From Gordonia sp. ABSL11-1 (lineage in GTDB: Bacteria > Actinomycetota > Actinomycetes > Mycobacteriales > Mycobacteriaceae), in assembly GCF_030315685.1 (NCBI RefSeq), contig NZ_JASXSI010000005.1, forward strand, positions 62,001 through 126,000: DNA of 64,000 nt, in the 5' to 3' direction. Both the position numbers and the translations under genes were made by a program. The notes under the pieces were generated by a model, which was not told the origin of the DNA, did not search any database, and was given only the letters and a program-made list of their open reading frames with translations. How positions within the stretch are numbered: position 1 is the first letter of the stretch; every line of letters begins with the position of its first letter. Positions 1-64,000 of this stretch are shown one piece after another.

Positions 1-489
1 ACGCTGCCGGCGCGGGCGCAGATCACCTCCGCGTACTCCGGTATGAGACCCAAGGTGGCCGGTCTGGGCGTGGCCCGCGACATCGCCTTCCGGATGCCGA
101 CACTATGGCTCGCCGAGTCACACAGCCAACACGCACCCGTCTTCCTCTACCGGTTCGACTGGGCGACCCGGATGTTGCGAGCCCTGCGTGTGGGCGCCAC
201 CCATGCCACCGAGTTGCCGTATCTGTGGGGCAATCTCGTGGCCGGGCCCAAGGACATCACGTTCACGCTGGGCGGCCGTCGAACCGGTGAGGCGTTGTCG
301 GACCGGATGCAGCGCCGATGGGTCTCGTTCGCCCGGTACGGCGACCCGGCGGTCGACGGACCGTTGTGGCCGGCGTTCGACGAGCGCACGCGCACCACGC
401 TGGTGATCGACGACGACGATCGCGTGGTCGACGACCTCGACGCGGACATCCGCCGGGCATGGGGTGACGAGGTGCTCAGCTTCCGGTGA
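1..489 (+). CDS. Type B carboxylesterase, C-terminal part (cut by window edge)
   Basis: The reading frame is open from the first base, so the gene begins upstream of the window and only about the last 162 residues are seen. The stretch GATHATELPYLWGN matches the C-terminal block of type B carboxylesterases, where the histidine of the Ser-Glu-His triad precedes an ELPYxxG motif; H is visible in GATH. Further on, the pattern RMQRRWVSFARYGDPAVDG matches the usual W-x-x-FAR-x-GDP segment of the family. The nucleophile serine and oxyanion hole lie outside the window. These enzymes hydrolyse carboxylic esters; the substrate cannot be told from this fragment. The family call is firm, the specificity unknown. 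Confidence 0.85.
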   Translation, partial: TLPARAQITSAYSGMRPKVAGLGVARDIAFRMPTLWLAESHSQHAPVFLYRFDWATRMLRALRVGATHATELPYLWGNLVAGPKDITFTLGGRRTGEALSDRMQRRWVSFARYGDPAVDGPLWPAFDERTRTTLVIDDDDRVVDDLDADIRRAWGDEVLSFR

Positions 490-665
490 TCGACCTGAAT
501 TCTCGATCTCGAATCCGCACTGTCCGTGGGTAATGGTCGCTCCTGCGTAACGATTGTGAACTCGACCATGTCCGTTGTCCGCTGTCGGCTTTCACCGCAT
601 ACATTAGGTCACTGCAGTCATCAATCACGACTCTCGCGTCGTGCGGGGGAAAGGCGGTCGACACC

Positions 666-944
666 ATGGGCCGGGGAATCAACGAGACAAGCGCACGTCG
701 TTCGGGGCGGACGATCGGTCGTCGAGTGATCGGCGCCGGATTCGCGGGTGCCGCGATGGCCGGTGCGTTGGCGTTCGCGGCGGCGCCCGCGAGCGCGGAA
801 CCGCTGCCGAAGGTCGAGCCGACGGTCGAGAACGCGGCACCGACGCTCGACAACATCAAGCTGGGGATCGATCGTGCGGTCGCCACCAATCCGGAACTGG
901 GACCGATCGGGGAGATCGCCCTGTCCCTGTTCCCCAAGTACTGA
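666..944 (+). CDS. Small exported protein, 92 aa, unknown function
   Basis: A 92-residue product with a twin-arginine-containing N terminus (SGRTIGRR), an alanine-rich hydrophobic stretch at about residues 22-42 and a likely signal peptidase site after APASA, leaving a mature peptide of only about 48 residues. The mature part is acidic and Pro/Asn-rich and ends in LFPKY. The start ATG follows a purine-rich stretch (gggggaaaggcgg). I do not recognise the family; short exported proteins of this kind are common in Mycobacteriales. The stop codon lies inside the first copy of a 14-bp tandem repeat, and a strong hairpin follows. The gene converges on the STAND protein gene. Confidence 0.7.
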   Translation: MGRGINETSARRSGRTIGRRVIGAGFAGAAMAGALAFAAAPASAEPLPKVEPTVENAAPTLDNIKLGIDRAVATNPELGPIGEIALSLFPKY

Positions 945-1014
945 GCACCAAGTACTGAGCACCAAGTACTGAGCACCAAGTACTGAGCACCAAGTACTGA
1001 GCACCCAGTACTGA
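936..1014. repeat. 14-bp tandem repeat, five copies plus a partial one
   Basis: The unit AAGTACTGAGCACC occurs five times head to tail (936-1005), followed by a partial copy CAGTACTGA (1006-1014). The first unit supplies the stop codon and last codons of the preceding small gene, so the array starts inside the coding sequence. Every unit carries the palindrome AGTACT. Confidence 0.97.
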
Positions 1015-1021
1015 CATCCGT

Positions 1022-1060
1022 CGACGACACCCGCCGGGCGAGATCCGGCGGGTGTCGTCG
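1022..1060. terminator. Bidirectional hairpin terminator candidate
   Basis: A perfect 16-bp stem (1022-1037 with 1045-1060) with the 7-nt loop GCGAGAT lies between two converging genes. There is no clear U tract, as is usual for high-GC actinobacteria. Confidence 0.8.
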
Positions 1061-1080
1061 TGTGTCCGTCCGTCGGGTGG

Positions 1081-4000
1081 TCACCCGCAGTCGGCGGGGA
1101 TGTCGGTGTGGGGCAGATACGACGATCGCTGGCTGTCGGTCAGTGGCGGCGTCGTCGTGCAGATCCAGCGCCGCGCGGTGTCCTCATCGGTCGTCTGCAG
1201 ATGCAGGCTGCCGGTGGTGTCGCCGCCGGTGATGATGGTGGATTCGGTCAGGAGATGCTGCGGCAGTTGCCATTTCGTGGTGGTGTCGGTTGTCGGCAGC
1301 AGCGGGGTGATCGACTGCGGATCGTGCAGCCGGCCGTCGTCGGTCAGGACATACGTGGTCAGATGATGGGTCGACGTCCCGACGGCGAGCCGGGTCGGCA
1401 TGAGTGCGAGCGTGGCGGCATGGACGTTCGGTTGCCGGTCGATCAGGGCGGGCCGGCCACGCCGGATGTCCCAGGTGGACAGGTCCGCCGCACCGAGGAC
1501 GACGGTGCCGCCGTCGCGTCCGAACACCACGCTCGTCGCCGGGCTGGTGTCGTCGATGACCTCGCTGGGCGTGCTCTGTCCGGATCCGATGTCGTACAGG
1601 TAGGTCCGCTTGTCGTCGGAGGTCACCGCGAGGTGTCGTCCGTCGGGACTGAACGCGATGCTGCGGATCAGGTCGCGGGGGCCGGAGAGCGGAGCGCCGA
1701 CCGGTGTCGGCCGGCGAGGATCGGCGGTGTCCCAGAGTTGGACTGTGGTGTCGTCGGCGCCGGTCGCGAGGAGATCGGCGTGCGGTGCGAACGCGGTGGC
1801 ATTGGTGTAACGGGTGGCCGAGGTGATGTCGGCGGTCGACCGGGGTGCGGTGGGTTCGGTGATGTCCCACAGCTGGATTCGGCCGCCGTTGTTGTTGGCC
1901 GTCGCCGCCTGGGTGCCCATGGCGTTCATGGTGACCGACGGGTGATCGTTCACGCGTCGTTCCACCGGGATGCGGGCGCGTCGAGTCCAGCCGCCGGGAC
2001 CCTGCGTCCACACGTTGAGCGTGGTGTCGGTGCCGACGGTGGTGAGGATGCCGCCGTCGGCGCTGTTGCCGATGTCGGTGATGGTGCCGCCACGGTCCGG
2101 GATCACGCCCGACGGCAGATGCCAGAGGTCGATGGCGCCGTCGGAGCGACCGACGATGAGGGAGTTCCCGTCGGGGCCGAAGACCGTGGAGAACGCGCGG
2201 ACCGATCCCTGCTCAGGTGCACCGTGCGTGGTCGACGACTGCAGCGACCAGAGCGTGACCGGTTCGGCCGGGTTGACGGTGTTCCAGACCGTGACCGCAC
2301 CGTCGGCGCGCGCGGAGGCGACCTGGTCTCCACTCGGGGCGAACACGATCGACCATGATCCGGCGGTCGTGTTGGGCAGGGATGTCGTGATCGGGACCGG
2401 CCGGCCCGGGTCGACGACGTTCCACAGCTGGGCGTTCGGGCTGTCGCCGGTCACCGCCAGGGTGCGACCGTCCGGACTGAACGCCACCGAGTGGGTGATG
2501 GTCGGGAATCCGGTGAGCGGGGGTCCGGCCGGCACCGGGTCGTCGGGGTTGCGGGTGTCGAAGAGGCGGACCACGCGGTCGTCGCCGCCGGTGGCGAGCA
2601 GGCGGCCGTCGTTGCTGTAGGCGACGGTCCGCGCGGCCCGGACATGTGCGGCGAGGACCGCGGTCTCACGCAGTCCGCCGTCGTCGTCGACGGCGTACAC
2701 GGTGACCGTCCCGTCGTCGGACGACGCCGCCAGATGGCGGCCGTCCGGGGCGAATCGCACCATGTAGACAGTGCCGTGCCCGGGGCTCACCGACGTGTGT
2801 TGCCGCGGCGCGGACGGCGAGGAGATGTCCCAGACGCGGACGGTCCCGTCTCCGCTTCCGGTCGCGAGCAGCGGCCGGGTGGGATGAAAGGCCACCGATG
2901 TCAGATAGTTCCGATAGCCCGTCAGTGTGGCGACCGATCGGAACGAGCCGTCGGCGGTGCGCTGCCAGAGCCGTGCGGTCCGGTCGCCGCTGGCCGACGC
3001 GAAGAAACGTCCGTCGGGTGCGACGCTCACGTCGTAGACGGGGCCGGTGTGCCCGACCAGCGGACGGGACAGGGGAGTGGTCGCGGCACCGAGTACCCGT
3101 TGGCTGACCGTCGCGTCGTCGGGGTAGAGGCTCGCGGCCACCAGCAGCAGTCGCGCGGCGAGCGACGGATTGCTCTGCTGGAGACTGTCGATGTGCGACA
3201 GCAGTGCCGCCCGCTCGGCGTTGTTGCGCTGCTGGGTCAGGTCGTGGGCCTGGCGGAACCCGATGGCGGCGGTGATCGTCGACACGATGGCGAGCACCAC
3301 GACGAGAGTGATCGACCCGAATCGGATCATCCGTCGCCGGCGTTGCTGCACGACGGCTGCGTCGATGAACGCCTCGTTCTCCGCGGACAGCAGGTGCTGA
3401 TAATTGCGGCGCAGGGCGGCCCGATGTTGGCGGGCGACGTCCAGGCGCGAACCGGTGTAGAGGAACGACCGGCTGCGTCCCGTCTCCACCCATGAGGTGG
3501 TATCGGTGTCCAGGCGCTGACGCCACAGGTGGATGCCGGAGTCGGCCGCGATCCACTCGGCCAGGCGCGGCCATGACGTCAACACGACATCGTGGACCAG
3601 CATCACCGAATCCGACGACACGATGAGCAGCCGCGCCTGCGCGAAGACGTCGATCACCGACGAGATCCGGTCGGGGAACCTGTCGGCGATGGTCTCGGTG
3701 TGCAACGGCACGCGCAACGCCACGCCTGCGGGTCCCACGTGGACCAGGGCCAGCAGCAGCGCGCGGGCCAGATTGTGATCGTCCGGATCGACCGCCGACC
3801 ACGCATCCTCGGCGGTGTCGGCGACGGCGCGGGCGATCCCGCCCGTCGCGCGATAGCCCGAGATGGTCATCCTGTTCCCCGACCGTCGCGACCAGGTCGC
3901 GGCCAGGACGTGCGCGAGCAGCGGCAGTCGTCCGGCACGGTCGCCGACCGGTGACGCGGCGTGCAGGTCGCCGATCATCACGTCGGCGAGTCCGGATTCG

Positions 4001-4899
4001 ATGCGTCCGCCGGCAAGCCTGATCGGACCCATGATGACCTCGCGCAACTGTGCGCCGGTCATCTCCGAGACGATGACGCATCGCGACTGCCACGCCTGGG
4101 CGAGCACCGGGAACTCGACACACTGCCCGAAGAAGTCGGCGCGCACGCCGAGGACCACGACCGCGTCGGTCGCGAGCTCCTCGACCTCGCGGATCGTGTC
4201 GACCACACCGTCGTCGGGCAGGGCGAACACGTCCTCGAACTGATCGAGCACGATGACGTCGGGCCGGCCGTCGGTGATGTCGGTCGGTGCGGTGGCGGTG
4301 GCGGACAGGTCGGTGTCGTCGATGCGGACACCGGCCGGTGTGATCGTGGCGCGCCGCGGGACGCCGAGCCGTGTGTCCCGTGCCAGGCCGGCGTCGAGCA
4401 GAGAGGACTTCCCGGAACCGGAGACACCGGCGACGATGACGAGGCGTGGGCCTGACGCGGTCCCCGCCGCCGCGAGGATCTCCGAGACCAGCGTCGCGAC
4501 GAGATCGTCGCGGCCGAAGAACAGGGCGCTGTCGGCGGCCGTGAGCGACGCGAGTCCCGCGTAGGGGCGCGTCACCGTCGTCGGCGACGGCACGACGTCG
4601 GTCGCGCCCGCATCGGGTTGACGGCCGTCGGCCTGCCGGTCGTCGTCGCCGGTCAGGTGTGCGTGCCAGAGATCCCGCCACTGTGGCAGAGACAACGTGT
4701 CGGCCTCGCCCGCGGCGACGGCGCGGGCCGTGAGCCACAGCAACAGGGGTTCGACGGTGGCGAAGTCACGCGGCAGATGACGACCGTTGCGCCAGTCGCT
4801 GATCCTCTGCGCCGACACCGTCGAGCGGGCCGCCGCCGCGCGCAGCGTGGGTCGCCCGGCCTGCACGAACAACCGGGCCAACGATTCACCGAAGTCCAC
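1081..4899 (-). CDS. nSTAND1-type NTPase with WD40 repeat propeller
   Basis: A 1272-residue multidomain protein. Residues 1-60 look like a small helix-turn-helix or helical adaptor (VSAQRISDWRNGRHLP). The STAND NTPase follows: FFGRDD at 127-132, Walker A GVSGSGKS at 158-165 and Walker B VIVLDQFED at 215-223, then a helical region. A single hydrophobic segment (SITLVVVLAIVSTITAAIG, near residue 520-540) suggests membrane anchoring. From about residue 610 to the end there are many WD40-type repeats (GHTGPVYDVSVAPDG, FSPDGRTLAV, FSPDGRHLAV), enough for one or two propellers. Actinobacteria encode many such proteins. STAND NTPases generally act as signal-triggered switches, and related architectures occur in conflict and cell-death systems; here no effector domain is evident. 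Start is GTG. The gene stands alone between convergent and divergent neighbours. Confidence 0.85.
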   Translation of the reverse strand: MDFGESLARLFVQAGRPTLRAAAARSTVSAQRISDWRNGRHLPRDFATVEPLLLWLTARAVAAGEADTLSLPQWRDLWHAHLTGDDDRQADGRQPDAGATDVVPSPTTVTRPYAGLASLTAADSALFFGRDDLVATLVSEILAAAGTASGPRLVIVAGVSGSGKSSLLDAGLARDTRLGVPRRATITPAGVRIDDTDLSATATAPTDITDGRPDVIVLDQFEDVFALPDDGVVDTIREVEELATDAVVVLGVRADFFGQCVEFPVLAQAWQSRCVIVSEMTGAQLREVIMGPIRLAGGRIESGLADVMIGDLHAASPVGDRAGRLPLLAHVLAATWSRRSGNRMTISGYRATGGIARAVADTAEDAWSAVDPDDHNLARALLLALVHVGPAGVALRVPLHTETIADRFPDRISSVIDVFAQARLLIVSSDSVMLVHDVVLTSWPRLAEWIAADSGIHLWRQRLDTDTTSWVETGRSRSFLYTGSRLDVARQHRAALRRNYQHLLSAENEAFIDAAVVQQRRRRMIRFGSITLVVVLAIVSTITAAIGFRQAHDLTQQRNNAERAALLSHIDSLQQSNPSLAARLLLVAASLYPDDATVSQRVLGAATTPLSRPLVGHTGPVYDVSVAPDGRFFASASGDRTARLWQRTADGSFRSVATLTGYRNYLTSVAFHPTRPLLATGSGDGTVRVWDISSPSAPRQHTSVSPGHGTVYMVRFAPDGRHLAASSDDGTVTVYAVDDDGGLRETAVLAAHVRAARTVAYSNDGRLLATGGDDRVVRLFDTRNPDDPVPAGPPLTGFPTITHSVAFSPDGRTLAVTGDSPNAQLWNVVDPGRPVPITTSLPNTTAGSWSIVFAPSGDQVASARADGAVTVWNTVNPAEPVTLWSLQSSTTHGAPEQGSVRAFSTVFGPDGNSLIVGRSDGAIDLWHLPSGVIPDRGGTITDIGNSADGGILTTVGTDTTLNVWTQGPGGWTRRARIPVERRVNDHPSVTMNAMGTQAATANNNGGRIQLWDITEPTAPRSTADITSATRYTNATAFAPHADLLATGADDTTVQLWDTADPRRPTPVGAPLSGPRDLIRSIAFSPDGRHLAVTSDDKRTYLYDIGSGQSTPSEVIDDTSPATSVVFGRDGGTVVLGAADLSTWDIRRGRPALIDRQPNVHAATLALMPTRLAVGTSTHHLTTYVLTDDGRLHDPQSITPLLPTTDTTTKWQLPQHLLTESTIITGGDTTGSLHLQTTDEDTARRWICTTTPPLTDSQRSSYLPHTDIPADCG

Positions 4900-5293
4900 T
4901 CACCATCACCGAGATCCCCGACCGACATACCGCATCAACGATGCGGGTCAATGATGCTCCCACCGACGACGCCTCCGCCAATCAACGTGAGCACGGACAC
5001 GTCTGTGGTCAGATGCGCGAGCACGCCGTCGTATCCGGTCCGTTCTCCGAGCGCCTCCGGTGTCCGGTCCGGAATGTTCGATCCGCCGCTGAACAGCGAT
5101 TTCTCCACCGAAACGCGGCCTCGTGTGGACCGCGCCGCGCCGGTGCAGTGAACTCGTGGCAACGCGCTCGACCGCCATCGAGCGCGTGGCTGCAGCCGTT
5201 GCACGACGCGTGGGTGGCGTGATCGGAGCCATCGGTGTCGGGGGTGCGGGTCGCGCAACGGCTGCAGCGGTCGCCGGACGTAGGATCGGCGCC
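4900..5293. other. Intergenic region with nested inverted repeats upstream of ridA
   Basis: This stretch separates the divergent STAND and ridA genes. I see no convincing gene. It holds a 9-bp hairpin (5163-5171 with 5178-5186, loop CCGCCA) and a perfect 14-bp inverted repeat (5189-5202 GCTGCAGCCGTTGC with 5255-5268) spaced by 52 nt. A minus-10-like TAGGAT lies at 5281-5286. A plus-strand frame is open from 5123 into ridA, but its residues do not resemble a RidA extension. Confidence 0.6.
5281..5286 (+). promoter_or_regulatory. Minus-10 box of leaderless-type promoter for ridA
   Basis: TAGGAT ends 7 nt before the ATG at 5294, the spacing expected if transcription begins at or next to the start codon. 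No Shine-Dalgarno sequence is needed at such starts. Confidence 0.6.
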
Positions 5294-5698
5294 ATGTCGC
5301 GAGTTCGCCTGAACGGTTCGGCCGGCCTGCACGACAGCGGGTTTGCCTACAGCGCGACAGTCGCGCCCGGTCCGCTCATCGTCACCGCGGGGATCAGTCC
5401 GCTGGATGCCGAGGGCGGCATCGTCGCCCCCGGGGATGTCGTCGGCCAGACCCGCCGGTGCCTGGAGATCCTCCACACCGTCCTCGCCGAACAGGGTGTG
5501 ACGTTCGCCGACATCGCCAAGTTGACGATCTATGTCGCCGAGCGACTCCAGGCCGACCTCGTCGTCGCCTGGCAGGAGATCGTCGCCACCGTCGATCCGC
5601 CCGTCCCGCCCGCGATGATGATGGGCGTAACCGTCCTCGCCTACGACGACCAGCTCGTCGAGATCGAGGCGATCGCGGCTCCGGCCGGGACCTCATGA
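5294..5698 (+). CDS. RidA family protein (reactive enamine/imine deaminase)
   Basis: A 134-residue product of the YjgF/YER057c/UK114 (RidA) family. Family members hydrolyse reactive enamine or imine intermediates from PLP enzymes, releasing ammonia; some relatives have other roles. Visible family features are the N-terminal G-x-x-x-x-x-AYSATV segment, VTAGISPLDAEG, the central TRRCLEILHTVL helix, DIAKLTIYV and a C-terminal VEIEAIA strand. Members form trimers in the cytosol. The ATG at 5294 was chosen because it gives the usual family length and sits 7 nt after a minus-10 box; an upstream in-frame extension to 5123 is low-complexity and was rejected. The winged-helix gene follows 37 bp downstream. 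Confidence 0.85.
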   Translation: MSRVRLNGSAGLHDSGFAYSATVAPGPLIVTAGISPLDAEGGIVAPGDVVGQTRRCLEILHTVLAEQGVTFADIAKLTIYVAERLQADLVVAWQEIVATVDPPVPPAMMMGVTVLAYDDQLVEIEAIAAPAGTS

Positions 5699-5735
5699 CC
5701 ACACGACGACCCGGCGTCGATCCGCTCGATCTGTC

Positions 5736-6923
5736 GTGAGTGCGCGACCCCGGATCGGCAACGCCCGACGACGCGCCCGCCTGATGCGTCGCCACCGGCT
5801 GGCGCAATCGGATCACGCGGCGACGGTCACCCAACTCGCCGACGCCCTCGTCGGCTATCACGCGACCACGCCGTCGACGGTCTACCTCTCGGCGTGGGCC
5901 CGCATCCCCGACTTCACCCCCGTCGCGATGGATGCCGCGCTGTACCGCAATCGGGACCTGATCAAGCAGCTCGCGATGCGTCGCACCTTGTTCGTCGTCA
6001 CCCGGGACGTGCTCGCCGACGCGGTGGGCGCCGTCGGCCCACGCGTGGCGGCCTCCGAACGCACCAACATGCTGCGCGATCTGCGCCGAAGTCCGGGATT
6101 CCCGGACCCCGACGAGTGGATCGATCGCGCTCGCGCCGCCGTCCTCGACGACGTCGCCGACGGTGAGGCGCGGTCCTCGACCGAACTTCGTCGCCGACTT
6201 CCCGCCCTCGACGGGTACGTGACCCACGGAGTGGGCACCACGTGGGAGGCTCGCGCGCCGATGGGACCGCGAGTGCTGAACATGATGAGCGCCGCCGGCG
6301 AGATCGTGCGCGGACCCAATGCGCTGGGGTGGCATCTGGCGCGTCCGTCGTGGGTGGCGATGTCGGCATGGCTGGGTCACCCACTGGACGCCGTGACCGT
6401 CGACGACGGTCATCGCGCGATGGTGCGTCGCTGGCTGCGCGCCTTCGGGCCGGGAACCGAGACCGACATCGTGTGGTGGCTGGGCTCGACGAAACGGACG
6501 GTGCGCACCGCGTTGGCCGGCCTCGATGTCGTCGAGGTCGATCTCGACGGCGGTGAGACCGGCTACGTACTCGCCGACGATCTCCCGTCGGACGCCGACG
6601 ACGAGGTCGAGCCGCGGGCGTTGCTGCTGCCCGAACTCGACCCGACGACGATGGGGTGGAAGCAGCGCGACTTCTACCTCGGCGCCCACGGCTCCCACGT
6701 GTTCGACCGCAACGGCAACGGTGGGCAGACCGCCTGGTGGGACGGACGCATCGTCGGCGGGTGGCGACAGCACCGCGACGACGGCCGGATCGAGGTCCAC
6801 ACCTTCGAGGAACTGCCGAAGGTCGCGACACGGGAGTTCGCCGACCGCGCCGAGGAACTTGCCGCCTGGCTCGGCGAGGTCCGGCCCGCCCCGGGATACC
6901 CGGCGCCGTTCATGCGGTCCTGA
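5736..6923 (+). CDS. Winged-helix DNA-binding protein (AlkZ/YcaQ-like, HTH_42)
   Basis: A 395-residue protein of the winged helix DNA-binding domain family that includes the DNA glycosylases AlkZ and YcaQ. Recognisable features are the N-terminal QLADALVGYHATTPSTVYLS segment, the LAMRRTLFVV strand-turn, the central GTTWEARAPMG region, and the C-terminal LLPELDPTTMGWKQRDFYL and GRIVGGWRQ segments. AlkZ and YcaQ use a QxQ or QxD catalytic motif; I cannot place an equivalent here with certainty, so glycosylase activity is not claimed. Start GTG at 5736. It follows ridA closely, but the two need not be functionally related. Confidence 0.75.
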   Translation: MSARPRIGNARRRARLMRRHRLAQSDHAATVTQLADALVGYHATTPSTVYLSAWARIPDFTPVAMDAALYRNRDLIKQLAMRRTLFVVTRDVLADAVGAVGPRVAASERTNMLRDLRRSPGFPDPDEWIDRARAAVLDDVADGEARSSTELRRRLPALDGYVTHGVGTTWEARAPMGPRVLNMMSAAGEIVRGPNALGWHLARPSWVAMSAWLGHPLDAVTVDDGHRAMVRRWLRAFGPGTETDIVWWLGSTKRTVRTALAGLDVVEVDLDGGETGYVLADDLPSDADDEVEPRALLLPELDPTTMGWKQRDFYLGAHGSHVFDRNGNGGQTAWWDGRIVGGWRQHRDDGRIEVHTFEELPKVATREFADRAEELAAWLGEVRPAPGYPAPFMRS

Positions 6924-7001
6924 CCCGCACCGAGGGTCTCCACCGTGCGCCGACGGCAACCAGCGTCGCGCCCACGGCAACTTGTTTCCCCAGGTGAGGT
7001 C

Positions 7002-7019
7002 TCACAGAAATCTCTCAGC
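7002..7019 (+). promoter_or_regulatory. Candidate PhoP box upstream of phoP
   Basis: TCACAGA and TCTCAGC are separated by exactly four bases (AATC), matching the direct repeat known for the mycobacterial PhoP regulator (TCACAGC-N4-TCACAGC) with two or three changes. It lies 44 bp before the phoP start, consistent with autoregulation. This is inference from the motif. Confidence 0.55.
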
Positions 7020-7062
7020 AAGAACGCAGACTCGTGGCAGCCTGGTGGGAGAGGGTGATGGC

Positions 7063-7788
7063 ATGAGCGAATCCGCGAAGAATCAGGGCACCGGGCAGGG
7101 CGCGAAGGTCCTCGTCGTCGACGACGAGGAGAACATCCGCGAACTCCTGTCGGTCTCGCTCAAATTCCAGGGCTACGACGTTGCCACGGCGGAGAACGGT
7201 CCGTCGGCGATCGACCGGTGCCGCACCTTCAAACCCGACGTCCTCGTCCTCGACGTCATGATGCCCGGGATGGACGGTTTCGGCCTGCTGCGCCGACTGC
7301 GCGCCGACGGCATCGCCGCCCCCGCCCTGTTCCTGTCCGCCCGGGACTCGGTCGAGGACAAGATCAACGGCCTCACCATCGGCGGTGACGACTACGTCAC
7401 CAAACCGTTCTCGCTGGAGGAGGTCGTCGCGCGACTGCAGGTGTTGTTGCGGCGCAGCGGCTTCGACGAGCAGACGAAAGAGACGACACGGCTCCGGTTC
7501 GCCGACATCGAGCTCGACGACGAGACCCACGAGGTGTGGAAGGCCGGTGAACTCGTCGCGCTCTCGCCGACGGAGTTCACGCTGCTGCGCTACTTCATGG
7601 TCAACGCCGGAACCGTGCTGTCCAAACCGCGGATCCTCGATCACGTCTGGAACTATGACTTCGGTGGCGAGGTCAACGTCGTCGAATCCTATGTCTCCTA
7701 CCTGCGCCGCAAGCTCGACACCGGCGACAAACGCCTGATCCACACGCTGCGCGGTGTCGGCTACGTGATGCGGGAGCCGCGCGGGTGA
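7063..7788 (+). CDS. phoP: Two-component response regulator PhoP
   Basis: A 241-residue OmpR/PhoB-type response regulator. The receiver domain has the acidic pair D20-D21, phospho-acceptor D64 in LVLDVMMPGMDGFG, and K114 in YVTKPFSLEEVVARL. The C-terminal winged helix (from about residue 145) contains LSPTEFTLLRYF, NAGTVLSKPRILDHVW, YDFGGEVNVVESYVSYLRRK and LIHTLRGVGYVMREPR. These segments match the Mycobacterium tuberculosis PhoP almost residue for residue, which separates it from MtrA, RegX3 or PrrA. PhoP in mycobacteria controls cell-envelope lipid synthesis and acid or magnesium responses; the regulon here is not known. ATG at 7063 is preceded by gagagggtgatg. phoR overlaps its stop codon by 4 bp. 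Confidence 0.93.
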   Translation: MSESAKNQGTGQGAKVLVVDDEENIRELLSVSLKFQGYDVATAENGPSAIDRCRTFKPDVLVLDVMMPGMDGFGLLRRLRADGIAAPALFLSARDSVEDKINGLTIGGDDYVTKPFSLEEVVARLQVLLRRSGFDEQTKETTRLRFADIELDDETHEVWKAGELVALSPTEFTLLRYFMVNAGTVLSKPRILDHVWNYDFGGEVNVVESYVSYLRRKLDTGDKRLIHTLRGVGYVMREPRG

Positions 7789-9275
7789 CCGACGCGCCCG
7801 CCCCGCCCCGGCGCCACCATCTGCTGACCGCGCGCCCCGCACCTGAGCGAACACGTACGAAACGTGGTGTTCCCCTGAGGTTGTCACTCGTCGGACTGAC
7901 CTTGGTCCTGGTGGTACTCGGGCTGCTCGCCTCCGGCGTCGCGGTGACGTCGGCGATGAAGGCCGATCTGATCTCGCGGACCGACGACGGTCTCGCGGGG
8001 GCCGTGCAGACCTGGGCACGCCCGCGTGACCCGGCATCGGCGCCGGTCGAGGGCCCGGCTCCCGGTCCGCGCAGGCCGCCGTCGCAGTACTACTCGATGA
8101 TCACCATCGGCACCGGCGACACCATCGTCAACAACGACTTCAGCGACGAACCCGACCTGTCGTCGCTGTCGTCGGGGAACGTCCGGCCGACCACGGTGAA
8201 ATCCGCCGACGGTGACGGACCCGAATGGCGCGTGGTGAAGGCGTCGACACCGTTCGGCGAGTCGGTCGTCGCGACACCGCTCAGCGACGTCCGCGCGACC
8301 CTGTCCCGCCTCATGTGGCTGCAGTTCGCGATCGGTGCACTCGTTGTCGTCGCGATCGGCGTGCTGAGTTATCTGCTGGTCCGATCGAGCCTGCGACCAC
8401 TGCGTCGGGTCGAGGAGACCGCCCACGCCATCGCCGCCGGCAACCTCAACATGCGCGTGGCCGAGGCTCCGCCGAACACCGAGGTCGGCAGCCTCTCGGG
8501 GTCGCTCAACACGATGCTCGGCCAGATCCAGCGGGCCTTCGCCCGGACCGCGGCGTCCGAGCAGCAGGCGCGGGCATCGGAGGAGAAGATGCGCCGCTTC
8601 ATCGCCGACGCCAGCCACGAGCTGCGTACACCGCTCACGTCGATCAAGGGTTTCGCCGAGCTGTACAAACAAGGGGCCGTGCCCGACGCCACCGACGCCA
8701 TGTCGCGCATCGACGCCGAGGCCGGACGCATGGGTTTGCTCGTCGAAGATCTCCTCATGCTCGCCCGACTCGACGCCCACCGCCCGATCGCCCATCAGCC
8801 GGTCGACGTTCTCGCGCTCGCAACCGATGCGGTGCACAGTGCGAAAGCCGCTGCGCCTCAACGCGAGATCGGTATCGAGATCGGGGCGACCGACGAGCCG
8901 CCGATGGTCTCCGGCGACGCACCGCGCCTGCTGCAGGTGCTGCGCAACCTCATCAACAACGCCATCGCCCACACCCCCGCCGAGGCGATCATCACGATCG
9001 GCGTCGCCGTCGACCGGGGTGCCGGCCGCGACGATGTCGTCCTTCGGGTGACCGACACCGGCCAGGGCCTCACCCCCGACGAGGCGTCGCACGTGTTCGA
9101 ACGGTTCTACCGGGGCGACTCGTCGCGGCATCGCGGCGACGGCGGCGGAGGTAGCGGATTGGGGCTCTCGATCGTCGCCGCCCTGGTCGACGCGCACGGC
9201 GGAACCGTCGGCGTCGACTCCGCTCCCGGGCACGGCTCGACCTTCTGGGTCCGACTGCCCCGCCTCGCGGACTGA
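7785..9275 (+). CDS. phoR: Sensor histidine kinase PhoR
   Basis: A 496-residue membrane sensor kinase, partner of PhoP, translated from a GTG that overlaps the phoP stop (GTGA). Transmembrane helix 1 lies at about residues 32-54 and helix 2 at about 178-198; the loop of about 120 residues between them is the extracytoplasmic sensor region and is Pro-rich at its start. A HAMP segment follows (SSLRPLRRVEETAHAIAAGN). The phospho-acceptor is H278 in ASHELRTPLTS. The ATPase domain has the N box LRNLINNAIAHTP, G1 DTGQGL and G2 GSGLGLSIV. Length and all blocks fit mycobacterial PhoR. The signal sensed is unknown. Confidence 0.92.
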   Translation: MTDAPAPPRRHHLLTARPAPERTRTKRGVPLRLSLVGLTLVLVVLGLLASGVAVTSAMKADLISRTDDGLAGAVQTWARPRDPASAPVEGPAPGPRRPPSQYYSMITIGTGDTIVNNDFSDEPDLSSLSSGNVRPTTVKSADGDGPEWRVVKASTPFGESVVATPLSDVRATLSRLMWLQFAIGALVVVAIGVLSYLLVRSSLRPLRRVEETAHAIAAGNLNMRVAEAPPNTEVGSLSGSLNTMLGQIQRAFARTAASEQQARASEEKMRRFIADASHELRTPLTSIKGFAELYKQGAVPDATDAMSRIDAEAGRMGLLVEDLLMLARLDAHRPIAHQPVDVLALATDAVHSAKAAAPQREIGIEIGATDEPPMVSGDAPRLLQVLRNLINNAIAHTPAEAIITIGVAVDRGAGRDDVVLRVTDTGQGLTPDEASHVFERFYRGDSSRHRGDGGGGSGLGLSIVAALVDAHGGTVGVDSAPGHGSTFWVRLPRLAD

Positions 9276-9318
9276 GGCCCCACCGCCCGCGTCGATCCTC
9301 GCGCCGCCTCGCAGCCCT

Positions 9319-9380
9319 CGCCGACCGTGCCCTGGAATTCGCCGACCGTGCCCTGGAATTCGCCGACCGTGTCCAGAATT
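9319..9380. repeat. 21-bp tandem repeat (two exact copies, one degenerate)
   Basis: CGCCGACCGTGCCCTGGAAT followed by T is repeated exactly at 9319-9339 and 9340-9360, and a 20-bp degenerate copy follows at 9361-9380. It lies in the gap between phoR and the DUF899 gene and is not in a gene. Each unit carries an EcoRI-like GAATTC at its junction. Confidence 0.9.
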
Positions 9381-9458
9381 CCGTCGATCGGCCCCGCGAA
9401 CCGATGAGTTCCGGTCGCGGCGGCAGTCAGCATGAAGAGACGACGAAGGGAGATCTCC

Positions 9459-10136
9459 ATGTCTGATGCCCTGCCCCCGGTGACCGACGAACCGACCTGG
9501 CGCGCCGCACTCGATGAGCTGCGCGTGCGGGAGAAAGCCGCCACACGCGAACTCGACGCCATCGCGGCACAGCGACGACGACTGCCGATGGTCGAACTGC
9601 CCGACTACACACTGATCGGTCCGGACGGCCCGATCCGGCTGGTCGACATCTTCGACGGCCGGTCGCAACTGGTCGTCTACAACCACATGTGGTCCGACGG
9701 CGCCGAGTTCCAGTGCGGTGGCTGCACCAGCCTGACCACCCAGTACACCCGGCTGGACTTCCTCGCCAACTACGACGCCCGGTTCGTCATCGTCACCAAC
9801 GGCCCGATCGACGAGGCGCTGGCCTACAAGGCGAAGGTCGGCAACATGATGGGCTGGTACTCGTCGTCGGAGAGCTCGTTCGGCGCCGACGTCGACGCCG
9901 GTCCCGGCGAAGGATTCGGCGTGAACGTCTTCCTACGCGACGGCGACACCGTCTACCGCACCTGGCATACCAACGGACGCGGCACCGAGCAACTGAGTTA
10001 TACGTTCCCGCTCATGGACGTGCTCCCGTGGGGGCGTCAGGAGGAGTGGCAGGACTCGCCGGACGGCTGGCCCCAGGGGCCGACGTACTCGGGCTGGCTC
10101 GACTCGCCCGACGTCGCACGGCTCTACGGGGAATAG
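9459..10136 (+). CDS. DUF899 family thioredoxin-like protein
   Basis: A 225-residue cytosolic protein of the DUF899 family, which adopts a thioredoxin-like fold. Family signatures are the helical N terminus (WRAALDELRVREKAATRELD), LPDYTLIGPDGP, LVDIFDGRSQLVVYNHMW, the CGGCTSL motif, FVIVTNGPIDEALAYK, MGWYSSSESSFGADV and YRTWHTNGRGTEQLS. The function of the family is not established; a redox role has been suggested because of the paired cysteines CGGC. ATG at 9459 was preferred over the in-frame ATG at 9432 because aagggaga lies a proper distance before it. It stands alone downstream of a short tandem repeat and converges on the restriction genes. Confidence 0.85.
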   Translation: MSDALPPVTDEPTWRAALDELRVREKAATRELDAIAAQRRRLPMVELPDYTLIGPDGPIRLVDIFDGRSQLVVYNHMWSDGAEFQCGGCTSLTTQYTRLDFLANYDARFVIVTNGPIDEALAYKAKVGNMMGWYSSSESSFGADVDAGPGEGFGVNVFLRDGDTVYRTWHTNGRGTEQLSYTFPLMDVLPWGRQEEWQDSPDGWPQGPTYSGWLDSPDVARLYGE

Positions 10137-10175
10137 CTCCCCAACGCGTCACGAAGCCCAAGGCGCCGGTGCCGC

Positions 10176-11015
10176 TCAGATCAGGCGTCGCAGCCCGGCG
10201 AACTCGCGGACATCGTCGCGGAAACGGTCGAGACTCACCAGCGTGTACATTCCGTCGATCCGACGGTCCGCCCACAGCTGATGGATGCGGCGCAGATCGG
10301 ATTGTCGTGACTTCCAGCCGATTCCGTCGATGACGGCCAGGACGAGCTGACGTGGCAGCCGGACCTCTGCCATCTCCTCGATCTCGCGGACCGCGTCGGT
10401 CAGTTTGCTGCCGGTGGAATCGAATCCCTTTGCGGCGACGACGATGTCGGCGGTGTCCGGATCGCCGATGATGAGGTCGGCGGGGGCTGTGCGGCCGTTG
10501 CGGCCGGTGAACCGGGAGCGCGTGACATAGTCCAGACCGAGGTCGTGCGCGATGGCCTCGATCTCGTCCTCGATGCGACGTCCGGACGCGCCCGCCCGCG
10601 TCGCGGTGACGCGGCTACCCGCACGAGCGACGAGGATGTCGGCGAAGGTGTATGTCTTGCCCAGTTGGGCGCGCAGCATGCGGACGAGGTCGAACTCGGT
10701 GTCCAACCACGTGACGAGATCGACCGGGGCAGAGCGCGCCACGCCATGCCAGCCGGTGGTGCCGAACCGGTCGCGCAACACGTTCTTCAGTTTCTCCTGT
10801 GACAACCCCACCGCCAGGCCGAGGACGGGTACCTCGCCCGGATGATCCCGAACCCAGGCCGCGAGCCCCGCGATGTCGGTGTCAAGAAGCTCACCCAGAC
10901 TCCCGGTGGCCTGCACGATCCGTTCGGCCTCGGGCGTGGACGCCGTCGGATCGACGTGAGAAGTCAACCGTCCCAACGTTGTCAGGTACTCGTCGAACTC
11001 TCCGGCATCGCTCAT
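10176..11015 (-). CDS. DpnII-family type II restriction endonuclease
   Basis: A 279-residue protein. The C-terminal half resembles the DpnII/MboI restriction endonuclease family: FADILVARAGSRV, GRRIEDEIEAIAHDLGLDY, PADLIIGDP, then IVVAAKGFDSTGSKL, which fits a PD-(D/E)xK core (acidic D in PADLI, K in AAKG, with A at the position usually E), followed by a helical segment and LVLAVIDGIGW. DpnII-family enzymes cut unmethylated GATC, but the actual site here is not proven. The gene begins 4 bp after the methyltransferase stop on the same strand, which is typical for a restriction-modification pair with the methylase translated first. Confidence 0.8.
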   Translation of the reverse strand: MSDAGEFDEYLTTLGRLTSHVDPTASTPEAERIVQATGSLGELLDTDIAGLAAWVRDHPGEVPVLGLAVGLSQEKLKNVLRDRFGTTGWHGVARSAPVDLVTWLDTEFDLVRMLRAQLGKTYTFADILVARAGSRVTATRAGASGRRIEDEIEAIAHDLGLDYVTRSRFTGRNGRTAPADLIIGDPDTADIVVAAKGFDSTGSKLTDAVREIEEMAEVRLPRQLVLAVIDGIGWKSRQSDLRRIHQLWADRRIDGMYTLVSLDRFRDDVREFAGLRRLI

Positions 11016-11019
11016 GAGA

Positions 11020-12213
11020 TCAATCGCGACCGATGAACAGGTACTCGCTCACATCGCGACGGGTGGCGGCGACATGTGTGCCGAAGCTGTACTTGTGATC
11101 GATCGCGATCACCTCCACCGACGGCTTCACCTTCCCGAGGAGATCGACGATCCGGTCGGCGCCGGGCAACGCGTTCGACGAATAGGACAGCACGATCGCA
11201 CCGGAATCCTGGAAGTGCTCGAACGTCCGGGCCAACGCATCCTCGATGCTGTGCTTGTAGGCGAACGGCGTGTAGCGCTTGGTCAGCTTCTTGGTCTTCG
11301 TGTGCTCCATGATCGTCATGCCACGCCAGTAGGCCGACAGCCCCTCGAGGAAGTGATAACGCTTGATGTAGTCGTTGTCGTCGGTCGGGGGCGCATACGG
11401 CGGATCGAGATACACCAGGTCCGGTGGGCCGTCGAGGCCGGACAGGTCGAGATCGAAGATATCGCCGCTCACACTCCTGTTGGACGCCCCGTTGCTGAAC
11501 ACCGTCGCGTTGTACTCGGCGGCCGACCGCAGGCGGAAATGATCGCGCAGCGACATCCGCAGGTCACGCCTGCCGTCGGCGTACCGAGTCGAATCGGTGA
11601 ACGTGAACACGCCGCGCGGCTGCTTGCGCGCCGCCGACAACACCAGCGCCGAGATCGCCAGATCGCGTCGATACCCGCGCAGCCGGTCGATGTGCGACCA
11701 CGCCGAGTCCAGAAACGCACGGTCCTCCGCCGTGAAGTACAGGCCGTCGAACGTCGAGGAGATGAAGTCGCGGTCATCGGCCGGGGGACCGCAGATCTCC
11801 TCGATCAGATCGTCGTCGAGCCGCACACTCGAATTGGCGACCGTCGCGCGCGTGATGATGTGCGGGAACGTCAGGAAATCATTGCTCACCACCTGGAAGC
11901 CCTGAGCCTTCAACAGGTAGGACACCACGCCCGATCCGGAGAACGCGTCCACCGCAGTGCTGCCCCCGATCTCGGCGAAGGTCCGCTCGAGGTGGGGCAG
12001 TAGCCGATACTTCGACCCCATGTACCGCAGACGCGGAAAGCTCTGCGCCTTCGCGATGACATCCGCCGATCCGAGGACACGACCCAGGGCCTTCGGCCCG
12101 CTCGCTGCGTTCCCGGCGCCGGTGCCCTTCGGCCCGCTCGCTGCGCTCCCGGCGCCGGCGCGATTCGGCCCGCTCGCTGCGCTCCCGGCGCCGGTGAACT
12201 CTGATCGACTCAC
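11020..12213 (-). CDS. D12-class adenine-N6 DNA methyltransferase with N-terminal repeat extension
   Basis: A 397-residue adenine methyltransferase. RYMGSKYRLLPHLE, then VDAFSGSGVVSYLLK (AdoMet-binding motif I), NDFLTFPHII, and catalytic LVYLDPPYAPP (DPPY, motif IV) followed by YHFLEGLSAYW identify the D12 class. It presumably methylates the site cut by the adjacent endonuclease. The first 38 residues are unusual: three near-identical 12-residue units with the core GAGSAASGP. The GTG at 12213 is the only possible start, because the frame is closed by TGA a few codons upstream and no ATG, GTG or TTG lies between the repeats and the essential RYMGSKY motif. The repeats must therefore be translated if the gene is intact. 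No clear Shine-Dalgarno is seen. Confidence 0.88.
   Translation of the reverse strand: MSRSEFTGAGSAASGPNRAGAGSAASGPKGTGAGNAASGPKALGRVLGSADVIAKAQSFPRLRYMGSKYRLLPHLERTFAEIGGSTAVDAFSGSGVVSYLLKAQGFQVVSNDFLTFPHIITRATVANSSVRLDDDLIEEICGPPADDRDFISSTFDGLYFTAEDRAFLDSAWSHIDRLRGYRRDLAISALVLSAARKQPRGVFTFTDSTRYADGRRDLRMSLRDHFRLRSAAEYNATVFSNGASNRSVSGDIFDLDLSGLDGPPDLVYLDPPYAPPTDDNDYIKRYHFLEGLSAYWRGMTIMEHTKTKKLTKRYTPFAYKHSIEDALARTFEHFQDSGAIVLSYSSNALPGADRIVDLLGKVKPSVEVIAIDHKYSFGTHVAATRRDVSEYLFIGRD
12095..12194. repeat. In-frame 36-bp repeat array in the methyltransferase gene (3 copies)
   Basis: A 28-bp core beginning ggcccgctcgctgcg and ending ggcgccgg recurs at 12095, 12131 and 12167, exactly 36 bp apart, with 8-bp variable spacers (TGCCCTTC, CGCGATTC). 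On the coding strand each unit encodes G-A-G-(S/N)-A-A-S-G-P plus three variable residues. Confidence 0.97.
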
Positions 12214-12271
12214 AGGGAAAGAATGTCATGGACCGCCGACAGCGCCCGGCAACACGTCGAGAGCCGGGTCC

Positions 12272-12277
12272 TAGACT
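12272..12277 (+). promoter_or_regulatory. Minus-10 box of leaderless-type promoter for the HIT gene
   Basis: TAGACT is followed after 6 nt by the ATG at 12284, the spacing of leaderless actinobacterial transcripts. Confidence 0.6.
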
Positions 12278-12283
12278 GACCGT

Positions 12284-12712
12284 ATGGCTTCCGTCTTCAC
12301 CATGATCATCAACGGAGAACTGCCCGGTCGATTCGTGTGGAAGGACGGCCAGGCGGTCGCCTTCCTCACCATCAACCCGGTCACCCCCGGTCACGTCCTC
12401 GTCGTGCCGCGCAAGGAGGTCGACCACTGGGAGCAGATGGACACCGCCTCCTACACCCATCTGGCCGATGTCTCGCAGAAGATCGGCCGCGCCGTCAAAG
12501 AGGCGTTCGGGGTCTCGCGGGTCGGCACGATGATCGCGGGTCTCGAGGTGCCGCACGTCCACCTGCACGTCTTCCCGCTCGAGAGCATGGACGCGTTCGA
12601 CCTCGGCAACGCACAGAAGGACCCGGACCCGGCGGAACTCGACGACGCCGCCGAGAAGATCCGTGCCGCCCTGCGCAGCACCGGATACGCGGAGTACGTC
12701 GCCGACGCCTGA
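12284..12712 (+). CDS. HIT family nucleotide hydrolase or transferase
   Basis: A 142-residue histidine-triad protein. The catalytic motif is in GLEVPHVHLHVFPL (H-x-H-x-H), preceded by INPVTPGHVLVVPRKEVDHW, a classic HIT N-terminal half. Such proteins hydrolyse or transfer nucleoside phosphoramidates or adenylated compounds; the substrate of this one is unknown. A HIT gene also lies just after phoPR in mycobacteria, which fits the region. ATG at 12284 follows a minus-10 box by 6 nt and no Shine-Dalgarno is present. It is divergent from the methyltransferase gene and converges on the helicase gene. Confidence 0.9.
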   Translation: MASVFTMIINGELPGRFVWKDGQAVAFLTINPVTPGHVLVVPRKEVDHWEQMDTASYTHLADVSQKIGRAVKEAFGVSRVGTMIAGLEVPHVHLHVFPLESMDAFDLGNAQKDPDPAELDDAAEKIRAALRSTGYAEYVADA

Positions 12713-12758
12713 GCCGCGATCGATCCGGTGGCACCCGCACAGTCCATCGGCAGCACGC

Positions 12759-12803
12759 AGATGACGGAGAACGTAACGGTCAGCGATACGTTCGCCGTCA
12801 TCT
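12759..12803. terminator. Bidirectional hairpin terminator candidate
   Basis: AGATGACGGAGAACGTA (12759-12775) pairs with 12787-12803 at 16 of 17 positions around an 11-nt loop. It lies between the convergent HIT and helicase genes. Confidence 0.75.
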
Positions 12804-12820
12804 GATCACGAGCCGGACCC

Positions 12821-15067
12821 TCAGACCGATCGGTGGATCAGCAACGGCATCACCGCCGACGCCCCCGCCCGCCGCAACTCGGCCGCGGCCAGCGTGATCG
12901 GCCAGCCCGACGCCGTCTCGTCGACGACGAGCAGCACGTTCTGGCCCACGACCTCCGGCATCTCGCCGAGATGATCGCGCCAATACACCGCCTCGGTGGC
13001 GCCCGTCGCATCCCGACCCGGCCTCTCTCCCGACCGCACCGGCACACTCACCCGGGGCCGTTTACCGACCTCGCACAGATGATCGGCGACCTTGTCCGCG
13101 AGCACCGCCCCGGTCAGCCGTAACGACCCGATCGAATCCGGCCGGATGCCCGCATCCCGCACCCACGACGACAACGTGGTCACCGCCGCGTCACCGAGAT
13201 CGGTGAGTGCCTGCTCGTCGCCGCGCCGCGCATCCGCGAGCAACTCCACCCACTCCGGTGAATCGGCATGTGCCAGCACCCGGCCCGGCTCCGCCGCGAA
13301 CTCGCCCGCAATGCGACCACGCGTACCGAACTCACCGCCCGGCCACATCTTGCGCGGCTCCAGGATCAGCGCCGACCGCCGGAGCGCACCGGTGATCAGT
13401 CGCACCGTGTCGTCGGGCACGTCCGACGACAACGGCTCGGTCAGCCGCCCACGACACACCGAACACCGACCACACGGCTCGGCAGCCGGATCGTCGAGCG
13501 ACGACGTGAGCAACTGCATCAGGCACTGATGCCCATGGATGTAGTCGCGCATGATGTCGGCCTCGCGACGTCGCACCTCGATCACTCCGTCGTAATGCTG
13601 CTCGTCGTAAGTCCACCCCACGCCGGTCGACGTCCAGCCGTCGGACTCGCGATCCGTAGCACCGTCGACCGCCAGCTGCTTCAGCATCAACTCGACCTTG
13701 CCCCTGCGGAATCCGGTGGACGACTCCAACTGCGGCACCGACATCGGACCGTCCGCCGCATCGAGCGTGTCGAGCAGCACACGCATCCGATCGGGATCGG
13801 GGATCGTGGCCGTCGCGAAATGATCCCAGATGGCGTCGTCGGCGCGCGACGCCAAGAGCATCACCACCGCCTCGTCCAGCGCTCGACCCGCACGACCGAC
13901 CTGCTGATAGTAGGAGACCGGCGACGGCGGCGACCCCACATGCACGACGAACCCGAGATCCGGCTTGTCATAACCCATCCCGAGCGCCGACGTCGCGATC
14001 AGCGCCTTGACCTCGTTGCGCAACAAGGCATCCTCGAGCTGATGCCGACGATCACCGTCGAGTTGGCCCGTGTACGCCGCGACCCGGATCTCGGACCCGT
14101 GCACCGCAGTGATCGCATCAACCAGACGATGCGCATCGGCGACCGTCAGCACATAGACGATGCCCGAGCCCGGCAGTGACGGAAGGTACTGCGCCACCCA
14201 CCCGTACCGCTGGATCGGCGACAAACCATCGATCACATTGAGATGCAATGATTTCCGCGCCAACGAACCGCGGAGCACGAGCGTCTGACCCGGCCCGCTC
14301 GCTGCGCTCCCGGCGCCCGTCTGATCGGGCCCGCTCGCTGAGCTCCCGGCGCTCGGTTGATCGGGCCCGCTCGCTGAGCTCCCGGCGCCCAGCTGCGCCG
14401 CGACATCCTCGGTCACCCGCGCGTTCGCGGTCGCCGTCGTCGCCAGCACCGGGGTCTGCGGATTCAGGCGCTGCAGCACGTCCGACACACGACGATAATC
14501 CGGCCGGAAATCATGCCCCCAATCCGAGATCGCATGCGCCTCGTCGATCACCAACAACCCGAGCCGACCCGCCAGCGCATCCAGAACCCGCCGACCGAAA
14601 CCAGGATTCGCCAACCGCTCCGGCGACACCAGCAGCACATCGAGATCGCCGCCGCGCAACTGCGCCTCGATCATCGACCACTCGTCGACATTCGACGAAT
14701 TCAACGTCGCCGCACGCAGCCCCGCCCGCTCCGCCGCACTCACCTGATCCCGCATCAACGACAACAGAGGAGACACGATCAAAGTCGGCCCGCTCGCTGC
14801 GCTCCCGGCGCCGGGCAGAGTCGGCCCGCTCGCTGCGCTCCCGGCGCCGGCAGCCCGGATGATCGCCGTCGCGGTCCAGTACACCGCCGACTTCCCCCAC
14901 CCCGTGGCCTGCACGACCAGAACACGTGCCGATGGCCGCAGCAGTGCCGCGACGGCGGTGAGCTGGTCGTCGCGCAGGCGTGACCCCGGCCCGGCGAGAC
15001 TCTCGATCACCCGGTCGGCGGCGGACTGCTGATCGGCGGTCAGGGTTGCTGCGGCTGGGGAGGACAT
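12821..15067 (-). CDS. RecQ-like DNA helicase with phosphoribosyltransferase-like C terminus and repeat insertions
   Basis: A 748-residue superfamily 2 helicase. Motif I is QATGWGKS (53-60), Ia TLIVSPLLSLMRDQ, II VIDEAH (173-178), III ATTATAN, then IATSALGMGYDKPD and YYQQVGRAGRA. A cysteine cluster (CLMQ...CGRCSVCRG) suggests the RecQ zinc region. The last 40 residues (VLLVVDETASGWPITLAAA) resemble the PRPP loop of phosphoribosyltransferases of the ComF type, a fusion seen in actinobacterial RecQ relatives. Two blocks of the GAGSAASGP repeat interrupt the helicase core: two units at about residues 74-94, between motifs I and Ia, and three at about 227-259, after motif III. Both sit where loops are expected. 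It probably unwinds DNA during recombination or repair. It lies beside the restriction-modification pair. Confidence 0.88.
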   Translation of the reverse strand: MSSPAAATLTADQQSAADRVIESLAGPGSRLRDDQLTAVAALLRPSARVLVVQATGWGKSAVYWTATAIIRAAGAGSAASGPTLPGAGSAASGPTLIVSPLLSLMRDQVSAAERAGLRAATLNSSNVDEWSMIEAQLRGGDLDVLLVSPERLANPGFGRRVLDALAGRLGLLVIDEAHAISDWGHDFRPDYRRVSDVLQRLNPQTPVLATTATANARVTEDVAAQLGAGSSASGPDQPSAGSSASGPDQTGAGSAASGPGQTLVLRGSLARKSLHLNVIDGLSPIQRYGWVAQYLPSLPGSGIVYVLTVADAHRLVDAITAVHGSEIRVAAYTGQLDGDRRHQLEDALLRNEVKALIATSALGMGYDKPDLGFVVHVGSPPSPVSYYQQVGRAGRALDEAVVMLLASRADDAIWDHFATATIPDPDRMRVLLDTLDAADGPMSVPQLESSTGFRRGKVELMLKQLAVDGATDRESDGWTSTGVGWTYDEQHYDGVIEVRRREADIMRDYIHGHQCLMQLLTSSLDDPAAEPCGRCSVCRGRLTEPLSSDVPDDTVRLITGALRRSALILEPRKMWPGGEFGTRGRIAGEFAAEPGRVLAHADSPEWVELLADARRGDEQALTDLGDAAVTTLSSWVRDAGIRPDSIGSLRLTGAVLADKVADHLCEVGKRPRVSVPVRSGERPGRDATGATEAVYWRDHLGEMPEVVGQNVLLVVDETASGWPITLAAAELRRAGASAVMPLLIHRSV
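14292..14389. repeat. In-frame 36-bp repeat array in the helicase gene, distal block (3 copies)
   Basis: Copies of the core ggcccgctcgctg(c/a)gctcc start at 14292, 14328 and 14364, again exactly 36 bp apart. They encode GAG(S)(A/S)ASGP units of 12 residues inserted after helicase motif III. Two copies carry GCTGAG instead of GCTGCG, giving SSASGP. Confidence 0.96.
14787..14850. repeat. In-frame 36-bp repeat array in the helicase gene, proximal block (2 copies)
   Basis: Two copies of the 28-bp core start at 14787 and 14823, 36 bp apart, with an 8-bp spacer. They encode two 12-residue GAGSAASGP units between helicase motifs I and Ia. Confidence 0.96.
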
Positions 15068-15149
15068 GACGCCAACCTATCGGTCGCGACGGACACCGGA
15101 GGGACCCACGGTCCGGTTCTCCACAAGCGGCCGCACAGGCGTCAACCGC

Positions 15150-15167
15150 TCACAGGAACCTGACAGC
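15150..15167 (+). promoter_or_regulatory. Candidate PhoP box upstream of the glycosyltransferase operon
   Basis: TCACAGG and TGACAGC are separated by four bases (AACC), a close fit to the PhoP direct repeat TCACAGC-N4-TCACAGC. It lies 45 bp before the ATG at 15212, almost the same distance as the similar box before phoP. It could also serve the divergent helicase gene. Functional binding is inferred. Confidence 0.5.
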
Positions 15168-15211
15168 GTCGGCGCAGAGTGGGCGAAGTTTGGCGCCCGA
15201 AGCTATGTGAC

Positions 15212-16513
15212 ATGACAGCAGAAGCCCTCCCGACGACCGGAGAGCGCGCGGTGATCGTTGCAGACAGTTCGACGCATACCCCGGTCCTCGACATCGTCGT
15301 TCCCGTCTACAACGAGGCGGCAGACGTCGCCGGTTCCGTCCGCCGCCTCGCCGACCACCTCCGCGCCCACGTCCCGTATCCGGCCCGCATCACCGTCGCC
15401 GACAACGCCAGCACCGACTCCACGCTGGCCATCGCCGCCGAACTCGCCGGAGAACTCGACGGCGTGAGGGTCGTGCATCTCGACAAGAAGGGCCGCGGCC
15501 GCGCACTCAACGCGGTGTGGCGCGCCAGCGACGCCCAGATCGTCGCCTACTGCGACGTCGACCTCTCCACCGACCTCAACGCACTCATGCCGCTGATCGC
15601 CCCGCTGATCTCCGGACACTCCGACATCGCGATCGGCACCCGGCTGTCCCGGTCGTCGAGGGTCGTCCGGGGGCCGAAGCGGGAGTTCATCTCACGCTCC
15701 TACAACCTGATCCTCCGGACGACGATGCGCGCCAAGTTCTCCGACGCCCAGTGCGGGTTCAAGGCCATGCGCACCGACATCGCGCGCCAGGTGCTGCCCT
15801 ACGTCGAGGACACCGGCTGGTTCTTCGACACCGAACTGCTCGTCCTCGCCGAACGCATCGGGCTGCGCATCGCCGAGGTGCCGGTCGACTGGGTCGACGA
15901 CCCCGACAGCACCGTCGACATCGTCTCGACCGCCGTCGCGGATCTGAAGGGGTGCGCCCGTGTAGGCTACGCGCTCACCACCGGACGGCTGCCGATCGCC
16001 GAACTCCGCTCCACCATCGGCCGCGACCGCGCACCCGGACCACAGATCGACGGGGTGCCGTTCGGGCTGGTCGGTCAGCTCGCCCGGTTCTGCGTGATCG
16101 GCGTGGCGTCGACCATCGCCTACGCTGTCCTCTACCTGCTGCTCCACTCGTTCCTCGGTGCGCAGGTCTCCAACTTCGTCGCGCTCGCTGTGACCGCCGT
16201 GCTCAACACCGCCGCCAACCGTCGGTTCAGCTTCGGCATCTCCGGCCGCGAAGGAGCCGTCCGACACCAACTGTTCGGGCTGGGCGTGTTCGTGTTCGGC
16301 TGGCTCGTCACATCCGGATCTCTGGTCGCGCTGCACGCCTTCGCGCCGGAGGCGACCAAACACGTCGAACTCCTGGTCCTGGTGATCGCGAACCTGGTCG
16401 CCACCCTCACCCGATTCGTCGGTCTACGGTGGGTCTTCCGTGGCCACCTCGCCGGCGCGACCGCAACCGTACCGAAGCCCGGCGCCGGGCTCGCCGAAGG
16501 AACCGCCGAATGA
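15212..16513 (+). CDS. Family 2 glycosyltransferase fused to GtrA-like membrane domain
   Basis: A 433-residue bifunctional protein. The N-terminal half (to about residue 260) is a GT-A domain like dolichol- or polyprenyl-phosphate sugar synthases: VPVYNEAADV, ADNASTDST, the D-x-D-type motif YCDVDLSTDL, and CGFKAMR with WFFDTELLVLAER. The C-terminal part (about 290-415) has four hydrophobic helices of the GtrA type, with the typical RRFSF and LRWVFRG ends. Such fusions are thought to make and flip polyprenyl-phosphate-linked sugars at the membrane. The next gene, a GT39-like transferase, would use the lipid-linked sugar; the two overlap by 4 bp. ATG at 15212 gives the best start. Confidence 0.87.
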   Translation: MTAEALPTTGERAVIVADSSTHTPVLDIVVPVYNEAADVAGSVRRLADHLRAHVPYPARITVADNASTDSTLAIAAELAGELDGVRVVHLDKKGRGRALNAVWRASDAQIVAYCDVDLSTDLNALMPLIAPLISGHSDIAIGTRLSRSSRVVRGPKREFISRSYNLILRTTMRAKFSDAQCGFKAMRTDIARQVLPYVEDTGWFFDTELLVLAERIGLRIAEVPVDWVDDPDSTVDIVSTAVADLKGCARVGYALTTGRLPIAELRSTIGRDRAPGPQIDGVPFGLVGQLARFCVIGVASTIAYAVLYLLLHSFLGAQVSNFVALAVTAVLNTAANRRFSFGISGREGAVRHQLFGLGVFVFGWLVTSGSLVALHAFAPEATKHVELLVLVIANLVATLTRFVGLRWVFRGHLAGATATVPKPGAGLAEGTAE

Positions 16514-18603
16514 GCACCGTTCTCGACCGTCCCGCATCCACCCCCGTTCCGCCCGAGGCCTCCGCCTCCGGGCGGAACGCCCATGTGTGGCAACATGTCT
16601 CGCTGGCGCTGCTGATCATCGGCACCGGCGTCGTCAACCTGGTCAACCTGTCGGCGAACGGCTGGGCCAACTCGTTCTACACCGCCGCGATCCAGGCCGG
16701 ATCGCAGTCGTGGAAGGCGTGGTTCTTCGGCTCCTCCGACATGGCCAACTCCATCACCGTCGACAAACCGCCTGCCGCCCTCTGGATTCCGGGCCTGTCA
16801 GTCCGGATCTTCGGTCTGAACCCGTGGTCGGTACTGGTGCCGCAGGCGCTCATGGGGGTCGCCTCGGTCGCCGTGCTCTACCTCATCAGCAAGAAGTACT
16901 TCGGTCACTGGGCGGGCATCCTCGCCGGCACCGTGCTCGCGCTCACCCCGGTCGCCGCCATGATGTTCCGGTTCGACAACCCGGAGGCCCTCCTCATCCT
17001 GCTGATGATCGCGGCGGTGTGGGCGACGCTGAAGGCCGTCGAGGACGGACGTCTCCGGTGGATGATCCTCGCCGGCGTGTTCGTCGGCTTCGGCTTCCTC
17101 ACCAAACAACTCCAGGTGATGCTGATCGTGCCGCCACTGGCGATCACCTACCTCGCCTTCGGACAACGCACGTGGCTCACGCGTCTGGGCCACCTCGTCG
17201 CGGCGCTCGGCGCGCTGATCGTCAGCGCCGGATGGTGGATTCTCGCGGTCGAGTTGTGGCCCGCGTCGTCGCGGCCGTGGATCGGCGGTTCTCAGAACAA
17301 CTCGATCCTCGAACTCACGCTGGGCTACAACGGTTTCGGACGCCTCAACGGGAACGAGACGGGCAGCGTGACGCCGGGAGGTCCCGGAGGCGGTCCGGCC
17401 GGCGCGATGGGCGGCGGTCCCGGCGGCACGGGTGGACCCGGCGGTGGCCGCGGTGGCGGTATGTGGGGAGACACCGGAATCCTGCGCATGTTCGAGCCGG
17501 CGCAGGGCGGCCAGATCGCTTGGCTCATCCCCACCGCGCTGGTGGTCGGGATCGCGGCGCTCGTGCTGATCGGACGGTCATCCCGCACCGACCTGCGCCG
17601 TGCCTACCTGGCGGTCTGGGGACTGTGGCTCGTGGTGACCATGGCCGTGTTCAGCTTCATGGCAGGGATCTTCCACAGCTACTACACGGCAGCCTTGGCG
17701 CCGGCCGTGGCCGCCGTCGCCGCCGGCGGTGCTGCGGTGTGCTGGAGATCGCGCGACCGACTGTGGGTGCGGATCGTGCTCGCGGCCGGTGTCTGGATCG
17801 CCGCCGTCTGGGGCTTCGCACTACTCGGCCGGTCGCCCGACTTCGTGCCGTGGCTGCGGTGGCTGGTCCTCGTCGTCGGCGTTCTCGGCGGACTCGTCAT
17901 GCTCGTCGCGCATCGTCCGTACCTCTCGGCACTGGCGCTCGTCACCGCAGTCACTGCCGCGCTCGCCGGTCCCGCCGCGTACACGATCGATACCGTCTCG
18001 ACCGCCAAGCAGGGCTCGATCATCAGTGCGGGTCCGCGCGTCGAGGGCGAGTTCGGACCCGGTGGCGGACCCGGCGGGGACGGCAGATTCGGCGGCATGC
18101 GCGGAGGGATGCGAGGCGGACCAGGCGCCGGCGGTATGGGAATGCCTGGTGGCGCCGGGATGCCCGGCGGCATCGGACTGTCGGGCGGCGGCGGTCAGTT
18201 GGGCGGCGTCGAGGGCGGCCCCGGAGGTGCCGGGGGACTGCTCATGGGCTCGCGGCCGAGTGCCGAACTCGTCGCCATGCTCCGGTCCGACGCCGACCAG
18301 TACACGTGGGTCGCGGCCGCCGTCGGCTCCAACGAGGCCTCGGGCTACCAGATCGAATCGGGTCATTCGGTGATGCCGATCGGCGGTTTCAACGGCACCG
18401 ATCCGTCGCCGACGCTGCAGCAGTTCCAGAAGCTGGTGTCGCAGAAGAAGGTTCACTACTTCCTGGGAGGCGGACGCGGATTCGGGTCGTCGGACACGAC
18501 ACGTCCGTCGGCACAGATCGCCCAGTGGGTGCAGGACAACTTCACCGCGACCACGGTCGGCGGCACCACGGTGTACGACCTGACGGCGCCGACGAGCAGC
18601 TGA
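16510..18603 (+). CDS. GT39/ArnT-like membrane glycosyltransferase with Gly-rich insertions
   Basis: A 697-residue multi-pass protein of the glycosyltransferase 39 (ArnT-like) superfamily. Early motifs include NGWANSFYTAAIQAGSQSWK, SITVDKPPAALWI (with the D-K-P typical of the family) and MMFRFDNPEALLILLMIAA. About ten hydrophobic segments follow. It likely transfers a sugar from a polyprenyl-phosphate donor, made by the preceding gene product, to an extracytoplasmic acceptor. Two long glycine-rich low-complexity stretches stand out: one at about residues 290-318 and a longer one at about 515-580, with Met and Pro interspersed. A soluble C-terminal domain follows (YTWVAAAVGSNEASGYQIES). ATG at 16510 overlaps the preceding stop (ATGA). 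Confidence 0.87.
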   Translation: MSTVLDRPASTPVPPEASASGRNAHVWQHVSLALLIIGTGVVNLVNLSANGWANSFYTAAIQAGSQSWKAWFFGSSDMANSITVDKPPAALWIPGLSVRIFGLNPWSVLVPQALMGVASVAVLYLISKKYFGHWAGILAGTVLALTPVAAMMFRFDNPEALLILLMIAAVWATLKAVEDGRLRWMILAGVFVGFGFLTKQLQVMLIVPPLAITYLAFGQRTWLTRLGHLVAALGALIVSAGWWILAVELWPASSRPWIGGSQNNSILELTLGYNGFGRLNGNETGSVTPGGPGGGPAGAMGGGPGGTGGPGGGRGGGMWGDTGILRMFEPAQGGQIAWLIPTALVVGIAALVLIGRSSRTDLRRAYLAVWGLWLVVTMAVFSFMAGIFHSYYTAALAPAVAAVAAGGAAVCWRSRDRLWVRIVLAAGVWIAAVWGFALLGRSPDFVPWLRWLVLVVGVLGGLVMLVAHRPYLSALALVTAVTAALAGPAAYTIDTVSTAKQGSIISAGPRVEGEFGPGGGPGGDGRFGGMRGGMRGGPGAGGMGMPGGAGMPGGIGLSGGGGQLGGVEGGPGGAGGLLMGSRPSAELVAMLRSDADQYTWVAAAVGSNEASGYQIESGHSVMPIGGFNGTDPSPTLQQFQKLVSQKKVHYFLGGGRGFGSSDTTRPSAQIAQWVQDNFTATTVGGTTVYDLTAPTSS

Positions 18604-18805
18604 CCCGGTCCGCGAATCCACTCGGGGCCAAGCGCCCAGGAAAGTCCACCCCGGAAATCCGGCCCGGCACAGCGCCCCGGTGATCCGCCCGACCGAGCGC
18701 AGCCGTCGACACCATGACGATGGCAGCTCTGCAAGGGGCGGATTCCCGGGCACTTTTCCGGGACGGCCCGCGACGCCTGCCCCCGCGGCTGCCCCGCGAC
18801 CCCAA

Positions 18806-18824
18806 CCCCGCCCGACGGGGCGGG
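18806..18824 (+). terminator. Short GC hairpin upstream of purD
   Basis: CCCCGCCC pairs with GGGGCGGG around the loop GAC. It lies about 200 bp after the glycosyltransferase stop. It may end that transcript, but the stem is short and there is no U tract. Confidence 0.35.
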
Positions 18825-18847
18825 CATCGCTGCGCCGATCGGCCCAC

Positions 18848-18853
18848 TAGAGT
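18848..18853 (+). promoter_or_regulatory. Minus-10 box of leaderless-type promoter for purD
   Basis: TAGAGT ends 7 nt before the GTG at 18861, placing the likely transcription start at the start codon. Confidence 0.65.
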
Positions 18854-18860
18854 CGTCACC

Positions 18861-20114
18861 GTGCGCGTACTCGTGATCGGCTCGGGCGGCCGCGAACATG
18901 CCCTGCTCCTCGGACTGTCTGCGGATCCCTCGGTCACCGGGTTGCATGTCGCCCCCGGCAACGCCGGGACGTCGTCGATCGCGACCAACCACCCGATCGA
19001 TGTCGCCTCGGCCGAGGCGGTCGTAGCCCTGGCGACGAGCATCGCCGCCGACCTCGTGGTCATCGGTCCGGAGGTGCCGCTGGTGCTGGGCGTCGCCGAT
19101 GCTCTGCGTGAGGCCGGCTTCGCCACCTTCGGTCCTGGTGCCGCCGCCGCCCAGATCGAGGGGTCGAAGGCGTTCGCCAAAGACGTGATGGCCGCCGCCG
19201 GAGTACGTACCGCGCACAGCGAGATCGTCGACAACCCGGGCAAGCTCGACGCCGCGCTCGACCGATTCGGTCCGACGTGGGTGGTCAAGGACGACGGCCT
19301 CGCCGCCGGCAAGGGCGTGGTGGTGACCGACGACCGTCTGGCCGCCCGCGATCACGCCGCCGAACTGCTGGAGAACGGGCACCCGGTCCTGCTGGAGAGT
19401 TTCCTCGACGGCCCCGAGGTGTCGCTGTTCTCGCTGGTCGACGGCGAGACGGTGGTACCGCTCATCCCGGCACAGGATCACAAGCGCGTGGGTGACAACG
19501 ACTCCGGACCCAACACGGGCGGAATGGGCGCCTACACTCCGCTGCCGTGGCTGCCCGATGAGGTCACCCGGCAGATCGTCGACGACGTGGTCGAGCCGGT
19601 CGCGGCCGAACTCGCCAAGCGGGGCACCCCGTTCTCCGGTCTCCTCTACGCAGGACTAGCCATCGGCAAGGACGGACCCGCCGTCGTCGAATTCAATTGC
19701 CGCTTCGGCGATCCGGAGACGCAGGCGGTTCTCGCGCTGCTGACCTCGCCGCTGGGTGCAGCGCTCAACGCCACCGCGACCGGCACACTCGATCAGCTTC
19801 CACCTCTGCAGTGGTCCGACGGCGCCGCCGTGACCGTCGTCGTCGCCGCGGAGAACTACCCGGGCAAACCGCGGACCGGAGACGTGATCACCGGCGCCGA
19901 CGGCGAGGGAGTCCTCCATGCCGGTACCGCCCGCAACGACGACGGTGCCGTCGTGTCCTCCGGCGGTCGGGTGCTCGCCGTCGTCGGGACCGGTGCCGAC
20001 CTCGCCGAGGCCCGCGCACAGGCGTACGACCGGATCGCCGGGATCAAGCTGCCCGGCTCGCATTTCCGCACCGACATCGGCAAGGCCGCGCTCGACGGTG
20101 ACATCAACCTCTGA
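18861..20114 (+). CDS. purD: Phosphoribosylamine-glycine ligase
   Basis: A 417-residue ATP-grasp enzyme that joins glycine to 5-phosphoribosylamine, the second step of de novo purine synthesis. The N terminus [19 protein letters not shown] is the classic GAR synthetase start, followed by [20 protein letters not shown] and [18 protein letters not shown]. The ATP-grasp core has [50 protein letters not shown] and [14 protein letters not shown]. Length is normal. GTG at 18861 is chosen because the family motif begins there and a minus-10 box lies 7 nt upstream. Unlike an operonic purine cluster, it stands alone here; other pur genes follow at 25.5, 27.4 and 33.5 kb. Confidence 0.96.
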
Positions 20115-20138
20115 CCTCGTCGGGGCCGACGAACCGGC

Positions 20139-21104
20139 TCAGCGGGCGAGGTTGCGCCCGAGGAACTCGACCTGCTCGGGCAGCACGCTGCGCCAATAGC
20201 GGTTGGTGTGCCCACCGGCCGTCGTGCCGAATGCGGCCGGTGGATGCAGGCCCGCCGCCCACTGCCGGGTGTAGGTGAAGAACTGGTCCGACGACCCGAT
20301 CGAGATGAGCAGCGGGATCTTCGCGAAGGCCTGCTGCTGGCCGAACAATGAATTCGCCTGGTAGTCCTCGTACGAGTCGAATGCGCGGGGCGGGAAGTTG
20401 CGCGGGTCGGCCCACATCGCGGGTGAACTGACCGCGATCGCCGAGACCCGCGGCGCGCCGAGTAGCGCCCCCAGGCGCAACGCCCCGTAGCCGCCCATCG
20501 ACCAGCCGAACAGACCGATCCGCTCAGTCGAGAGATTGAGGTCGGCGTTCGACGCCAGCATCGGCAGGAACTCGTCCAAGATCATCGCGCCACCGTCGGT
20601 GCCGTCGGCGCGCGGGTGGTAGTAGTTGCGTGCTGCGTCGGCCGCGGCCAGCGCGAACGGCGCATTGCCCGCGTCGACATAGCGCTGCAGGACGTTCTGC
20701 ATCTCCAGCTTCGACGAGAAGATCGACTTCTCATTGGTGTTCAGCGCATGCAGGACGACGACGACGGGCAACCGACCCGACACCCCGCTCGGCCGGGCGA
20801 CCGCCCAGCGGGTCTCGCGACCGGCCATCTTCGCCGAGACGAAACTGCCCGTGACCAGTGGGGGGCCGCCCGCGATCTGCGGCGGGCTCGTCTCCGACGG
20901 CAGTTCGTCGTCGGCGGCACGCGTCTCGAGTTTGCGTGGCTCGACCTTCGTCGGCTGGTCGTTCGAGCACGCGGCGAGTGCGCCGATCAGAGTCGCTCCC
21001 AGGCCGCCCGCGAGGACCGAACGACGACTGACCCGGCCGAGGCGATCCTCGGTCGGGCCGGTGGGTGTCGTCGGCGAGTCGTGTTCGGCAGTCATCGACT
21101 CCAC
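20139..21104 (-). CDS. Exported esterase, Tat-type signal with lipobox
   Basis: A 321-residue alpha/beta hydrolase. The N terminus has a twin-arginine motif (RVSRRSVLAGG) followed by a hydrophobic segment and a lipobox-like LAAC, so the product is probably a lipid-anchored protein exported by Tat. The hydrolase part resembles esterase D/antigen 85-like exported esterases: VVVVLHALNTN, nucleophile serine in FGWSMGGYGALRLG, a later SIGSSDQFF acid segment and GGHTNRYWRSVLPEQVEF with the catalytic histidine. The substrate is unknown. Mycobacteria have a similar exported esterase near purD and purB. The start may be GTG 21104 or ATG 21095; a GGAG lies only 3 nt before the latter. Confidence 0.82.
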   Translation of the reverse strand: MESMTAEHDSPTTPTGPTEDRLGRVSRRSVLAGGLGATLIGALAACSNDQPTKVEPRKLETRAADDELPSETSPPQIAGGPPLVTGSFVSAKMAGRETRWAVARPSGVSGRLPVVVVLHALNTNEKSIFSSKLEMQNVLQRYVDAGNAPFALAAADAARNYYHPRADGTDGGAMILDEFLPMLASNADLNLSTERIGLFGWSMGGYGALRLGALLGAPRVSAIAVSSPAMWADPRNFPPRAFDSYEDYQANSLFGQQQAFAKIPLLISIGSSDQFFTYTRQWAAGLHPPAAFGTTAGGHTNRYWRSVLPEQVEFLGRNLAR

Positions 21105-21168
21105 AGATTACTGGTGCGCGCCGACCACATCGACAGACACCGATCCGGCACGCCGCCGGTGTGATGGT

Positions 21169-21208
21169 GCTCGCAGGCTCGCAGGCTCGCAGGCTCGCGG
21201 GCTCGCAG
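21169..21208. repeat. 8-bp tandem repeat, five copies
   Basis: GCTCGCAG is repeated five times without gaps; the fourth copy reads GCTCGCGG. It lies in the 221-bp gap between the esterase start and the TetR gene end, so copy-number change would alter the upstream region of the esterase gene. Confidence 0.93.
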
Positions 21209-21325
21209 TGCCCGAGACTCGGGATACTCGACATCGGCGTCACCGTTGCCGCACCGACGACTGGATTGTCCGCTCACTGGTGCGGGATCGGTGATTCTGG
21301 TGTCATCGACCGCGGGCCGGGCGAC

Positions 21326-21910
21326 TCAGCCCGAACCCGGCGCCGCAACTCCGCGCAGCCGCTCCATCGCGACGCGCAAGAGGGCGGCGAGTGGCTCGGT
21401 GTTGCCGGGGCCCACCCAGTTCGCGAACGCGATCTTGAACACCGCGATGCCCATTTCCGCGGTCAAGGACGCCGACGTCTCGTCGAGGCCTTGGGAGACA
21501 AACGCTTTCGTCACCGCGTCGGTCAGCGAGACCATCTTGAGCGCCTCGCGCTCCTGGAGATCGGGGTTCGCATCGATGATCGTCTGGCGTAGGCGGGACG
21601 ACGGCAGTCGGTCGACGAAGAAGGAGCCCACTGCTTCGTCGAGCGCCCTGCCGACGGCGTCGAGGGGGGCCATGCCGGGCGGGCAGGCGGCCAGCTGTTC
21701 GACGATCGCGTGTTCGAGGGTGTGTTCACTGTCGAAGAGCACCTCACGTTTGTCCCCGAACTGCCGATAGAACGTGCGTTCGGTGACGCCGGCGCGTTCG
21801 GCGATGTCGGCGACGGAGGTGCCCTCGTAGCCGCGCTCGGCGAACAGGCTCATCGCCGCCTCCCTCAGGCGGTCGCGCGATCCGGTCGGCCATCGTCCCA
21901 TGACGCCCAT
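21326..21910 (-). CDS. TetR family repressor
   Basis: A 194-residue TetR-type regulator. The N-terminal helix-turn-helix is seen in LREAAMSLFAERGYEGTSVADIAERAGVTERTFYRQFGDK, read here as two blocks LFAERGYEGTSVADIAERAG and VTERTFYRQFGDK. The C-terminal ligand domain is not diagnostic. The gene is divergent from the NAD-dependent reductase gene at 21992, and a large inverted repeat lies in the gap, so it very likely represses itself and that gene. ATG at 21910 or 21901 could start translation; both are outside the inverted repeat. Confidence 0.88.
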   Translation of the reverse strand: MGVMGRWPTGSRDRLREAAMSLFAERGYEGTSVADIAERAGVTERTFYRQFGDKREVLFDSEHTLEHAIVEQLAACPPGMAPLDAVGRALDEAVGSFFVDRLPSSRLRQTIIDANPDLQEREALKMVSLTDAVTKAFVSQGLDETSASLTAEMGIAVFKIAFANWVGPGNTEPLAALLRVAMERLRGVAAPGSG

Positions 21911-21918
21911 GATAGGTG

Positions 21919-21969
21919 ATGACAGGTTCTGACATCGGGAGTACAGTCAGTGATGTCAGAAACTGTCAT
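21919..21969. promoter_or_regulatory. Operator-like inverted repeat between tetR and reductase genes
   Basis: ATGACAGGTTCTGACATC (21919-21936) and GATGTCAGAAACTGTCAT (21952-21969) are inverted copies matching at 17 of 18 positions, 15 bp apart. The position between divergent TetR and target genes makes it the likely operator. Confidence 0.75.
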
Positions 21970-21991
21970 TACTGAATCGAGGATCACTCTC

Positions 21992-22897
21992 ATGCAGATA
22001 TTCATCACCGGGGCCTCCGGTCATGTCGGCGCGGCGGTCATTCCCGAACTCGTCTCCGCAGGTCACACCGTCGTCGGTCTCGCACGATCGGATGCCGCTG
22101 CGGCGGCGGTCGCCGGCCGCGGCGCGGAGGTCCTCCGTGGGGATCTCGATGACCTCGACGTCCTCGCCGACGCATCGCGGCGCGCGGACGGCGTGATCCA
22201 TCTCGCCTTCAAGCACGACCTGATGGTGACCGGCGATCTCGCCTCGGCCGCAGAGTCCGATCTCGTCGCCGTGAACGCGATGCTCGACGCCATGACCGGG
22301 TCCGGCAAGCCGTTCGTCGGGACGTCCGGAACCGCGTTGATCGCGATGATGGGGATCGCCGGACGGCACGGCACGGAGGACGACGCGTTCGAGGAGGGAT
22401 ATCGGATCAGCACCGAGAACGCCATTGTCGCGGCCGCCGACCGGGACATCCGTTCGTCCGTCGTGCGTCTGCCACCGTCGGTGCACAGCGATCTCGACCG
22501 TCACGGATTCGTGCCCGGCCTCATCGGCTTCGCCCGGCAGAACGGTTTCGCGGGTTACCTCGGCGACGGCGCGAACCGCTGGCCGGCCGTGCACACCCGC
22601 GACGCGGCACGTCTCTACCGGCTCGCCGTCGAGGCGGCTCCGGCGGGAACACGTCTTCACGCAGTCGACGACGACGGTGTCGCATTCCGCGACATCGCCG
22701 CCGCCATCGGTCGTGGACTCGGAATCGATACGGCTGCAGTCGAACCCGACGATGCGGCGGAACGATTTGGGTATCTGGCCGCGTTCGCGGGGGTCGACAA
22801 CCCGACATCGTCGGCGGCCACTCGTGAACTCATGGGCTGGAAACCCGAGGAGGTAGGCCTGATCGAGGACATCGACGCCGGGCACTACTTCCGGTAG
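21992..22897 (+). CDS. NAD-dependent epimerase/dehydratase-like short-chain reductase
   Basis: A 301-residue extended short-chain dehydrogenase-like protein. The dinucleotide-binding motif is MQIFITGASGHVGAAVIPEL (GxxGxxG) at the very N terminus, followed by LRGDLDDLD, DGVIHLAFKHD and a central FVGTSGTALIAMMG region. The usual YxxxK catalytic pair is not obvious, as is common in atypical members. The reaction is unknown. ATG at 21992 was chosen because gagga lies at good distance upstream and because an earlier GTG at 21950 falls inside the operator. Regulation by the divergent TetR protein is likely. Confidence 0.82.
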   Translation: MQIFITGASGHVGAAVIPELVSAGHTVVGLARSDAAAAAVAGRGAEVLRGDLDDLDVLADASRRADGVIHLAFKHDLMVTGDLASAAESDLVAVNAMLDAMTGSGKPFVGTSGTALIAMMGIAGRHGTEDDAFEEGYRISTENAIVAAADRDIRSSVVRLPPSVHSDLDRHGFVPGLIGFARQNGFAGYLGDGANRWPAVHTRDAARLYRLAVEAAPAGTRLHAVDDDGVAFRDIAAAIGRGLGIDTAAVEPDDAAERFGYLAAFAGVDNPTSSAATRELMGWKPEEVGLIEDIDAGHYFR

Positions 22898-22929
22898 TCA
22901 GGCGGGGAGGCCGACCGGAATCGCCTCCC

Positions 22930-23336
22930 TCACGTGTCTCGAGTGGCCAGTGACCGCATGGCGGCCTGCAGTCTGGTGGCCGCGTCTGCAGCGACGTCGC
23001 GAAGACCGTGGGCGTCGGTGACTTGCACCATGATGTCCGGGTTCATCGCCTCCACGATCACAGTGTCCGCATGTTCTCTGTCGTCGCGGACGGCGACGTT
23101 GCACGGCAGCGACGGCCGATCTGACGGTCGACGCCGAGCGCGCGGTGCGGCAGAGATGGATTGCAGGCGCCCAGGATGAGGTAGTTCTCCATGTCCTCAT
23201 CGAGTTTCTGCTTGAGCGTGGCCGTCACGTCGATCTCGGTGAGGACGCCGAACCCGTGCTGCGAGAGCGCTTCTCGTGTGCGCAGGACAGCATCGTCGAA
23301 GGTGGTGGTCAGGGTTGCGGTGAGGCCGAGTTGCAT
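22930..23336 (-). pseudogene. DUF302 family gene with a frameshift
   Basis: The N-terminal part reads MQLGLTATLTTTFDDAVLRT, EALSQHGFGVLTEIDVTATL, LGACNPSLPHRAL and GVDRQIG, typical of DUF302. After DRQIG the frame goes wrong and stops, but the adjacent frame continues the family exactly: LPCNVAVRDD, DTVIVEAMNPDIMVQVTD and LRDVAADAATRLQAAM, ending in TGA at 22930. One missing base near 23108-23115 explains this, since the usual sequence is IGLLLPCNV. It may be a real mutation or a sequencing error. The gene follows a CsoR-family regulator gene on the same strand by 41 bp and is probably co-transcribed. The function of DUF302 proteins is not established. Confidence 0.8.
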
Positions 23337-23377
23337 GGCCGGGACTTTCTGGGTGTGGTGCGACGCTCAGGCGAGCG

Positions 23378-23659
<282 letters not shown>

Positions 23660-23670
23660 CTACGCCACCT

Positions 23671-23686
23671 ATACCCTCGGGGGTAT
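23671..23686. promoter_or_regulatory. CsoR-family operator candidate
   Basis: ATACCCTCGGGGGTAT is a 6-4-6 palindrome (ATACCC / GGGTAT), the form bound by CsoR-type repressors. It lies upstream of the repressor gene at 23608. Confidence 0.7.
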
Positions 23687-23757
23687 TGTCGGGTCCGTGG
23701 TGGAGCGCCGGTGGAGAGCCGCTCAGTGCCGGAATGCCGACCTCGCTACCGATCGCC

Positions 23758-24228
23758 TCAGCCGCGCCAGAAGCCCGCGTGCACCCCGCGGGCTTCTGGG
23801 ATGTCGTACGGTCCGCGGACGGTCGTCGGATGCGCGCCGCGGGCGAACACCTCCCGGCACGGCAGTGACATCGACGGATTGGCCGGGTCGTCGCCGGTCA
23901 TCGATGCCAGGTCGACCTCGCTGAGGGCGTAGACCACCGTGGGGATGCCCGCCCAATAGATCGCGCCGGCGCACATCGCGCACGGTTCGGTGCTGGTGTA
24001 GAGGGTGAGCGTCCGGCGCGTGCCGGCATCGATGAGACGCCCCGCCTCCCGCACCAGGTTCGTCTCCGCGTGTCCGGTGGGATCGCTGTCCGTGGAGACC
24101 GAATTGCGGGCGCTCGCAACGAACTCGCCGCCGGGGGAGACCAGCAGTGCCCCGAACGGATGATCGCCACGGGCACGTGCCTGCGCCGCGAGGTCGATCG
24201 CCTGACGCAGAAATGTCTCGTCGTCCAT
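23758..24228 (-). CDS. Nucleoside/guanine deaminase family protein
   Basis: A 156-residue zinc-dependent deaminase. Zinc ligands and catalytic Glu are seen in GHAETNLV (H53, E55) and EPCAMCAGAIYWAG (C83, C86). The N terminus (FLRQAIDLAAQARARGDHPFGALLV) and length fit the cytosine/guanine/tRNA-adenosine deaminase-like nucleoside deaminases; the C-terminal GVHAGFWRG is common in the guanine-deaminase-like group. The substrate is probably guanine or a related base or nucleoside. The gene is divergent from a TetR regulator gene at 24363 and may be its target. Confidence 0.87.
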   Translation of the reverse strand: MDDETFLRQAIDLAAQARARGDHPFGALLVSPGGEFVASARNSVSTDSDPTGHAETNLVREAGRLIDAGTRRTLTLYTSTEPCAMCAGAIYWAGIPTVVYALSEVDLASMTGDDPANPSMSLPCREVFARGAHPTTVRGPYDIPEARGVHAGFWRG

Positions 24229-24316
24229 CGCCCGATCCTCCCACCTTCGCGGTGGCCACGCCCGCGGTGCGCCACACGTGCGGCATAGCCGAAATGCCCG
24301 ACCGCGTCACGGCTTT

Positions 24317-24352
24317 TGCCAAAGTAATCCCAGGCAGGCAACGCCTTTGGCA
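24317..24352. promoter_or_regulatory. Inverted repeat between deaminase and tetR genes
   Basis: TGCCAAAG (24317-24324) and CTTTGGCA (24345-24352) form a perfect 8-bp inverted repeat with a 20-bp spacer, just before the TetR start. It is a plausible operator for the divergent pair. Confidence 0.5.
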
Positions 24353-24362
24353 GCATGATTCC

Positions 24363-24956
24363 ATGACTTCGGCGGCCACCCCGAAGGGGCTGCGACGTCG
24401 GTCCCGACTCATCGAGGCCGCCGGTGCGTTGCTGCTCGAGGGCGGGTTCGACGCGGTGCGTCATCGTGCCGTCGCCGAACGCGCGCAACTGCCCCTGGCG
24501 TCGACGACCTACTACTTCGGTTCGCTCGAGGATCTGATGGCCGAGGCCGCCGCCAATGTGTGCCGGCACGACGAGGAGTGCATTGCCGAGCGTCGTGACG
24601 CGCTGCCCAAGCGGCGTCGGGGAGGGCAGGCGACCGCCGACGCGCTCGCCGAGGTCTTCATCGGACCCGACACCACGATCCAGACCCTCGCGGCCCGCTA
24701 CGAGACGATTGCGCTGGCCGCCCGGTACCCTCGACTGCGCGATGTGGTCGTCGACCGCCGTAAGTTGCTCGCGGAGATGCACTCGGATGTACTGCAGAAG
24801 TCCTATCGGGTCGCGGACCCGGTTCACGTGGGGCACTTGATCGCGGTGGAGGACGGCGCCGTGGTAGGCGCGCTCGGCATGCGACATGGCAACCCGTATG
24901 TGGCGGCACGCGATGCCCTGCACGAGGTCATCGATGTTCTCGCGCCACGCGAATGA
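24363..24956 (+). CDS. TetR family regulator
   Basis: A 197-residue TetR-type protein. The helix-turn-helix domain reads RRRSRLIEAAGALLLEGGFD, AVRHRAVAERAQLPLASTTY and YYFGSLEDLMAEAA. The first part of the DNA-binding domain, with HRAVAERA and the STTYYFGS recognition turn, fits the group that regulates small divergent enzyme genes. The target is probably the deaminase gene on the other strand. ATG at 24363 gives the normal N terminus. An exported-protein gene follows after 34 bp. Confidence 0.88.
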   Translation: MTSAATPKGLRRRSRLIEAAGALLLEGGFDAVRHRAVAERAQLPLASTTYYFGSLEDLMAEAAANVCRHDEECIAERRDALPKRRRGGQATADALAEVFIGPDTTIQTLAARYETIALAARYPRLRDVVVDRRKLLAEMHSDVLQKSYRVADPVHVGHLIAVEDGAVVGALGMRHGNPYVAARDALHEVIDVLAPRE

Positions 24957-24990
24957 TCGAGGATCGAATCCTAGAGGGGGAGACGACGAC

Positions 24991-25419
24991 ATGAAGCGAT
25001 CGACAAAGGCCCGGCCGACGGGACGCCGGCGGATCCGGGCGTTGCTCGGTGCCGGTATCGCGACGGCGGCAGCGACCGGTGTCCTCCTGGCACCGGGAAC
25101 CGCCTCGGCGGCACCGGTCGGAAAGGTGGACGCGGGTGTGCCGTTCTCGTCGGTGGTCTACGGGTCGGGCTGCCTCTACGACCTGACCGTGCCGGTCAAC
25201 GCCACCGGCAGGGTGACCTTCTGGGAACAGCAACGCGGGCAGGCGCCTCGCTTCCTCGGGGCCGCGGTCGCCGACGGTGCGATCGCGACCATCCGATGGG
25301 TGCCGCGCCGGCCCGGCGATCGTCAGCTCTATGCCCAGCAGGGCGGTGTCACCGGCCCGAAGACCCTCTATCGCGTGCACCAGGGCTACGGGTCGGGGTG
25401 GGCGTGTTTCGCGCTCTGA
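24991..25419 (+). CDS. Exported protein, 142 aa, unknown function
   Basis: A 142-residue secreted protein. A strongly basic N terminus (KRSTKARPTGRRRIR) precedes a hydrophobic stretch and a likely cleavage after GTASA (about residue 40). The mature domain of about 100 residues has short beta-strand-like segments (VTFWEQQRG, PRFLGAAVADGAIATIRW) and two cysteines, near its start (GSGCLYDL) and end (GWACFAL), that could form a disulfide. It resembles a small immunoglobulin-like exported domain, but I do not recognise the family. gaggggga lies before the ATG. Confidence 0.75.
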   Translation: MKRSTKARPTGRRRIRALLGAGIATAAATGVLLAPGTASAAPVGKVDAGVPFSSVVYGSGCLYDLTVPVNATGRVTFWEQQRGQAPRFLGAAVADGAIATIRWVPRRPGDRQLYAQQGGVTGPKTLYRVHQGYGSGWACFAL

Positions 25420-25462
25420 ACTGAGATCCGCCGTCGGATTCGGGCCCATGGCGTCGCGTGAC

Positions 25463-25468
25463 TAGACT
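25463..25468 (+). promoter_or_regulatory. Minus-10 box of leaderless-type promoter for purB
   Basis: TAGACT is followed after 6 nt by GTG at 25475, supporting that codon over the GTG at 25469. Confidence 0.6.
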
Positions 25469-25474
25469 GTGCCC

Positions 25475-26902
25475 GTGTCGAAGCCCGTCATCGCCAACGT
25501 CCTGGCCAGTCGTTATGCCTCCGCCGACCTCGCGGAGATCTGGTCGCCGCGCCACAAGATCGCCCTCGAACGGCAGCTGTGGATCGCGGTCCTCAAGGCG
25601 CAGCGCGATTTGGGGATCGACGTGCCCGACGGCGCGATCGCCGATTACGAACGCGTCGTCGACCAGATCGACCTCGCCTCGATCGCCGATCGTGAACGCG
25701 TCACCCGCCATGACGTCAAGGCACGTATCGAGGAGTTCAACGCGCTGGCCGGACACGAGCAGATCCACAAGGGGATGACCAGCCGTGACCTGACCGAGAA
25801 CGTCGAGCAACTGCAGATCTTGCGCTCCCTCGGGTACGTCCACGCCCACGGCGTCGCGGTGCTCGCACGGATCGTCGAACGGGCTGCCCAGTATTCGTCA
25901 GTCGTGATGGCAGGCCGCAGCCACAACGTCGCGGCGCAGGCCACGACGCTGGGCAAGCGGTTCGCGAGCGCCGCCGACGAGGTGATGATCGCGCTGACCC
26001 GGGTGCGTGAACTGCTCGACCGGTACCCGCTGCGCGGGATCAAGGGACCGATGGGGACCTCGCAGGACATGCTCGACCTGCTCGGCGGTGACGCGGTGAA
26101 ACTCGCCGACCTCGAGTCGCGCGTCGCCGATCACCTCGGGTTCTCCCGGTCGCTGACCTCGGTCGGCCAGATCTATCCGCGGTCGCTCGATCACGACGTC
26201 GTGTCGGCGCTCGTCCAGCTGGCGGCCGGACCGTCGTCGCTGGCCCACACCATCCGGCTGATGGCCGGCCACGAGCTGGTCACCGAGGGATTCCAGCCGG
26301 GTCAGGTGGGCAGCTCGGCGATGCCGCACAAGATGAACACGCGCAGTTGTGAACGTGTCAACGGCCTGCAGGTCGTGCTCCGCGGGTACGGATCGATGGC
26401 CGCTGAGCTCGCCGGCGCGCAGTGGAACGAGGGCGACGTTTTCTGCTCGGTGGTGCGCCGGGTCGCGCTGCCGGACGCGTTCTTCGCCCTCGACGGACTG
26501 ATGGAGACGTTCCTGACCGTGCTCGCCGAGTTCGGCGCGTACCCCGCGGTCATCGCGAATGAGCTCGACCGCTATCTCCCGTTCCTCGCGACGACGAAGG
26601 TCCTGATGGCATCGGTCCGGGCGGGCGTCGGGCGCGAGGCCGCCCATGAGGCCATCAAGGAGAACGCGGTCGCCGTGGCGCTGGCCATGCGCGAGGAGGG
26701 ACGGGAACCCGATCTGCTCGACCGTCTCGCCGCGGACGACCGCATCCCGCTCGATCGTGCACAGCTCGAGGAACTGCTCACCGACAAGACCGCGTTCGTC
26801 GGTGCCGCCGAGCAACAGGTCGCCGACGTCATCGCCGCGGCGGAGAAGATCATCGCCGACTACCCCGACGCCGCTTCCTACAGTCCGGCGCCGATTCTCT
26901 GA
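25475..26902 (+). CDS. purB: Adenylosuccinate lyase
   Basis: A 475-residue fumarase/aspartase-superfamily enzyme that cleaves SAICAR to AICAR and adenylosuccinate to AMP, two fumarate-releasing steps of purine synthesis. Evidence is VIANVLASRYASADLAEIWS at the N terminus, TRHDVKARIEEFNALAG, HKGMTSRDLTEN, MAGRSHNVAAQATTLGKRFA, and the signature loop GSSAMPHKMNTRSCERV with its flexible catalytic Ser. The length is normal. The start GTG at 25475 is set by the promoter and by homologues beginning near SKP. A palindromic intergenic element follows the stop codon directly. Confidence 0.95.
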   Translation: MSKPVIANVLASRYASADLAEIWSPRHKIALERQLWIAVLKAQRDLGIDVPDGAIADYERVVDQIDLASIADRERVTRHDVKARIEEFNALAGHEQIHKGMTSRDLTENVEQLQILRSLGYVHAHGVAVLARIVERAAQYSSVVMAGRSHNVAAQATTLGKRFASAADEVMIALTRVRELLDRYPLRGIKGPMGTSQDMLDLLGGDAVKLADLESRVADHLGFSRSLTSVGQIYPRSLDHDVVSALVQLAAGPSSLAHTIRLMAGHELVTEGFQPGQVGSSAMPHKMNTRSCERVNGLQVVLRGYGSMAAELAGAQWNEGDVFCSVVRRVALPDAFFALDGLMETFLTVLAEFGAYPAVIANELDRYLPFLATTKVLMASVRAGVGREAAHEAIKENAVAVALAMREEGREPDLLDRLAADDRIPLDRAQLEELLTDKTAFVGAAEQQVADVIAAAEKIIADYPDAASYSPAPIL

Positions 26903-27068
26903 CCCTTCGAGGCTCGCTCCGCTCGCATATCAGGGACCGCGGACGGAGGCTCGCTCCGCTCGCACCTCAGGGATCGGGGTCAGCATCGATCCCTGAGGAA
27001 CGGAAGCGATCCGGCTGTCACCTCGATCCCTGAGGAACGGAGCGATAGCGGAGTGTCACGAAGGGTCA
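26900..27068. repeat. Palindromic intergenic repeat mosaic between purB and the Rdx gene
   Basis: The ends TGACCCTTCG (26900-26909) and CGAAGGGTCA (27059-27068) are perfect inverted copies and provide or overlap the stop codons of both converging genes. Inside, ggctcgctccgctcgca occurs at 26911-26927 and 26948-26964, and the segment ATCCCTGAGGAACGGA occurs near 26988 and 27026, with the inverse CTCAGGGAT at 26966. It likely acts as a two-way terminator and belongs to a dispersed family, with another copy at 33337. Confidence 0.85.
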
Positions 27069-27346
27069 ACCGCCCGGTCCGCGTGCCCGAGGTTCCAGTC
27101 GGGCAGAGCGACGTCACGCACCACACGCTTGAGGGCGACCGCGTCGGGGAACCCGCCGTCGCGCTTGCGTTCCCACACCTGCTCGCCGTCGACATCGATG
27201 TGGAAGACCCCGCCGGTGCCGGGCACGAGGGTGACCGAGCCCAGCTCGGTGCCGAATGTGTTGAGCAGCTCGCCCGCCATCCACGATGCCCGGAGCAGCC
27301 AGTTGCACTGGGTGCAGTAGGTGATGGTGATCTGCGGACCGGTCAT
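27056..27346 (-). CDS. Rdx family (SelT/SelW/SelH-like) redox protein
   Basis: A 96-residue protein of the Rdx family, relatives of eukaryotic selenoproteins W, T and H. The redox motif is [20 protein letters not shown] near the N terminus, with Cys in place of selenocysteine (CTQC), followed by [20 protein letters not shown] and the C-terminal [15 protein letters not shown]. Members have a thioredoxin-like fold, and the substrate is unknown. It is divergent from purC with only 35 bp between them, so the two promoters must overlap. Its 3 prime end lies in the palindromic repeat. Confidence 0.88.
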
Positions 27347-27368
27347 GCGATGCAGGATGTCATACCTC

Positions 27369-27374
27369 TAAGGT
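27369..27374 (+). promoter_or_regulatory. Minus-10 box of leaderless-type promoter for purC
   Basis: TAAGGT is followed after 7 nt by the ATG at 27382. The whole gap to the divergent Rdx gene is 35 bp. Confidence 0.55.
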
Positions 27375-27381
27375 CGAAGCC

Positions 27382-28272
27382 ATGCGTCCGGAACTGAATA
27401 CGTACACCCACCTGGCTTCGGGAAAGGTCCGGGAGATCTACGAGATCGACCCGGAGACCCTGCTGCTGGTGGCCTCGGACCGGATCTCGGCTTATGACCA
27501 CGTCCTCAGTCCCGCGATCCCCGACAAAGGGCGCATCCTGACCGCGATGAGCTTCTTCTGGTTCGACGTGCTCGGCGTGCCGAATCACCTCGCCGGCGGA
27601 CCCACGGATGCGCGGATCCCGGCCGAGGTCGTCGGCCGGTCCATGGTCGTCCGAAAGCTCCCGATGGTGCAGGTCGAGTGCGTGGCGCGGGGCTACCTCA
27701 CCGGGTCGGGGCTGCTCGACTATCGCGCCACAGGGGCGGTGTGCGGGGTCGAGTTGCCGGCTGGGCTCGACGAGGCGAGCCGACTGCCCGAGCCCATCTT
27801 CACCCCCGCCACGAAGGCGGCGCAGGGCGACCATGACGAGAACATCAGCTTCTCCAGGGTCGTCGAGCAGGAGGGCGCCGACCGTGCCGACCAGTTGCGC
27901 ACCGCCACCCTCGACATCTACGGACGGGGCGCAGCGCTTGCCGCCGATCGTGGAATCATCCTCGCCGACACCAAGTTCGAATTCGGCATCGGCAACGACG
28001 GCGAACTCGTCCTCGCCGACGAGGTCCTCACGCCGGACTCGTCGCGGTACTGGGAGGCGGCGTCCTACCGGGCCGGCGAGGTGCAGCCGAGCTTCGACAA
28101 GCAGATCGTCCGGAACTGGCTCACGGGAGACGATTCCGGATGGGACAGGGTGGCCGATCAGCCACCGCCCGAGCTGCCCGAGCCGGTGGTGTCCCGCACC
28201 CGCGCCCGATACATCGAGGCCTACGAATGGATTTCGCAGAAGTCCTTCGCAGACTGGCCGAACCACGAGTAG
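27382..28272 (+). CDS. purC: Phosphoribosylaminoimidazole-succinocarboxamide synthase
   Basis: A 296-residue SAICAR synthetase, which joins aspartate to CAIR with ATP. Motifs are [61 protein letters not shown] (in two parts), [23 protein letters not shown] and [14 protein letters not shown]. The length fits the actinobacterial type. The start ATG lies 7 nt after a minus-10 box. The oligopeptidase gene follows 9 bp downstream and may be read from the same transcript, an arrangement also seen in mycobacteria. Confidence 0.96.
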
Positions 28273-28281
28273 GAGATGGTT

Positions 28282-30432
28282 GTGAGTTCCGACGTCACCG
28301 CGCCGGTGGCCAAGAAGGTCCCCAGCGACCGGACGCATCACGGCGATACGTTCGTCGACCAGTACGAATGGTTGCGCGACAAGGACGATCCCGAGGTCAT
28401 CGCCTATCTGGAGGCGCAGAACGAGTTCACCGAGAATCACACCGGGCAACTCGACGGGCTGCGTAAGGAGATCTTCGGCGAGATCAAGAGCCGCACGCAG
28501 GAAACCGACATGTCGGTGCCCAGCCGTCGCGGCCGGTACTGGTACTACGGCCGCACCGAAGCCGGGAAGCAGTACGGCATCCGCTGCCGCTGCCCGATCG
28601 CCGGCGACGACGACTGGACCCCACCGGTCCTCGACGCCGGCGCGGCTCTGCCCGGCGAGGAGATCCTGCTCGACGCCAACGTCGAGGCCGAGGGACACGA
28701 CTTCTTCAGCCTCGGGGCGTTGACCGTCAGCGACGACGGCGACTGGCTCGCCTACAGCACCGATGTCGTCGGCGACGAACGATACACGTTGCGGTTCAAA
28801 AACCTTCGGACGGGCAAACTCCTCGACGACGAGATCCGGGACACCGCGGGCGGTGCGGTCTGGTCGGCCGACGCGCGGCACGTCTTCTATCAGACCGTCG
28901 ACGACGCGTGGCGGCCGGACACGGTGTGGCGCCACGACATCGGTGCCGGTGCCGACGACGTCTCCGTCTTCCACGAGCCCGACGAGAAATACTGGGTGGG
29001 CATGGGTTCCACCCGCAGCGACAAGTATCTGATGATCGGTGTCGGCTCCAAGATCACCTCCGAGGTGTACGTCCTGCCCGCCGACGACCCGACCGGTGAG
29101 TTCCGCAGTGTCGCACCGCGAGTGGAAGGTGTGGAGTACAACGTCGAGCACGCGGTCATCGGCGGTGACGACTATTTCGTCATCGTGCACAACGACATCC
29201 GGGACGGTGCGAAGGCCGAGAACTTCGCCATCGACATCGCGCCGGTCACCGATCCGAGCAACCGCACTGAGTTCCTCGCCCACGATCCGGACCGCCGCAT
29301 CGAGGATCTCGACGCCTTCGAGGACTACCTCGTGCTGTCCTACCGGCGGTCCGCGCTGCCGAAGATCGCGATCGCCGATCTCCGACGGATCGACGGGATT
29401 CCGACTGCAGCAGATTTCGGTGAGGTCGACTTCGATCAGGAGCTCTTCTCGGTCGGTCTGGGCGGCAACCCCGAATGGTCGACGCCGCGACTGCGTCTGG
29501 GCTACACGAGCTTCGTCGAGCCGACCGAGGTCCTCGATCTCGATGTCGCGACCGGCGAGCGGACGCTGCTGAAACGTCAGCCGGTGCTCGGTGGATATGA
29601 CCCCGCCGACTATGTGCAGTCGCGCGAATGGGCCACGGCCGCAGACGGAACCGAGATCCCGCTGTCGATCGTCCGGCGCAAGGGGGTCGATGCGAACCGG
29701 CCTGCTCCGCTGTTGCTCTACGGCTACGGCTCGTACGAGATGAGCATCGATCCGTCGTTCTCGGTGTCGCGTCTGTCCATGCTGGACCGCGGCGTGGTGT
29801 TCGTGCTCGCCCATATCCGCGGCGGCGGAGAGATGGGCCGGTACTGGTACGACAACGGCAAGACCCTCACCAAGAAGAACACCTTCACCGACTTCGTAGA
29901 CTCCGCACGGTATCTCGTCGACACCGGGTGGACCACTCCGAACCAGATGGTCGCCGAGGGCGGCTCGGCCGGCGGTCTGCTGATGGGCGCGGTGGCCAAT
30001 CTGGCGCCGGAACTCTTCAACGGCATCCTGGCCTCGGTCCCGTTCGTGGACGCGCTGACGTCGATCCTCGATCCGTCGTTGCCGCTCACGGTCATCGAGT
30101 GGGATGAGTGGGGAGACCCGCTGCACGATCCCGACGTCTACGCCTACATGCGGTCGTACTCGCCGTACGAGAACGTCGACGCGAAGCCGTATCCGCCGAT
30201 CCTGGCGCTCACCTCTCTGAACGACACCCGTGTGCTGTTCACCGAGGCGGCCAAATGGGTGGCGAGTCTGCAGGACAAGACCACCTCGGACAACGCGGTC
30301 CTGCTCAAGACGGAGATGTCGGCGGGCCACGGCGGCGTCAGCGGCCGCTACAAGCAGTGGGAAGAAGTCGCCTTCGAGCTGGCGTGGATTCTGCAGCAGA
30401 CGGGTGCCTACGAGCCGCCGTCGGGCGACTGA
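28282..30432 (+). CDS. ptrB: Oligopeptidase B-like S9 serine peptidase
   Basis: A 716-residue prolyl oligopeptidase family enzyme. The N-terminal part forms a seven-bladed propeller gate (HGDTFVDQYEWLRDKDDPEV, LGALTVSDDGDWLAYSTDV). The C-terminal catalytic domain has the nucleophile in VAEGGSAGGLLMGAVANL, preceded by LLLYGYGSYEMS, VFVLAHIRGGGEMGRYWYDN, the acidic region LTSLNDTRVLF, and catalytic His in MSAGHGGVSGRY. Oligopeptidase B cleaves short peptides after basic residues. GTG at 28282 was chosen because AGGAG (28271-28275) lies 6 nt before it; an ATG at 28276 would be too close. It is 9 bp after purC. Confidence 0.92.
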   Translation: MSSDVTAPVAKKVPSDRTHHGDTFVDQYEWLRDKDDPEVIAYLEAQNEFTENHTGQLDGLRKEIFGEIKSRTQETDMSVPSRRGRYWYYGRTEAGKQYGIRCRCPIAGDDDWTPPVLDAGAALPGEEILLDANVEAEGHDFFSLGALTVSDDGDWLAYSTDVVGDERYTLRFKNLRTGKLLDDEIRDTAGGAVWSADARHVFYQTVDDAWRPDTVWRHDIGAGADDVSVFHEPDEKYWVGMGSTRSDKYLMIGVGSKITSEVYVLPADDPTGEFRSVAPRVEGVEYNVEHAVIGGDDYFVIVHNDIRDGAKAENFAIDIAPVTDPSNRTEFLAHDPDRRIEDLDAFEDYLVLSYRRSALPKIAIADLRRIDGIPTAADFGEVDFDQELFSVGLGGNPEWSTPRLRLGYTSFVEPTEVLDLDVATGERTLLKRQPVLGGYDPADYVQSREWATAADGTEIPLSIVRRKGVDANRPAPLLLYGYGSYEMSIDPSFSVSRLSMLDRGVVFVLAHIRGGGEMGRYWYDNGKTLTKKNTFTDFVDSARYLVDTGWTTPNQMVAEGGSAGGLLMGAVANLAPELFNGILASVPFVDALTSILDPSLPLTVIEWDEWGDPLHDPDVYAYMRSYSPYENVDAKPYPPILALTSLNDTRVLFTEAAKWVASLQDKTTSDNAVLLKTEMSAGHGGVSGRYKQWEEVAFELAWILQQTGAYEPPSGD

Positions 30433-30448
30433 TCTGCGCGTCATCGCA

Positions 30449-30473
30449 ATAGTCCGCGCCGGGCGCGGACTAT
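30449..30473 (+). terminator. Hairpin downstream of ptrB
   Basis: ATAGTCCGCGCC pairs with GGCGCGGACTAT almost back to back; in RNA a 9-bp stem with a loop of about 7 nt would form just after the ptrB stop codon. Confidence 0.65.
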
Positions 30474-30515
30474 CGCCATGAATCGAAGGGCTCCACTGAA
30501 CGCAGGTCACCCGGA

Positions 30516-30561
30516 GACGACGACAGCACCCCGATCCGCAGATCCGGGTGCTGTCGTCGTC
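30516..30561. terminator. Bidirectional hairpin between ptrB and the MFS gene
   Basis: GACGACGACAGCACCC (30516-30531) and its exact complement at 30546-30561 form a 16-bp stem with a 14-nt loop, directly before the end of the MFS gene on the other strand. Confidence 0.8.
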
Positions 30562-30579
30562 GAGTAGTCCTCGGGTGTG

Positions 30580-32136
30580 TCAGTGCATGATCGCCGGGGC
30601 TGGGCGGTCCATGTCCTCTTCGACCAGCGACGATGCGATCTTCTTGCGGGGCAGGAAGAACGCCGGGATCAGGGTGAGCGCGATGAGCACCACCGAGACC
30701 ATGAACGTCGATCCGAAGATGTCGGCGGCGGAGTCGAAAAACGACGCCGGGACCGGGACGTCCCGCAACTCGGGTGGCAGCGCGTCCGGGTTGGTGTTCG
30801 ACGTGATCGCGACACCTGCCTGCAGGTTGCCCGCCAGGTTGCTGGCCAGCACCACGGAGATGACCGCGGTGCCGATCGACGACGCGGTCTGCTGCACCAC
30901 GTTCATCAGGGTCGAACCGTCGGGCACCTGCGAGTTGTTGAGCGTGGCGAGCGCGGCCGACATGATCGGCATCATCGTCATGCCCATACCGAGACCTTGG
31001 ACGAACAGCGCACCGCCGAGAAGCCAGTAGGAGGTTTCGGCACCGAGGAAGACGAACACTCCCATGCCGACGAGGATCAGCACGATGCCGCCGAGTACGA
31101 ACTTGCCGGGGCCCATCTTGTCGGTCATCCGGCCGGCGATTGGCATCGTGATCATGGCGCCCAGGCCCTGCGGGGCCAGCAGGAGGCCGGCGGCGAGTGT
31201 CGTCTCACCGCGGACACCGATGAAGTACTGCGGGAATAGTAGTGCGGCACCGAAGAATGCGATCATGAACAGCGTCATGGTGATCACCGCGACGGCGAGG
31301 GTGCGATTACGGAACAGGCGCAGATCCAGCAACGGCTTGTCGGAGTGGAAGGCGTGCCAGATGAACGCCGCGATGAGGACCGCGCCGATGATCGCGGGGA
31401 TCAGCACACTGCCGGTCATGAAGGTGCGATGCTCGGCGCTCGATGAGATGCCGAACAGGAACAATGCGAGACCCGGTGAGAGCAGCAGCAATCCGACGAT
31501 ATCGATCCTGGGCTTCGACGTCGCCTCATCGTTGCGCAGAACGAACCAGGAGTAGATGAACGCAACGATCCCGATCGGGACGTTGATCAGGAAGACCCAG
31601 TGCCAGCTCGCCTTCTCGATGAGCAGGCCGCCGAGTATCGGGCCGCCGATCGGGCCGAGCAGCATCGGGATTCCCAGCACTGCCATGACCGAACCGACCC
31701 GTTCCGGGCCGGCTGCCTTGGTGAGGATCATCATGCCGATGGGCATGAGCAGTCCGCCGCCGAGACCCTGGATCACGCGGAACGCGACCAGCGAACCGAT
31801 GTTCCACGCAAGCGCGCACAGGATGGAGCCGAGGGTGAACAGGACCAGCGAGGTCAGGTAGACCTTCTTGGTGCCGAATCGTGAAGCGGCCCAGCTGGAC
31901 AGCGGGATGACCGCGGCAAGGGCAAGGGTGTAACCGGTGGCGGTCCAGGCAGCGCCGGCCGCGTCGGTGCTGAACTCTTGCTGGAAGGTGTTCTGCGCGA
32001 CGGCGACGACGGTGACATCGAGGATGGACATGATCGCGCCGAGCACGACGACGCCGGCCACCATCAGCACATGCCGATCGAGCTTGGTGTCCGGTGGCCC
32101 CGCGTGCGCGTGGGCCGGTGTTGACGAGGAGGTCAT
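30580..32136 (-). CDS. DHA2-family multidrug efflux MFS transporter
   Basis: A 518-residue, 14-helix major facilitator of the DHA2 (EmrB/QacA) drug:proton antiporter type. Seen are GAIMSILDVTVVAVAQNTFQ in helix 1, AAWTATGYTLALAAVIPLSS, the loop motif ASRFGTKKVYL, FRVIQGLGGGLLMPIGM and the motif C-like LGIPMLLGPIGGPILGGLL, then helices to the C terminus. It likely exports hydrophobic drugs or a host metabolite. Its ATG overlaps the end of the MarR gene by 4 bp, so the repressor and pump form one operon, and drug binding to MarR probably induces the pump. Confidence 0.9.
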   Translation of the reverse strand: MTSSSTPAHAHAGPPDTKLDRHVLMVAGVVVLGAIMSILDVTVVAVAQNTFQQEFSTDAAGAAWTATGYTLALAAVIPLSSWAASRFGTKKVYLTSLVLFTLGSILCALAWNIGSLVAFRVIQGLGGGLLMPIGMMILTKAAGPERVGSVMAVLGIPMLLGPIGGPILGGLLIEKASWHWVFLINVPIGIVAFIYSWFVLRNDEATSKPRIDIVGLLLLSPGLALFLFGISSSAEHRTFMTGSVLIPAIIGAVLIAAFIWHAFHSDKPLLDLRLFRNRTLAVAVITMTLFMIAFFGAALLFPQYFIGVRGETTLAAGLLLAPQGLGAMITMPIAGRMTDKMGPGKFVLGGIVLILVGMGVFVFLGAETSYWLLGGALFVQGLGMGMTMMPIMSAALATLNNSQVPDGSTLMNVVQQTASSIGTAVISVVLASNLAGNLQAGVAITSNTNPDALPPELRDVPVPASFFDSAADIFGSTFMVSVVLIALTLIPAFFLPRKKIASSLVEEDMDRPAPAIMH

Positions 32137-32714
32137 GAGCCGACTTTCTGTTTCTGAGAGGAACTCGGTGACGGTGTGGTGGTCGCGGTGACGGTCTGTT
32201 CTGATCCGGCGATGCCGGAGAAGTAGTCGACGTCGTTGTCGACAATGGGATCGAGTGCGCGACACAGGTTCGTGCGCAGAGAGTCGGGAAGACCCGCCAC
32301 GAAACCGCGGATGATGTCCTGCTTGAAGCTCAGCTGCGAGTCGACGATCTGTGTCCCCTCGGCGGTGAGGGAGACCCGCTTGACCCGGCGGTCGGCGGTG
32401 TCCTCGCGCCGATCCACGAGGCCGATACCGACGAGCTTGTCGACGATACGTCCTGCGGCGGCGAGGGAGAGGTTCACCTGCTGGGCGATCTCGTTCACGG
32501 ACATGCACTCGGCGCCGTCGCCATGTGCACCGAGCGCGAACAGGACTCGCAACTGCGAGAACGTCAGGTCCGTGGCGGCCATCGAATCCATGGTCTGGGA
32601 CTTGCCCACGCAGGCGAGCCGGTCCAGGAAGCCCATCAACGACTCGTAGGCGCGTTCGATCGACGCACCTGCGCTGCAGGTCGACGCGCCGGTGGGCAAC
32701 ATGGATGGAGACAC
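32133..32714 (-). CDS. MarR family repressor of the efflux operon
   Basis: A 193-residue MarR-type winged helix protein. The DNA-binding part reads LTFSQLRVLFALG, MSVNEIAQQVNLSLAAAGRI, VDKLVGIGLVDRREDTADRR and VKRVSLTAEGTQIV, the last two with the wing. An extra Ser/Thr-rich tail follows the dimer helices. It precedes and overlaps the efflux gene. Start is GTG at 32714 or ATG at 32702; I cannot decide from the sequence. The upstream region contains direct repeats TTGCGT on the coding strand, but no clear palindrome. Confidence 0.87.
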   Translation of the reverse strand: MSPSMLPTGASTCSAGASIERAYESLMGFLDRLACVGKSQTMDSMAATDLTFSQLRVLFALGAHGDGAECMSVNEIAQQVNLSLAAAGRIVDKLVGIGLVDRREDTADRRVKRVSLTAEGTQIVDSQLSFKQDIIRGFVAGLPDSLRTNLCRALDPIVDNDVDYFSGIAGSEQTVTATTTPSPSSSQKQKVGS

Positions 32715-32842
32715 TCGACAAAGCTAACGCAGACGCAACTATTTCGTACACGCAATCAATGGTGAGTTCGGACATACCGTGTCACCTGCAGTGACCCAGG
32801 TCATAGCTCAGGTGAACGCGGGCTCCCCTGGATTCGCTGCGC

Positions 32843-32848
32843 TAGCGT
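32843..32848 (+). promoter_or_regulatory. Minus-10 box of leaderless-type promoter for glutathione peroxidase gene
   Basis: TAGCGT is followed after 7 nt by the ATG at 32856. Confidence 0.5.
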
Positions 32849-32855
32849 CGATGGC

Positions 32856-33338
32856 ATGAGCAATGTCAAGGACATCCCTGTGAAAGCACTCGACGGCAGC
32901 GCACTCGATCTCTCTGGTTTCACCGGTCCGCTCCTGGTGGTCAACGTCGCCAGCAGATGCGGGCTGACCCCGCAGTACACCGGACTCGAGGAGATCGCCA
33001 CGACCTATGTCGACCGCGGGCTGACTGTTGTCGGAATGCCGTGCAACCAGTTCATGGGTCAGGAGCCGGGGACCGCCGAGGAGATCGCGACCTTCTGCTC
33101 GACCAGCTACGGCGTGACCTTCCCGCTGCTCGAGAAGGCCGACGTCAAGGGTGATGAGCAACATCCGCTGTACGCCGAGCTGACCAAGGCCGCCGATGCC
33201 GACGGTGAGGCAGGTGATGTGCAATGGAACTTCGAGAAGTTCCTCGTCGGTGCCGACGGCACCGTGGTCAACCGCTTCCGGCCGCGTACCGAGCCGAACG
33301 ATCCGGCGGTCATCTCCGCGATCGAGGCCGCTCTCTGA
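32856..33338 (+). CDS. Glutathione peroxidase family thiol peroxidase
   Basis: A 160-residue peroxidase. The active-site Cys35 is in VNVASRCGLTPQYTGLE; Gln/Trp partners are in GMPCNQFMGQEPGT and VQWNFEKFLVG. Cys in place of selenocysteine and a second cysteine at position 81 (FCSTSYGVTFP) are normal for bacterial enzymes, which usually reduce peroxides with thioredoxin. Mycobacteriales lack glutathione, so thioredoxin or mycothiol-linked electrons are more likely. It begins 7 nt after a minus-10 box. A repeat element follows the stop. Confidence 0.92.
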   Translation: MSNVKDIPVKALDGSALDLSGFTGPLLVVNVASRCGLTPQYTGLEEIATTYVDRGLTVVGMPCNQFMGQEPGTAEEIATFCSTSYGVTFPLLEKADVKGDEQHPLYAELTKAADADGEAGDVQWNFEKFLVGADGTVVNRFRPRTEPNDPAVISAIEAAL

Positions 33339-33433
33339 CCCTTCGAGACGCTTCGCTCCTCAGGAATCGGCTGGGATCACCAGCTGGTCCCTGAGGGGGC
33401 CCGCAAGGAACGAGCGCGCGTCACGAGGGGCCC
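33337..33433. repeat. Intergenic palindromic repeat between gpx and purS
   Basis: The element begins at the gpx stop with TGACCCTTCGAGACGCTTCG, then CTCCTCAGGAATCGG, and holds GGGATCACCAGCTGGTCCC and CCTGAGGGGGCCC. It shares the TGACCCTTCGAG start and CTCAGG core with the element after purB. It probably serves as a terminator and is a member of a dispersed family. Confidence 0.7.
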
Positions 33434-33444
33434 CCACCACCCGG

Positions 33445-33450
33445 TAAGGT
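33445..33450 (+). promoter_or_regulatory. Minus-10 candidate for purSQ
   Basis: TAAGGT lies 40 bp before the purS ATG. Unlike the leaderless purine genes, purS has a leader with a purine-rich stretch (gagaacggag) before its start. Confidence 0.45.
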
Positions 33451-33490
33451 GTTCGCTGAACACGGACCAGCGAGAACGGAGCAGCAGCCC

Positions 33491-33730
33491 ATGGCGCGAG
33501 TGGTGGTCGACGTGATGCCGAAGGCCGAGATCCTCGACCCTCAGGGCCAGGCGATCGTCGGGGCGCTGGGACGCCTCGGCTTCGCCGGTGTCGCCGACGT
33601 CCGGCAGGGCAAGCGTTTCGAGCTCGAGGTCGACGACTCCGTCGACGATGTCACGCTCGAGCGGATCGCCGAAGAACTCCTCACCAACACGGTGATCGAG
33701 AACTTCAACGTCTCCCGCGTCGCGGACTAG
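33491..33730 (+). CDS. purS: Phosphoribosylformylglycinamidine synthase, PurS subunit
   Basis: A 79-residue subunit that bridges PurL and PurQ in the FGAM synthase complex. [20 protein letters not shown] is the family N terminus, followed by [19 protein letters not shown] and [13 protein letters not shown]. It is followed after 11 bp by purQ, with which it forms an operon. purL is not in the window. Confidence 0.95.
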
Positions 33731-33741
33731 GGCGGTCGATC

Positions 33742-34422
33742 ATGAGTGCTCGTATCGGGGTGATCACGTTCCCGGGAACCCTCGACGACGTCGATGCGGT
33801 GCGCGCCGCGCGGATCGCGGGCGCCGAACCGGTGGAGCTGTGGCACGGCGACGCCGATCTGAAGAAGGTCGACGCGGTGGTCGTGCCCGGCGGCTTCTCC
33901 TACGGTGACTACCTGCGGGCCGGGGCGATCGCGCGATTCGCGCCGGTGATGGGATCGGTCCTCGAGGCGGCGGCCAAGGGCATGCCGGTCCTGGGGATCT
34001 GCAACGGTTTTCAGGTGCTGTGTGAGGCCGGCCTGCTGCCGGGGGCGTTGACCCGCAACGAAGGTCTGCATTTCCTCTGCCGCGACCAGTGGCTGAAGGT
34101 CGAGTCGAACACGACGGCGTGGACCAGTCGGTTCGAGTTGGGCGCCGAGATCCTCATCCCGCTCAAGTCAGGGGAAGGGCGGTACGTCGCCCCGGAACGC
34201 AAACTCGAGGAACTCGAGGGCGAGGGCCAGATCGTGTTCACCTATGCGGGCGGCAATCCCAACGGTTCCGCGCTCGACATCGCCGGCATCTCCAGTGCCG
34301 ACGGCCGAATAGTCGGGCTCATGCCGCATCCCGAGCATGCGACCGAGCCGCTCACCGGCCCGAGCGACGACGGTCTCGGACTCTTCTACTCCGTCATCGA
34401 CTCCGTGCTGGCCGCTGCCTGA
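33742..34422 (+). CDS. purQ: Phosphoribosylformylglycinamidine synthase, glutaminase subunit PurQ
   Basis: A 226-residue class I glutamine amidotransferase that feeds ammonia to Pur[21 protein letters not shown] starts the domain; [20 protein letters not shown], the nucleophile Cys in [20 protein letters not shown] and the His-Glu pair in GLMPHPEHA complete the triad. The next gene, for a membrane protein, starts within its stop codon (TGATG). Confidence 0.96.
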
Positions 34423-35093
34423 TGGTCTCGCTGATCATGGCGGCCATCGGTGCCGCCATGCTCTGCCTCTGCGTCCTCTCGCTTCGACTCATGCCCAGGG
34501 TCGGCTGGAGCGCCGCCGCAGTGGCGGTGATCCTCGCCGGCCTCGCCTACGACAACATCGCCGTCGCGATCGGCCGCTTCGTCGGCTACGGCGACGCCCT
34601 ACTGGCGATCAACATGCCGCGGTTCTGGATTCACGCCGTCTTCACCCCGCTGTTGATCATCGTCACCGGTGTGTTGGTCGGGCGGCTGGGCGCGGAGCAG
34701 GCGCGGACCCGCAACGTCGCGATCGGCGGCTGGGTGCTGGTCGCCATGTTGATCACCATCGGTGTCGTCGACGAGGGGGTGCGCGCCCGCCTGGTCCCTG
34801 AAGATGCCGGTGACGCACTGCGATACGTGAACGACGCCGTTTCGGGCCCGCCGTTGCCCGCCATCATCACCGTGCTCGCGGTGCTCGTGCTCGGCGTGGT
34901 GGCCTGGCGCTATGCGGGATTCCCGTGGCTCTTCGTCGGAGCATTGGTGATGTTGGTGGCCGCCGCAGCGGGCTCGTCGGTCCTCTGGGTCGGGAACCTC
35001 GGCGAGTTGGTGCTGATGAGTTCCGTTGTCGTGACCATGGCCGCGGTCGCTGGGGCGCACATTTCCGCGGCGCGTCCGGTCCGGCAGACTTGA
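34422..35093 (+). CDS. Seven-helix membrane protein, unknown function
   Basis: A 223-residue hydrophobic protein with about seven membrane segments: 1-20, 26-45, 66-87, 105-122, 144-165, 168-190 and 196-216. The segment [16 protein letters not shown] after helix 2 and [16 protein letters not shown] resemble uncharacterised actinobacterial membrane proteins next to purine genes, but I cannot name the family. The ATG overlaps the purQ stop by one base, so it is translated with purSQ. The M18 peptidase gene follows after 28 bp. Confidence 0.7.
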
Positions 35094-35121
35094 ACCGAGA
35101 TCCCCCACTGAGAGGGTGGCA

Positions 35122-36384
35122 ATGATCGAGACCAGCGCGACCGCCGAAGAACTCGGCACCTTCATCGACGCATCGCCGTCGCCGTTCCACGTGTGCGCGA
35201 CCGTGGCCGGGCACCTCGAGTCCGCCGGGTACACGCGGCTGTATGAGAACCACGAGTGGGCGTCGGCGACGGGGCGCACCTACGTGATCCGCGGCGGGTC
35301 GATCATCGCGTGGGATGCCGGTGACGGCAACGCGTTCCGGATCGTCGGCGGCCACACCGACAGCCCGAACCTGCGGCTCAAGCAGCACCCGGACCGTACC
35401 TCGGCCGGCATCGGCATGGTCGCACTCGAACCGTACGGGGGTGCGTGGCTCAACTCATGGCTGGACCGCGACCTCGGCCTTTCCGGACGCCTTGCCCATC
35501 GGATGGGCGCCGGCGTCGAGCATGTGCTCGTCCACGTCACCGAACCGGTGATCCGGGTGCCACAGTTGGCCATTCACCTCTCCGAGGACCGCAAGGGGGT
35601 CAGCCTCGACCCGCAACGGCACGTCGACGGCCTGTGGTCGGTGCGCGATTCGGGCCCCGGAGTTCTCGAGTGGGTTGCCTCGTATGCGGGGATCGTTCCC
35701 GACGCACTGCTGGGCTGGGAACTGATGACCCACGACGTCGCCCCGAGTCGGCTCATCGGTGCCGACGACGACCTGCTCAGCGCGCCACGGCTGGACAATC
35801 AGGGAACCTGCTACGCGGGCCTGCGTGCGCTTCTCGACGGCGCACCGTCGGTCGACACGCGGGTGCTCGCCCTGTTCGACCACGAGGAGGTGGGCAGCGG
35901 CTCGGAACGTGGCGCCGCCTCTGATTTCCTGTCCACGGTGATCGAGCGGATCGTGCTGGCGCGCGGCGGTTCTCGTGCCGACTTCCTGCAGGCCATGGCG
36001 GCGAGTGTGTGTCTGTCCGGTGACATGGCGCATGCCACCCACCCCAACTATCCGGACCGGCACGAGCCGTCACACCGCATCACGATCAACGGCGGGCCGG
36101 TGCTCAAGGTCAACCAGAACCTGCGGTACGCCTCGGATGCGATCGGCGAGGCGGTGTTCGCGGTCGCCTGCGACACCGCGGGGGTTCCCATGCAGCGCTA
36201 CACACATCGCGCGGACCTACCGTGCGGATCGACCATCGGACCGATCACGGCGGCCCGGACCGGGCTGTCGACGATCGACGTCGGCGCACCGCAGCTTGCG
36301 ATGCACAGTGCCCGAGAACTGATGGGCGCCGACGACATCCCGATGTATTCGGCTGCGCTGCAGGCGTTCTTGGGTGGCGGGTAG
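35122..36384 (+). CDS. M18 family aminopeptidase
   Basis: A 420-residue zinc aminopeptidase of the aspartyl aminopeptidase family. Metal ligands are in [15 protein letters not shown] (HTDSP), [13 protein letters not shown] (D), [19 protein letters not shown] (the E-E pair) and [20 protein letters not shown]. It removes N-terminal acidic or other residues from peptides. The mycobacterial counterpart lies in the same chromosomal area and is called pepC. ATG at 35122 is chosen over GTG 35116 because agaggg lies 5 nt before it. Confidence 0.93.
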
Positions 36385-36465
36385 ATCTCGATCCCGGGGA
36401 TGTGCTGCTCCCGGACGCAGCGCTCGGTTCTCGCGCGGCTCCTCAGGGATCGGATGGTGCACGCC

Positions 36466-37785
36466 TCAGTTCGGCCGCAGCACCGTGATCGACGTGCCCT
36501 CGTGGACGACGATGTACCCGTCGACCGCCTCGGTCGAACCGATGACCGACCGTGTCCACGCAATGCGACCCGCGGCGGCGTCGATCCCGGTGATCTGATT
36601 GGTGTCGGCGAACACCAGTGTCGACTCCGACGATCCGACGCACTGCAGCTGATCGATGTTCGAATCGGGGGCATCGAGCGCGGGCGGCCCCATCGCGCCG
36701 ACCCGGGTGCCGTCGGCGAGGGTGTAGAAGATCCGCGATCGGTCCTTGAGCGCGAGGGCGACCATGTCACCGCAGGGTTTGGTGTTGGACTTGGACAGCT
36801 CCGGATCGGTGATCTGCCACAGCGCACCCTGTCGGGCCGGGTCACGGATCTCGTAGCGCCCCTGCGTCACCTGGACCTGGCTGTCCCCGGTACCGGTCAG
36901 AACCGGGAGGACCGAGGCGCCGTCGAGGACCCGCAATCCCGCGGACACCGAGACCGGTGATGTGCCCGGCACCCCGTCGTCGACGGCGTGGGTGGCGACG
37001 CGCTCTTTGCCGAACTCATTGTACTGCACGGTGATACCGGTCGGGTACGAGGCGATGGTGCACTGGCTGCAGGAGAGCAGATCCGCGCCGGTGGCCGGGT
37101 CGAGCACGAACCGGGTCCCGTCGGCTGTCGAGACGGTCAGCACCCCGTCGTCGCGGGCGGACGCCGTGGCGGCGGTCGCGAACGTGCGGGACCACACCTC
37201 CCGTCCCATCGGGTTGCGCAGCGTGACGCGGTAGCCCGCCTGATCGATGCGGAGGAAATCGGAACCCACGCCGACTACCTGTTTCGTGTCGTCCAGATCG
37301 GACGCCGACGACGGGGTTCCCTCACCGTCGATGAGGTAGAAGCCGTCGGGAACGCCACCGACCTTGATCGCGCACCCGACCTGTCCCTCGTCGTCGAGTC
37401 CGCAACCACCCAAGCCCGCCACGACCGGCTTGTCCCACAACGGTGTTCCGCTCTCCTCGTTCACCAGGAGGAAGGCCCGTCCGAGACCCGACGGGTAGCT
37501 CAACAGCCAGCGGTCCTGCCATGTGTCGACCACGTCGACACCCGCGTCGGCGCGATAGCCGGGGAGGGTGTCGCTGGACTGGGTCCAGGCGACGTCGGGT
37601 TCGTCGGCGTAGCCGCGCAGCTGCCCGTTCGCGTGTTCGGTCGACGTCCCCTCAGGGGTGCCGGTGGCGAGCACGATCCCGATCGCGGCGATCATCGCCG
37701 CGATGAGCACCATCGTGACGGTGCCGATGCCGAATGGAAGGCGCTGCACGACGCGGGCGAGCGAGGAACGGGCGGACATGGCCAT
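36466..37785 (-). CDS. Membrane-anchored PQQ-like beta-propeller protein
   Basis: A 439-residue protein with one N-terminal transmembrane segment (GIGTVTMVLIAAMIAAIGIV, about residues 19-40) and a large outside domain. Repeated strand patterns such as ESGTPLWDKPVVAG, MGREVWSRTFA and AAAGRIAWTRSVIGSTEAVDG have the W-x-x-x-x-G form of PQQ-type propeller blades. Four cysteines occur in pairs (GGCGLDDEGQVGC; SCSQC). The role is unknown; related propellers act as scaffolds or binding proteins at the envelope. Its ATG overlaps the stop of the AraC gene by one base (TGATG), so they share a transcript. Confidence 0.75.
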   Translation of the reverse strand: MAMSARSSLARVVQRLPFGIGTVTMVLIAAMIAAIGIVLATGTPEGTSTEHANGQLRGYADEPDVAWTQSSDTLPGYRADAGVDVVDTWQDRWLLSYPSGLGRAFLLVNEESGTPLWDKPVVAGLGGCGLDDEGQVGCAIKVGGVPDGFYLIDGEGTPSSASDLDDTKQVVGVGSDFLRIDQAGYRVTLRNPMGREVWSRTFATAATASARDDGVLTVSTADGTRFVLDPATGADLLSCSQCTIASYPTGITVQYNEFGKERVATHAVDDGVPGTSPVSVSAGLRVLDGASVLPVLTGTGDSQVQVTQGRYEIRDPARQGALWQITDPELSKSNTKPCGDMVALALKDRSRIFYTLADGTRVGAMGPPALDAPDSNIDQLQCVGSSESTLVFADTNQITGIDAAAGRIAWTRSVIGSTEAVDGYIVVHEGTSITVLRPN

Positions 37786-38735
37786 CAGTGAATCACGCGG
37801 GCGGCCCGTGCACGGTATGCGGCCGGACTGACGCCCCGGCTGCGTTTGAACGCGGCACTGAAGGCGAATGCGCTGCCGTAGCCGACCTCGTGTGCGATCG
37901 ATCCGAGAGAGCGACCACCGTCGGCCAGGAGGTCGGCGCCCGTCGACAACCGCCAGGTGGTCAGGTAGGTCATCGGGGGCTCTCCGACGAGGTCGGTGAA
38001 ACGCCGCGCCAACACCGCCCGCGACACGCCCGTCGCCGCAGCCAGGGACGCGACGGTCCACGGTTCCGCGATGTCGTTGTGCATCAGCCGAAGTACCTGT
38101 CCCACGACGGGATCGGAGTGAGCGCGATACCACTGGGAGGCCCGTACCGCACCGGACTCCATGGACTGCCGCAGCCCGGTGATGAGCAAGAGATCGAGCA
38201 GGCGGTTCAGCACGGCTTCCTGTGCGGGGGAGTCGCGCACGATCTCGTCCTCCATCAGGCCGACGAGCGGGTGATCGCTCAGGTGTACGAGGGTGATCCG
38301 GTCGAGCGCATCGAGCAACCGCCCGCTGACCTCGCCGCTCGAGTAGGTGCCGATCAGCATGATCGCCGCAGCGTCCCGGTCGTCGGCGCAGTTGCCCCAC
38401 GAGCGCACACCGAAGCACATGTCGTCGGCCACGCTGTGAATCCCGGTGGGGTCGAAGCAGTCCCCGTTGGCGTCGATCCGCGCCACCGGGTCGGTTCCGG
38501 GCTGATCGCCGATGGTGTACGGGTGCGTGCCGCGGATGAGTGCGACATCACCGGAGGCGACCCGGTGGCGGGTGCCGTCGTCGTAGGTCACGGTCGACGA
38601 GCCGCGCGTGACGGCGACGACGGTGAGCGGTGCGGTGTCCTCGATACGGACCGACCAGGGCGACCGCATCACCATCCGCAACATCATCGGGGTCTGCGCG
38701 CGGGGACCGTTGAGAAGGCTTCCGAGAGCGTCCAC
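37785..38735 (-). CDS. AraC family regulator with cupin-like sensor domain
   Basis: A 316-residue regulator. Residues 1-190 form a cupin-type (AraC_binding) sensor (PLTVVAVTRGSSTVTYDDG, RHRVASGDVALIRGTHPYTI). The C-terminal AraC domain has WTVASLAAATGVSRAVLARR, FTDLVGEPPMTYLTTWRLST, GSIAHEVGYGSAFAFSAAFK and RSRGVSPAAYR, both helix-turn-helix motifs intact. It is divergent from the NmrA-type gene at 38827, whose intergenic palindromes are likely its sites. GTG start at 38735. Confidence 0.88.
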   Translation of the reverse strand: MDALGSLLNGPRAQTPMMLRMVMRSPWSVRIEDTAPLTVVAVTRGSSTVTYDDGTRHRVASGDVALIRGTHPYTIGDQPGTDPVARIDANGDCFDPTGIHSVADDMCFGVRSWGNCADDRDAAAIMLIGTYSSGEVSGRLLDALDRITLVHLSDHPLVGLMEDEIVRDSPAQEAVLNRLLDLLLITGLRQSMESGAVRASQWYRAHSDPVVGQVLRLMHNDIAEPWTVASLAAATGVSRAVLARRFTDLVGEPPMTYLTTWRLSTGADLLADGGRSLGSIAHEVGYGSAFAFSAAFKRSRGVSPAAYRARAARVIH

Positions 38736-38755
38736 TCCGTGACCCTACCGTCGAG

Positions 38756-38803
38756 CGAGACGATCACGTATGGAATCGAGTTGATCAACCATGGATCGTC
38801 TCG
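38756..38803. promoter_or_regulatory. Operator-like palindromes between the AraC and NmrA genes
   Basis: CGAGACGATC (38756-38765) and GATCGTCTCG (38794-38803) are perfect inverted copies 28 bp apart. The perfect palindrome GTTGATCAAC (38780-38789) lies between them. Confidence 0.55.
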
Positions 38804-38826
38804 TCATCTCACGGTGGACTGAGGTC

Positions 38827-39714
38827 ATGACACACACTATCCCCACCACCCCCACCGAGAGCCTCACCGCAGCGGGCCCTGTCCTCGTCGTCGGCGCGAC
38901 CGGCAAGACCGGCTCGAGGGTCGCGAGACTCCTCGAAAGCCGCGGCCACGACATCCGCCGGGCCAGCCGGTCGAGTGACACCGTCGTCGACTGGACGGAC
39001 CGATCGACCTGGGCCCCGGCCCTCGTCGGCGCCGGACCCGTCTACCTCACCTATCAGCCCGACCTCATCGTGCCCGGGGCGACCGACGACATCGCCGAGT
39101 TCGTCCGTCTCACCGACGACGCCGGCATCCCGCGACTGGTTCTGCTGGCCGGGCGCGGCGAGTCCGAGGCCGACGCGGCCGCGCGTCTCGTACACGCGGC
39201 ACGAGCGGAGTCGACCGTGTTGTCGTGCGCGTGGTTCGATCAGAACTTCACCGAGGGTGGATTCGCGCCGGAGGTCACCGCAGGCTCCTTGACCCTGCCC
39301 GTCGGAGATGTCGGCGAACCCTTCATCGACGCCGACGACATCGCCGAGGTCGCAGTCGCGGCACTGCTCGACGTCACGTCCGACGGCGACAACCCGCACG
39401 CCGGCCGCACGTACGATCTCACCGGACCTCGCCTGCTCACGTTCGCCGAGGCCGCGGACGCCTTCGGGCGGGCCCGCGGTGCGGCCGTCGCCTTCACCGA
39501 GGTGTCGCCCGCGGACTATCGGGACCTGTTGCGGCAGTTCGACGTACCCGCGGCGGAGATCGAACTGTTGCTTGAGCTCTTCGGGACGCTGTTCGACGGT
39601 CGCAACGCGCACGTCTCCGATGACGTGCAGCGGGTACTCGGCCGGGCGCCGCACGACATCGCCGACGTCGCAGCGGCCGGGGCTTGTGCTGTCGCGCCGG
39701 AACCGGTGTCGTGA
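38827..39714 (+). CDS. NmrA-like NAD(P)-binding reductase or sensor
   Basis: A 295-residue atypical short-chain dehydrogenase of the NmrA/HSCARG type: VLVVGATGKTGSRVARLLES (GxxGxxG), then VDWTDRSTW, LVLLAGRGESEADAAARLV, LSCAWFDQNFTEG and FIDADDIAEVAVAAL, a pattern typical of NAD(P)H-binding family proteins. The catalytic Tyr-Lys pair is absent. The ATG at 38827 gives about 15 residues before the Rossmann strand; an earlier in-frame ATG lies at 38791 inside a palindrome. The DUF1772 gene overlaps its stop by one base. Probably controlled by the divergent AraC protein. Confidence 0.82.
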   Translation: MTHTIPTTPTESLTAAGPVLVVGATGKTGSRVARLLESRGHDIRRASRSSDTVVDWTDRSTWAPALVGAGPVYLTYQPDLIVPGATDDIAEFVRLTDDAGIPRLVLLAGRGESEADAAARLVHAARAESTVLSCAWFDQNFTEGGFAPEVTAGSLTLPVGDVGEPFIDADDIAEVAVAALLDVTSDGDNPHAGRTYDLTGPRLLTFAEAADAFGRARGAAVAFTEVSPADYRDLLRQFDVPAAEIELLLELFGTLFDGRNAHVSDDVQRVLGRAPHDIADVAAAGACAVAPEPVS

Positions 39715-40193
39715 TGAGTCAGCTCCGTGACACCGTCCTGGTCTTGGCGATCACCACGATGGGGCTGACCGCAGGCCTGTTCGCGGCGTTCGCCTACTCG
39801 GTGATGCCCGGACTGCAGCGCGCAGGCGCGCCGACGGCAGTCGCCTCGATGCAGCGCATCAACGTGGCGATCATCAACCCCGTGTTCGCGTTGGTCTTCG
39901 CCGGCGCCATCGTCTTCGGTGCCGTCGGGGTGGCGCTGTGGTGGGGTGACCCGATGCGGTGGTGGCTCGTCGCGGCCACGGTCCTGGCGGTTCTCGCGGT
40001 GCTCATCACGATGGGAATCAATATGCCGCTGAACAACCGGCTGGATGCGGCCGGAACGGTGTCGGCGGCCGATGCCCCGGCGGTCTGGGCGGAGTTCGTC
40101 CGACCGTGGGTGCAGTGGAACATCGTGCGCGCCGTCGTATCCACTGCGGGATTCGTGGTCGTGGCCATCGGCTTGCTGCAGACCCGCGCCTGA
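39714..40193 (+). CDS. DUF1772 membrane protein
   Basis: A 159-residue protein with four membrane helices. GLTAGLFAAFAYSVMPGLQR, NPVFALVFAGAIVFG, MGINMPLNNRL and WVQWNIVRAVVSTAGFV match DUF1772, a family that includes anthrone oxygenase-like proteins. The function in bacteria is unknown; it commonly accompanies NmrA-type reductases. Its ATG overlaps the reductase stop codon, so the two are coupled. Confidence 0.85.
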   Translation: MSQLRDTVLVLAITTMGLTAGLFAAFAYSVMPGLQRAGAPTAVASMQRINVAIINPVFALVFAGAIVFGAVGVALWWGDPMRWWLVAATVLAVLAVLITMGINMPLNNRLDAAGTVSAADAPAVWAEFVRPWVQWNIVRAVVSTAGFVVVAIGLLQTRA

Positions 40194-40207
40194 CCTTGTT
40201 CGACACA

Positions 40208-40246
40208 GGTTGCCGTGTGGTCCGGAATCCGGACCACACGGCAACC
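40208..40246. terminator. Bidirectional terminator between DUF1772 and QorB-like genes
   Basis: A near-perfect palindrome: 19-bp arms (40208-40226 and 40228-40246) around one base; in RNA a 16-bp stem with loop GGAATCC. It follows the DUF1772 stop by 14 bp and precedes the end of the converging gene. Confidence 0.85.
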
Positions 40247-40283
40247 CCGCGTGCGGCCATGTCTTCGCTCGGTGTGAACCGAC

Positions 40284-41150
40284 TCAGGGTGTGGCGACGA
40301 TCCCGTGCCGCACCACATCCCGGAACCCGGTTGCGGGCCGACCGAGGAGATCGACGAGGTCGGTCGAGTCGGAGTCGAGGGCGCCGACCGCGACACCTGC
40401 ATCGGAGTTCGCCAGGACGTCGGCGAACGGAGCGGGGACTCCGGCGCCGACGAGGGCGGCGGCGTAGTCGGACTCGGGCAGATCCTCGTACCGCACCGGC
40501 GTGCCGCTGACCTCGGTGAAGGTGGCCGCGATATCTGCGTAGGAGAGATGCTGCGGGCCCGCCAGTTCGAAGACCTGGCCGGCGTCGGCGGAGATCAATG
40601 CGGCAGCCGCCGCCTCGGCGTAGTCCGCCCGCGACGCCGGCGCGATCTCCCCCTCGCCCGCGCTTCCGTAGAACACGCCGCTCTCGATCGCAGCCGGCGC
40701 CGATGCGAGGTAGTTCTCGGAATACCAACCGTTGCGCAGCAGCACGACGGGAAGTCCGCTGTCAGCCAACAGTTTCTCGGTCGCGAGATGCTCGCCTGCC
40801 AGCTGCAGCGGTGATGTGTCCGCCCGCAGGATGCTGGTGTAGGCGACCAGGCCGACGCCGGCCGAGACGGCTGCGTCGATCACATTCGTGTGCTGCGGCA
40901 GGCGTTGGCCGACCTCGGAGCCCGAGACGAACAACAGACGGTCGACACCGGCGAACGCGGCCTCGAGCGCATCGCGGTCGGCGTAGTCGGCCACGCGTAC
41001 CGCGACGCCGGCGTCGGTGAGCTCGCTCGCCTTGTCGATGTCGCGTACCACCGCGACGATGTCGGCGGGTGCGACCGAGCGCCCGATGAGGGCACGGACG
41101 GCGTCGCCGCCGAGTCCGCCGGTGGCTCCGGTCACTGCATACACGGTCAT
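40284..41150 (-). CDS. QorB-like NAD(P)H-binding quinone reductase family protein
   Basis: A 288-residue NmrA-type protein close to E. coli QorB (YtfG): MTVYAVTGATGGLGGDAVRA, VADYADRDALEAAFAGVDRL, LFVSGSEVGQRLPQHTNVID, YTSILRADTSPLQLAGEHLA, LRNGWYSENYL and GPQHLSYADIAATF. QorB reduces quinones with NADPH, so a role in electrophile stress is likely. ATG at 41150 is preceded by GGAGAG. The divergent HxlR-type gene at 41263 is the likely regulator, as in the common qorB-hxlR arrangement. Confidence 0.87.
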   Translation of the reverse strand: MTVYAVTGATGGLGGDAVRALIGRSVAPADIVAVVRDIDKASELTDAGVAVRVADYADRDALEAAFAGVDRLLFVSGSEVGQRLPQHTNVIDAAVSAGVGLVAYTSILRADTSPLQLAGEHLATEKLLADSGLPVVLLRNGWYSENYLASAPAAIESGVFYGSAGEGEIAPASRADYAEAAAAALISADAGQVFELAGPQHLSYADIAATFTEVSGTPVRYEDLPESDYAAALVGAGVPAPFADVLANSDAGVAVGALDSDSTDLVDLLGRPATGFRDVVRHGIVATP

Positions 41151-41200
41151 GGGTCTCTCCTCTGCGTCGTTGTCACCGGATGAGCGGTGCTTCCCGGCCA

Positions 41201-41238
41201 TGGTGCACTTACTATTCGTATGGTGCAACCGTGACGGT
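41201..41238. promoter_or_regulatory. Candidate operator between QorB-like and HxlR genes
   Basis: TGGTGCA is repeated at 41201-41207 and 41221-41227, 20 bp apart, and ACCGTGACGGT (41228-41238) is a palindrome. This lies between the divergent genes. Confidence 0.4.
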
Positions 41239-41262
41239 AACCACATGCACAGGAGTTTGCGT

Positions 41263-41724
41263 ATGATGGGCGGCATGTCCGCAGCGCAGCCCGCACCGGA
41301 GCCGGGGTCAGACGAGGTCGATCAGGCCTTCGTCGCGGACGTCTTCGCCCGCGACTGCGCCTCACGCGACATCCTGCAGAACGTGACGAGCCGCTGGGGT
41401 CTCCTGGCGCTCGTCGCACTGGGTGAGAGCGACATGCGGTTCAATGCGCTACGCCGCCGGGTCGATGGCGTGAGCGAGCGGATGCTGTCGGTGACCCTCC
41501 AGGCCCTCGAGCGGGACGGTTTCGTGAATCGCTCCGTCCTGCAAGCAATCCCGCCCCGCGTGGAGTACTCACTCACCGACCTGGGGGCCGAGGTCGCCGC
41601 CCGACTCACCGGACTGATCGAGTTCGTCGAGGACCACGTCTCCGATGTCGCGGAATCCCGTGCGAGCCATGATGTCTCCGACTCCGACGGCTCGCCCCGG
41701 GCCCACCGCACTCAGAAGAGCTGA
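41263..41724 (+). CDS. HxlR family regulator
   Basis: A 153-residue winged helix regulator. CASRDILQNVTSRWGLLALV starts the HxlR domain (Cys at the usual redox position), followed by MRFNALRRRVDGVSERMLSV, TLQALERDGFVNRSVLQAIP and PRVEYSLTDLGAEVA. The conserved cysteine near the start of the domain is shared with thiol-sensing members such as YodB and HypR, which respond to quinones and disulfide stress. ATG 41263 is favoured by aggag 7 nt before it; ATGs at 41266 and 41275 are also possible. Its end overlaps the converging VOC gene by 13 bp. Confidence 0.87.
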   Translation: MMGGMSAAQPAPEPGSDEVDQAFVADVFARDCASRDILQNVTSRWGLLALVALGESDMRFNALRRRVDGVSERMLSVTLQALERDGFVNRSVLQAIPPRVEYSLTDLGAEVAARLTGLIEFVEDHVSDVAESRASHDVSDSDGSPRAHRTQKS

Positions 41725-43055
41725 CCCAGGTAGAACTCGGTGCCCTGGTCGTCGGCGCAGTGCGCCATCATCCCGTAGGCCTGCGTGTCCGGTTCGGTGA
41801 TGACACGACCGCCGGCGGACCGCAACCGTGCGAGGGCGGAGTCCATGTCGTCGACGTTCCACATCGGGACGGCCGCCGACCGCTCGGCGCCGCCGGCGAT
41901 GCCGATCTGGGGCCGCACATCGTCGACCTCCCACCCGTCGTCGATCCGCCCGCCGTGGAACGTCCACCCCAGCGCGGCACCGTAGAACGCGCGGAATCGA
42001 GCGCTGTCGGCCGTGTGCACCGTCAGATAGGACATCTCGCCCACTCCGCGGGGATGCTGATCCGGACGCCGTTCGTCGGAGGCGGGGACGTGGACGGAGA
42101 ACGCCACACCCTGATCGTCGACCGCGTCGACCACGCGCGTGCCGTCCCGGGACACCTCGCCGACGTCACCCGCGCTCCCTCCCGCCGCGACGATCGCGGC
42201 GCGCGCGGTCTCGAAGTCGTCGACGGCGTAGACACAGTAGAGAGTGTTCGATCCGTAGTCGCCGGCCTGCGAAATACCCAGGCGGTGACCGAGATTGGTG
42301 ACCTGTCGGGTGGACGGATCGTACTCCCAGCCGAGCACCGAGCCGTAGAACCGCACGGCGCGGTCGACGTCGGGCGTCTGCAGCGACATGTAGACGATGT
42401 CGCCGACGTGGATGCGGCCGGTCAGCGGCGCACCGGCCTTCGACGGCCCGGTCAGCATCCACCGATGCCCGAATGGATCGATGATGGTGCCGGTCCGCGT
42501 GCCATAGCCCTCATACGGTTCACGGGTGACCGAGGCGCCCGCGTTCCGGGCTGCGGCGACGGCCGCGTCGGTGTCGTCGACGGGGAGCATGAGGCTGACC
42601 GAGACGTGCCCGGGCTGTGGTCCGCGCAGGCCCATGTCCTCGAACTGATCGGCCACGTAGATGACACCGCCGCCGATCTCGAGTTCGGCATGACCGATGC
42701 GGCCGTCGTCCATGACGATCGGTTCACCCCGCAGGGTCGCGCCGAGATGGGCGACATACCAGTCGACGGCGGCGCGTGCCCCGTCGATGGTGAGGTAGGG
42801 CAACGCGCCCGGTCGTTCGACCGTGGGGGTGTCGGTGGTGTCGATCGTGCTGCTGATGTCGGTGGTGCTGATGTCGGTACTCATGACTACTCCTGTGGGC
42901 AGGGTCGCGCCGCGCTCGAGTCGGTCCCGCAACCTGTGCGCGAACTCGGCGTCGGGGGCGATCGGATCGGTCCAGCCTGGGGTGTCGGCGGCCCGCAGGG
43001 CGACGAACGGATCGGCCGGTGCGGCGCCGCGTTCGGTGCTGTTGTGCTCGCTCAT
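41712..43055 (-). CDS. Triple VOC-domain protein with ECF-associated N terminus
   Basis: A 447-residue protein with three glyoxalase/bleomycin-resistance (VOC) domains at about residues 75-190, 195-310 and 325-440. Signs are LPYLTIDGARAAVDWYVAHL, GHVSVSLMLPVDDTDAAVAA and FGHRWMLTGP in the first, DIVYMSLQTPDVDRAVRFYG in the second, and MSYLTVHTADSARFRAFYGA in the third. The first about 50 residues, with DPFVALRAADTPGWTDPIA and DAEFAHRLRDRLERGA, form a separate segment seen on proteins encoded next to certain ECF sigma genes. The ATG overlaps the sigma gene stop by 4 bp, with a strong gagaggggg upstream. Substrate and role are unknown. Confidence 0.85.
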   Translation of the reverse strand: MSEHNSTERGAAPADPFVALRAADTPGWTDPIAPDAEFAHRLRDRLERGATLPTGVVMSTDISTTDISSTIDTTDTPTVERPGALPYLTIDGARAAVDWYVAHLGATLRGEPIVMDDGRIGHAELEIGGGVIYVADQFEDMGLRGPQPGHVSVSLMLPVDDTDAAVAAARNAGASVTREPYEGYGTRTGTIIDPFGHRWMLTGPSKAGAPLTGRIHVGDIVYMSLQTPDVDRAVRFYGSVLGWEYDPSTRQVTNLGHRLGISQAGDYGSNTLYCVYAVDDFETARAAIVAAGGSAGDVGEVSRDGTRVVDAVDDQGVAFSVHVPASDERRPDQHPRGVGEMSYLTVHTADSARFRAFYGAALGWTFHGGRIDDGWEVDDVRPQIGIAGGAERSAAVPMWNVDDMDSALARLRSAGGRVITEPDTQAYGMMAHCADDQGTEFYLGQLF

Positions 43056-43603
43056 GCGTGACCCCCTCTCCTCGAACCGCTGTGTCCGGAACGGGTGTCG
43101 GTGTCCGGATAGGCCGCGCGAAAGGATCGCTTGGCCCGCGTGAGCAGCGCCTCGGTGGCCCCGACGGTGCGGTCGAGGGCGGCCGCACACTGGCCGACGG
43201 GCAGATCGTCGACGTAGCGAAGGGTCAGGACCGCCCGATGCGTCGGCGACAGCTGCGCCAGCGTGTGATGGGCGACCATCCGATCGAGGTGGACGTCCCA
43301 CTCGTCGTCGGCCGATTCGGGTACCTCCTCGACCGGCTCCGGGGTGCGCTGCATCGTCCGCCAGTGGTCGGCGAGCTTGTGGCGTGCCACCCCGATCAAC
43401 CAGGGCGTCGTCGGTCGTGCCTCACCATCGCGGCGTACGGTGTCCATCGCGGCCAGGAAGGTCTCGGAGGTGAGATCCTCGGCGACCCGCCGATCCGAAC
43501 ACCGACGCAGCAGATACCCGTACACCGCAGGCAGTGCAACGTCGTACACGGCCAGCAGCGCGGGCGCACCGCCTCCGGGCGGATCCTGTTGTTCACCGCT
43601 CAC
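43052..43603 (-). CDS. ECF-type RNA polymerase sigma factor
   Basis: A 183-residue sigma factor. Region 2 reads VYGYLLRRCSDRRVAEDLTS, ETFLAAMDTVRRDG and TPWLIGVARHKLADHWR; region 4 reads LAQLSPTHRAVLTLRYVDDL, PVGQCAAALDRTVGATEALL and TRAKRSFRAAY. No membrane anti-sigma gene is next to it; the downstream partner is the VOC protein with a charged N-terminal segment, which may be the regulatory partner. This pairing recurs in actinobacteria. Confidence 0.88.
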   Translation of the reverse strand: MSGEQQDPPGGGAPALLAVYDVALPAVYGYLLRRCSDRRVAEDLTSETFLAAMDTVRRDGEARPTTPWLIGVARHKLADHWRTMQRTPEPVEEVPESADDEWDVHLDRMVAHHTLAQLSPTHRAVLTLRYVDDLPVGQCAAALDRTVGATEALLTRAKRSFRAAYPDTDTRSGHSGSRRGGHA

Positions 43604-43696
43604 ACCTTCATCGTCGTTCGCCGCGGCCGGAATCCGACGCCCTATCGGAGAATTTCTTTCGGCAGAGTTGCGGACGGGTGCGGTGGCCGATCAGGG

Positions 43697-44551
43697 TCAC
43701 ACCCGAGTCGACGCCGCCACGATCGCGTCGGCGACCGCCGCCGGCTCGTCGAGGGAGACGAAGGTGCGTGCGCCGGGCACGTCGATGAAGCGCGCGTCGT
43801 CGAAGACGGCGGCGAAGCGACGTCCGTGTTCGGGGGTGAAGCACCGGTCGTCCGAACCCCAGACCATCGTCACCGGGAGCGTCACCCGTGACATCCGGGG
43901 CGTCACCGCGGCGAGTTCGGTGCGATCGATCTTCTTCAGGAAGGCGACGAGGTCATCTCGGATCCGGGCGTCGGTGCGCAGCGGCTGGAATACCGACCAG
44001 GTCAGATCGGGGTCGGGATGGGCGAGCAGGAGGCCGACGCCGAGCGGTGAATGACGCAGTGCACGCAAGCGCATGGATTCGATCAGCGGCTTGAGGAGGG
44101 CGCGCTGACGTAGCAGGGCGAACAGGAGCCGGAACGGTTGCGGCGGGAACAGGTCGAAGGCGTCGCAGTTGGTGAAGACGAGCGCCCGGACGAACCCGGG
44201 GTCGGCGTCGAGGGCGAACTGGGTGACGGCGCCGCCGGTGTCGTTGGTCACCAGGGTCGCGTCCGAGAGGTTCAGCTCCGCGACGAACTCTCGCACGAGT
44301 GTCGCCGCGCCACGCGGGCTGCGATCGGCCTGCGGCCCCCATGGGATCCGGTGTGAGCCCAAGGGCAGTGTCGGTGCGTGACAACGGAATCCGGCGTCGG
44401 CCAACAGTTCGGCGACCGGTTGCCACAAACGATGGTCGACCGCGACGCCGTGGACGAACACGACCGGTGGATGAGCGGAGTCTTCCGGTCCGTAGCTCGC
44501 GTACTCGATGGTTCCAGAGGGAAGGTCGATGGTCGTGATCGTCGCGGTCAT
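43697..44551 (-). CDS. Alpha/beta hydrolase with Asp nucleophile position
   Basis: A 284-residue alpha/beta-fold protein. The oxyanion segment VVFVHGVAVDHRLWQPVAEL and the nucleophile elbow LVTNDTGGAVTQFAL (D104) resemble haloalkane dehalogenases and epoxide hydrolases, whose nucleophile is Asp. A cap domain lies at about 130-205, and the acidic residue is in VTMVWGSDDRCF. The catalytic His expected near the C terminus is not found: the usual G-H-F is replaced by GARTFVSLDEP (260-270). Similar RTF variants occur in actinobacterial homologues, so it may have lost hydrolase activity or use another residue. Divergent TetR gene at 44624 likely regulates it. Confidence 0.82.
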   Translation of the reverse strand: MTATITTIDLPSGTIEYASYGPEDSAHPPVVFVHGVAVDHRLWQPVAELLADAGFRCHAPTLPLGSHRIPWGPQADRSPRGAATLVREFVAELNLSDATLVTNDTGGAVTQFALDADPGFVRALVFTNCDAFDLFPPQPFRLLFALLRQRALLKPLIESMRLRALRHSPLGVGLLLAHPDPDLTWSVFQPLRTDARIRDDLVAFLKKIDRTELAAVTPRMSRVTLPVTMVWGSDDRCFTPEHGRRFAAVFDDARFIDVPGARTFVSLDEPAAVADAIVAASTRV

Positions 44552-44589
44552 GGTTTCGGTGCCTTTCGACTAGGCTCATCGTGAACTTA

Positions 44590-44629
44590 CGAGCACTCGG
44601 TATGAAAGTTACGTGCAACCTGTATGAAA
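44590..44629. promoter_or_regulatory. Repeats in the hydrolase/tetR intergenic region
   Basis: CGAGCACTCG (44590-44599) is a palindrome, and GTATGAAAGT is repeated at 44600-44609 and 44622-44631, the second copy overlapping the tetR start. This 72-bp gap must hold both promoters. Confidence 0.4.
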
Positions 44630-45226
44630 GTCAATCGTCGTACTCAGGCGGAACGGACCGCCGCGACCCGTTCCGCGCTCATCGGTGCGGGCCGGACCCT
44701 ATTCGGTGAGCACGGCTACGCCGCCGTCGGGACGCAGACCATCGTCGACGCCGCCGGGGTGACGCGCGGCGCGCTCTATCACCAATTCGATGACAAGAAA
44801 GGCCTTTTCACCGCTGTCTACGACCAGGTCGAGCAGGACATCACCGCCGAGGTGGCCGAACGGGTCGGAGAGCTCGCACTCGCCGATCCGGTCGCGGCCC
44901 TGAAGGCCGGCGTCCGTGTCTTTCTCGAACGGGTCACCGACCCGGCCGTCCACCAGATCTCGTTGGTCGACGCACCGTCGGTGCTCGGTTGGAGTGAGTG
45001 GCGGGCACGCGGTGAGGAGTTCGGATTCGCCCTCATCGAGGGCATTCTGCAGGCGGCGATCGCGGTCGGTCAGATCGAGAATCAGCCGGTCCGCCCGATC
45101 GCACACGTGGCCATCGGGGCGCTCGACGAGTCGGCACTGTATGTGTCGGCGGCGGACGACAAGGACGTTGCCACCGCCGAGGTGCTCGTCGTGCTCGACC
45201 GCATCATCGACTCGTTCGTCGGCTGA
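44624..45226 (+). CDS. TetR family regulator
   Basis: A 200-residue TetR-type repressor. The DNA-binding domain is RSALIGAGRTLFGEHGYAAV, GTQTIVDAAGVTRGALYHQF and DDKKGLFTAVYDQ. The ligand domain contains SLVDAPSVLGWSEWRA, common in one TetR subgroup. It is divergent from the hydrolase gene and most likely represses it. ATG at 44624 gives the normal N terminus. Confidence 0.88.
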   Translation: MKVNRRTQAERTAATRSALIGAGRTLFGEHGYAAVGTQTIVDAAGVTRGALYHQFDDKKGLFTAVYDQVEQDITAEVAERVGELALADPVAALKAGVRVFLERVTDPAVHQISLVDAPSVLGWSEWRARGEEFGFALIEGILQAAIAVGQIENQPVRPIAHVAIGALDESALYVSAADDKDVATAEVLVVLDRIIDSFVG

Positions 45227-45275
45227 GTGAGTGGGCCACGCCCGGACGGCGGGTGCCATCCGGACAATCCGGACG

Positions 45276-45420
45276 CGGTGTTCGCGCGGTATGGTGGCCC
45301 CGGCCGCTCTGCGGCACCGATCGTCGAGGGAATCCGGTGTGAATCCGGAACTGACGCGCAACGGTGAGTGTTCTGCCCGACGCCGGGTAGGCGCGAGTCC
45401 GATGACTGGATCGATCGGGT
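45276..45420 (+). promoter_or_regulatory. Cobalamin riboswitch upstream of btuF-btuC-btuD
   Basis: The conserved core is present: GGGAATCCGGTGTGAATCC (45328-45346), then AACTGACGCGCAACGGTGA (45349-45367) and a B12 box GAGTCCGATGACTGG (45395-45409). This is the cobalamin aptamer pattern. It lies about 60 bp before the start of a binding-protein gene and should turn down the operon when adenosylcobalamin or another cobalamin is bound. Confidence 0.92.
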
Positions 45421-45472
45421 CAGGTTCACCTGGGCTCCGCGAGTGAGCTCATGACCAGGAAGTTCTGCAGTC

Positions 45473-46527
45473 ATGCGTATGTCAGCGATCCGCTGTTCCG
45501 TTGTCCTCATCGCCTCTGCGTTCGTGTTCTCGGCTTGTGGCAGTTCCGATTCCGGTGACGGTTCGTCGTCCGATGAACGGGCAGACGGCTATCCGGTGAG
45601 TATCGAGAACTGTGGGCGGACGGTCACGGTCGATGGCCCGCCGAAGCGGGTGGTGTCGCTCAACCAGGCGTCCACCGAGATCCTCTTGTCCCTCGGCCTC
45701 GCCGACCGCATGGTCGGGACCGCGACCTGGACCGATCCGGTCCGCGAGAATCTGGCCGCCGCCAATGAAAAGGTGCCCCGCCTCGCCGACAAGAAGCCGT
45801 CGCTGGAGACGGTGCTCAACGCCGAACCGGACTTCGTCACCGCATCGTTCGGATCGTCGATCGGTGATGGGGAGTCGCCGGGCGTGATCAGTACGAGAAA
45901 CTCGGTCTACCGACCTACCTATCGCCCACCGACAACGGATGCTCCGGCGAGGTGTCGTCGGCGTCCAACGCCGACGGCGCTCGCACCACGCCCTACAGCA
46001 TGGACAGCGTCTATCAGGAGATCCGCGACCTCGCCGCGATCTTCGATGTTCGCGACCGTGGCGAGCAGTTCGTCGGCGAACTGCAGGACCGGTACACGAA
46101 GGCGTCGGGCTCGACGGATGCACAGGGTGTATCGCTCGCGTACTGGTTCGCCGACACCAACACCCCGTACATGGCCGGGTGCTGCGGCTCGTCCGGCGCG
46201 ATCACGAAGGCCGTCGGCGCGACGAACGTCTTCGCCGACACCACCGATGAGTGGCCGCAGGTGACGTGGGAGACGGTCGCCGATCGCAATCCGACGGCAC
46301 TTGTGCTGGCCGACCTCAGCCGGCGCAGCATCGACGGAGACGCACTCGAGAGCAAGATCGCCTTCCTCGAGTCCAACCCGGTCACCTCCCAGATGCAGGC
46401 GGTGCGCGAGAAGCGCTACATCATCGTCAACGGTGCGGACATGAACCCGACCATCCGCACCGTCGACGGCGTGGAGAAGGTCTCCGCCGCACTGCAGAAG
46501 TGGAATCTCGCCACCCCGCAATCATGA
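45473..46527 (+). pseudogene. btuF: Cobalamin ABC transporter binding lipoprotein, frameshifted
   Basis: The frame from 45473 encodes a lipoprotein signal (SVVLIASAFVFSACGSS, lipobox FSAC) and the first lobe (YPVSIENCGRTVTVDGPPKR, VVSLNQASTEILLSLGLADR, PDFVTASFGSSIGDG). It then leaves frame. The next frame continues without loss: GVAGRDQYEKLGLPTYLSPT, YQEIRDLAAIFDVRDRGEQF, NTPYMAGCCGSSG and DLSRRSIDGDALES to TGA 46527. One base is missing in the G run at 45869-45872; five G would restore GDGGVAG. The second lobe closely resembles the intact paralogue at 48429. It is a real mutation, a phase-variable tract or a sequencing error. btuC overlaps the stop by 4 bp. Confidence 0.85.
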
Positions 46528-47615
46528 ATGCCCCGGTGACCGATGCCCATACCTCGACCGGAGCGGGGGGACCGGCGCGCAGTCGGAGGCCGCTGAGCGA
46601 GTCGACGACGGTGTTCGCCGGGACACTCGCCGGCGGGATGGTCGTGCTCGTGCTGTCGATCGCGGTGACCGTCACGATCGGACCCGCGAATCTCTCTGTG
46701 CGCGACGTGTATGCGGCGATCCTCGAGCACTGGGGAATCGGGAACTCCGGACTGACCCGTCTGCAGGACGGCATCGTCTGGGAGTTGCGACTGCCTCGGA
46801 CCTTACTGGCCGCCGTGTGCGGTGCGGGACTGGCCATCTGTGGTGCGATCATGCAGTCTCTGTTACGCAATCCATTGGCAGATCCCTTCGTCCTCGGTAT
46901 CTCCTCGGGTGCCTCGACCGGAGCGGTGTCGGTGGCGGTACTCGGTATCGGCGGTGGTCTGGTGTCGTTGTCCACGGGTGCCTTCATCGGTGCGGTGGTC
47001 GCCTTCGTCGCGGTCGTCGCGCTCGCCGCCGGCGCGGGTGGCGGAACCGCCAAGGTCGTCCTCGCGGGAGTCGCGGGGACACAGTTGTTCTCCGCGCTCA
47101 CCTCCTTCATCGTGATGTCGTCGGCCGACGCCGAGCAGACCCGCGGTGTCTTGTTCTGGTTGCTCGGTTCACTCAGCGGCGCCGACTGGTCCGACGTCGT
47201 GCTCTGCGGGGCCGTCACCCTGTTCGGGATCGTGGTGTGTCTGGCGGTGTCGTCGTCGCTGGACGCGTTCACGTTCGGCAACTCCGCGGCGGCATCGCTG
47301 GGTGTGTCGGTTCGTCAGATCCGGATCGTCCTGCTGACGGTGACCGCCCTGATCACCGCTGCACTGGTGAGCGCGGCAGGCGCCATCGGATTCGTCGGAC
47401 TGGTCCTGCCGCACGCCGCGCGATTTCTGGTCGGCCCACGACACGGGCGGTTGCTGCCGGCGACGGCACTGATCGGTGCGATCTTCATGGTGTGGGTCGA
47501 CGCCGTCGCCCGGACGCTGTTCGCCCCGCAGGAGATCCCGGTCGGCGTGGTGACAGCGCTGGTCGGGGTACCAGCGTTCGCCCTCATCCTGTTTCGGATG
47601 CGGGGTACCCCGTGA
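46524..47615 (+). CDS. btuC: Cobalamin ABC transporter permease (FecCD family)
   Basis: A 363-residue permease of the BtuC/FecCD family with about ten membrane helices. Motifs are VWELRLPRTLLAAVCGAGLA, ICGAIMQSLLRNPLADPFVL, GISSGASTGAV, SLGVSVRQIRI, SAAGAIGFVGLVLPHAARFL and QEIPVGVVTALVGVPAFALI, covering the coupling helix and the family C terminus. The B12 riboswitch upstream points to cobalamin rather than iron-siderophore transport. ATG at 46524 overlaps the binding-protein stop (ATGA). Confidence 0.92.
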   Translation: MNAPVTDAHTSTGAGGPARSRRPLSESTTVFAGTLAGGMVVLVLSIAVTVTIGPANLSVRDVYAAILEHWGIGNSGLTRLQDGIVWELRLPRTLLAAVCGAGLAICGAIMQSLLRNPLADPFVLGISSGASTGAVSVAVLGIGGGLVSLSTGAFIGAVVAFVAVVALAAGAGGGTAKVVLAGVAGTQLFSALTSFIVMSSADAEQTRGVLFWLLGSLSGADWSDVVLCGAVTLFGIVVCLAVSSSLDAFTFGNSAAASLGVSVRQIRIVLLTVTALITAALVSAAGAIGFVGLVLPHAARFLVGPRHGRLLPATALIGAIFMVWVDAVARTLFAPQEIPVGVVTALVGVPAFALILFRMRGTP

Positions 47616-47640
47616 TCGACCGTGGTCGGAGGCTCCGCTG

Positions 47641-48435
47641 ATGCCTCTGCATGCCAAGCACATCGGCTGGAGCCGGGGCGGACACCTCGTGCTCGACGGG
47701 GTGACCGTCGAGCCGTGTGTCGGCGAGACCATCGGGCTTCTCGGTCCGAACGGATCGGGAAAATCCTCGCTTCTCAGTGTCCTCGCCGGCGTCCACCGGC
47801 CGGATTCCGGCCGCGTGTTCTTGGATGACACCGACATCGGTTCACTTCGTCGGCGTCAGATCGCTCGTCGCGTGGCGACCGTCGAGCAGCAGGTCGACAC
47901 CGAGGTGGACATCACGGTCTTCGATGTCGTCGGCCTGGGCCGGATTCCGCATCGGGGCACATTCGGCGGTGATGACGCTGCCGACGCCGCAGCCATCGAG
48001 CAGGCGCTGCGGCACACCGGCATGCTCGAGCATCGACATCGTCGCTGGCACACGTTGTCCGGCGGCGAGAGACAACGCGTGCAGATCGCCCGCGCGCTGG
48101 CTCAGGAGCCCGACGAACTGCTTCTCGACGAGCCGACGAATCATCTCGACATCTCTCATCAACTCGAGTTGCTGGCGCTGGTCTCCGAGTTGCCGATGAC
48201 CAGTTACGTCGCACTGCACGATCTCAATCTCGCGGCGATGTTCTGCGATCGCGTGGTCGTATTGGCATGCGGATCGGTTGTCGCGCTGGGAACTCCCGCC
48301 GAGGTGATCACCGAGGAGCTCGTCGAACACGTGTATGAGGTGCTGGCACAGGTCACCGTCGACGATGGCATCCCGCAGATCAACTACCGACGTGCGGTCA
48401 GTACGCGGATTGCCGGGTCACGACCGCGTCATTGA
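47641..48435 (+). CDS. btuD: Cobalamin ABC transporter ATPase
   Basis: A 264-residue ATP-binding subunit. Walker A GLLGPNGSGKSSLLSVLAG, the Q loop VATVEQQVDTEVDITVFDVV, signature HTLSGGERQRVQIARALA, Walker B LLLDEPTNHLD and H-loop VALHDLNLAAMFCD are all intact. It pairs with BtuC. It begins 25 bp after btuC and its stop codon overlaps the stop of the converging second binding-protein gene by 7 bp. Confidence 0.93.
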   Translation: MPLHAKHIGWSRGGHLVLDGVTVEPCVGETIGLLGPNGSGKSSLLSVLAGVHRPDSGRVFLDDTDIGSLRRRQIARRVATVEQQVDTEVDITVFDVVGLGRIPHRGTFGGDDAADAAAIEQALRHTGMLEHRHRRWHTLSGGERQRVQIARALAQEPDELLLDEPTNHLDISHQLELLALVSELPMTSYVALHDLNLAAMFCDRVVVLACGSVVALGTPAEVITEELVEHVYEVLAQVTVDDGIPQINYRRAVSTRIAGSRPRH

Positions 48436-49487
48436 CGGAACGACTGCAGGCCTGCGGCGAGCTTCTCCACGGCATCGACCTCGCGGATACCGGGGTCGAG
48501 TTCGGAACCGGTGAGCACCACGTATCGCTGATTCCGGACGGCGTCGAGTCGGCTGGTCAACGGATTCGAGGACAGGAACGCCTTTTTCGTGTCCAGCGAA
48601 TCGCCCTCGATGCGTTTGCGACTGAGGTCGCCGAGGACGAGCACATACGGGTTCCGGTCGGCGACCGATTCCCAGTTCACCTCGGGCCAGTCCTCTTTGG
48701 CGTCGGCGAACACATTGGTGGTACCGGTCTCGTGGGCGTACAGCCTTGGCGCCGAACAGCAACCCGCCATGTACGGGGTGTCGATGCCCGAGAACCAGAA
48801 CGCGATCGTCGGCGACTGTCCATCGGGAACCCCCGCTGCGGCCTGAGCTGTCGCCGCCTCCATTCGACCCTGCAATTCGGATACCAATGCGGCACCGCGA
48901 TCACGGACATCGAAGATGGCGGCGAGCTCCCGGATCTCTCGATACAGCGTGTCGATCCGCAGCGGCGCAGTGCGGGTGACGGTCTCCCCGTCGACTGTGG
49001 CGTCCACACACACTGACGGCGACTGATACGTCGGCACGCCCAGTTGAGCGAAGCGGGCACGGTCGGCGACGACACCCGGGGTGAACGTGTGCGCACTCGC
49101 CGAGGTCACGAGGTCGGGATCGGTGGCGAGTACCGACTCCAGTGACGGGTCATTGTCGGCGAGCCTGGGCACCTGTGCGTTGGCTGCAGCCAACGAGGGA
49201 AGGACCGGGTCGAACCACGTGGATGTGCCGACCATCCTGTCCTGGAGGCCGAGTGACAACAGAATCTCGGTGGAACTCTGATACAGCGACACAGCCCGTT
49301 GCGGCGGCCCGTCGAAGGTGACCTTCTCTCCGCAGTTCTCGATCGTCAGCGGATAGGTCGTCGGTCCGGAGGCCTCGATCTCGGACGGGTTCGAAGTATC
49401 GGTGGAGTCGTCCGAGGCGCCGCATCCGGTCAGGAGCAACAGCATCGAACAGGTGATGGCGGGGACGACCTTGGACCAGCGGAGCAC
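48429..49487 (-). CDS. Cobalamin-binding lipoprotein, second copy (intact)
   Basis: A 352-residue binding lipoprotein. The signal peptide ends in a lipobox (SMLLLLTGCGASDD). The mature part has the two lobes of a class III binding protein: YPLTIENCGEKVTFDGPPQR, AVSLYQSSTEILLSLGLQDR, YREIRELAAIFDVRDRGAAL, DTPYMAGCCSAPRLYAHETG and WESVADRNPYVLVLGDLSRK. It is clearly a paralogue of the frameshifted btuF product and carries its own riboswitch. GTG at 49487 is chosen, with gaagaagg about 9 nt upstream; an ATG at 49568 would lie within the riboswitch. It may replace the broken protein. Confidence 0.9.
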   Translation of the reverse strand: MLRWSKVVPAITCSMLLLLTGCGASDDSTDTSNPSEIEASGPTTYPLTIENCGEKVTFDGPPQRAVSLYQSSTEILLSLGLQDRMVGTSTWFDPVLPSLAAANAQVPRLADNDPSLESVLATDPDLVTSASAHTFTPGVVADRARFAQLGVPTYQSPSVCVDATVDGETVTRTAPLRIDTLYREIRELAAIFDVRDRGAALVSELQGRMEAATAQAAAGVPDGQSPTIAFWFSGIDTPYMAGCCSAPRLYAHETGTTNVFADAKEDWPEVNWESVADRNPYVLVLGDLSRKRIEGDSLDTKKAFLSSNPLTSRLDAVRNQRYVVLTGSELDPGIREVDAVEKLAAGLQSFRQ

Positions 49488-49544
49488 GGCAGTTGCCTTC
49501 TTCAGGGGCCCGTGCGCGGGGCCCGTGGACAGGGTTCGGCTCGT

Positions 49545-49655
49545 CGAGACGCCGCGTCCCGGAGGCATTCGGACTCGGGGATACCCACACCGTTGCGCGT
49601 CAGTTCCGGATTCTCACCGGATTCCCCTCCAGAGACCGGCTCACTGTAGCAAGTC
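49545..49655 (-). promoter_or_regulatory. Cobalamin riboswitch upstream of the second binding-protein gene
   Basis: On the minus strand GGGGAATCCGGTGAGAATCC and AACTGACGCGCAACGGTGT follow each other exactly as in the riboswitch at 45.3 kb, then GAGTCCGAATGCC as a weaker B12 box. It ends about 60 bp before the GTG at 49487. Confidence 0.9.
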
Positions 49656-49682
49656 GGACAAAGCCCGCTTCGTCGTCAGCCC

Positions 49683-50600
49683 TCACCGCTCGAGCGCGGA
49701 CCGATCCCAGCCTCCGGCGTCGGCGGCGGCCACATAGGTGCTCTGCAGGAACTCGAGGAGCAGGGCATCGGGGTCCGCGGCCTCACGAACCGCCGTGTAC
49801 GGCAGCAGGAATTCGCCGAGCGACTCGTCGAACGACGCAGCGTCGGGTCCGACCCGGGCCGAACGGAATCCGTCGGGTTCAGGATACGCATACGAGTAGA
49901 AACTGCCCTCACCGTCCGGGCCGGGCCAGTAGCCGGCGCTGCTGACCTCGTGGGAGTACGCCTCCCACATCACGTGCGGACCGCAGTTGGGCGCTCCACC
50001 GGGATGCTTCGGTGCGGATCGACCCGAGAAACGGGTGACGGCGAGATCGCAGGCGCCCCAGAAGAAGTGGGACGGACTGACCTTCCCGACATAGCGGGAT
50101 CGGAACTCGTCGAAGACGCGGTTCATCTGGACCAGGGCGAGCCAGAAGCGATGTGCGGCATCGGCGTCGTAGGCGGTGTGATCGCGGTCGGCATCGAACG
50201 GGATGGCGTCGGGTATCTCGACCGGCATGGTCCAGATGTCCGTGCGGAGATCCAGGTCGTCGAGCGTGTCCATCACGTCGCGATAGAACTCGGCGATCGG
50301 ACGTTCCCGCAACGGGATCGAGCGAGCTTCGCCGGTGGTCGTTGAGATGGCCAGGCGGTGGTTGATGAAGTCGAACTCCATGGTGAAGCCCCGGCTGCCG
50401 TACGGGACGAGGCCGGTGGTGAGACCCCGGCTGGACACATACAGGACGACGTTCCACCAGTGACTCATGACGGGCGTGTTCGCCATCCGGACCTTGCCGA
50501 CGACCTGGGTCATCAACTGCAGCGTGTCGCGGGTCGCCGACCAGTCGCCGACGGGGATCCGCGGCCACGCGGACTCTGTGGACGATACCGGCCGGGACAT
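49683..50600 (-). CDS. DUF5996 family protein
   Basis: A 305-residue protein of the DUF5996 family: WSATRDTLQLMTQVVGKVRM, SHWWNVVLYVSSRGLTTGLV, FTMEFDFINHRLAIS, WTMPVEIPDAIPFDAD, GKVSPSHFFWGACDLAVTRF and EAYSHEVSSAGYWPG are strongly conserved. The function is unknown. ATG at 50600 overlaps the choline oxidase stop by one base (TGATG) and has ggaagg upstream, so it is the last gene of the betaine operon here. Whether it serves in betaine metabolism is not known. Confidence 0.88.
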   Translation of the reverse strand: MSRPVSSTESAWPRIPVGDWSATRDTLQLMTQVVGKVRMANTPVMSHWWNVVLYVSSRGLTTGLVPYGSRGFTMEFDFINHRLAISTTTGEARSIPLRERPIAEFYRDVMDTLDDLDLRTDIWTMPVEIPDAIPFDADRDHTAYDADAAHRFWLALVQMNRVFDEFRSRYVGKVSPSHFFWGACDLAVTRFSGRSAPKHPGGAPNCGPHVMWEAYSHEVSSAGYWPGPDGEGSFYSYAYPEPDGFRSARVGPDAASFDESLGEFLLPYTAVREAADPDALLLEFLQSTYVAAADAGGWDRSALER

Positions 50601-52168
50601 CATGATCCTTCCGCCGCAACGAGTTCTGCGCACCGCTCGCCGACGAGCATGACCGTGATGTTCGGGTTCACCGTCGTATGCGCCGGGAACACCGAGGCAT
50701 CCGCGACACGCAGTCCGTCGACGCCCTTCACGCGGAGTTCCGGATCGAGCGGCGACATCGCGTCGTCCGCCGGACCCATCCGGACCGTGCCGACCGGGTG
50801 GTAGACGGTGTTGTGGGTACGGCGGATGTAGTCGGCGAGGTCGTCGTCTGATGCGGCGTTCGGACCCGGATACAGCTCGCGCGCAATCCATTCCGCGAGC
50901 GGACCTGCCGCGGCGATCTCACGGGCCTTGCGGATGCCCGCGATCATCACGCGCATGTCGTGGCCGTCCGGATCGGTGAAGTAGCGGGGATCGACCCGCG
51001 GCTTGTCGCGGAAATCGCGCGATCGCAGTCGCACCGTCCCGCGCGAGCGGGCGTGGGTGACGTTAGGCGTGAGGCAGAAGGTGTTCTCGCTGGTGGGATA
51101 GCCCTGCCGGAGGGTGTGCATGTCGAACGGGACACTGCCGTAATGCATCATCAGGTCGGGACGGTCCAGACCGTCGGTGGTGGTGGTGAAGATCCCGGCC
51201 TCCCACCACTGGGTGGATTCTCGTGTCATCGGGCGGGTGGTCTCGAAGCCGATGACTCCCTCGGGATGGTCCTGCAGGTTCGCGCCGACGCCGGGCGAGT
51301 CGACGAGGACGTCAAGGCCGTGCTCACGAAGATGGACGGTGGGGCCGATCCCCGACAGCATCAACAACTTCGGCGAGTCGATCGCACCCGTCGAGACGAT
51401 GACCTCGCGGCGGGCGCGCACGGTGGTGGTGCGGCCGAACGCATTGTCGGTGATGTCGACGCCCACTGCGCGCAGGCGACCGTCGCCTCGCTCCAGGATG
51501 ATCTTCTTCGCCCACGCGCCGGTCCGGATCGTGAGATTCGCCCGGTCGAGGATGGGATGGAGATAGCTCACCGACGACGATGACCGGACTCCGTCTGGTC
51601 GGCGATTGATCTGGAAGAAGTTGGCGCCGTTGATCACCGTGGTGCCGCTGTTGAACTCCGCCCTCGGGATGCCGACGGCCTCGCACGCGTCGAGGACCGC
51701 GACGCCACACGGATCGGCGGGTGGCACGGTCATGAGATGGACCGGACCACTGCGGCCATGGTGGTCGCCGGGTGCGTCGTTGGTCTCGATCCGTGGATAC
51801 AGTCGGTACAGAGAATCGGAACCCCAACCGGTGCAGCCGTGTTCGCGCTCCCAGTCGTCGAGATCCTCCCGCGGCGCCCAGAACGCGATACAGCTGTTGT
51901 GGGAGCTGCATCCGCCGAGGACCTTCGCGCGGGCATGCCGCATGAAGTCGTTGCCGTTCTCCTGCGGTTCGATCGGGTAGTCCCAGTCGTATCCCGATTC
52001 GAGGAGATCCATCCACCGGTCGAGTTGCAGGATGGCATCGTCGTCGACATCGGACGGACCGGCCTCGAGCAGACACACCGTCACGTCCGGATTGTCGGAC
52101 AGTCGCGCCGCGACGGCGGCCCCGGCCGACCCACCGCCCACGACGACATAGTCGAAGGTGTCGTTCAC
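50600..52168 (-). CDS. codA: Choline oxidase
   Basis: A 522-residue GMC-family flavoenzyme that oxidises choline to glycine betaine using oxygen. The FAD-binding start is FDYVVVGGGSAGAAVAARLS; LESGYDWDYPIEPQENGNDF, MRHARAKVLGGCSSHNSCIA and FWAPREDLDDWER match Arthrobacter choline oxidase nearly throughout, including the histidine that binds FAD covalently (H90 here, His99 there). The active-site region HNTVYHPVGTVRMGP and the NPN motif (TVNPNITVML) are present. The closeness to choline oxidase rather than BetA dehydrogenase supports the call. It overlaps the aldehyde dehydrogenase gene by 4 bp. Confidence 0.93.
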   Translation of the reverse strand: MNDTFDYVVVGGGSAGAAVAARLSDNPDVTVCLLEAGPSDVDDDAILQLDRWMDLLESGYDWDYPIEPQENGNDFMRHARAKVLGGCSSHNSCIAFWAPREDLDDWEREHGCTGWGSDSLYRLYPRIETNDAPGDHHGRSGPVHLMTVPPADPCGVAVLDACEAVGIPRAEFNSGTTVINGANFFQINRRPDGVRSSSSVSYLHPILDRANLTIRTGAWAKKIILERGDGRLRAVGVDITDNAFGRTTTVRARREVIVSTGAIDSPKLLMLSGIGPTVHLREHGLDVLVDSPGVGANLQDHPEGVIGFETTRPMTRESTQWWEAGIFTTTTDGLDRPDLMMHYGSVPFDMHTLRQGYPTSENTFCLTPNVTHARSRGTVRLRSRDFRDKPRVDPRYFTDPDGHDMRVMIAGIRKAREIAAAGPLAEWIARELYPGPNAASDDDLADYIRRTHNTVYHPVGTVRMGPADDAMSPLDPELRVKGVDGLRVADASVFPAHTTVNPNITVMLVGERCAELVAAEGS

Positions 52169-53679
52169 GCCGGATCTCCTCGGTCATCGAACCAGCCGGT
52201 GACGCCCGGTCGCAGGTTTTCGTACACGTGTTTGGCCTCGCGGTACTCGTCGAGCCCGGTGGGGCCGAGTTCGCGCCCGACGCCGGAGTGCCCGAATCCG
52301 CCCCATTCGGCCTGGGGCAGATACGGCCCGAAGTCATTGACCCACACCGTTCCGTGGCGAAGTCGGCCGGCGACGCGGCGGGCGCGAGCGGCATCGGAGG
52401 ACCACACGGCACCGGCGAGACCGTACTCGGTGTCGTTGGCGATGGCCACCGCCTCCTCCTCGGAGGTGAACGTCTCGACGGTGACGGTCGGGCCGAACGC
52501 CTCGTCATGGACGCAGGCCATGGATCTGTCGGCGTCGTCGATCACCGTCGGCAGATAGAACCAGCCGTCGTCGAGACCACCCGAACCCTGGTCGCCGGTG
52601 GCGAATCCGCCGCCGGTCCGGATGGTGGCCCCGTCGGCGCGCGCCTGCTCGACGTAGGCGTGGACCTTGTCGCGGTGCGCTGCGGAGATGAGGGGACCGG
52701 TCTCGGTGCCCTCGGCGAACGGGAGCCCGAGCCTGATCTGGCCTGCGCGCCGGACGAGTTCGTCGACGAAGCGGTCGTGCGCCGCGGCCTCGACGACGAG
52801 TCGTGCACCCGCCGAACACACCTGACCGGAATGCAGGAATGCGGCGTTGAGGGCGTTGTCGACCGAGGCGGCGAGTCGCTCGGCGGCGTCACAGGCGTCG
52901 GCGAACACCACGTTGGGATTCTTGCCGCCGAGTTCGAGGGCGACCTTCTTGACCGTGGCCGCCGCCTCGCGCGCGATGACCTTGCCGGTGGCGAGCCCGC
53001 CGGTGAACGACACGAGGTCGACGTCGGGATGGGAGGACAGCGGTGCCCCCGCGGACGCACCGGCTCCGGTGACGAGATTGGCGACCCCGGGTGGCAGGCC
53101 CAGATCATCGAGCACGCGCATGATCAGAATCGAGGTGTGCGGGGTCAGCTCCGCAGGCTTGAGGACGAACGTGTTCCCGGCGGCCAGTGCGGGCGCGATC
53201 TTCCAGGCCGCTTGCAGCAGAGGGTAATTCCATGGCGTGATCAGTCCGCAGACGCCGACAGGTTCGTACACGATGCGGGAGTCGACGTCGGGTGAGCCGG
53301 CGTCGACGACCCGCCCGGCGTCGTCGGCGGCGAGTTTGCCGAAATAGCGGAAGCAGTTGGCGATGTCGGTCATGTCGAGATCGGACTCGTACGGACGTTT
53401 ACCGGTGTCGAGAGTCTCGGCGCGCACGAACTCGTCTCGTCGCGTAACGATCTCGTCAGCCACACGGAGGAGCAGGTCCCCGCGCTCGGCGGCCGGGACG
53501 GACCGCCAGCGGCCGTCGTCGAACGCGGTCCGGGCCGCGGCGATGGCGGCCTCGGTGTCGCCCGCGCCCGCCTCGGCGACCACTCCCACGAGTGCGTTGT
53601 CTGCGGGGCAACGGATCTCGCGGGTCTCGCCGGATTCGGCTGATCTCCACTCGCCGCCGATGAACAGGGTGTCGCTCAT
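52165..53679 (-). CDS. betB: Betaine-aldehyde dehydrogenase
   Basis: A 504-residue NAD(P)-dependent aldehyde dehydrogenase. Catalytic Glu249 is in VALELGGKNPNVVF and Cys288 in HSGQVCSAGARLV; the NAD site has PWNYPLLQAAWKIAPALAAG and VSFTGGLATGK. DTGKRPYESDLDMTDIANCF and WGGFGHSGVGRELGP fit betaine-aldehyde dehydrogenases. With choline oxidase next to it, it would oxidise betaine aldehyde to glycine betaine. It is coupled at both ends: its ATG overlaps the stop of betT and its stop overlaps the codA start. Confidence 0.91.
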   Translation of the reverse strand: MSDTLFIGGEWRSAESGETREIRCPADNALVGVVAEAGAGDTEAAIAAARTAFDDGRWRSVPAAERGDLLLRVADEIVTRRDEFVRAETLDTGKRPYESDLDMTDIANCFRYFGKLAADDAGRVVDAGSPDVDSRIVYEPVGVCGLITPWNYPLLQAAWKIAPALAAGNTFVLKPAELTPHTSILIMRVLDDLGLPPGVANLVTGAGASAGAPLSSHPDVDLVSFTGGLATGKVIAREAAATVKKVALELGGKNPNVVFADACDAAERLAASVDNALNAAFLHSGQVCSAGARLVVEAAAHDRFVDELVRRAGQIRLGLPFAEGTETGPLISAAHRDKVHAYVEQARADGATIRTGGGFATGDQGSGGLDDGWFYLPTVIDDADRSMACVHDEAFGPTVTVETFTSEEEAVAIANDTEYGLAGAVWSSDAARARRVAGRLRHGTVWVNDFGPYLPQAEWGGFGHSGVGRELGPTGLDEYREAKHVYENLRPGVTGWFDDRGDPA

Positions 53680-55817
53680 GGGGCCGGGGTTCCTTCAGGG
53701 TCGCTGTCGGGCATGTCGACCACGCTATCGGTCGTCTGGTGTCCATTGGCGGACCGACGCAGGTGCAGGTAGCCGAGGTGTCGTTCGTACTGGTCGAGCA
53801 TGTCGCCGATGATCTGTTCGCGGCTGTAGCCGTTGAGTGAATAGCCCTGTGACCCCTCCGCGAGGTAGACCTCGCACCGGAAGTACCGGTCGTCGGACCG
53901 CTGCGAGAGCACGGCGTAGGTGGGGGTCGGCGCGGACACCGGCCACACGCAGTAGTCGAAGCGCGGCTCGTGGGCCAGTTCGACGACCAGTCGCGGCGAC
54001 GGCAGTCCGTCGTTGCTCGCCGACTCGTCGACGGCGGCGGTGATGCCCTCCTTGGCGAACTCGGCGGCGACCTCGCGCATCGCGGGGATCACGGACTTGC
54101 TGATGAACTTCTCGGTCGCCGTCGGACCCGGATAGCGCATGGTGCCCAGGAGTCGTTGTCGCCAACTGCCGTGCTCGCTGGGGCCGCGACCCGCGGCGAT
54201 CACCTTGGGCAGGGTCGTGCGGAAGCTGTCGCCCTTGTAGGACTCGGCCCGCACCGACCTCAGCAACGAGACGCCGATCAGCGCGAGGACGAACGAGAAC
54301 GGCAGACCCATGATCACCGTGGCCGCCTGCAGCGTGAGGATCGACCCGTCGCCGCCGCCGGCGAACAGCATCGACAGCGTCAGCAGGCCGATCGCGACGG
54401 ACCAGAAGATACGGAGCGAGCGCGCGCAGTCGGCCATCGGATCGGGCAACCGCGAGGTGAAGTTGCCCATCACCAGCGATCCCGAGTCGGCGCTGGTCAC
54501 GTAGAACAACAACCCGGTTATGGTGGCGACCCCGATGAGCAGCGGCGCGCCCGGGTACTGCTCGAGCAACGTGTAGAAACCGGCTTCCGGGGTGGACGCG
54601 GTGACCTCGGCGAACGACGCGTCGCCGCGGGCGACCTCCAGCGCGCTGTTCCCGAAGATCGAGATCCACAGCAGGATGAAGCTGAACGGCACGACGAGAA
54701 CCCCGAACACGAACTGTCGCAGGGTGCGGCCGCGTGAGATCCGCGCCAGGAACAGCCCGACAAACGGTGCCCACGCGACCCACCAGGCCCAGAAGAACAG
54801 TGTCCAGCCGTCGACGAATCCCTGGGCGTCGTTGCCCGGCGGCGGGTTGACCTGATCCCATGCGAAGGTGTCCAGCGTGCGGTCCAGGAATGTCGAGATG
54901 TAGTCGCCGGTGTTCTGCACCAGGCCGTTGAGCAGGAAGTCGGACCGGCCGGCGACGAGGATGTAGACGAGAAGCAGGATCGCCAGGATGACGTTGAGTT
55001 CGGACAGTCGCCGGATGCCCTTGTCCACGCCCGAGGTCGCCGACGCCGTCGCGATGACGACCGACAGCACGATCAGTCCGATCTGCGCGGCCTTGCCCTG
55101 CGGGATGCCGAAGATCTCGTTGAGACCGAAGTTGAGTTGCACCACCCCGATGCCCAGCGACGTGGCGATTCCGAAGATGGTGCCGAGCACGGCGGCGACG
55201 TCGATCGCGTCACCCCAGCGTCCCTCGACCCGTTTTCCGAAGATCGGATAGAGCGCGGCCCGGATCGTCAGCGGCAGGTTGTGACGGAACGCGAAGTACG
55301 CGAGTGCGCCGCCCATCAGCGCGTACATCGCCCATCCGGTCAGTCCGTAGTGGAAGACCGTCCAGGTGACCGCCTCACGTGCGGCGTCGTTGGTCTCCGG
55401 CGGTCCGACGGGCGGCGCGAGGAAGTGGGTGACCGGCTCGGCGACCGAGAAGAACATCAGATCGATGCCGATACCGGCGGCGAACAGCATGGCCGTCCAG
55501 GTGAACAGGCTGTACTCGGGGCGGGATTCCTCCGGCCCGAGACGGTAGCGGCCGTAGCGGCTGACGCCGAGGAACACGACCAGGGCGACGATACCGGTGG
55601 CCAGGATGAAGTACCACCAACCGAACCAGCGGGTGATGAAGTCCCGGACGTCGCCGATGACCGACTCCGCGGTGTCGGGCGCCGCCAGCGCCCAGATCGC
55701 GAAGGCGAGCACGATGGCCGCCGAGGTGCCGAAGACCACCCTGTTCGTCGTTCCCCGGGTCGCCTCGGGGTGCGTCGGGGAGATGGAATCGGAATGCGGA
55801 CGACCGCCGTCATTCAT
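53676..55817 (-). CDS. betT: BCCT-family choline/betaine transporter
   Basis: A 713-residue transporter with about twelve helices and a cytosolic C-terminal domain of about 170 residues. Motifs are LFTWTAMLFAAGIGIDLMFF, SVAEPVTHF, HYGLTGWAMYALMGGALAYF and FFWAWWVAWAPFVGLFLARI, the W-rich BCCT signature. The middle M-x-F-D-L... aromatic box lies in the latter. GIDLMFF differs from the usual GIGIGLMF at one Gly, seen in some choline carriers. The long C terminus suggests osmotic control as in BetT. The gene heads the operon and likely imports choline for codA and betB. ATG at 55817 is the best start; no Shine-Dalgarno is obvious. Confidence 0.9.
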   Translation of the reverse strand: MNDGGRPHSDSISPTHPEATRGTTNRVVFGTSAAIVLAFAIWALAAPDTAESVIGDVRDFITRWFGWWYFILATGIVALVVFLGVSRYGRYRLGPEESRPEYSLFTWTAMLFAAGIGIDLMFFSVAEPVTHFLAPPVGPPETNDAAREAVTWTVFHYGLTGWAMYALMGGALAYFAFRHNLPLTIRAALYPIFGKRVEGRWGDAIDVAAVLGTIFGIATSLGIGVVQLNFGLNEIFGIPQGKAAQIGLIVLSVVIATASATSGVDKGIRRLSELNVILAILLLVYILVAGRSDFLLNGLVQNTGDYISTFLDRTLDTFAWDQVNPPPGNDAQGFVDGWTLFFWAWWVAWAPFVGLFLARISRGRTLRQFVFGVLVVPFSFILLWISIFGNSALEVARGDASFAEVTASTPEAGFYTLLEQYPGAPLLIGVATITGLLFYVTSADSGSLVMGNFTSRLPDPMADCARSLRIFWSVAIGLLTLSMLFAGGGDGSILTLQAATVIMGLPFSFVLALIGVSLLRSVRAESYKGDSFRTTLPKVIAAGRGPSEHGSWRQRLLGTMRYPGPTATEKFISKSVIPAMREVAAEFAKEGITAAVDESASNDGLPSPRLVVELAHEPRFDYCVWPVSAPTPTYAVLSQRSDDRYFRCEVYLAEGSQGYSLNGYSREQIIGDMLDQYERHLGYLHLRRSANGHQTTDSVVDMPDSDPEGTPAP

Positions 55818-56145
55818 CTGGGGGAGACTACCCGCGATGTCCGATTCCGGCTGGACTTGCGCCGCGACTGGTCGGTTCGGTGTCGCACAGGGCGTCGAAA
55901 CGCTGGTCGGGGCGCCCGTTCGCTGTCGGCGTAGCGGCCATGGAACACAGCCCCCACCTGCCTGGTTGTACTGCGCAGATCCCCGCCGGAGCAGTAACAG
56001 AAATGTCCCTGGAGCGACGTTAACTGTAGCTGCACGCGAAGCGACCACTAGACTGAACTCAAGCTGGTGGTCTCTATCGACACCGCCGCATTTGTCGCCG
56101 CTGTGGTCACCGACGGCCGGGGCGCAAGCTATGTGAGGGAGAACA
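55818..56145. promoter_or_regulatory. Divergent control region of betT and clpC
   Basis: This 328-bp gap has no convincing gene. It must hold both promoters. TAGACT (56049-56054) is a likely minus-10 for clpC with a leader of about 90 nt, and GACCAC (56043-56048) and GTGGTC (56065-56070) form an inverted repeat around it. The clpC start is preceded by GAGGGAGAAC. No clear operator for the betaine operon was found. Confidence 0.45.
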
Positions 56146-58692
56146 ATGTTCGAACGGTTCACCGACCGCGCACGTCGGGTCGTCGTCCTGGCGCAAGAAG
56201 AAGCGCGGATGCTCAATCACAACTACATCGGCACCGAGCACATCCTCCTGGGTCTCATCCACGAGGGGGAGGGCGTCGCCGCCAAGGCCCTCGAGTCGCT
56301 GGGCATCTCGCTCGAGGGCGTCCGCAGCCAGGTCGAGGAGATCATCGGCCAGGGTCAGCAGGCGCCGTCGGGCCACATCCCGTTCACGCCGCGTGCCAAG
56401 AAGGTCCTCGAGCTCTCGTTGCGCGAGGCGCTGCAGCTCGGCCACAACTACATCGGCACCGAGCACATCCTCCTCGGTCTCATCCGCGAGGGCGAGGGTG
56501 TCGCCGCCCAGGTCCTGGTCAAGCTCGGCGCCGACCTCAACCGCGTCCGCCAGCAGGTCATCCAGCTGCTCTCGGGTTACCAGGGCAAGGAGCCGCAGGA
56601 GGCCGGTACGGGAGGACGCAGCAGCGAGACGGGCACGCCGTCGACATCGCTGGTGCTCGACCAGTTCGGCCGCAACCTGACTGCTGCCGCCGCCGAGGCC
56701 AAACTCGACCCGGTCATCGGGCGCGAGAAGGAGATCGAGCGGGTCATGCAGGTGTTGTCCCGCCGCACCAAGAACAACCCGGTGCTGATCGGTGAGCCCG
56801 GGGTCGGCAAGACCGCGGTCGTCGAGGGCCTCGCCCAGGCGATCGTCAACGGTCAGGTGCCGGAGACGCTGAAGGACAAGCAGCTCTACACCCTCGACCT
56901 CGGGTCGCTGGTCGCCGGCAGCCGTTACCGCGGTGATTTCGAGGAGCGTCTGAAGAAGGTGCTCAAGGAGATCAACACCCGCGGCGACATCATCCTGTTC
57001 ATCGACGAGCTGCACACGCTGGTCGGCGCGGGTGCCGCGGAGGGTGCAATCGACGCTGCGTCGATCCTGAAGCCGAAGCTGGCCCGCGGTGAGCTGCAGA
57101 CCATCGGTGCGACGACCCTCGACGAGTACCGCAAGTACATCGAGAAGGACGCCGCTCTCGAGCGCCGGTTCCAGCCGGTGCAGGTCGGCGAGCCGTCCGT
57201 CGAGCACACCATCGAGATCCTCAAGGGCCTCCGCGACCGCTACGAGAGCCACCACCGGGTCTCGATCACCGACGGCGCGCTCGTGGCCGCGGCCACCCTG
57301 GCCGACCGCTACATCAACGACCGGTTCCTGCCGGACAAGGCGATCGACCTGATCGACGAGGCCGGTGCGCGCATGCGCATCCGCCGGATGACCGCGCCGC
57401 CGGACCTGCGCGAGTTCGACGAGCGGATCGCCGACGCACGCAAGGAGAAGGAGTCCGCGATCGACGCGCAGGACTTCGAGAAGGCGGCCAACCTCCGCGA
57501 CAAGGAGAAGCAACTCGTCGCCGAGCGGGCTGAGCGTGAAAAGCAATGGCGCAGTGGAGATATGGACGTCGTGGCCGAGGTCGACGACGAGCAGATCGCC
57601 GAGGTGCTGGGCAACTGGACCGGTATCCCCGTGTTCAAGCTCACCGAGGAGGAGACCACCCGTCTGCTCCGTATGGAGGAGGAGTTGCACAAGCGGATCA
57701 TCGGCCAGGAGGATGCCGTCAAGGCCGTCTCCAAGGCGATCCGTCGTACGCGCGCCGGACTGAAGGACCCCAAGCGTCCGTCGGGCTCGTTCATCTTCGC
57801 CGGCCCGTCCGGTGTCGGCAAGACCGAGCTGTCGAAGGCCCTGGCGAACTTCCTGTTCGGCGAGGACGACGCACTCATCCAGATCGACATGGGCGAGTTC
57901 CACGACCGCTTCACCGCGTCGCGGCTGTTCGGTGCTCCTCCCGGGTACGTCGGCTACGAAGAGGGCGGTCAGCTCACCGAGAAGGTGCGTCGTAAGCCGT
58001 TCTCGGTGGTCCTGTTCGACGAGATCGAGAAGGCGCACTCGGAGATCTACAACACGCTGCTGCAGGTGTTGGAGGACGGCCGCCTCACCGACGGTCAGGG
58101 TCGTACGGTCGACTTCAAGAACACCGTGCTGATCTTCACCTCGAACCTCGGTACCGGCGACATCTCGAAGGCCGTCGGTCTGGGCTTCACCCAGGGCGGC
58201 AGCGAGGGGTCGCAGTACGAGCGGATGAAGCAGAAGGTCAACGACGAGCTGAAGAAGCACTTCCGGCCCGAGTTCCTCAACCGCATCGACGACGTCATCG
58301 TGTTCCACCAGCTGACTCAGCAGGAGATCATCGAGATGGTCGATCTCATGATCAACCGCGTCGAGACCCAGCTGAAGAACAAGGACATGGCGATCGAGCT
58401 GACCGACAAGGCGAAGAAGCTCCTCGCCCGTCGTGGGTTCGATCCGGTCCTGGGTGCCCGTCCGCTCCGTCGCACCATCCAGCGCGAGATCGAGGATCAG
58501 CTGTCGGAGAAGATCCTCTTCAACGAGCTGAACGCCGGTCAGATCGTGTTGGTCGACGTCGAGGGTTGGGACGGCGGCGACGACGGCGAGGACGCGCGAT
58601 TCGTCTTCACCGGTTCGGAGAAGCCCCGTGAGCTGCCCGACGCACCGGCCGAGCTGACCGGTGCCGGCGACAGCAAGGGCGAAACCGCCTAG
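56146..58692 (+). CDS. clpC: ATP-dependent Clp protease unfoldase ClpC
   Basis: An 848-residue class I Clp/Hsp100 AAA+ protein. Two Clp-N repeats occupy residues 1-145 ([20 protein letters not shown] and [20 protein letters not shown]). AAA-1 has Walker A GEPGVGKT (216-223) and [15 protein letters not shown]; a UvrB/UvrC-like middle motif ([19 protein letters not shown]) marks ClpC rather than ClpB; AAA-2 has GPSGVGKT (553-560) and [11 protein letters not shown], and a ClpP-docking LGF (VGLGFTQGG). It unfolds substrates for ClpP1P2. The start is ATG at 56146 with gggagaac before it. A very long hairpin follows. Confidence 0.97.
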
Positions 58693-58700
58693 CCAGTCCA

Positions 58701-58765
58701 GATACCCCGAAAGCGCGAATCCACCTTGCTTCACCAGCAAGGTGGATTCGCACTTTCGGGGTATC
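58701..58765 (+). terminator. Strong 30-bp hairpin terminator after clpC
   Basis: A 30-bp stem (58701-58730 with 58736-58765) with loop TCACC and a single G-T mismatch starts 8 bp after the clpC stop codon. It is unusually long. Confidence 0.85.
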
Positions 58766-58814
58766 TCCATCTCGGGAATCCGACGCCTTCACGAACGTTC
58801 GCTCGGTCATCGAG

Positions 58815-58820
58815 TAGGTT
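58815..58820 (+). promoter_or_regulatory. Minus-10 box of leaderless-type promoter for the enoyl-CoA hydratase gene
   Basis: TAGGTT is followed after 6 nt by the GTG at 58827. Confidence 0.55.
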
Positions 58821-58826
58821 GTATCG

Positions 58827-59672
58827 GTGACCTCTCTCACCCGGCAGACCGACGACCAGCACATCGTTCTCGAGCGCGACGACGATGTCGCGATCATCCG
58901 ACTGCATCGTCCCGACCGGCTGAACGCCTTCACCCACCAGATGGGCGAGGAGATCCAAGCCGTGTTCGACGAGACCGACGCCGACGACTCGATCCGTGCC
59001 GTCGTGATCACCGGGACCGGCCGGGCCTTCTGTGCCGGCGCCGACCTCGGCGGTGGCGCGACCACCTTCGAGCTCGACCAGCAGGAACCCGGCGAGGTCC
59101 CGCGGGACATGGGCGGTCAGGTCACGCTGCGGATCTTCGCGTCACTCAAGCCGGTGGTGATGGCGATCAACGGTGCGGCCGCTGGTGTGGGTGTCACCAT
59201 GACGCTGCCCGCCGATGTTCGGATCGCCTCGGAGGATGCGAAGTTCGGTTTCGTCTTCGCGCAGCGGGGGCTCGTGCCGGAGGCCGCGTCGTCATGGTTC
59301 CTGCCGAAGCTGGTCGGACTGCCGACGGCGCTGCAGTGGGCGATGGGGGCGAAGATGGTGCCCGTCGCCGAAGCGCACGAGCGGGGGCTCGTCCAGCAGG
59401 TCGTGCCGAAGGACGAGGTGCTGTCGACGGCAATCGCGGTCGCTCGGGATCTGACGTCGACGACGGCGCCCGTGTCGGTGGCCCTGACCCGCCAGCTGCT
59501 GTGGCGCATGGCCGGAGCGCCGAGTCCGTGGGTGGCGCACGAGGCCGATTCCAAGGCCATCTTCTATCGCGGGACGATGGCCGACGTCGCCGAGGGGGTG
59601 ACGTCGTTCCTGGAGAAGCGTCCCGCCGCGTTCACCGACCGCGTGTCGACGGACCTGCCCGACATCTTCTGA
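58827..59672 (+). CDS. Enoyl-CoA hydratase/isomerase family protein
   Basis: A 281-residue crotonase-fold enzyme. The oxyanion-hole segments are AFCAGADLGGG and INGAAAGVGVTMTL; the first Glu position of hydratases is here GVGVTM, without the usual acid, and the second position has RGLVPEAASSWFLPKL with E, as in isomerase-like members. It acts on acyl-CoA in beta-oxidation or a related path, exact reaction unknown. GTG at 58827 follows a minus-10 box by 6 nt. Its 3 prime end overlaps a small minus-strand frame by 41 bp. Confidence 0.87.
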   Translation: MTSLTRQTDDQHIVLERDDDVAIIRLHRPDRLNAFTHQMGEEIQAVFDETDADDSIRAVVITGTGRAFCAGADLGGGATTFELDQQEPGEVPRDMGGQVTLRIFASLKPVVMAINGAAAGVGVTMTLPADVRIASEDAKFGFVFAQRGLVPEAASSWFLPKLVGLPTALQWAMGAKMVPVAEAHERGLVQQVVPKDEVLSTAIAVARDLTSTTAPVSVALTRQLLWRMAGAPSPWVAHEADSKAIFYRGTMADVAEGVTSFLEKRPAAFTDRVSTDLPDIF

Positions 59673-59859
59673 CGAGACGACGCGCCCTAGCTAGCGCCGA
59701 CATGTCCTGTGCGAAAACGACATCGGTGACGCTCGACGTCGTGCCACGGGCGTCGTCGTCTTGCTGGCTCTGCCAGCACACGCCGGTCGCAAGGCCGACG
59801 GTGAGCAGCAGCACCGCGATGCCCGTCACGCCGACGATCCGAACCCGTCCTGCACTCAT
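59632..59859 (-). CDS. Possible small membrane or exported peptide, 75 aa
   Basis: A minus-strand frame encodes MSAGRVRIVGVTGIAVLLLT, then VGLATGVCWQSQQDDD and a charged tail. One N-terminal hydrophobic helix is clear, so the peptide would be membrane-bound or exported. Its last codons overlap the end of the enoyl-CoA hydratase gene, so the real stop may have been lost or a frameshift may be present. The start codon lies in the last of three 17-bp repeats, each of which has its own ATG and a preceding GGACGGG. Weak evidence, but hydrophobicity and codon use support coding to about residue 55. Confidence 0.4.
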   Translation of the reverse strand: MSAGRVRIVGVTGIAVLLLTVGLATGVCWQSQQDDDARGTTSSVTDVVFAQDMSALARARRLVRRCRAGPSTRGR

Positions 59860-59894
59860 CCCCGTCCTGCACTCATCCCCGTCCTGCACTCATC
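59844..59894. repeat. 17-bp tandem repeat, three exact copies
   Basis: CCCGTCCTGCACTCATC occurs three times without gaps (59844-59860, 59861-59877, 59878-59894). Read on the minus strand each unit contains GGACGGG and ATGAGTGCA, so every copy has a ribosome-site-like stretch and an ATG, each in a different frame. Confidence 0.97.
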
Positions 59895-60012
59895 CCATGT
59901 GCGAGTCCTGGACTGCGGGAGGGGTGTACACCGTCGGGCTCGACTCCAGTGCGTAGAAGCCACCGTCGGCACAGGTCGTCCAGAGTTGATTGCCGCGCCA
60001 CTCCGGCGGAGA

Positions 60013-60727
60013 TTAGCACCAGTCGGTGGGCAGGTCGCCGCCGACGACCATTCCCGAGCGCGGGCCGATCGTGTCGGCGAGCGAGACCTTGCCGTTCAGG
60101 ACGGCCATCCCGAAGCTGAGGAACTCGACCGCAGGCGCGCCGGAGATCGACACCAGCACGTGCGGGGAATTCGGTAGGCCGGAGACGGTCGCGTTCTTCT
60201 GCGCGGATGGGTTGACCGCGGGTGGGTTGACGTAGCCGACCCCCTTGATCTTCTTGGTGTTGCGGATGTCGACGACGCGGATGTCCGTCGACTCCCATGA
60301 ACACGCGAGGGGATGTCGGATCCGTCGGACGATCGACGGCACAGTAGTGCGGGTTGCTGCTGAACACGCCGCCGCCCATCGACGACCGCAGGTGGTGTCG
60401 AGGTTGCTGGGCAGGTTGATCTCGAGTTTGATCTGTGCGACATGGCGCGGCTTGTTCACCGAGGTCACATCGGAGAACTTGACACCGCCCGAACCCAGCT
60501 CGTCGATGGTCACGATGTGCGGACGTCCGCCGTAGGTCACCGGTATCGTGTGCTGATTGACCTGACCGTCGAACCAGCGGCAGGCCGCGACGTGCGGCCC
60601 TTCTCACGCAGTGTGTCGGACGCGCAGTCGGCCCGCGAACGTTGCGGCGAGGGTCGACGCCGATCACCGCCACGGCAATCGTGAGACGGAATCGTCGGCG
60701 GGCCCGCAGACGAGGTCGAGCGCGCAT
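60013..60727 (-). pseudogene. Decayed gene for an exported or membrane-anchored protein
   Basis: Coding signals on the minus strand jump between frames. From ATG 60727: RRRFRLTIAVAVIGV (membrane segment), then DTLREKG in another frame, then in a third frame PHVAACRWFDGQVNQHTIPV, TYGGRPHIVTIDELGSGGVK, FSDVTSVNKPRHVAQIKLEI, NLPSNLD. The stretch LRSSMGGGVFSSNPHYCAVD and RPTDPTSPRVF is best read in the first frame again, after which STDIRVVDIRNTKKIKGVGY to TDWC and TAA 60013 reads in the third. At least three indels are needed. Only the part from about 60540 to 60013 is open continuously. I do not recognise the family. Decay seems likelier than error given the number of breaks. Confidence 0.5.
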
Positions 60728-60931
60728 TATCTGATCGCCAGGCATCCCCCGACTCGCCCCATGCGCAGGACCCACATGTGTGGTCGCCGACCCTGGCCAC
60801 TCGGCGGGCCGGGCTCGCCGGCTTCGCGGATACACGTTCGGTCAGAGGAACGCCGGTGCAGCGAGAGGTGTGGCGATCGCAACGTGTGCCCGGGCGCCGA
60901 TCGGTGGCCGGGATGTGTGAGACTTCGTGGC
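60728..60931. other. Intergenic region between decayed gene and SGNH hydrolase gene
   Basis: A divergent promoter region; I see no gene or strong repeat in it. Confidence 0.4.
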
Positions 60932-61840
60932 ATGCGTCGAGCGTTGCTCTCCCGAATCGCGACCGTAGTCGCCTCCGGTGCCGCGGTCGCGGCAGTGGTG
61001 ATCCCCGGGACCGCGGCCACCGAGATGGCCAGCCCGCCTGCGCAGGCACACGGCAGCCCCAAGTCGGGCATTTCCGCCATGGCGGGCAAAAAGTATGTGG
61101 CACTGGGGAGTTCCTACGCCGCAGGTCCCGATGCCGCGTCGGTGGAGAACCTGCCGTGTCTGCGTACGTCCGACAACTACCCGCACCAGGTCGCAAGGGC
61201 CGCAGGTCTTCGTCTGACCGATGCCTCGTGCTCGAGCGCGACCACCGCCAACGTGCTGAGCAAACCCCAACCGCCTAGTGGTCGGGTACCACAGATCGCT
61301 GCCGTCACCCCTGACACCGACCTCGTGACGATCACGGTCGGCGGCAACGACATCGACTACATCGGTCGTCTGACGGCGATCAGTTGCGCCAATTCGCTGA
61401 CTGCCGCAACGCACTCCACGCGGCGGTGTGTGAAGAAGCACGTCGTGCGGTCCGAACCCGATGCCGACGACTTCGGGCGCGTGCAGAAGTCGCTCACCGA
61501 GCTGATCATCGCCGTACACGTCCGAGCGCCACGGGCCCGCGTCCTCCTCGTCGACTATCCGCCGGTCCTGGAACCGGGTCGCCCCCTGTGCGCCAAACTC
61601 CCGCTGACCGCGCCGCAGGCCGCGCAGACCGCGCGCGTTTTCGAGGGACTGGCCGCCGCGACCGCTCGTGCCGCTGAACGTGGGGGAGCGCGCCTCGTGC
61701 GGGCATCCGAGGCCGGCGCGGCACACACGGTGTGCTCGACCGATCCCTGGTTGAACGGATTCGAGTTGCCGATCCCGTATCACCCGACGGCGTCGGGCAA
61801 GGCGGGTGTGGCCCGCCTGGTGCTCACCGCTCTGCGCTGA
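60932..61840 (+). CDS. Secreted SGNH/GDSL hydrolase
   Basis: A 302-residue exported lipase/esterase-like protein. A signal peptide (MRRALLSRIATVVASGAAVA and following, cleavage near AQAHG) precedes the SGNH blocks: YVALGSSYAAGPDA (block I serine in GSS), VTITVGGNDIDYIG (block III, GGND) and PIPYHPTASGKAGVARL (block V histidine). Cysteines at CLRTSD and CSSATT probably form disulfides as in related secreted lipases. The natural substrate is unknown. ATG at 60932 is the likely start, GTG 60917 an alternative. The stop codon lies in a 19-bp duplication. Confidence 0.88.
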   Translation: MRRALLSRIATVVASGAAVAAVVIPGTAATEMASPPAQAHGSPKSGISAMAGKKYVALGSSYAAGPDAASVENLPCLRTSDNYPHQVARAAGLRLTDASCSSATTANVLSKPQPPSGRVPQIAAVTPDTDLVTITVGGNDIDYIGRLTAISCANSLTAATHSTRRCVKKHVVRSEPDADDFGRVQKSLTELIIAVHVRAPRARVLLVDYPPVLEPGRPLCAKLPLTAPQAAQTARVFEGLAAATARAAERGGARLVRASEAGAAHTVCSTDPWLNGFELPIPYHPTASGKAGVARLVLTALR

Positions 61841-61862
61841 GAGCACCGCTCTGCGCTGAGAG
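61825..61862. repeat. 19-bp tandem duplication across the SGNH stop codon
   Basis: CACCGCTCTGCGCTGAGAG is present twice in a row (61825-61843, 61844-61862). The TGA of the hydrolase gene is in the first copy. Confidence 0.95.
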
Positions 61863-61870
61863 CTTCCGCG

Positions 61871-61888
61871 GATCCCGACGCCGGGATC
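61871..61888. terminator. Short hairpin between converging genes
   Basis: GATCCC and GGGATC pair around the loop GACGCC, overlapping the stop codon of the acyltransferase gene. Weak. Confidence 0.35.
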
Positions 61889-63308
61889 AGATGATCTCCT
61901 CGGCGTGGAGTCGGTCGTTCCGATGCGTCCACTGCCTGGCGAACACGATGCCGGCGGACACCATCAGCAGGGCACCCGCCGCGGTGAGCAGATCGCCTGC
62001 CGGGACACCCATACCGTCGCGGACGATGATGCCGATCGCGACCGCCGCCATCCCGGTCAGCAAGGAACGCACCGGAGTCTGTGATCGCCAGTCGATGGTG
62101 CTGCGGCCCGTCGTGATGAGGCTGATCGGGCTGCGCCGGAGCACCTCGACGACGAACACCGTGAGCGCGACGGTGGCCACGAAGGAGATGACGATCAACA
62201 GTCCGGGCGAGGAGTCGAGGTGTTCGTGGATGGTGGGTTCCAGTTCGGCGAGAGCCCAGGCGTGCGCGAGGTAGATCCCGAAGGAGCGGTCGGCCGCCGT
62301 CCGCATCACGGTGTCGGTGACCGAGCCGGGTCGTCGGCGGTCCTGCCACATCGTGCCCAGCGAGTACAACATCAGGATGATCGCGATGTAGGCGAAGGAG
62401 TTGTGTGCCATGAAGACATTGGTGGCGCGGACGATCGGTTCCCCGCTGTCGACGTCGTGCAGGTAGTACAGTAGGGTGCCGGTGACGACGGCGCCGCCGA
62501 GGGCGAGAAACGCCCATCGCCACCGGATCATGAAGGCCTGGAATGCCGCATAGTGCATGGCGGCGACGCCGCCCGCCAGGATGAAGAACTGGTACGGCAG
62601 GATGGTGACTACCAGGTGCCGCATCAGCACCTCCTGCGGACCGTGGGTCAGAAATGGCATGGGTGGGTGAACCATGATGTACAGCAACGTCATTTGTACC
62701 GCCAAGCTGACCGCCAGCAGGTATCGGTGGGCGCCCCATGTCCGGCGCAGCAGCCACAGCATGGCCGGGAACACCGCGTAGATCTGCATGCTCACCGACA
62801 GGAAATACAGGTGATACCAGGCATTCCCGGTGATGAGGTCGTACGCGATGCTCTTGGCTGCGAGCTCGACGTCGGCCGCCGAATCGACGAGGTCGTGTAG
62901 GCCGCCGAAACCGCCACCCTCGTACCGGCCGTAGACCCAGTAGAACAGGCTCCAGACGAGGAAGGGGAGTCCGATCAGTTTGTACCGACGTCGCCAGAAC
63001 TGCACCGGCCGGAGCTCGCGATGACGATACTGATAGGTCAGCACGAAACCGGTCAGCGCGAAGAAGGAATACCTGGTGTAGCGCAGGAAGATTCCCACAC
63101 CTCCGGCCGCCACGTTGGCCGGTGTCGCGATGCCGAGGATCACGTGATCGAGAATCACCCCGGCAAACGTGACCAACCGGACGAAGTCGATCTGATGGAG
63201 ATGTTTGTCGCGTGGTCGGGATGGTGCGATGGGCTGCGCTGTCGCGCTGGCGCTTTCGTCTGTTTCGACGGACTTCGGAGGATGTGCGGGTACCGGTTCT
63301 GCGACGAT
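61887..63308 (-). CDS. Acyltransferase 3 family membrane protein, probable non-standard start
   Basis: A protein of about 473 residues with ten or more membrane helices of the acyltransferase 3 type, which O-acylate sugars or lipids of the envelope. The catalytic-type His is in the first helix: HLHQIDFVRLVTFAGVILDH, then RYSFFALTGFVLTYQYRHRE, WYHLYFLSVSMQIYAVFPAM and SFGIYLAHAW. HLHQIDFVRL is the usual N-terminal block, but the first standard codon in this frame (TTG 63176) lies inside it. Upstream the frame stays open through VAEPVPAHPPKSVETDES, and GGAGGAGGGG precedes an in-frame ATC at 63308 by 5 nt. I take ATC as the likely start; a sequence error of ATG is also possible. Confidence 0.75.
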   Translation of the reverse strand: MVAEPVPAHPPKSVETDESASATAQPIAPSRPRDKHLHQIDFVRLVTFAGVILDHVILGIATPANVAAGGVGIFLRYTRYSFFALTGFVLTYQYRHRELRPVQFWRRRYKLIGLPFLVWSLFYWVYGRYEGGGFGGLHDLVDSAADVELAAKSIAYDLITGNAWYHLYFLSVSMQIYAVFPAMLWLLRRTWGAHRYLLAVSLAVQMTLLYIMVHPPMPFLTHGPQEVLMRHLVVTILPYQFFILAGGVAAMHYAAFQAFMIRWRWAFLALGGAVVTGTLLYYLHDVDSGEPIVRATNVFMAHNSFAYIAIILMLYSLGTMWQDRRRPGSVTDTVMRTAADRSFGIYLAHAWALAELEPTIHEHLDSSPGLLIVISFVATVALTVFVVEVLRRSPISLITTGRSTIDWRSQTPVRSLLTGMAAVAIGIIVRDGMGVPAGDLLTAAGALLMVSAGIVFARQWTHRNDRLHAEEII

Positions 63309-63470
63309 GACTGCCCCTCCTCCGTTCGGCCACCGGGCATTTCGGCACGCGGTGTCGGATGCCCGGGGAGACAGTACTCCCCGAATCTGTGAGGTGGCGG
63401 TGGGGTTGCGCGGTGGTTGGATGTCAGGTCCGATGCCGGGGGTCCGATTCGCCCGAAAAGCGAAGAGGGA
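63309..63470. other. Intergenic stretch between acyltransferase and MFS genes
   Basis: Both neighbours lie on the minus strand. No gene is evident. GCCCGGGGAGACAGTACTCC and CCCCGAATC may form weak hairpins, and promoters of the acyltransferase gene should lie here. Confidence 0.4.
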
Positions 63471-64000
63471 TCAGGCGGTCGGGTTGTCGGCGGTGGTCTC
63501 GCGCATCCTCGGCGGGGTCGTCGAGCGCCGCCGCCAGACCAGTACACCCAGTGCCGCGGCGAGGAAACAGGCCGCGGCGCCGACGCCCAGACCCACACGG
63601 GCGTTCGTCGCCTCGCAGATGGCACCGATGATCGGTCCTCCGATCGGCGTGGATCCCATGAAGGCCACCGACCACAAGGACATGACACGCCCGCGCATCC
63701 GCGGGTCGGAGTTGAGTTGCAGTGTCGCGTTGCCGGTCGACATGAAGGACACGCTCAGCCAGCCCACGAAGAACAGGGCGATGATCGCGACCGGGAGGGA
63801 CGGGGCGATCGCGGTGATGGCGATGGTGACGCCGAAGCCGGCGGCGGCGATGGTGAGGGGACGCAGGCCGGTTGTCCCGCGGGCGGCGACCAGAAGCCCT
63901 CCGACCACCGCGCCGACCCCCATTGCCGACGTCATGAAACCGAGTGCCTGGGGCCCGCCGTCGAACACGTCGCGCGCCGCCGCCGGAAGGGACACCTGGA
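63471..64000 (-). CDS. MFS transporter, C-terminal part (cut by window edge)
   Basis: The last 175 or so residues of a major facilitator; the frame is open to the window edge. Segments GFMTSAMGVGAVVGGLLVAA, LTIAAAGFGVTIAITAIAP, SVSFMSTGNATLQLNSDPRM, RGRVMSLWSVAFMGSTPIGG and GLGVGAAACFLAAALGVLVW correspond to the second half of a 12-helix transporter. TGNATLQLNSDPRMRGRVMS fits the EntS/enterobactin-exporter-like MFS group, but the substrate is unknown. Confidence 0.85.
   Translation of the reverse strand, partial: QVSLPAAARDVFDGGPQALGFMTSAMGVGAVVGGLLVAARGTTGLRPLTIAAAGFGVTIAITAIAPSLPVAIIALFFVGWLSVSFMSTGNATLQLNSDPRMRGRVMSLWSVAFMGSTPIGGPIIGAICEATNARVGLGVGAAACFLAAALGVLVWRRRSTTPPRMRETTADNPTA

Follow-up and report, generated by a model that had tools for sequence, protein, structure and literature searches.

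Rickettsia offers the best-known in-frame mobile elements of bacterial genes, and the SDR5 mobile repeats of cyanobacteria reportedly insert precisely within the HIP1 octamer. In the passages of the source that describe them, the palindromic elements of Rickettsia measure about 150 bp, lie in frame in unrelated genes and encode a conserved peptide (PMC10969869). REPs of the GTAG and CGTC superfamilies are portrayed in parts of a review as short dispersed hairpins which are mainly reported as head-to-head dimers; some are intragenic, notably in repair genes, and encode extra amino acids (PMC3733652). CGTC-type REPs carry a CGTC tag, a stem of 8–9 bp and a loop of 4–5 bases, rarely form clusters and, according to the same parts of the review, seem to lack a dedicated transposase (PMC3733652). 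The main text of this review contains no mention of actinobacteria, Gordonia, Mycobacterium or Streptomyces (PMC3733652).

The 36-bp repeat described here comes from a Gordonia window of 64,000 nucleotides (the window being the whole stretch of DNA that was analyzed). It works like intragenic REPs or the Rickettsia palindromic elements, yet fails defining features of both. Like REPs, it is a dispersed palindromic repeat within 20–40 bp, with 53 copies in its genome, a 28-base hairpin and covarying arms. In contrast to GTAG REPs, it has neither the GTAG tag at the hairpin foot nor a Y1 transposase in the 59 genomes searched, and in contrast to CGTC REPs, it has no CGTC tail and forms arrays of at least two units at 81 of 171 array loci, its stem and loop being read from sequence. 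Whereas REPs are mostly extragenic, 185 of 240 arrays of this element have a heuristically assigned coding host; its units run head to tail, mostly at 36 bp, rather than head to head (PMC3733652), and it has a GC-GNA-GC tip and outer pairs which vary by site. It shares with the Rickettsia palindromic elements the palindromes in frame in unrelated genes and the conserved peptide but differs in genus, in its 36-bp length and in its tandem steps (PMC10969869). With SDR5, as far as parts of that account describe it, the element has in common a very small repeat module (PMC4390886). No earlier description of the element was found in the openly licensed literature searched for this genus or peptide. 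We consider it likely that the repeats represent a dispersed REP-like hairpin element of the Gordonia–Tsukamurella–Williamsia lineage, an explanation which includes the entry, turnover and loop survival proposed below.

Repeat arrays in the helicase and methylase genes

The features of the locus are as follows.

12821–15067, minus strand: RecQ-like helicase ORF of 748 aa with two element arrays (profile and structure-sequence comparison)
14787–14848, minus strand: site A, two 26-mers (14787–14812 and 14823–14848) reading GAGSAASGPTLPGAGSAASGP, located between helicase motif I (GWGKS) and motif Ia
14292–14389, minus strand: site B, three units (14292–14317, 14328–14353 and 14364–14389) reading GAGSSASGPDQPSAGSSASGPDQTGAGSAASGP, past helicase motif III (TATA)
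11020–12213, minus strand: D12-class DNA adenine methylase ORF carrying the third array (PF02086, 53.7 bits, cut-off 22)
12095–12192, minus strand: third array, three units (12095–12120, 12131–12156 and 12167–12192), near the N-terminus of the D12 adenine methylase ORF

The helicase ORF matches the Pfam families DEAD and Helicase_C, both over cut-off, and three NCBIfam RecQ models with E values of 7e-51 to 2e-64, under the models' own cut-offs and in two stretches each. Eight matches to GGCCCGCTCGCTGCGCTCCCGGCGCC with up to two mismatches are found in the window as opposed to none in each of 100 shuffles, which excludes chance. They start at 14292, 14328 and 14364, at 14787 and 14823, and at 12095, 12131 and 12167, with a spacing of 36. 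All five helicase units are in frame at this period, those of site A lying between GWGKS and LIVSPL. The preliminary description had placed the 36-bp repeats twice inside the helicase and in frame, with three units after motif III and two between motifs I and Ia; these coordinates are correct, and the same element is indeed present in a neighboring DNA-metabolism gene as it had claimed, the D12 methylase holding three of the eight window copies. The window also contains unrelated near-perfect tandem repeats at 934–1014 (14 bp), 9318–9371 (21 bp) and 59844–59896 (17 bp).

A RecQ orthologue is present in 58 of the 59 genus genomes, and occupancy was scored on 30 fetched loci (29 for site B, where L048 from genome G015 was left out; its RecQ frame is broken after ATTATA). 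Site A is filled in 2 of the 30 loci, with two units in the window and one in L034, and 28 carry no unit. Site B is filled in 4 of the 29 loci, with 3, 4, 1 and 1 units, while 25 carry none. A third RecQ site upstream of motif I is filled in 6/30 loci, all of them from other species. Alignment with related RecQ proteins, as proposed beforehand, thus reveals both empty sites and copy-number variation, and not the same fixed insertion in all related helicases. Similarly, the methylase array comprises two units in the close relative G041 as opposed to three in the window. The second “unit” of site B in L035 is devoid of its middle bases (GGCGCCGGGGCC), being either loop-deleted or never filled.

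The window helicase and its orthologue in Gordonia sp. OPL2 (L115) share 96% identity, with internal indels only in the two arrays (one unit at site A, and at site B one unit together with a decayed piece of 10 residues). Aligned with a solved RecQ, an orthologue free of repeats matches in a single stretch with gaps at both insertion sites, and the corresponding alignment of the window helicase splits into two stretches. Repeat-free orthologues vary in length at site B, where some may hold decayed units, and the repeat-free RecQ of L041 carries an unrelated insertion at site A. From these alignments, both insertion sites fit presumed loops, which the helicase units would lengthen while the ORF stays open.

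Anatomy of the unit and its hairpin

On the usual coding strand, the unit reads nnnC-G-CCG-GGA-GC-GNA-GC-GAG-CGG-Gn'n'n', followed by the tail and 4 bases. The 36-bp unit consists of a core of 20 bases (CCGGGAGCGNAGCGAGCGGG in this orientation), three outer pairs, a 4-base consensus tail (most commonly AATG, GATC, GATG and AATC on the G-strand) and about 4 site-specific bases. The three outer pairs differ by site and are mostly complementary; the hairpin spans 28 bases. In 304 contexts, the pairs −6/21, −5/20 and −4/19 are complementary in fractions of 0.76, 0.92 and 0.92 (expected 0.46, 0.76 and 0.76), and the complementarity of the next pair beyond −6/21 is not above expectation. Among the 85 contexts without GG/CC at the inner two pairs, 44 show full complementarity in one of five alternative sets. 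Covariation was scored in 40 sequences hand-picked for variety, where 33 cells changed on both sides as opposed to 5.8 in shuffles; none of 500 shuffles reached this score, and it ranged from 0 to 10 in slid controls. In the first units of 182 arrays, outer pairing amounts to 96, 95 and 87%, falling to 12 and then 11% over the two positions that follow. Furthermore, orthologous copies in RecQ (site B) and in an F420-associated hydrolase differ between species in the outermost pair, both partners of which have changed together.

The loop base N is C in 46, G in 71, A in 66 and T in 6 of 189 units from three genomes, and the neighboring bases are 92–96% conserved in this set; elsewhere conservation looks inflated, since most loci were fetched by the exact core. 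The rarity of T at the loop base may be a coding effect. Beside the GNA loop, the core presumably contains tandem sheared G-A pairs. Parts of a study of synthetic DNA describe GNA loops closed by G-C pairs as extraordinarily stable mini-hairpins (PMC4686876). The core holds the same GC-GNA-GC as the d(GCGNAGC) mini-hairpins of that study, with all four N present, but within a natural repeat whose fold is deduced from its sequence (PMC4686876). When single-stranded, the G-strand would fold into a stable DNA hairpin with a GC-GNA-GC mini-hairpin. Extra stability over shuffles was not seen with the DNA parameters of ViennaRNA (z of 0.3 to 1.3 for five sequences and −0.4 for a sixth), which may give no credit to GNA loops or tandem G-A pairs.

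Distribution of the element

The source genome (5.70 Mb, 121 contigs) contains 53 copies of the 26-mer with up to three mismatches, divided 28 to 25 between the strands, and the same search with a reversed-pattern control found none. The proposal of a dispersed, copy-number-variable coding repeat is supported by these copies and by the variation of the RecQ arrays between orthologues. When the middle base is left free and two mismatches at most are allowed, the element occurs in 55 of the 59 genus genomes, at 0 to 110 copies each. Named records with the exact core belong mostly to Gordonia, followed by Tsukamurella and Williamsia, among the matches listed (80 of at least 113 stretches), and four further taxa are represented by one locus each among these matches. 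The exact 20-base core was found in 12 of 397 genomes of the order (6 of its own genus and 2 of another family) and a 23-base core in 5 of 394 genomes of the class, all five of its own family; a general high-GC motif was dismissed on these counts.

A phage origin was likewise rejected, since viral contigs gave no exact match and a 77-base query matched none of 50,697 phage records, as was carriage on plasmids, for which 72,556 plasmid records gave four partial matches. One match in a plasmid record, in Tsukamurella tyrosinosolvens (NZ_LR134451.1, 147956–151297; L325), concerns a different ATP-dependent DNA helicase gene.

Two loci of distant genera, L105 in Kitasatospora arboriphila (7008) and L149 in Williamsia muralis (7615), have flanks which are 96–97% identical, the former with 4 units at period 39 and the latter with 2 units at period 38. 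This sequence comparison suggests a recent horizontal transfer with a change of the array afterwards. A copy without an inferred coding host, with arms TCGC/GCGA (L246 at G000:C46:242262 and L271 in G041), lies in a stretch that is 98–99% identical between species, a higher conservation than in the flanks of the further copies compared among the three genomes. A structural RNA around the conserved intergenic copy was considered and rejected, as five loci scanned gave no Rfam match.

Host genes, reading frame and selection

A survey of 240 arrays, which excluded RecQ-driven loci and assigned coding hosts by GC3 heuristics, yielded an inferred coding host for 185 arrays in 135 clusters and none for the other 55. 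The heuristic placed at least one array, L003, in the wrong frame; by eye, we take its host to be nuoK. One of the six frames, encoding the peptide GAGSxASGP, accounts for 127 of the 185 coding arrays and the remaining five for 58 together; the naive binomial P for this preference is ~1e-55, but the arrays are related by descent and not independent. In-frame insertion in unrelated genes with a shared peptide bears out the likeness to Rickettsia palindromic elements noted in the preliminary description.

Hosts named by NCBIfam models include EgtB, NuoN, an FdhF-like oxidoreductase, HemA, GlfT1, NusB, CysN and a heavy-metal P-type ATPase, as well as ValS, PolA and TopA (ValS and TopA under cut-offs); transporters are also found among the hosts. 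This naming scanned 20 ORFs, several of them partial; five of the 20 stayed unmatched at E 1e-20. The arrays of HemA and NusB are located in the C-terminal tail. The special tie to two adjacent DNA-metabolism genes that had been claimed does not hold, since hosts ranging from PolA and TopA to ValS, NuoN, HemA, NusB, EgtB, CysN and transporters, in 135 clusters, show that the element is not special to such genes.

Across the 189 units from three genomes, 39, 46 and 67 substitutions fall on codon positions 1, 2 and 3 over 7, 6 and 8 sites, corresponding to 5.6, 7.7 and 8.4 per site, with little synonymous excess in this pool of units from any context. The variable base N occupies the second codon position and is nonsynonymous. 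Taken together, these two observations argue that constraint acts on DNA or RNA and not on the peptide. Among 41 arrays flanked on both sides by coding on the same strand, 39 have only spacings divisible by 3, as opposed to 38 of 49 others; this looser test was used in place of a first count (77/77 coding and 83/112 other) which is partly built into the one-frame coding rule. Insertions would survive mostly where GAGSxASGP, as a soluble linker, joins a surface loop.

Insertion steps and array turnover

Compared with the close relative G041, the net insertion is exactly 36n bp (36, 72 or 108) at 8 of 11 sites, the exceptions being L245, L251 and L253. In genome G018, 4 of 10 located sites show the same empty length and the remaining six contain units or indels of another kind. 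A decayed half-unit is already present in the short form of L028. Where arrays comprise two or more units, these are arranged head to tail, and noncoding arrays have whole-array periods of 35, 37, 38 or 39. In 88 singles, a short direct match appears at shift 36 only, at offsets −7 to −4 adjoining the element. At least 3 of the 4 end bases match in 19 singles (7.0 expected) and all four in 5 (0.8 expected), leaving 83 without a perfect 4-bp repeat; in the five perfect singles the match extends into the arm of the element. Over the eight 36n sites, the number of matching bases in the 4-base ends is 0, 1, 2, 2, 3, 4, 4 and 4. Judged from these sequences, the short end matches would reflect either a weak target duplication or microhomology.

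Neighboring units within arrays share N in 118 of 131 pairs (expected fraction 0.30), and within-array divergence is 1.9% in the core and 9.6% in the spacer (73 comparisons). Between orthologous arrays of three genomes, the number of units varies, as often does the shared loop base, with arm pairs mostly constant per site. Arm differences within arrays are one-sided in 89 of 97 cases and leave both units paired in only four, and the last units pair poorly (82, 83 and 58%). Copying of the spacer from arrays of the same genome was rejected, as identity within and between genomes is about equal at offsets 29–32.

Possible mechanisms of spread

New units of the REP-like hairpin element would enter through a replication- or repair-linked event with short matching ends, either by use of an enzyme or by template switching that copies a unit. 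Slippage or recombination would then expand and contract the arrays. Replication- or repair-linked copying of the hairpin unit and an enzyme appear about equally plausible.

The enzymatic branch, taken as a definite mechanism, would have a dedicated transposase or recombinase other than Y1 move a 32-bp element and leave a 4-bp target duplication, for a total of 36 bp. The confinement of the match in singles to offsets −7 to −4 at shift 36 is in line with this proposal, as are the excess of perfect end matches (5/88 against 0.8 expected) and the restriction to one lineage, which fits an inherited machine; however, 83/88 singles have no perfect 4-bp repeat, of the eight sites that are empty in G041 only four, including three arrays, agree in at least 3 of 4 bases, and in the five perfect singles the match enters the arm in the manner of a truncated second unit. 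The outer arms also vary in sequence, unlike usual transposon ends, and in this specific form the proposal is possible at best. Another reading is a transposase-independent element, in which a mini-hairpin would spread by template switching and draw its outer stem from the host flank, each event adding 36 bp (12 codons) and lengthening loops of essential proteins in frame; we regard this as unlikely. Old ancestral insertions followed only by tandem slippage and loss, with no recent movement, could account for orthologous arrays common to two or three species with differing copy numbers and for arm pairs mostly unchanged at shared sites, but the empty length at eight sites in G041 and at 4 of 10 located sites in G018, together with three separate RecQ sites across species, makes this rather improbable.

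Mobilization by RAYT, the Y1 HUH transposase of REPs, would suit the size, the hairpin, the four-base tail beside the stem and the intragenic copies, all of which are REP-like in the parts of the review that treat these features (PMC3733652). Conversely, a search for the Y1 transposase family that moves REPs (PF01797) was negative in all 59 genus genomes, its positive control matched in 5 of 14 known genomes, and the element carries neither a GTAG nor a CGTC tag. The known REP mover is therefore very unlikely. Selection for GAGSxASGP as a protein linker, with DNA similarity as a by-product, has in its favor the 127/185 inferred coding arrays that read this peptide, but it is hardly credible given the other frames in 58/185, the 55/240 arrays without an inferred coding host, a variable base which alters the amino acid while synonymous bases stay conserved, and outer pairs that covary.

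The dispersed hairpin element provides a compact actinomycete example of in-frame mobile DNA: a genome can hold as many as about a hundred copies, the usual step measures 36 bp, a REP-type transposase was not detected in the genomes searched, and relatives show filled and empty sites in the same housekeeping genes. It makes testable both the spread of REP-like hairpins without RAYT and the question of how often mobile DNA gives housekeeping proteins new loops.
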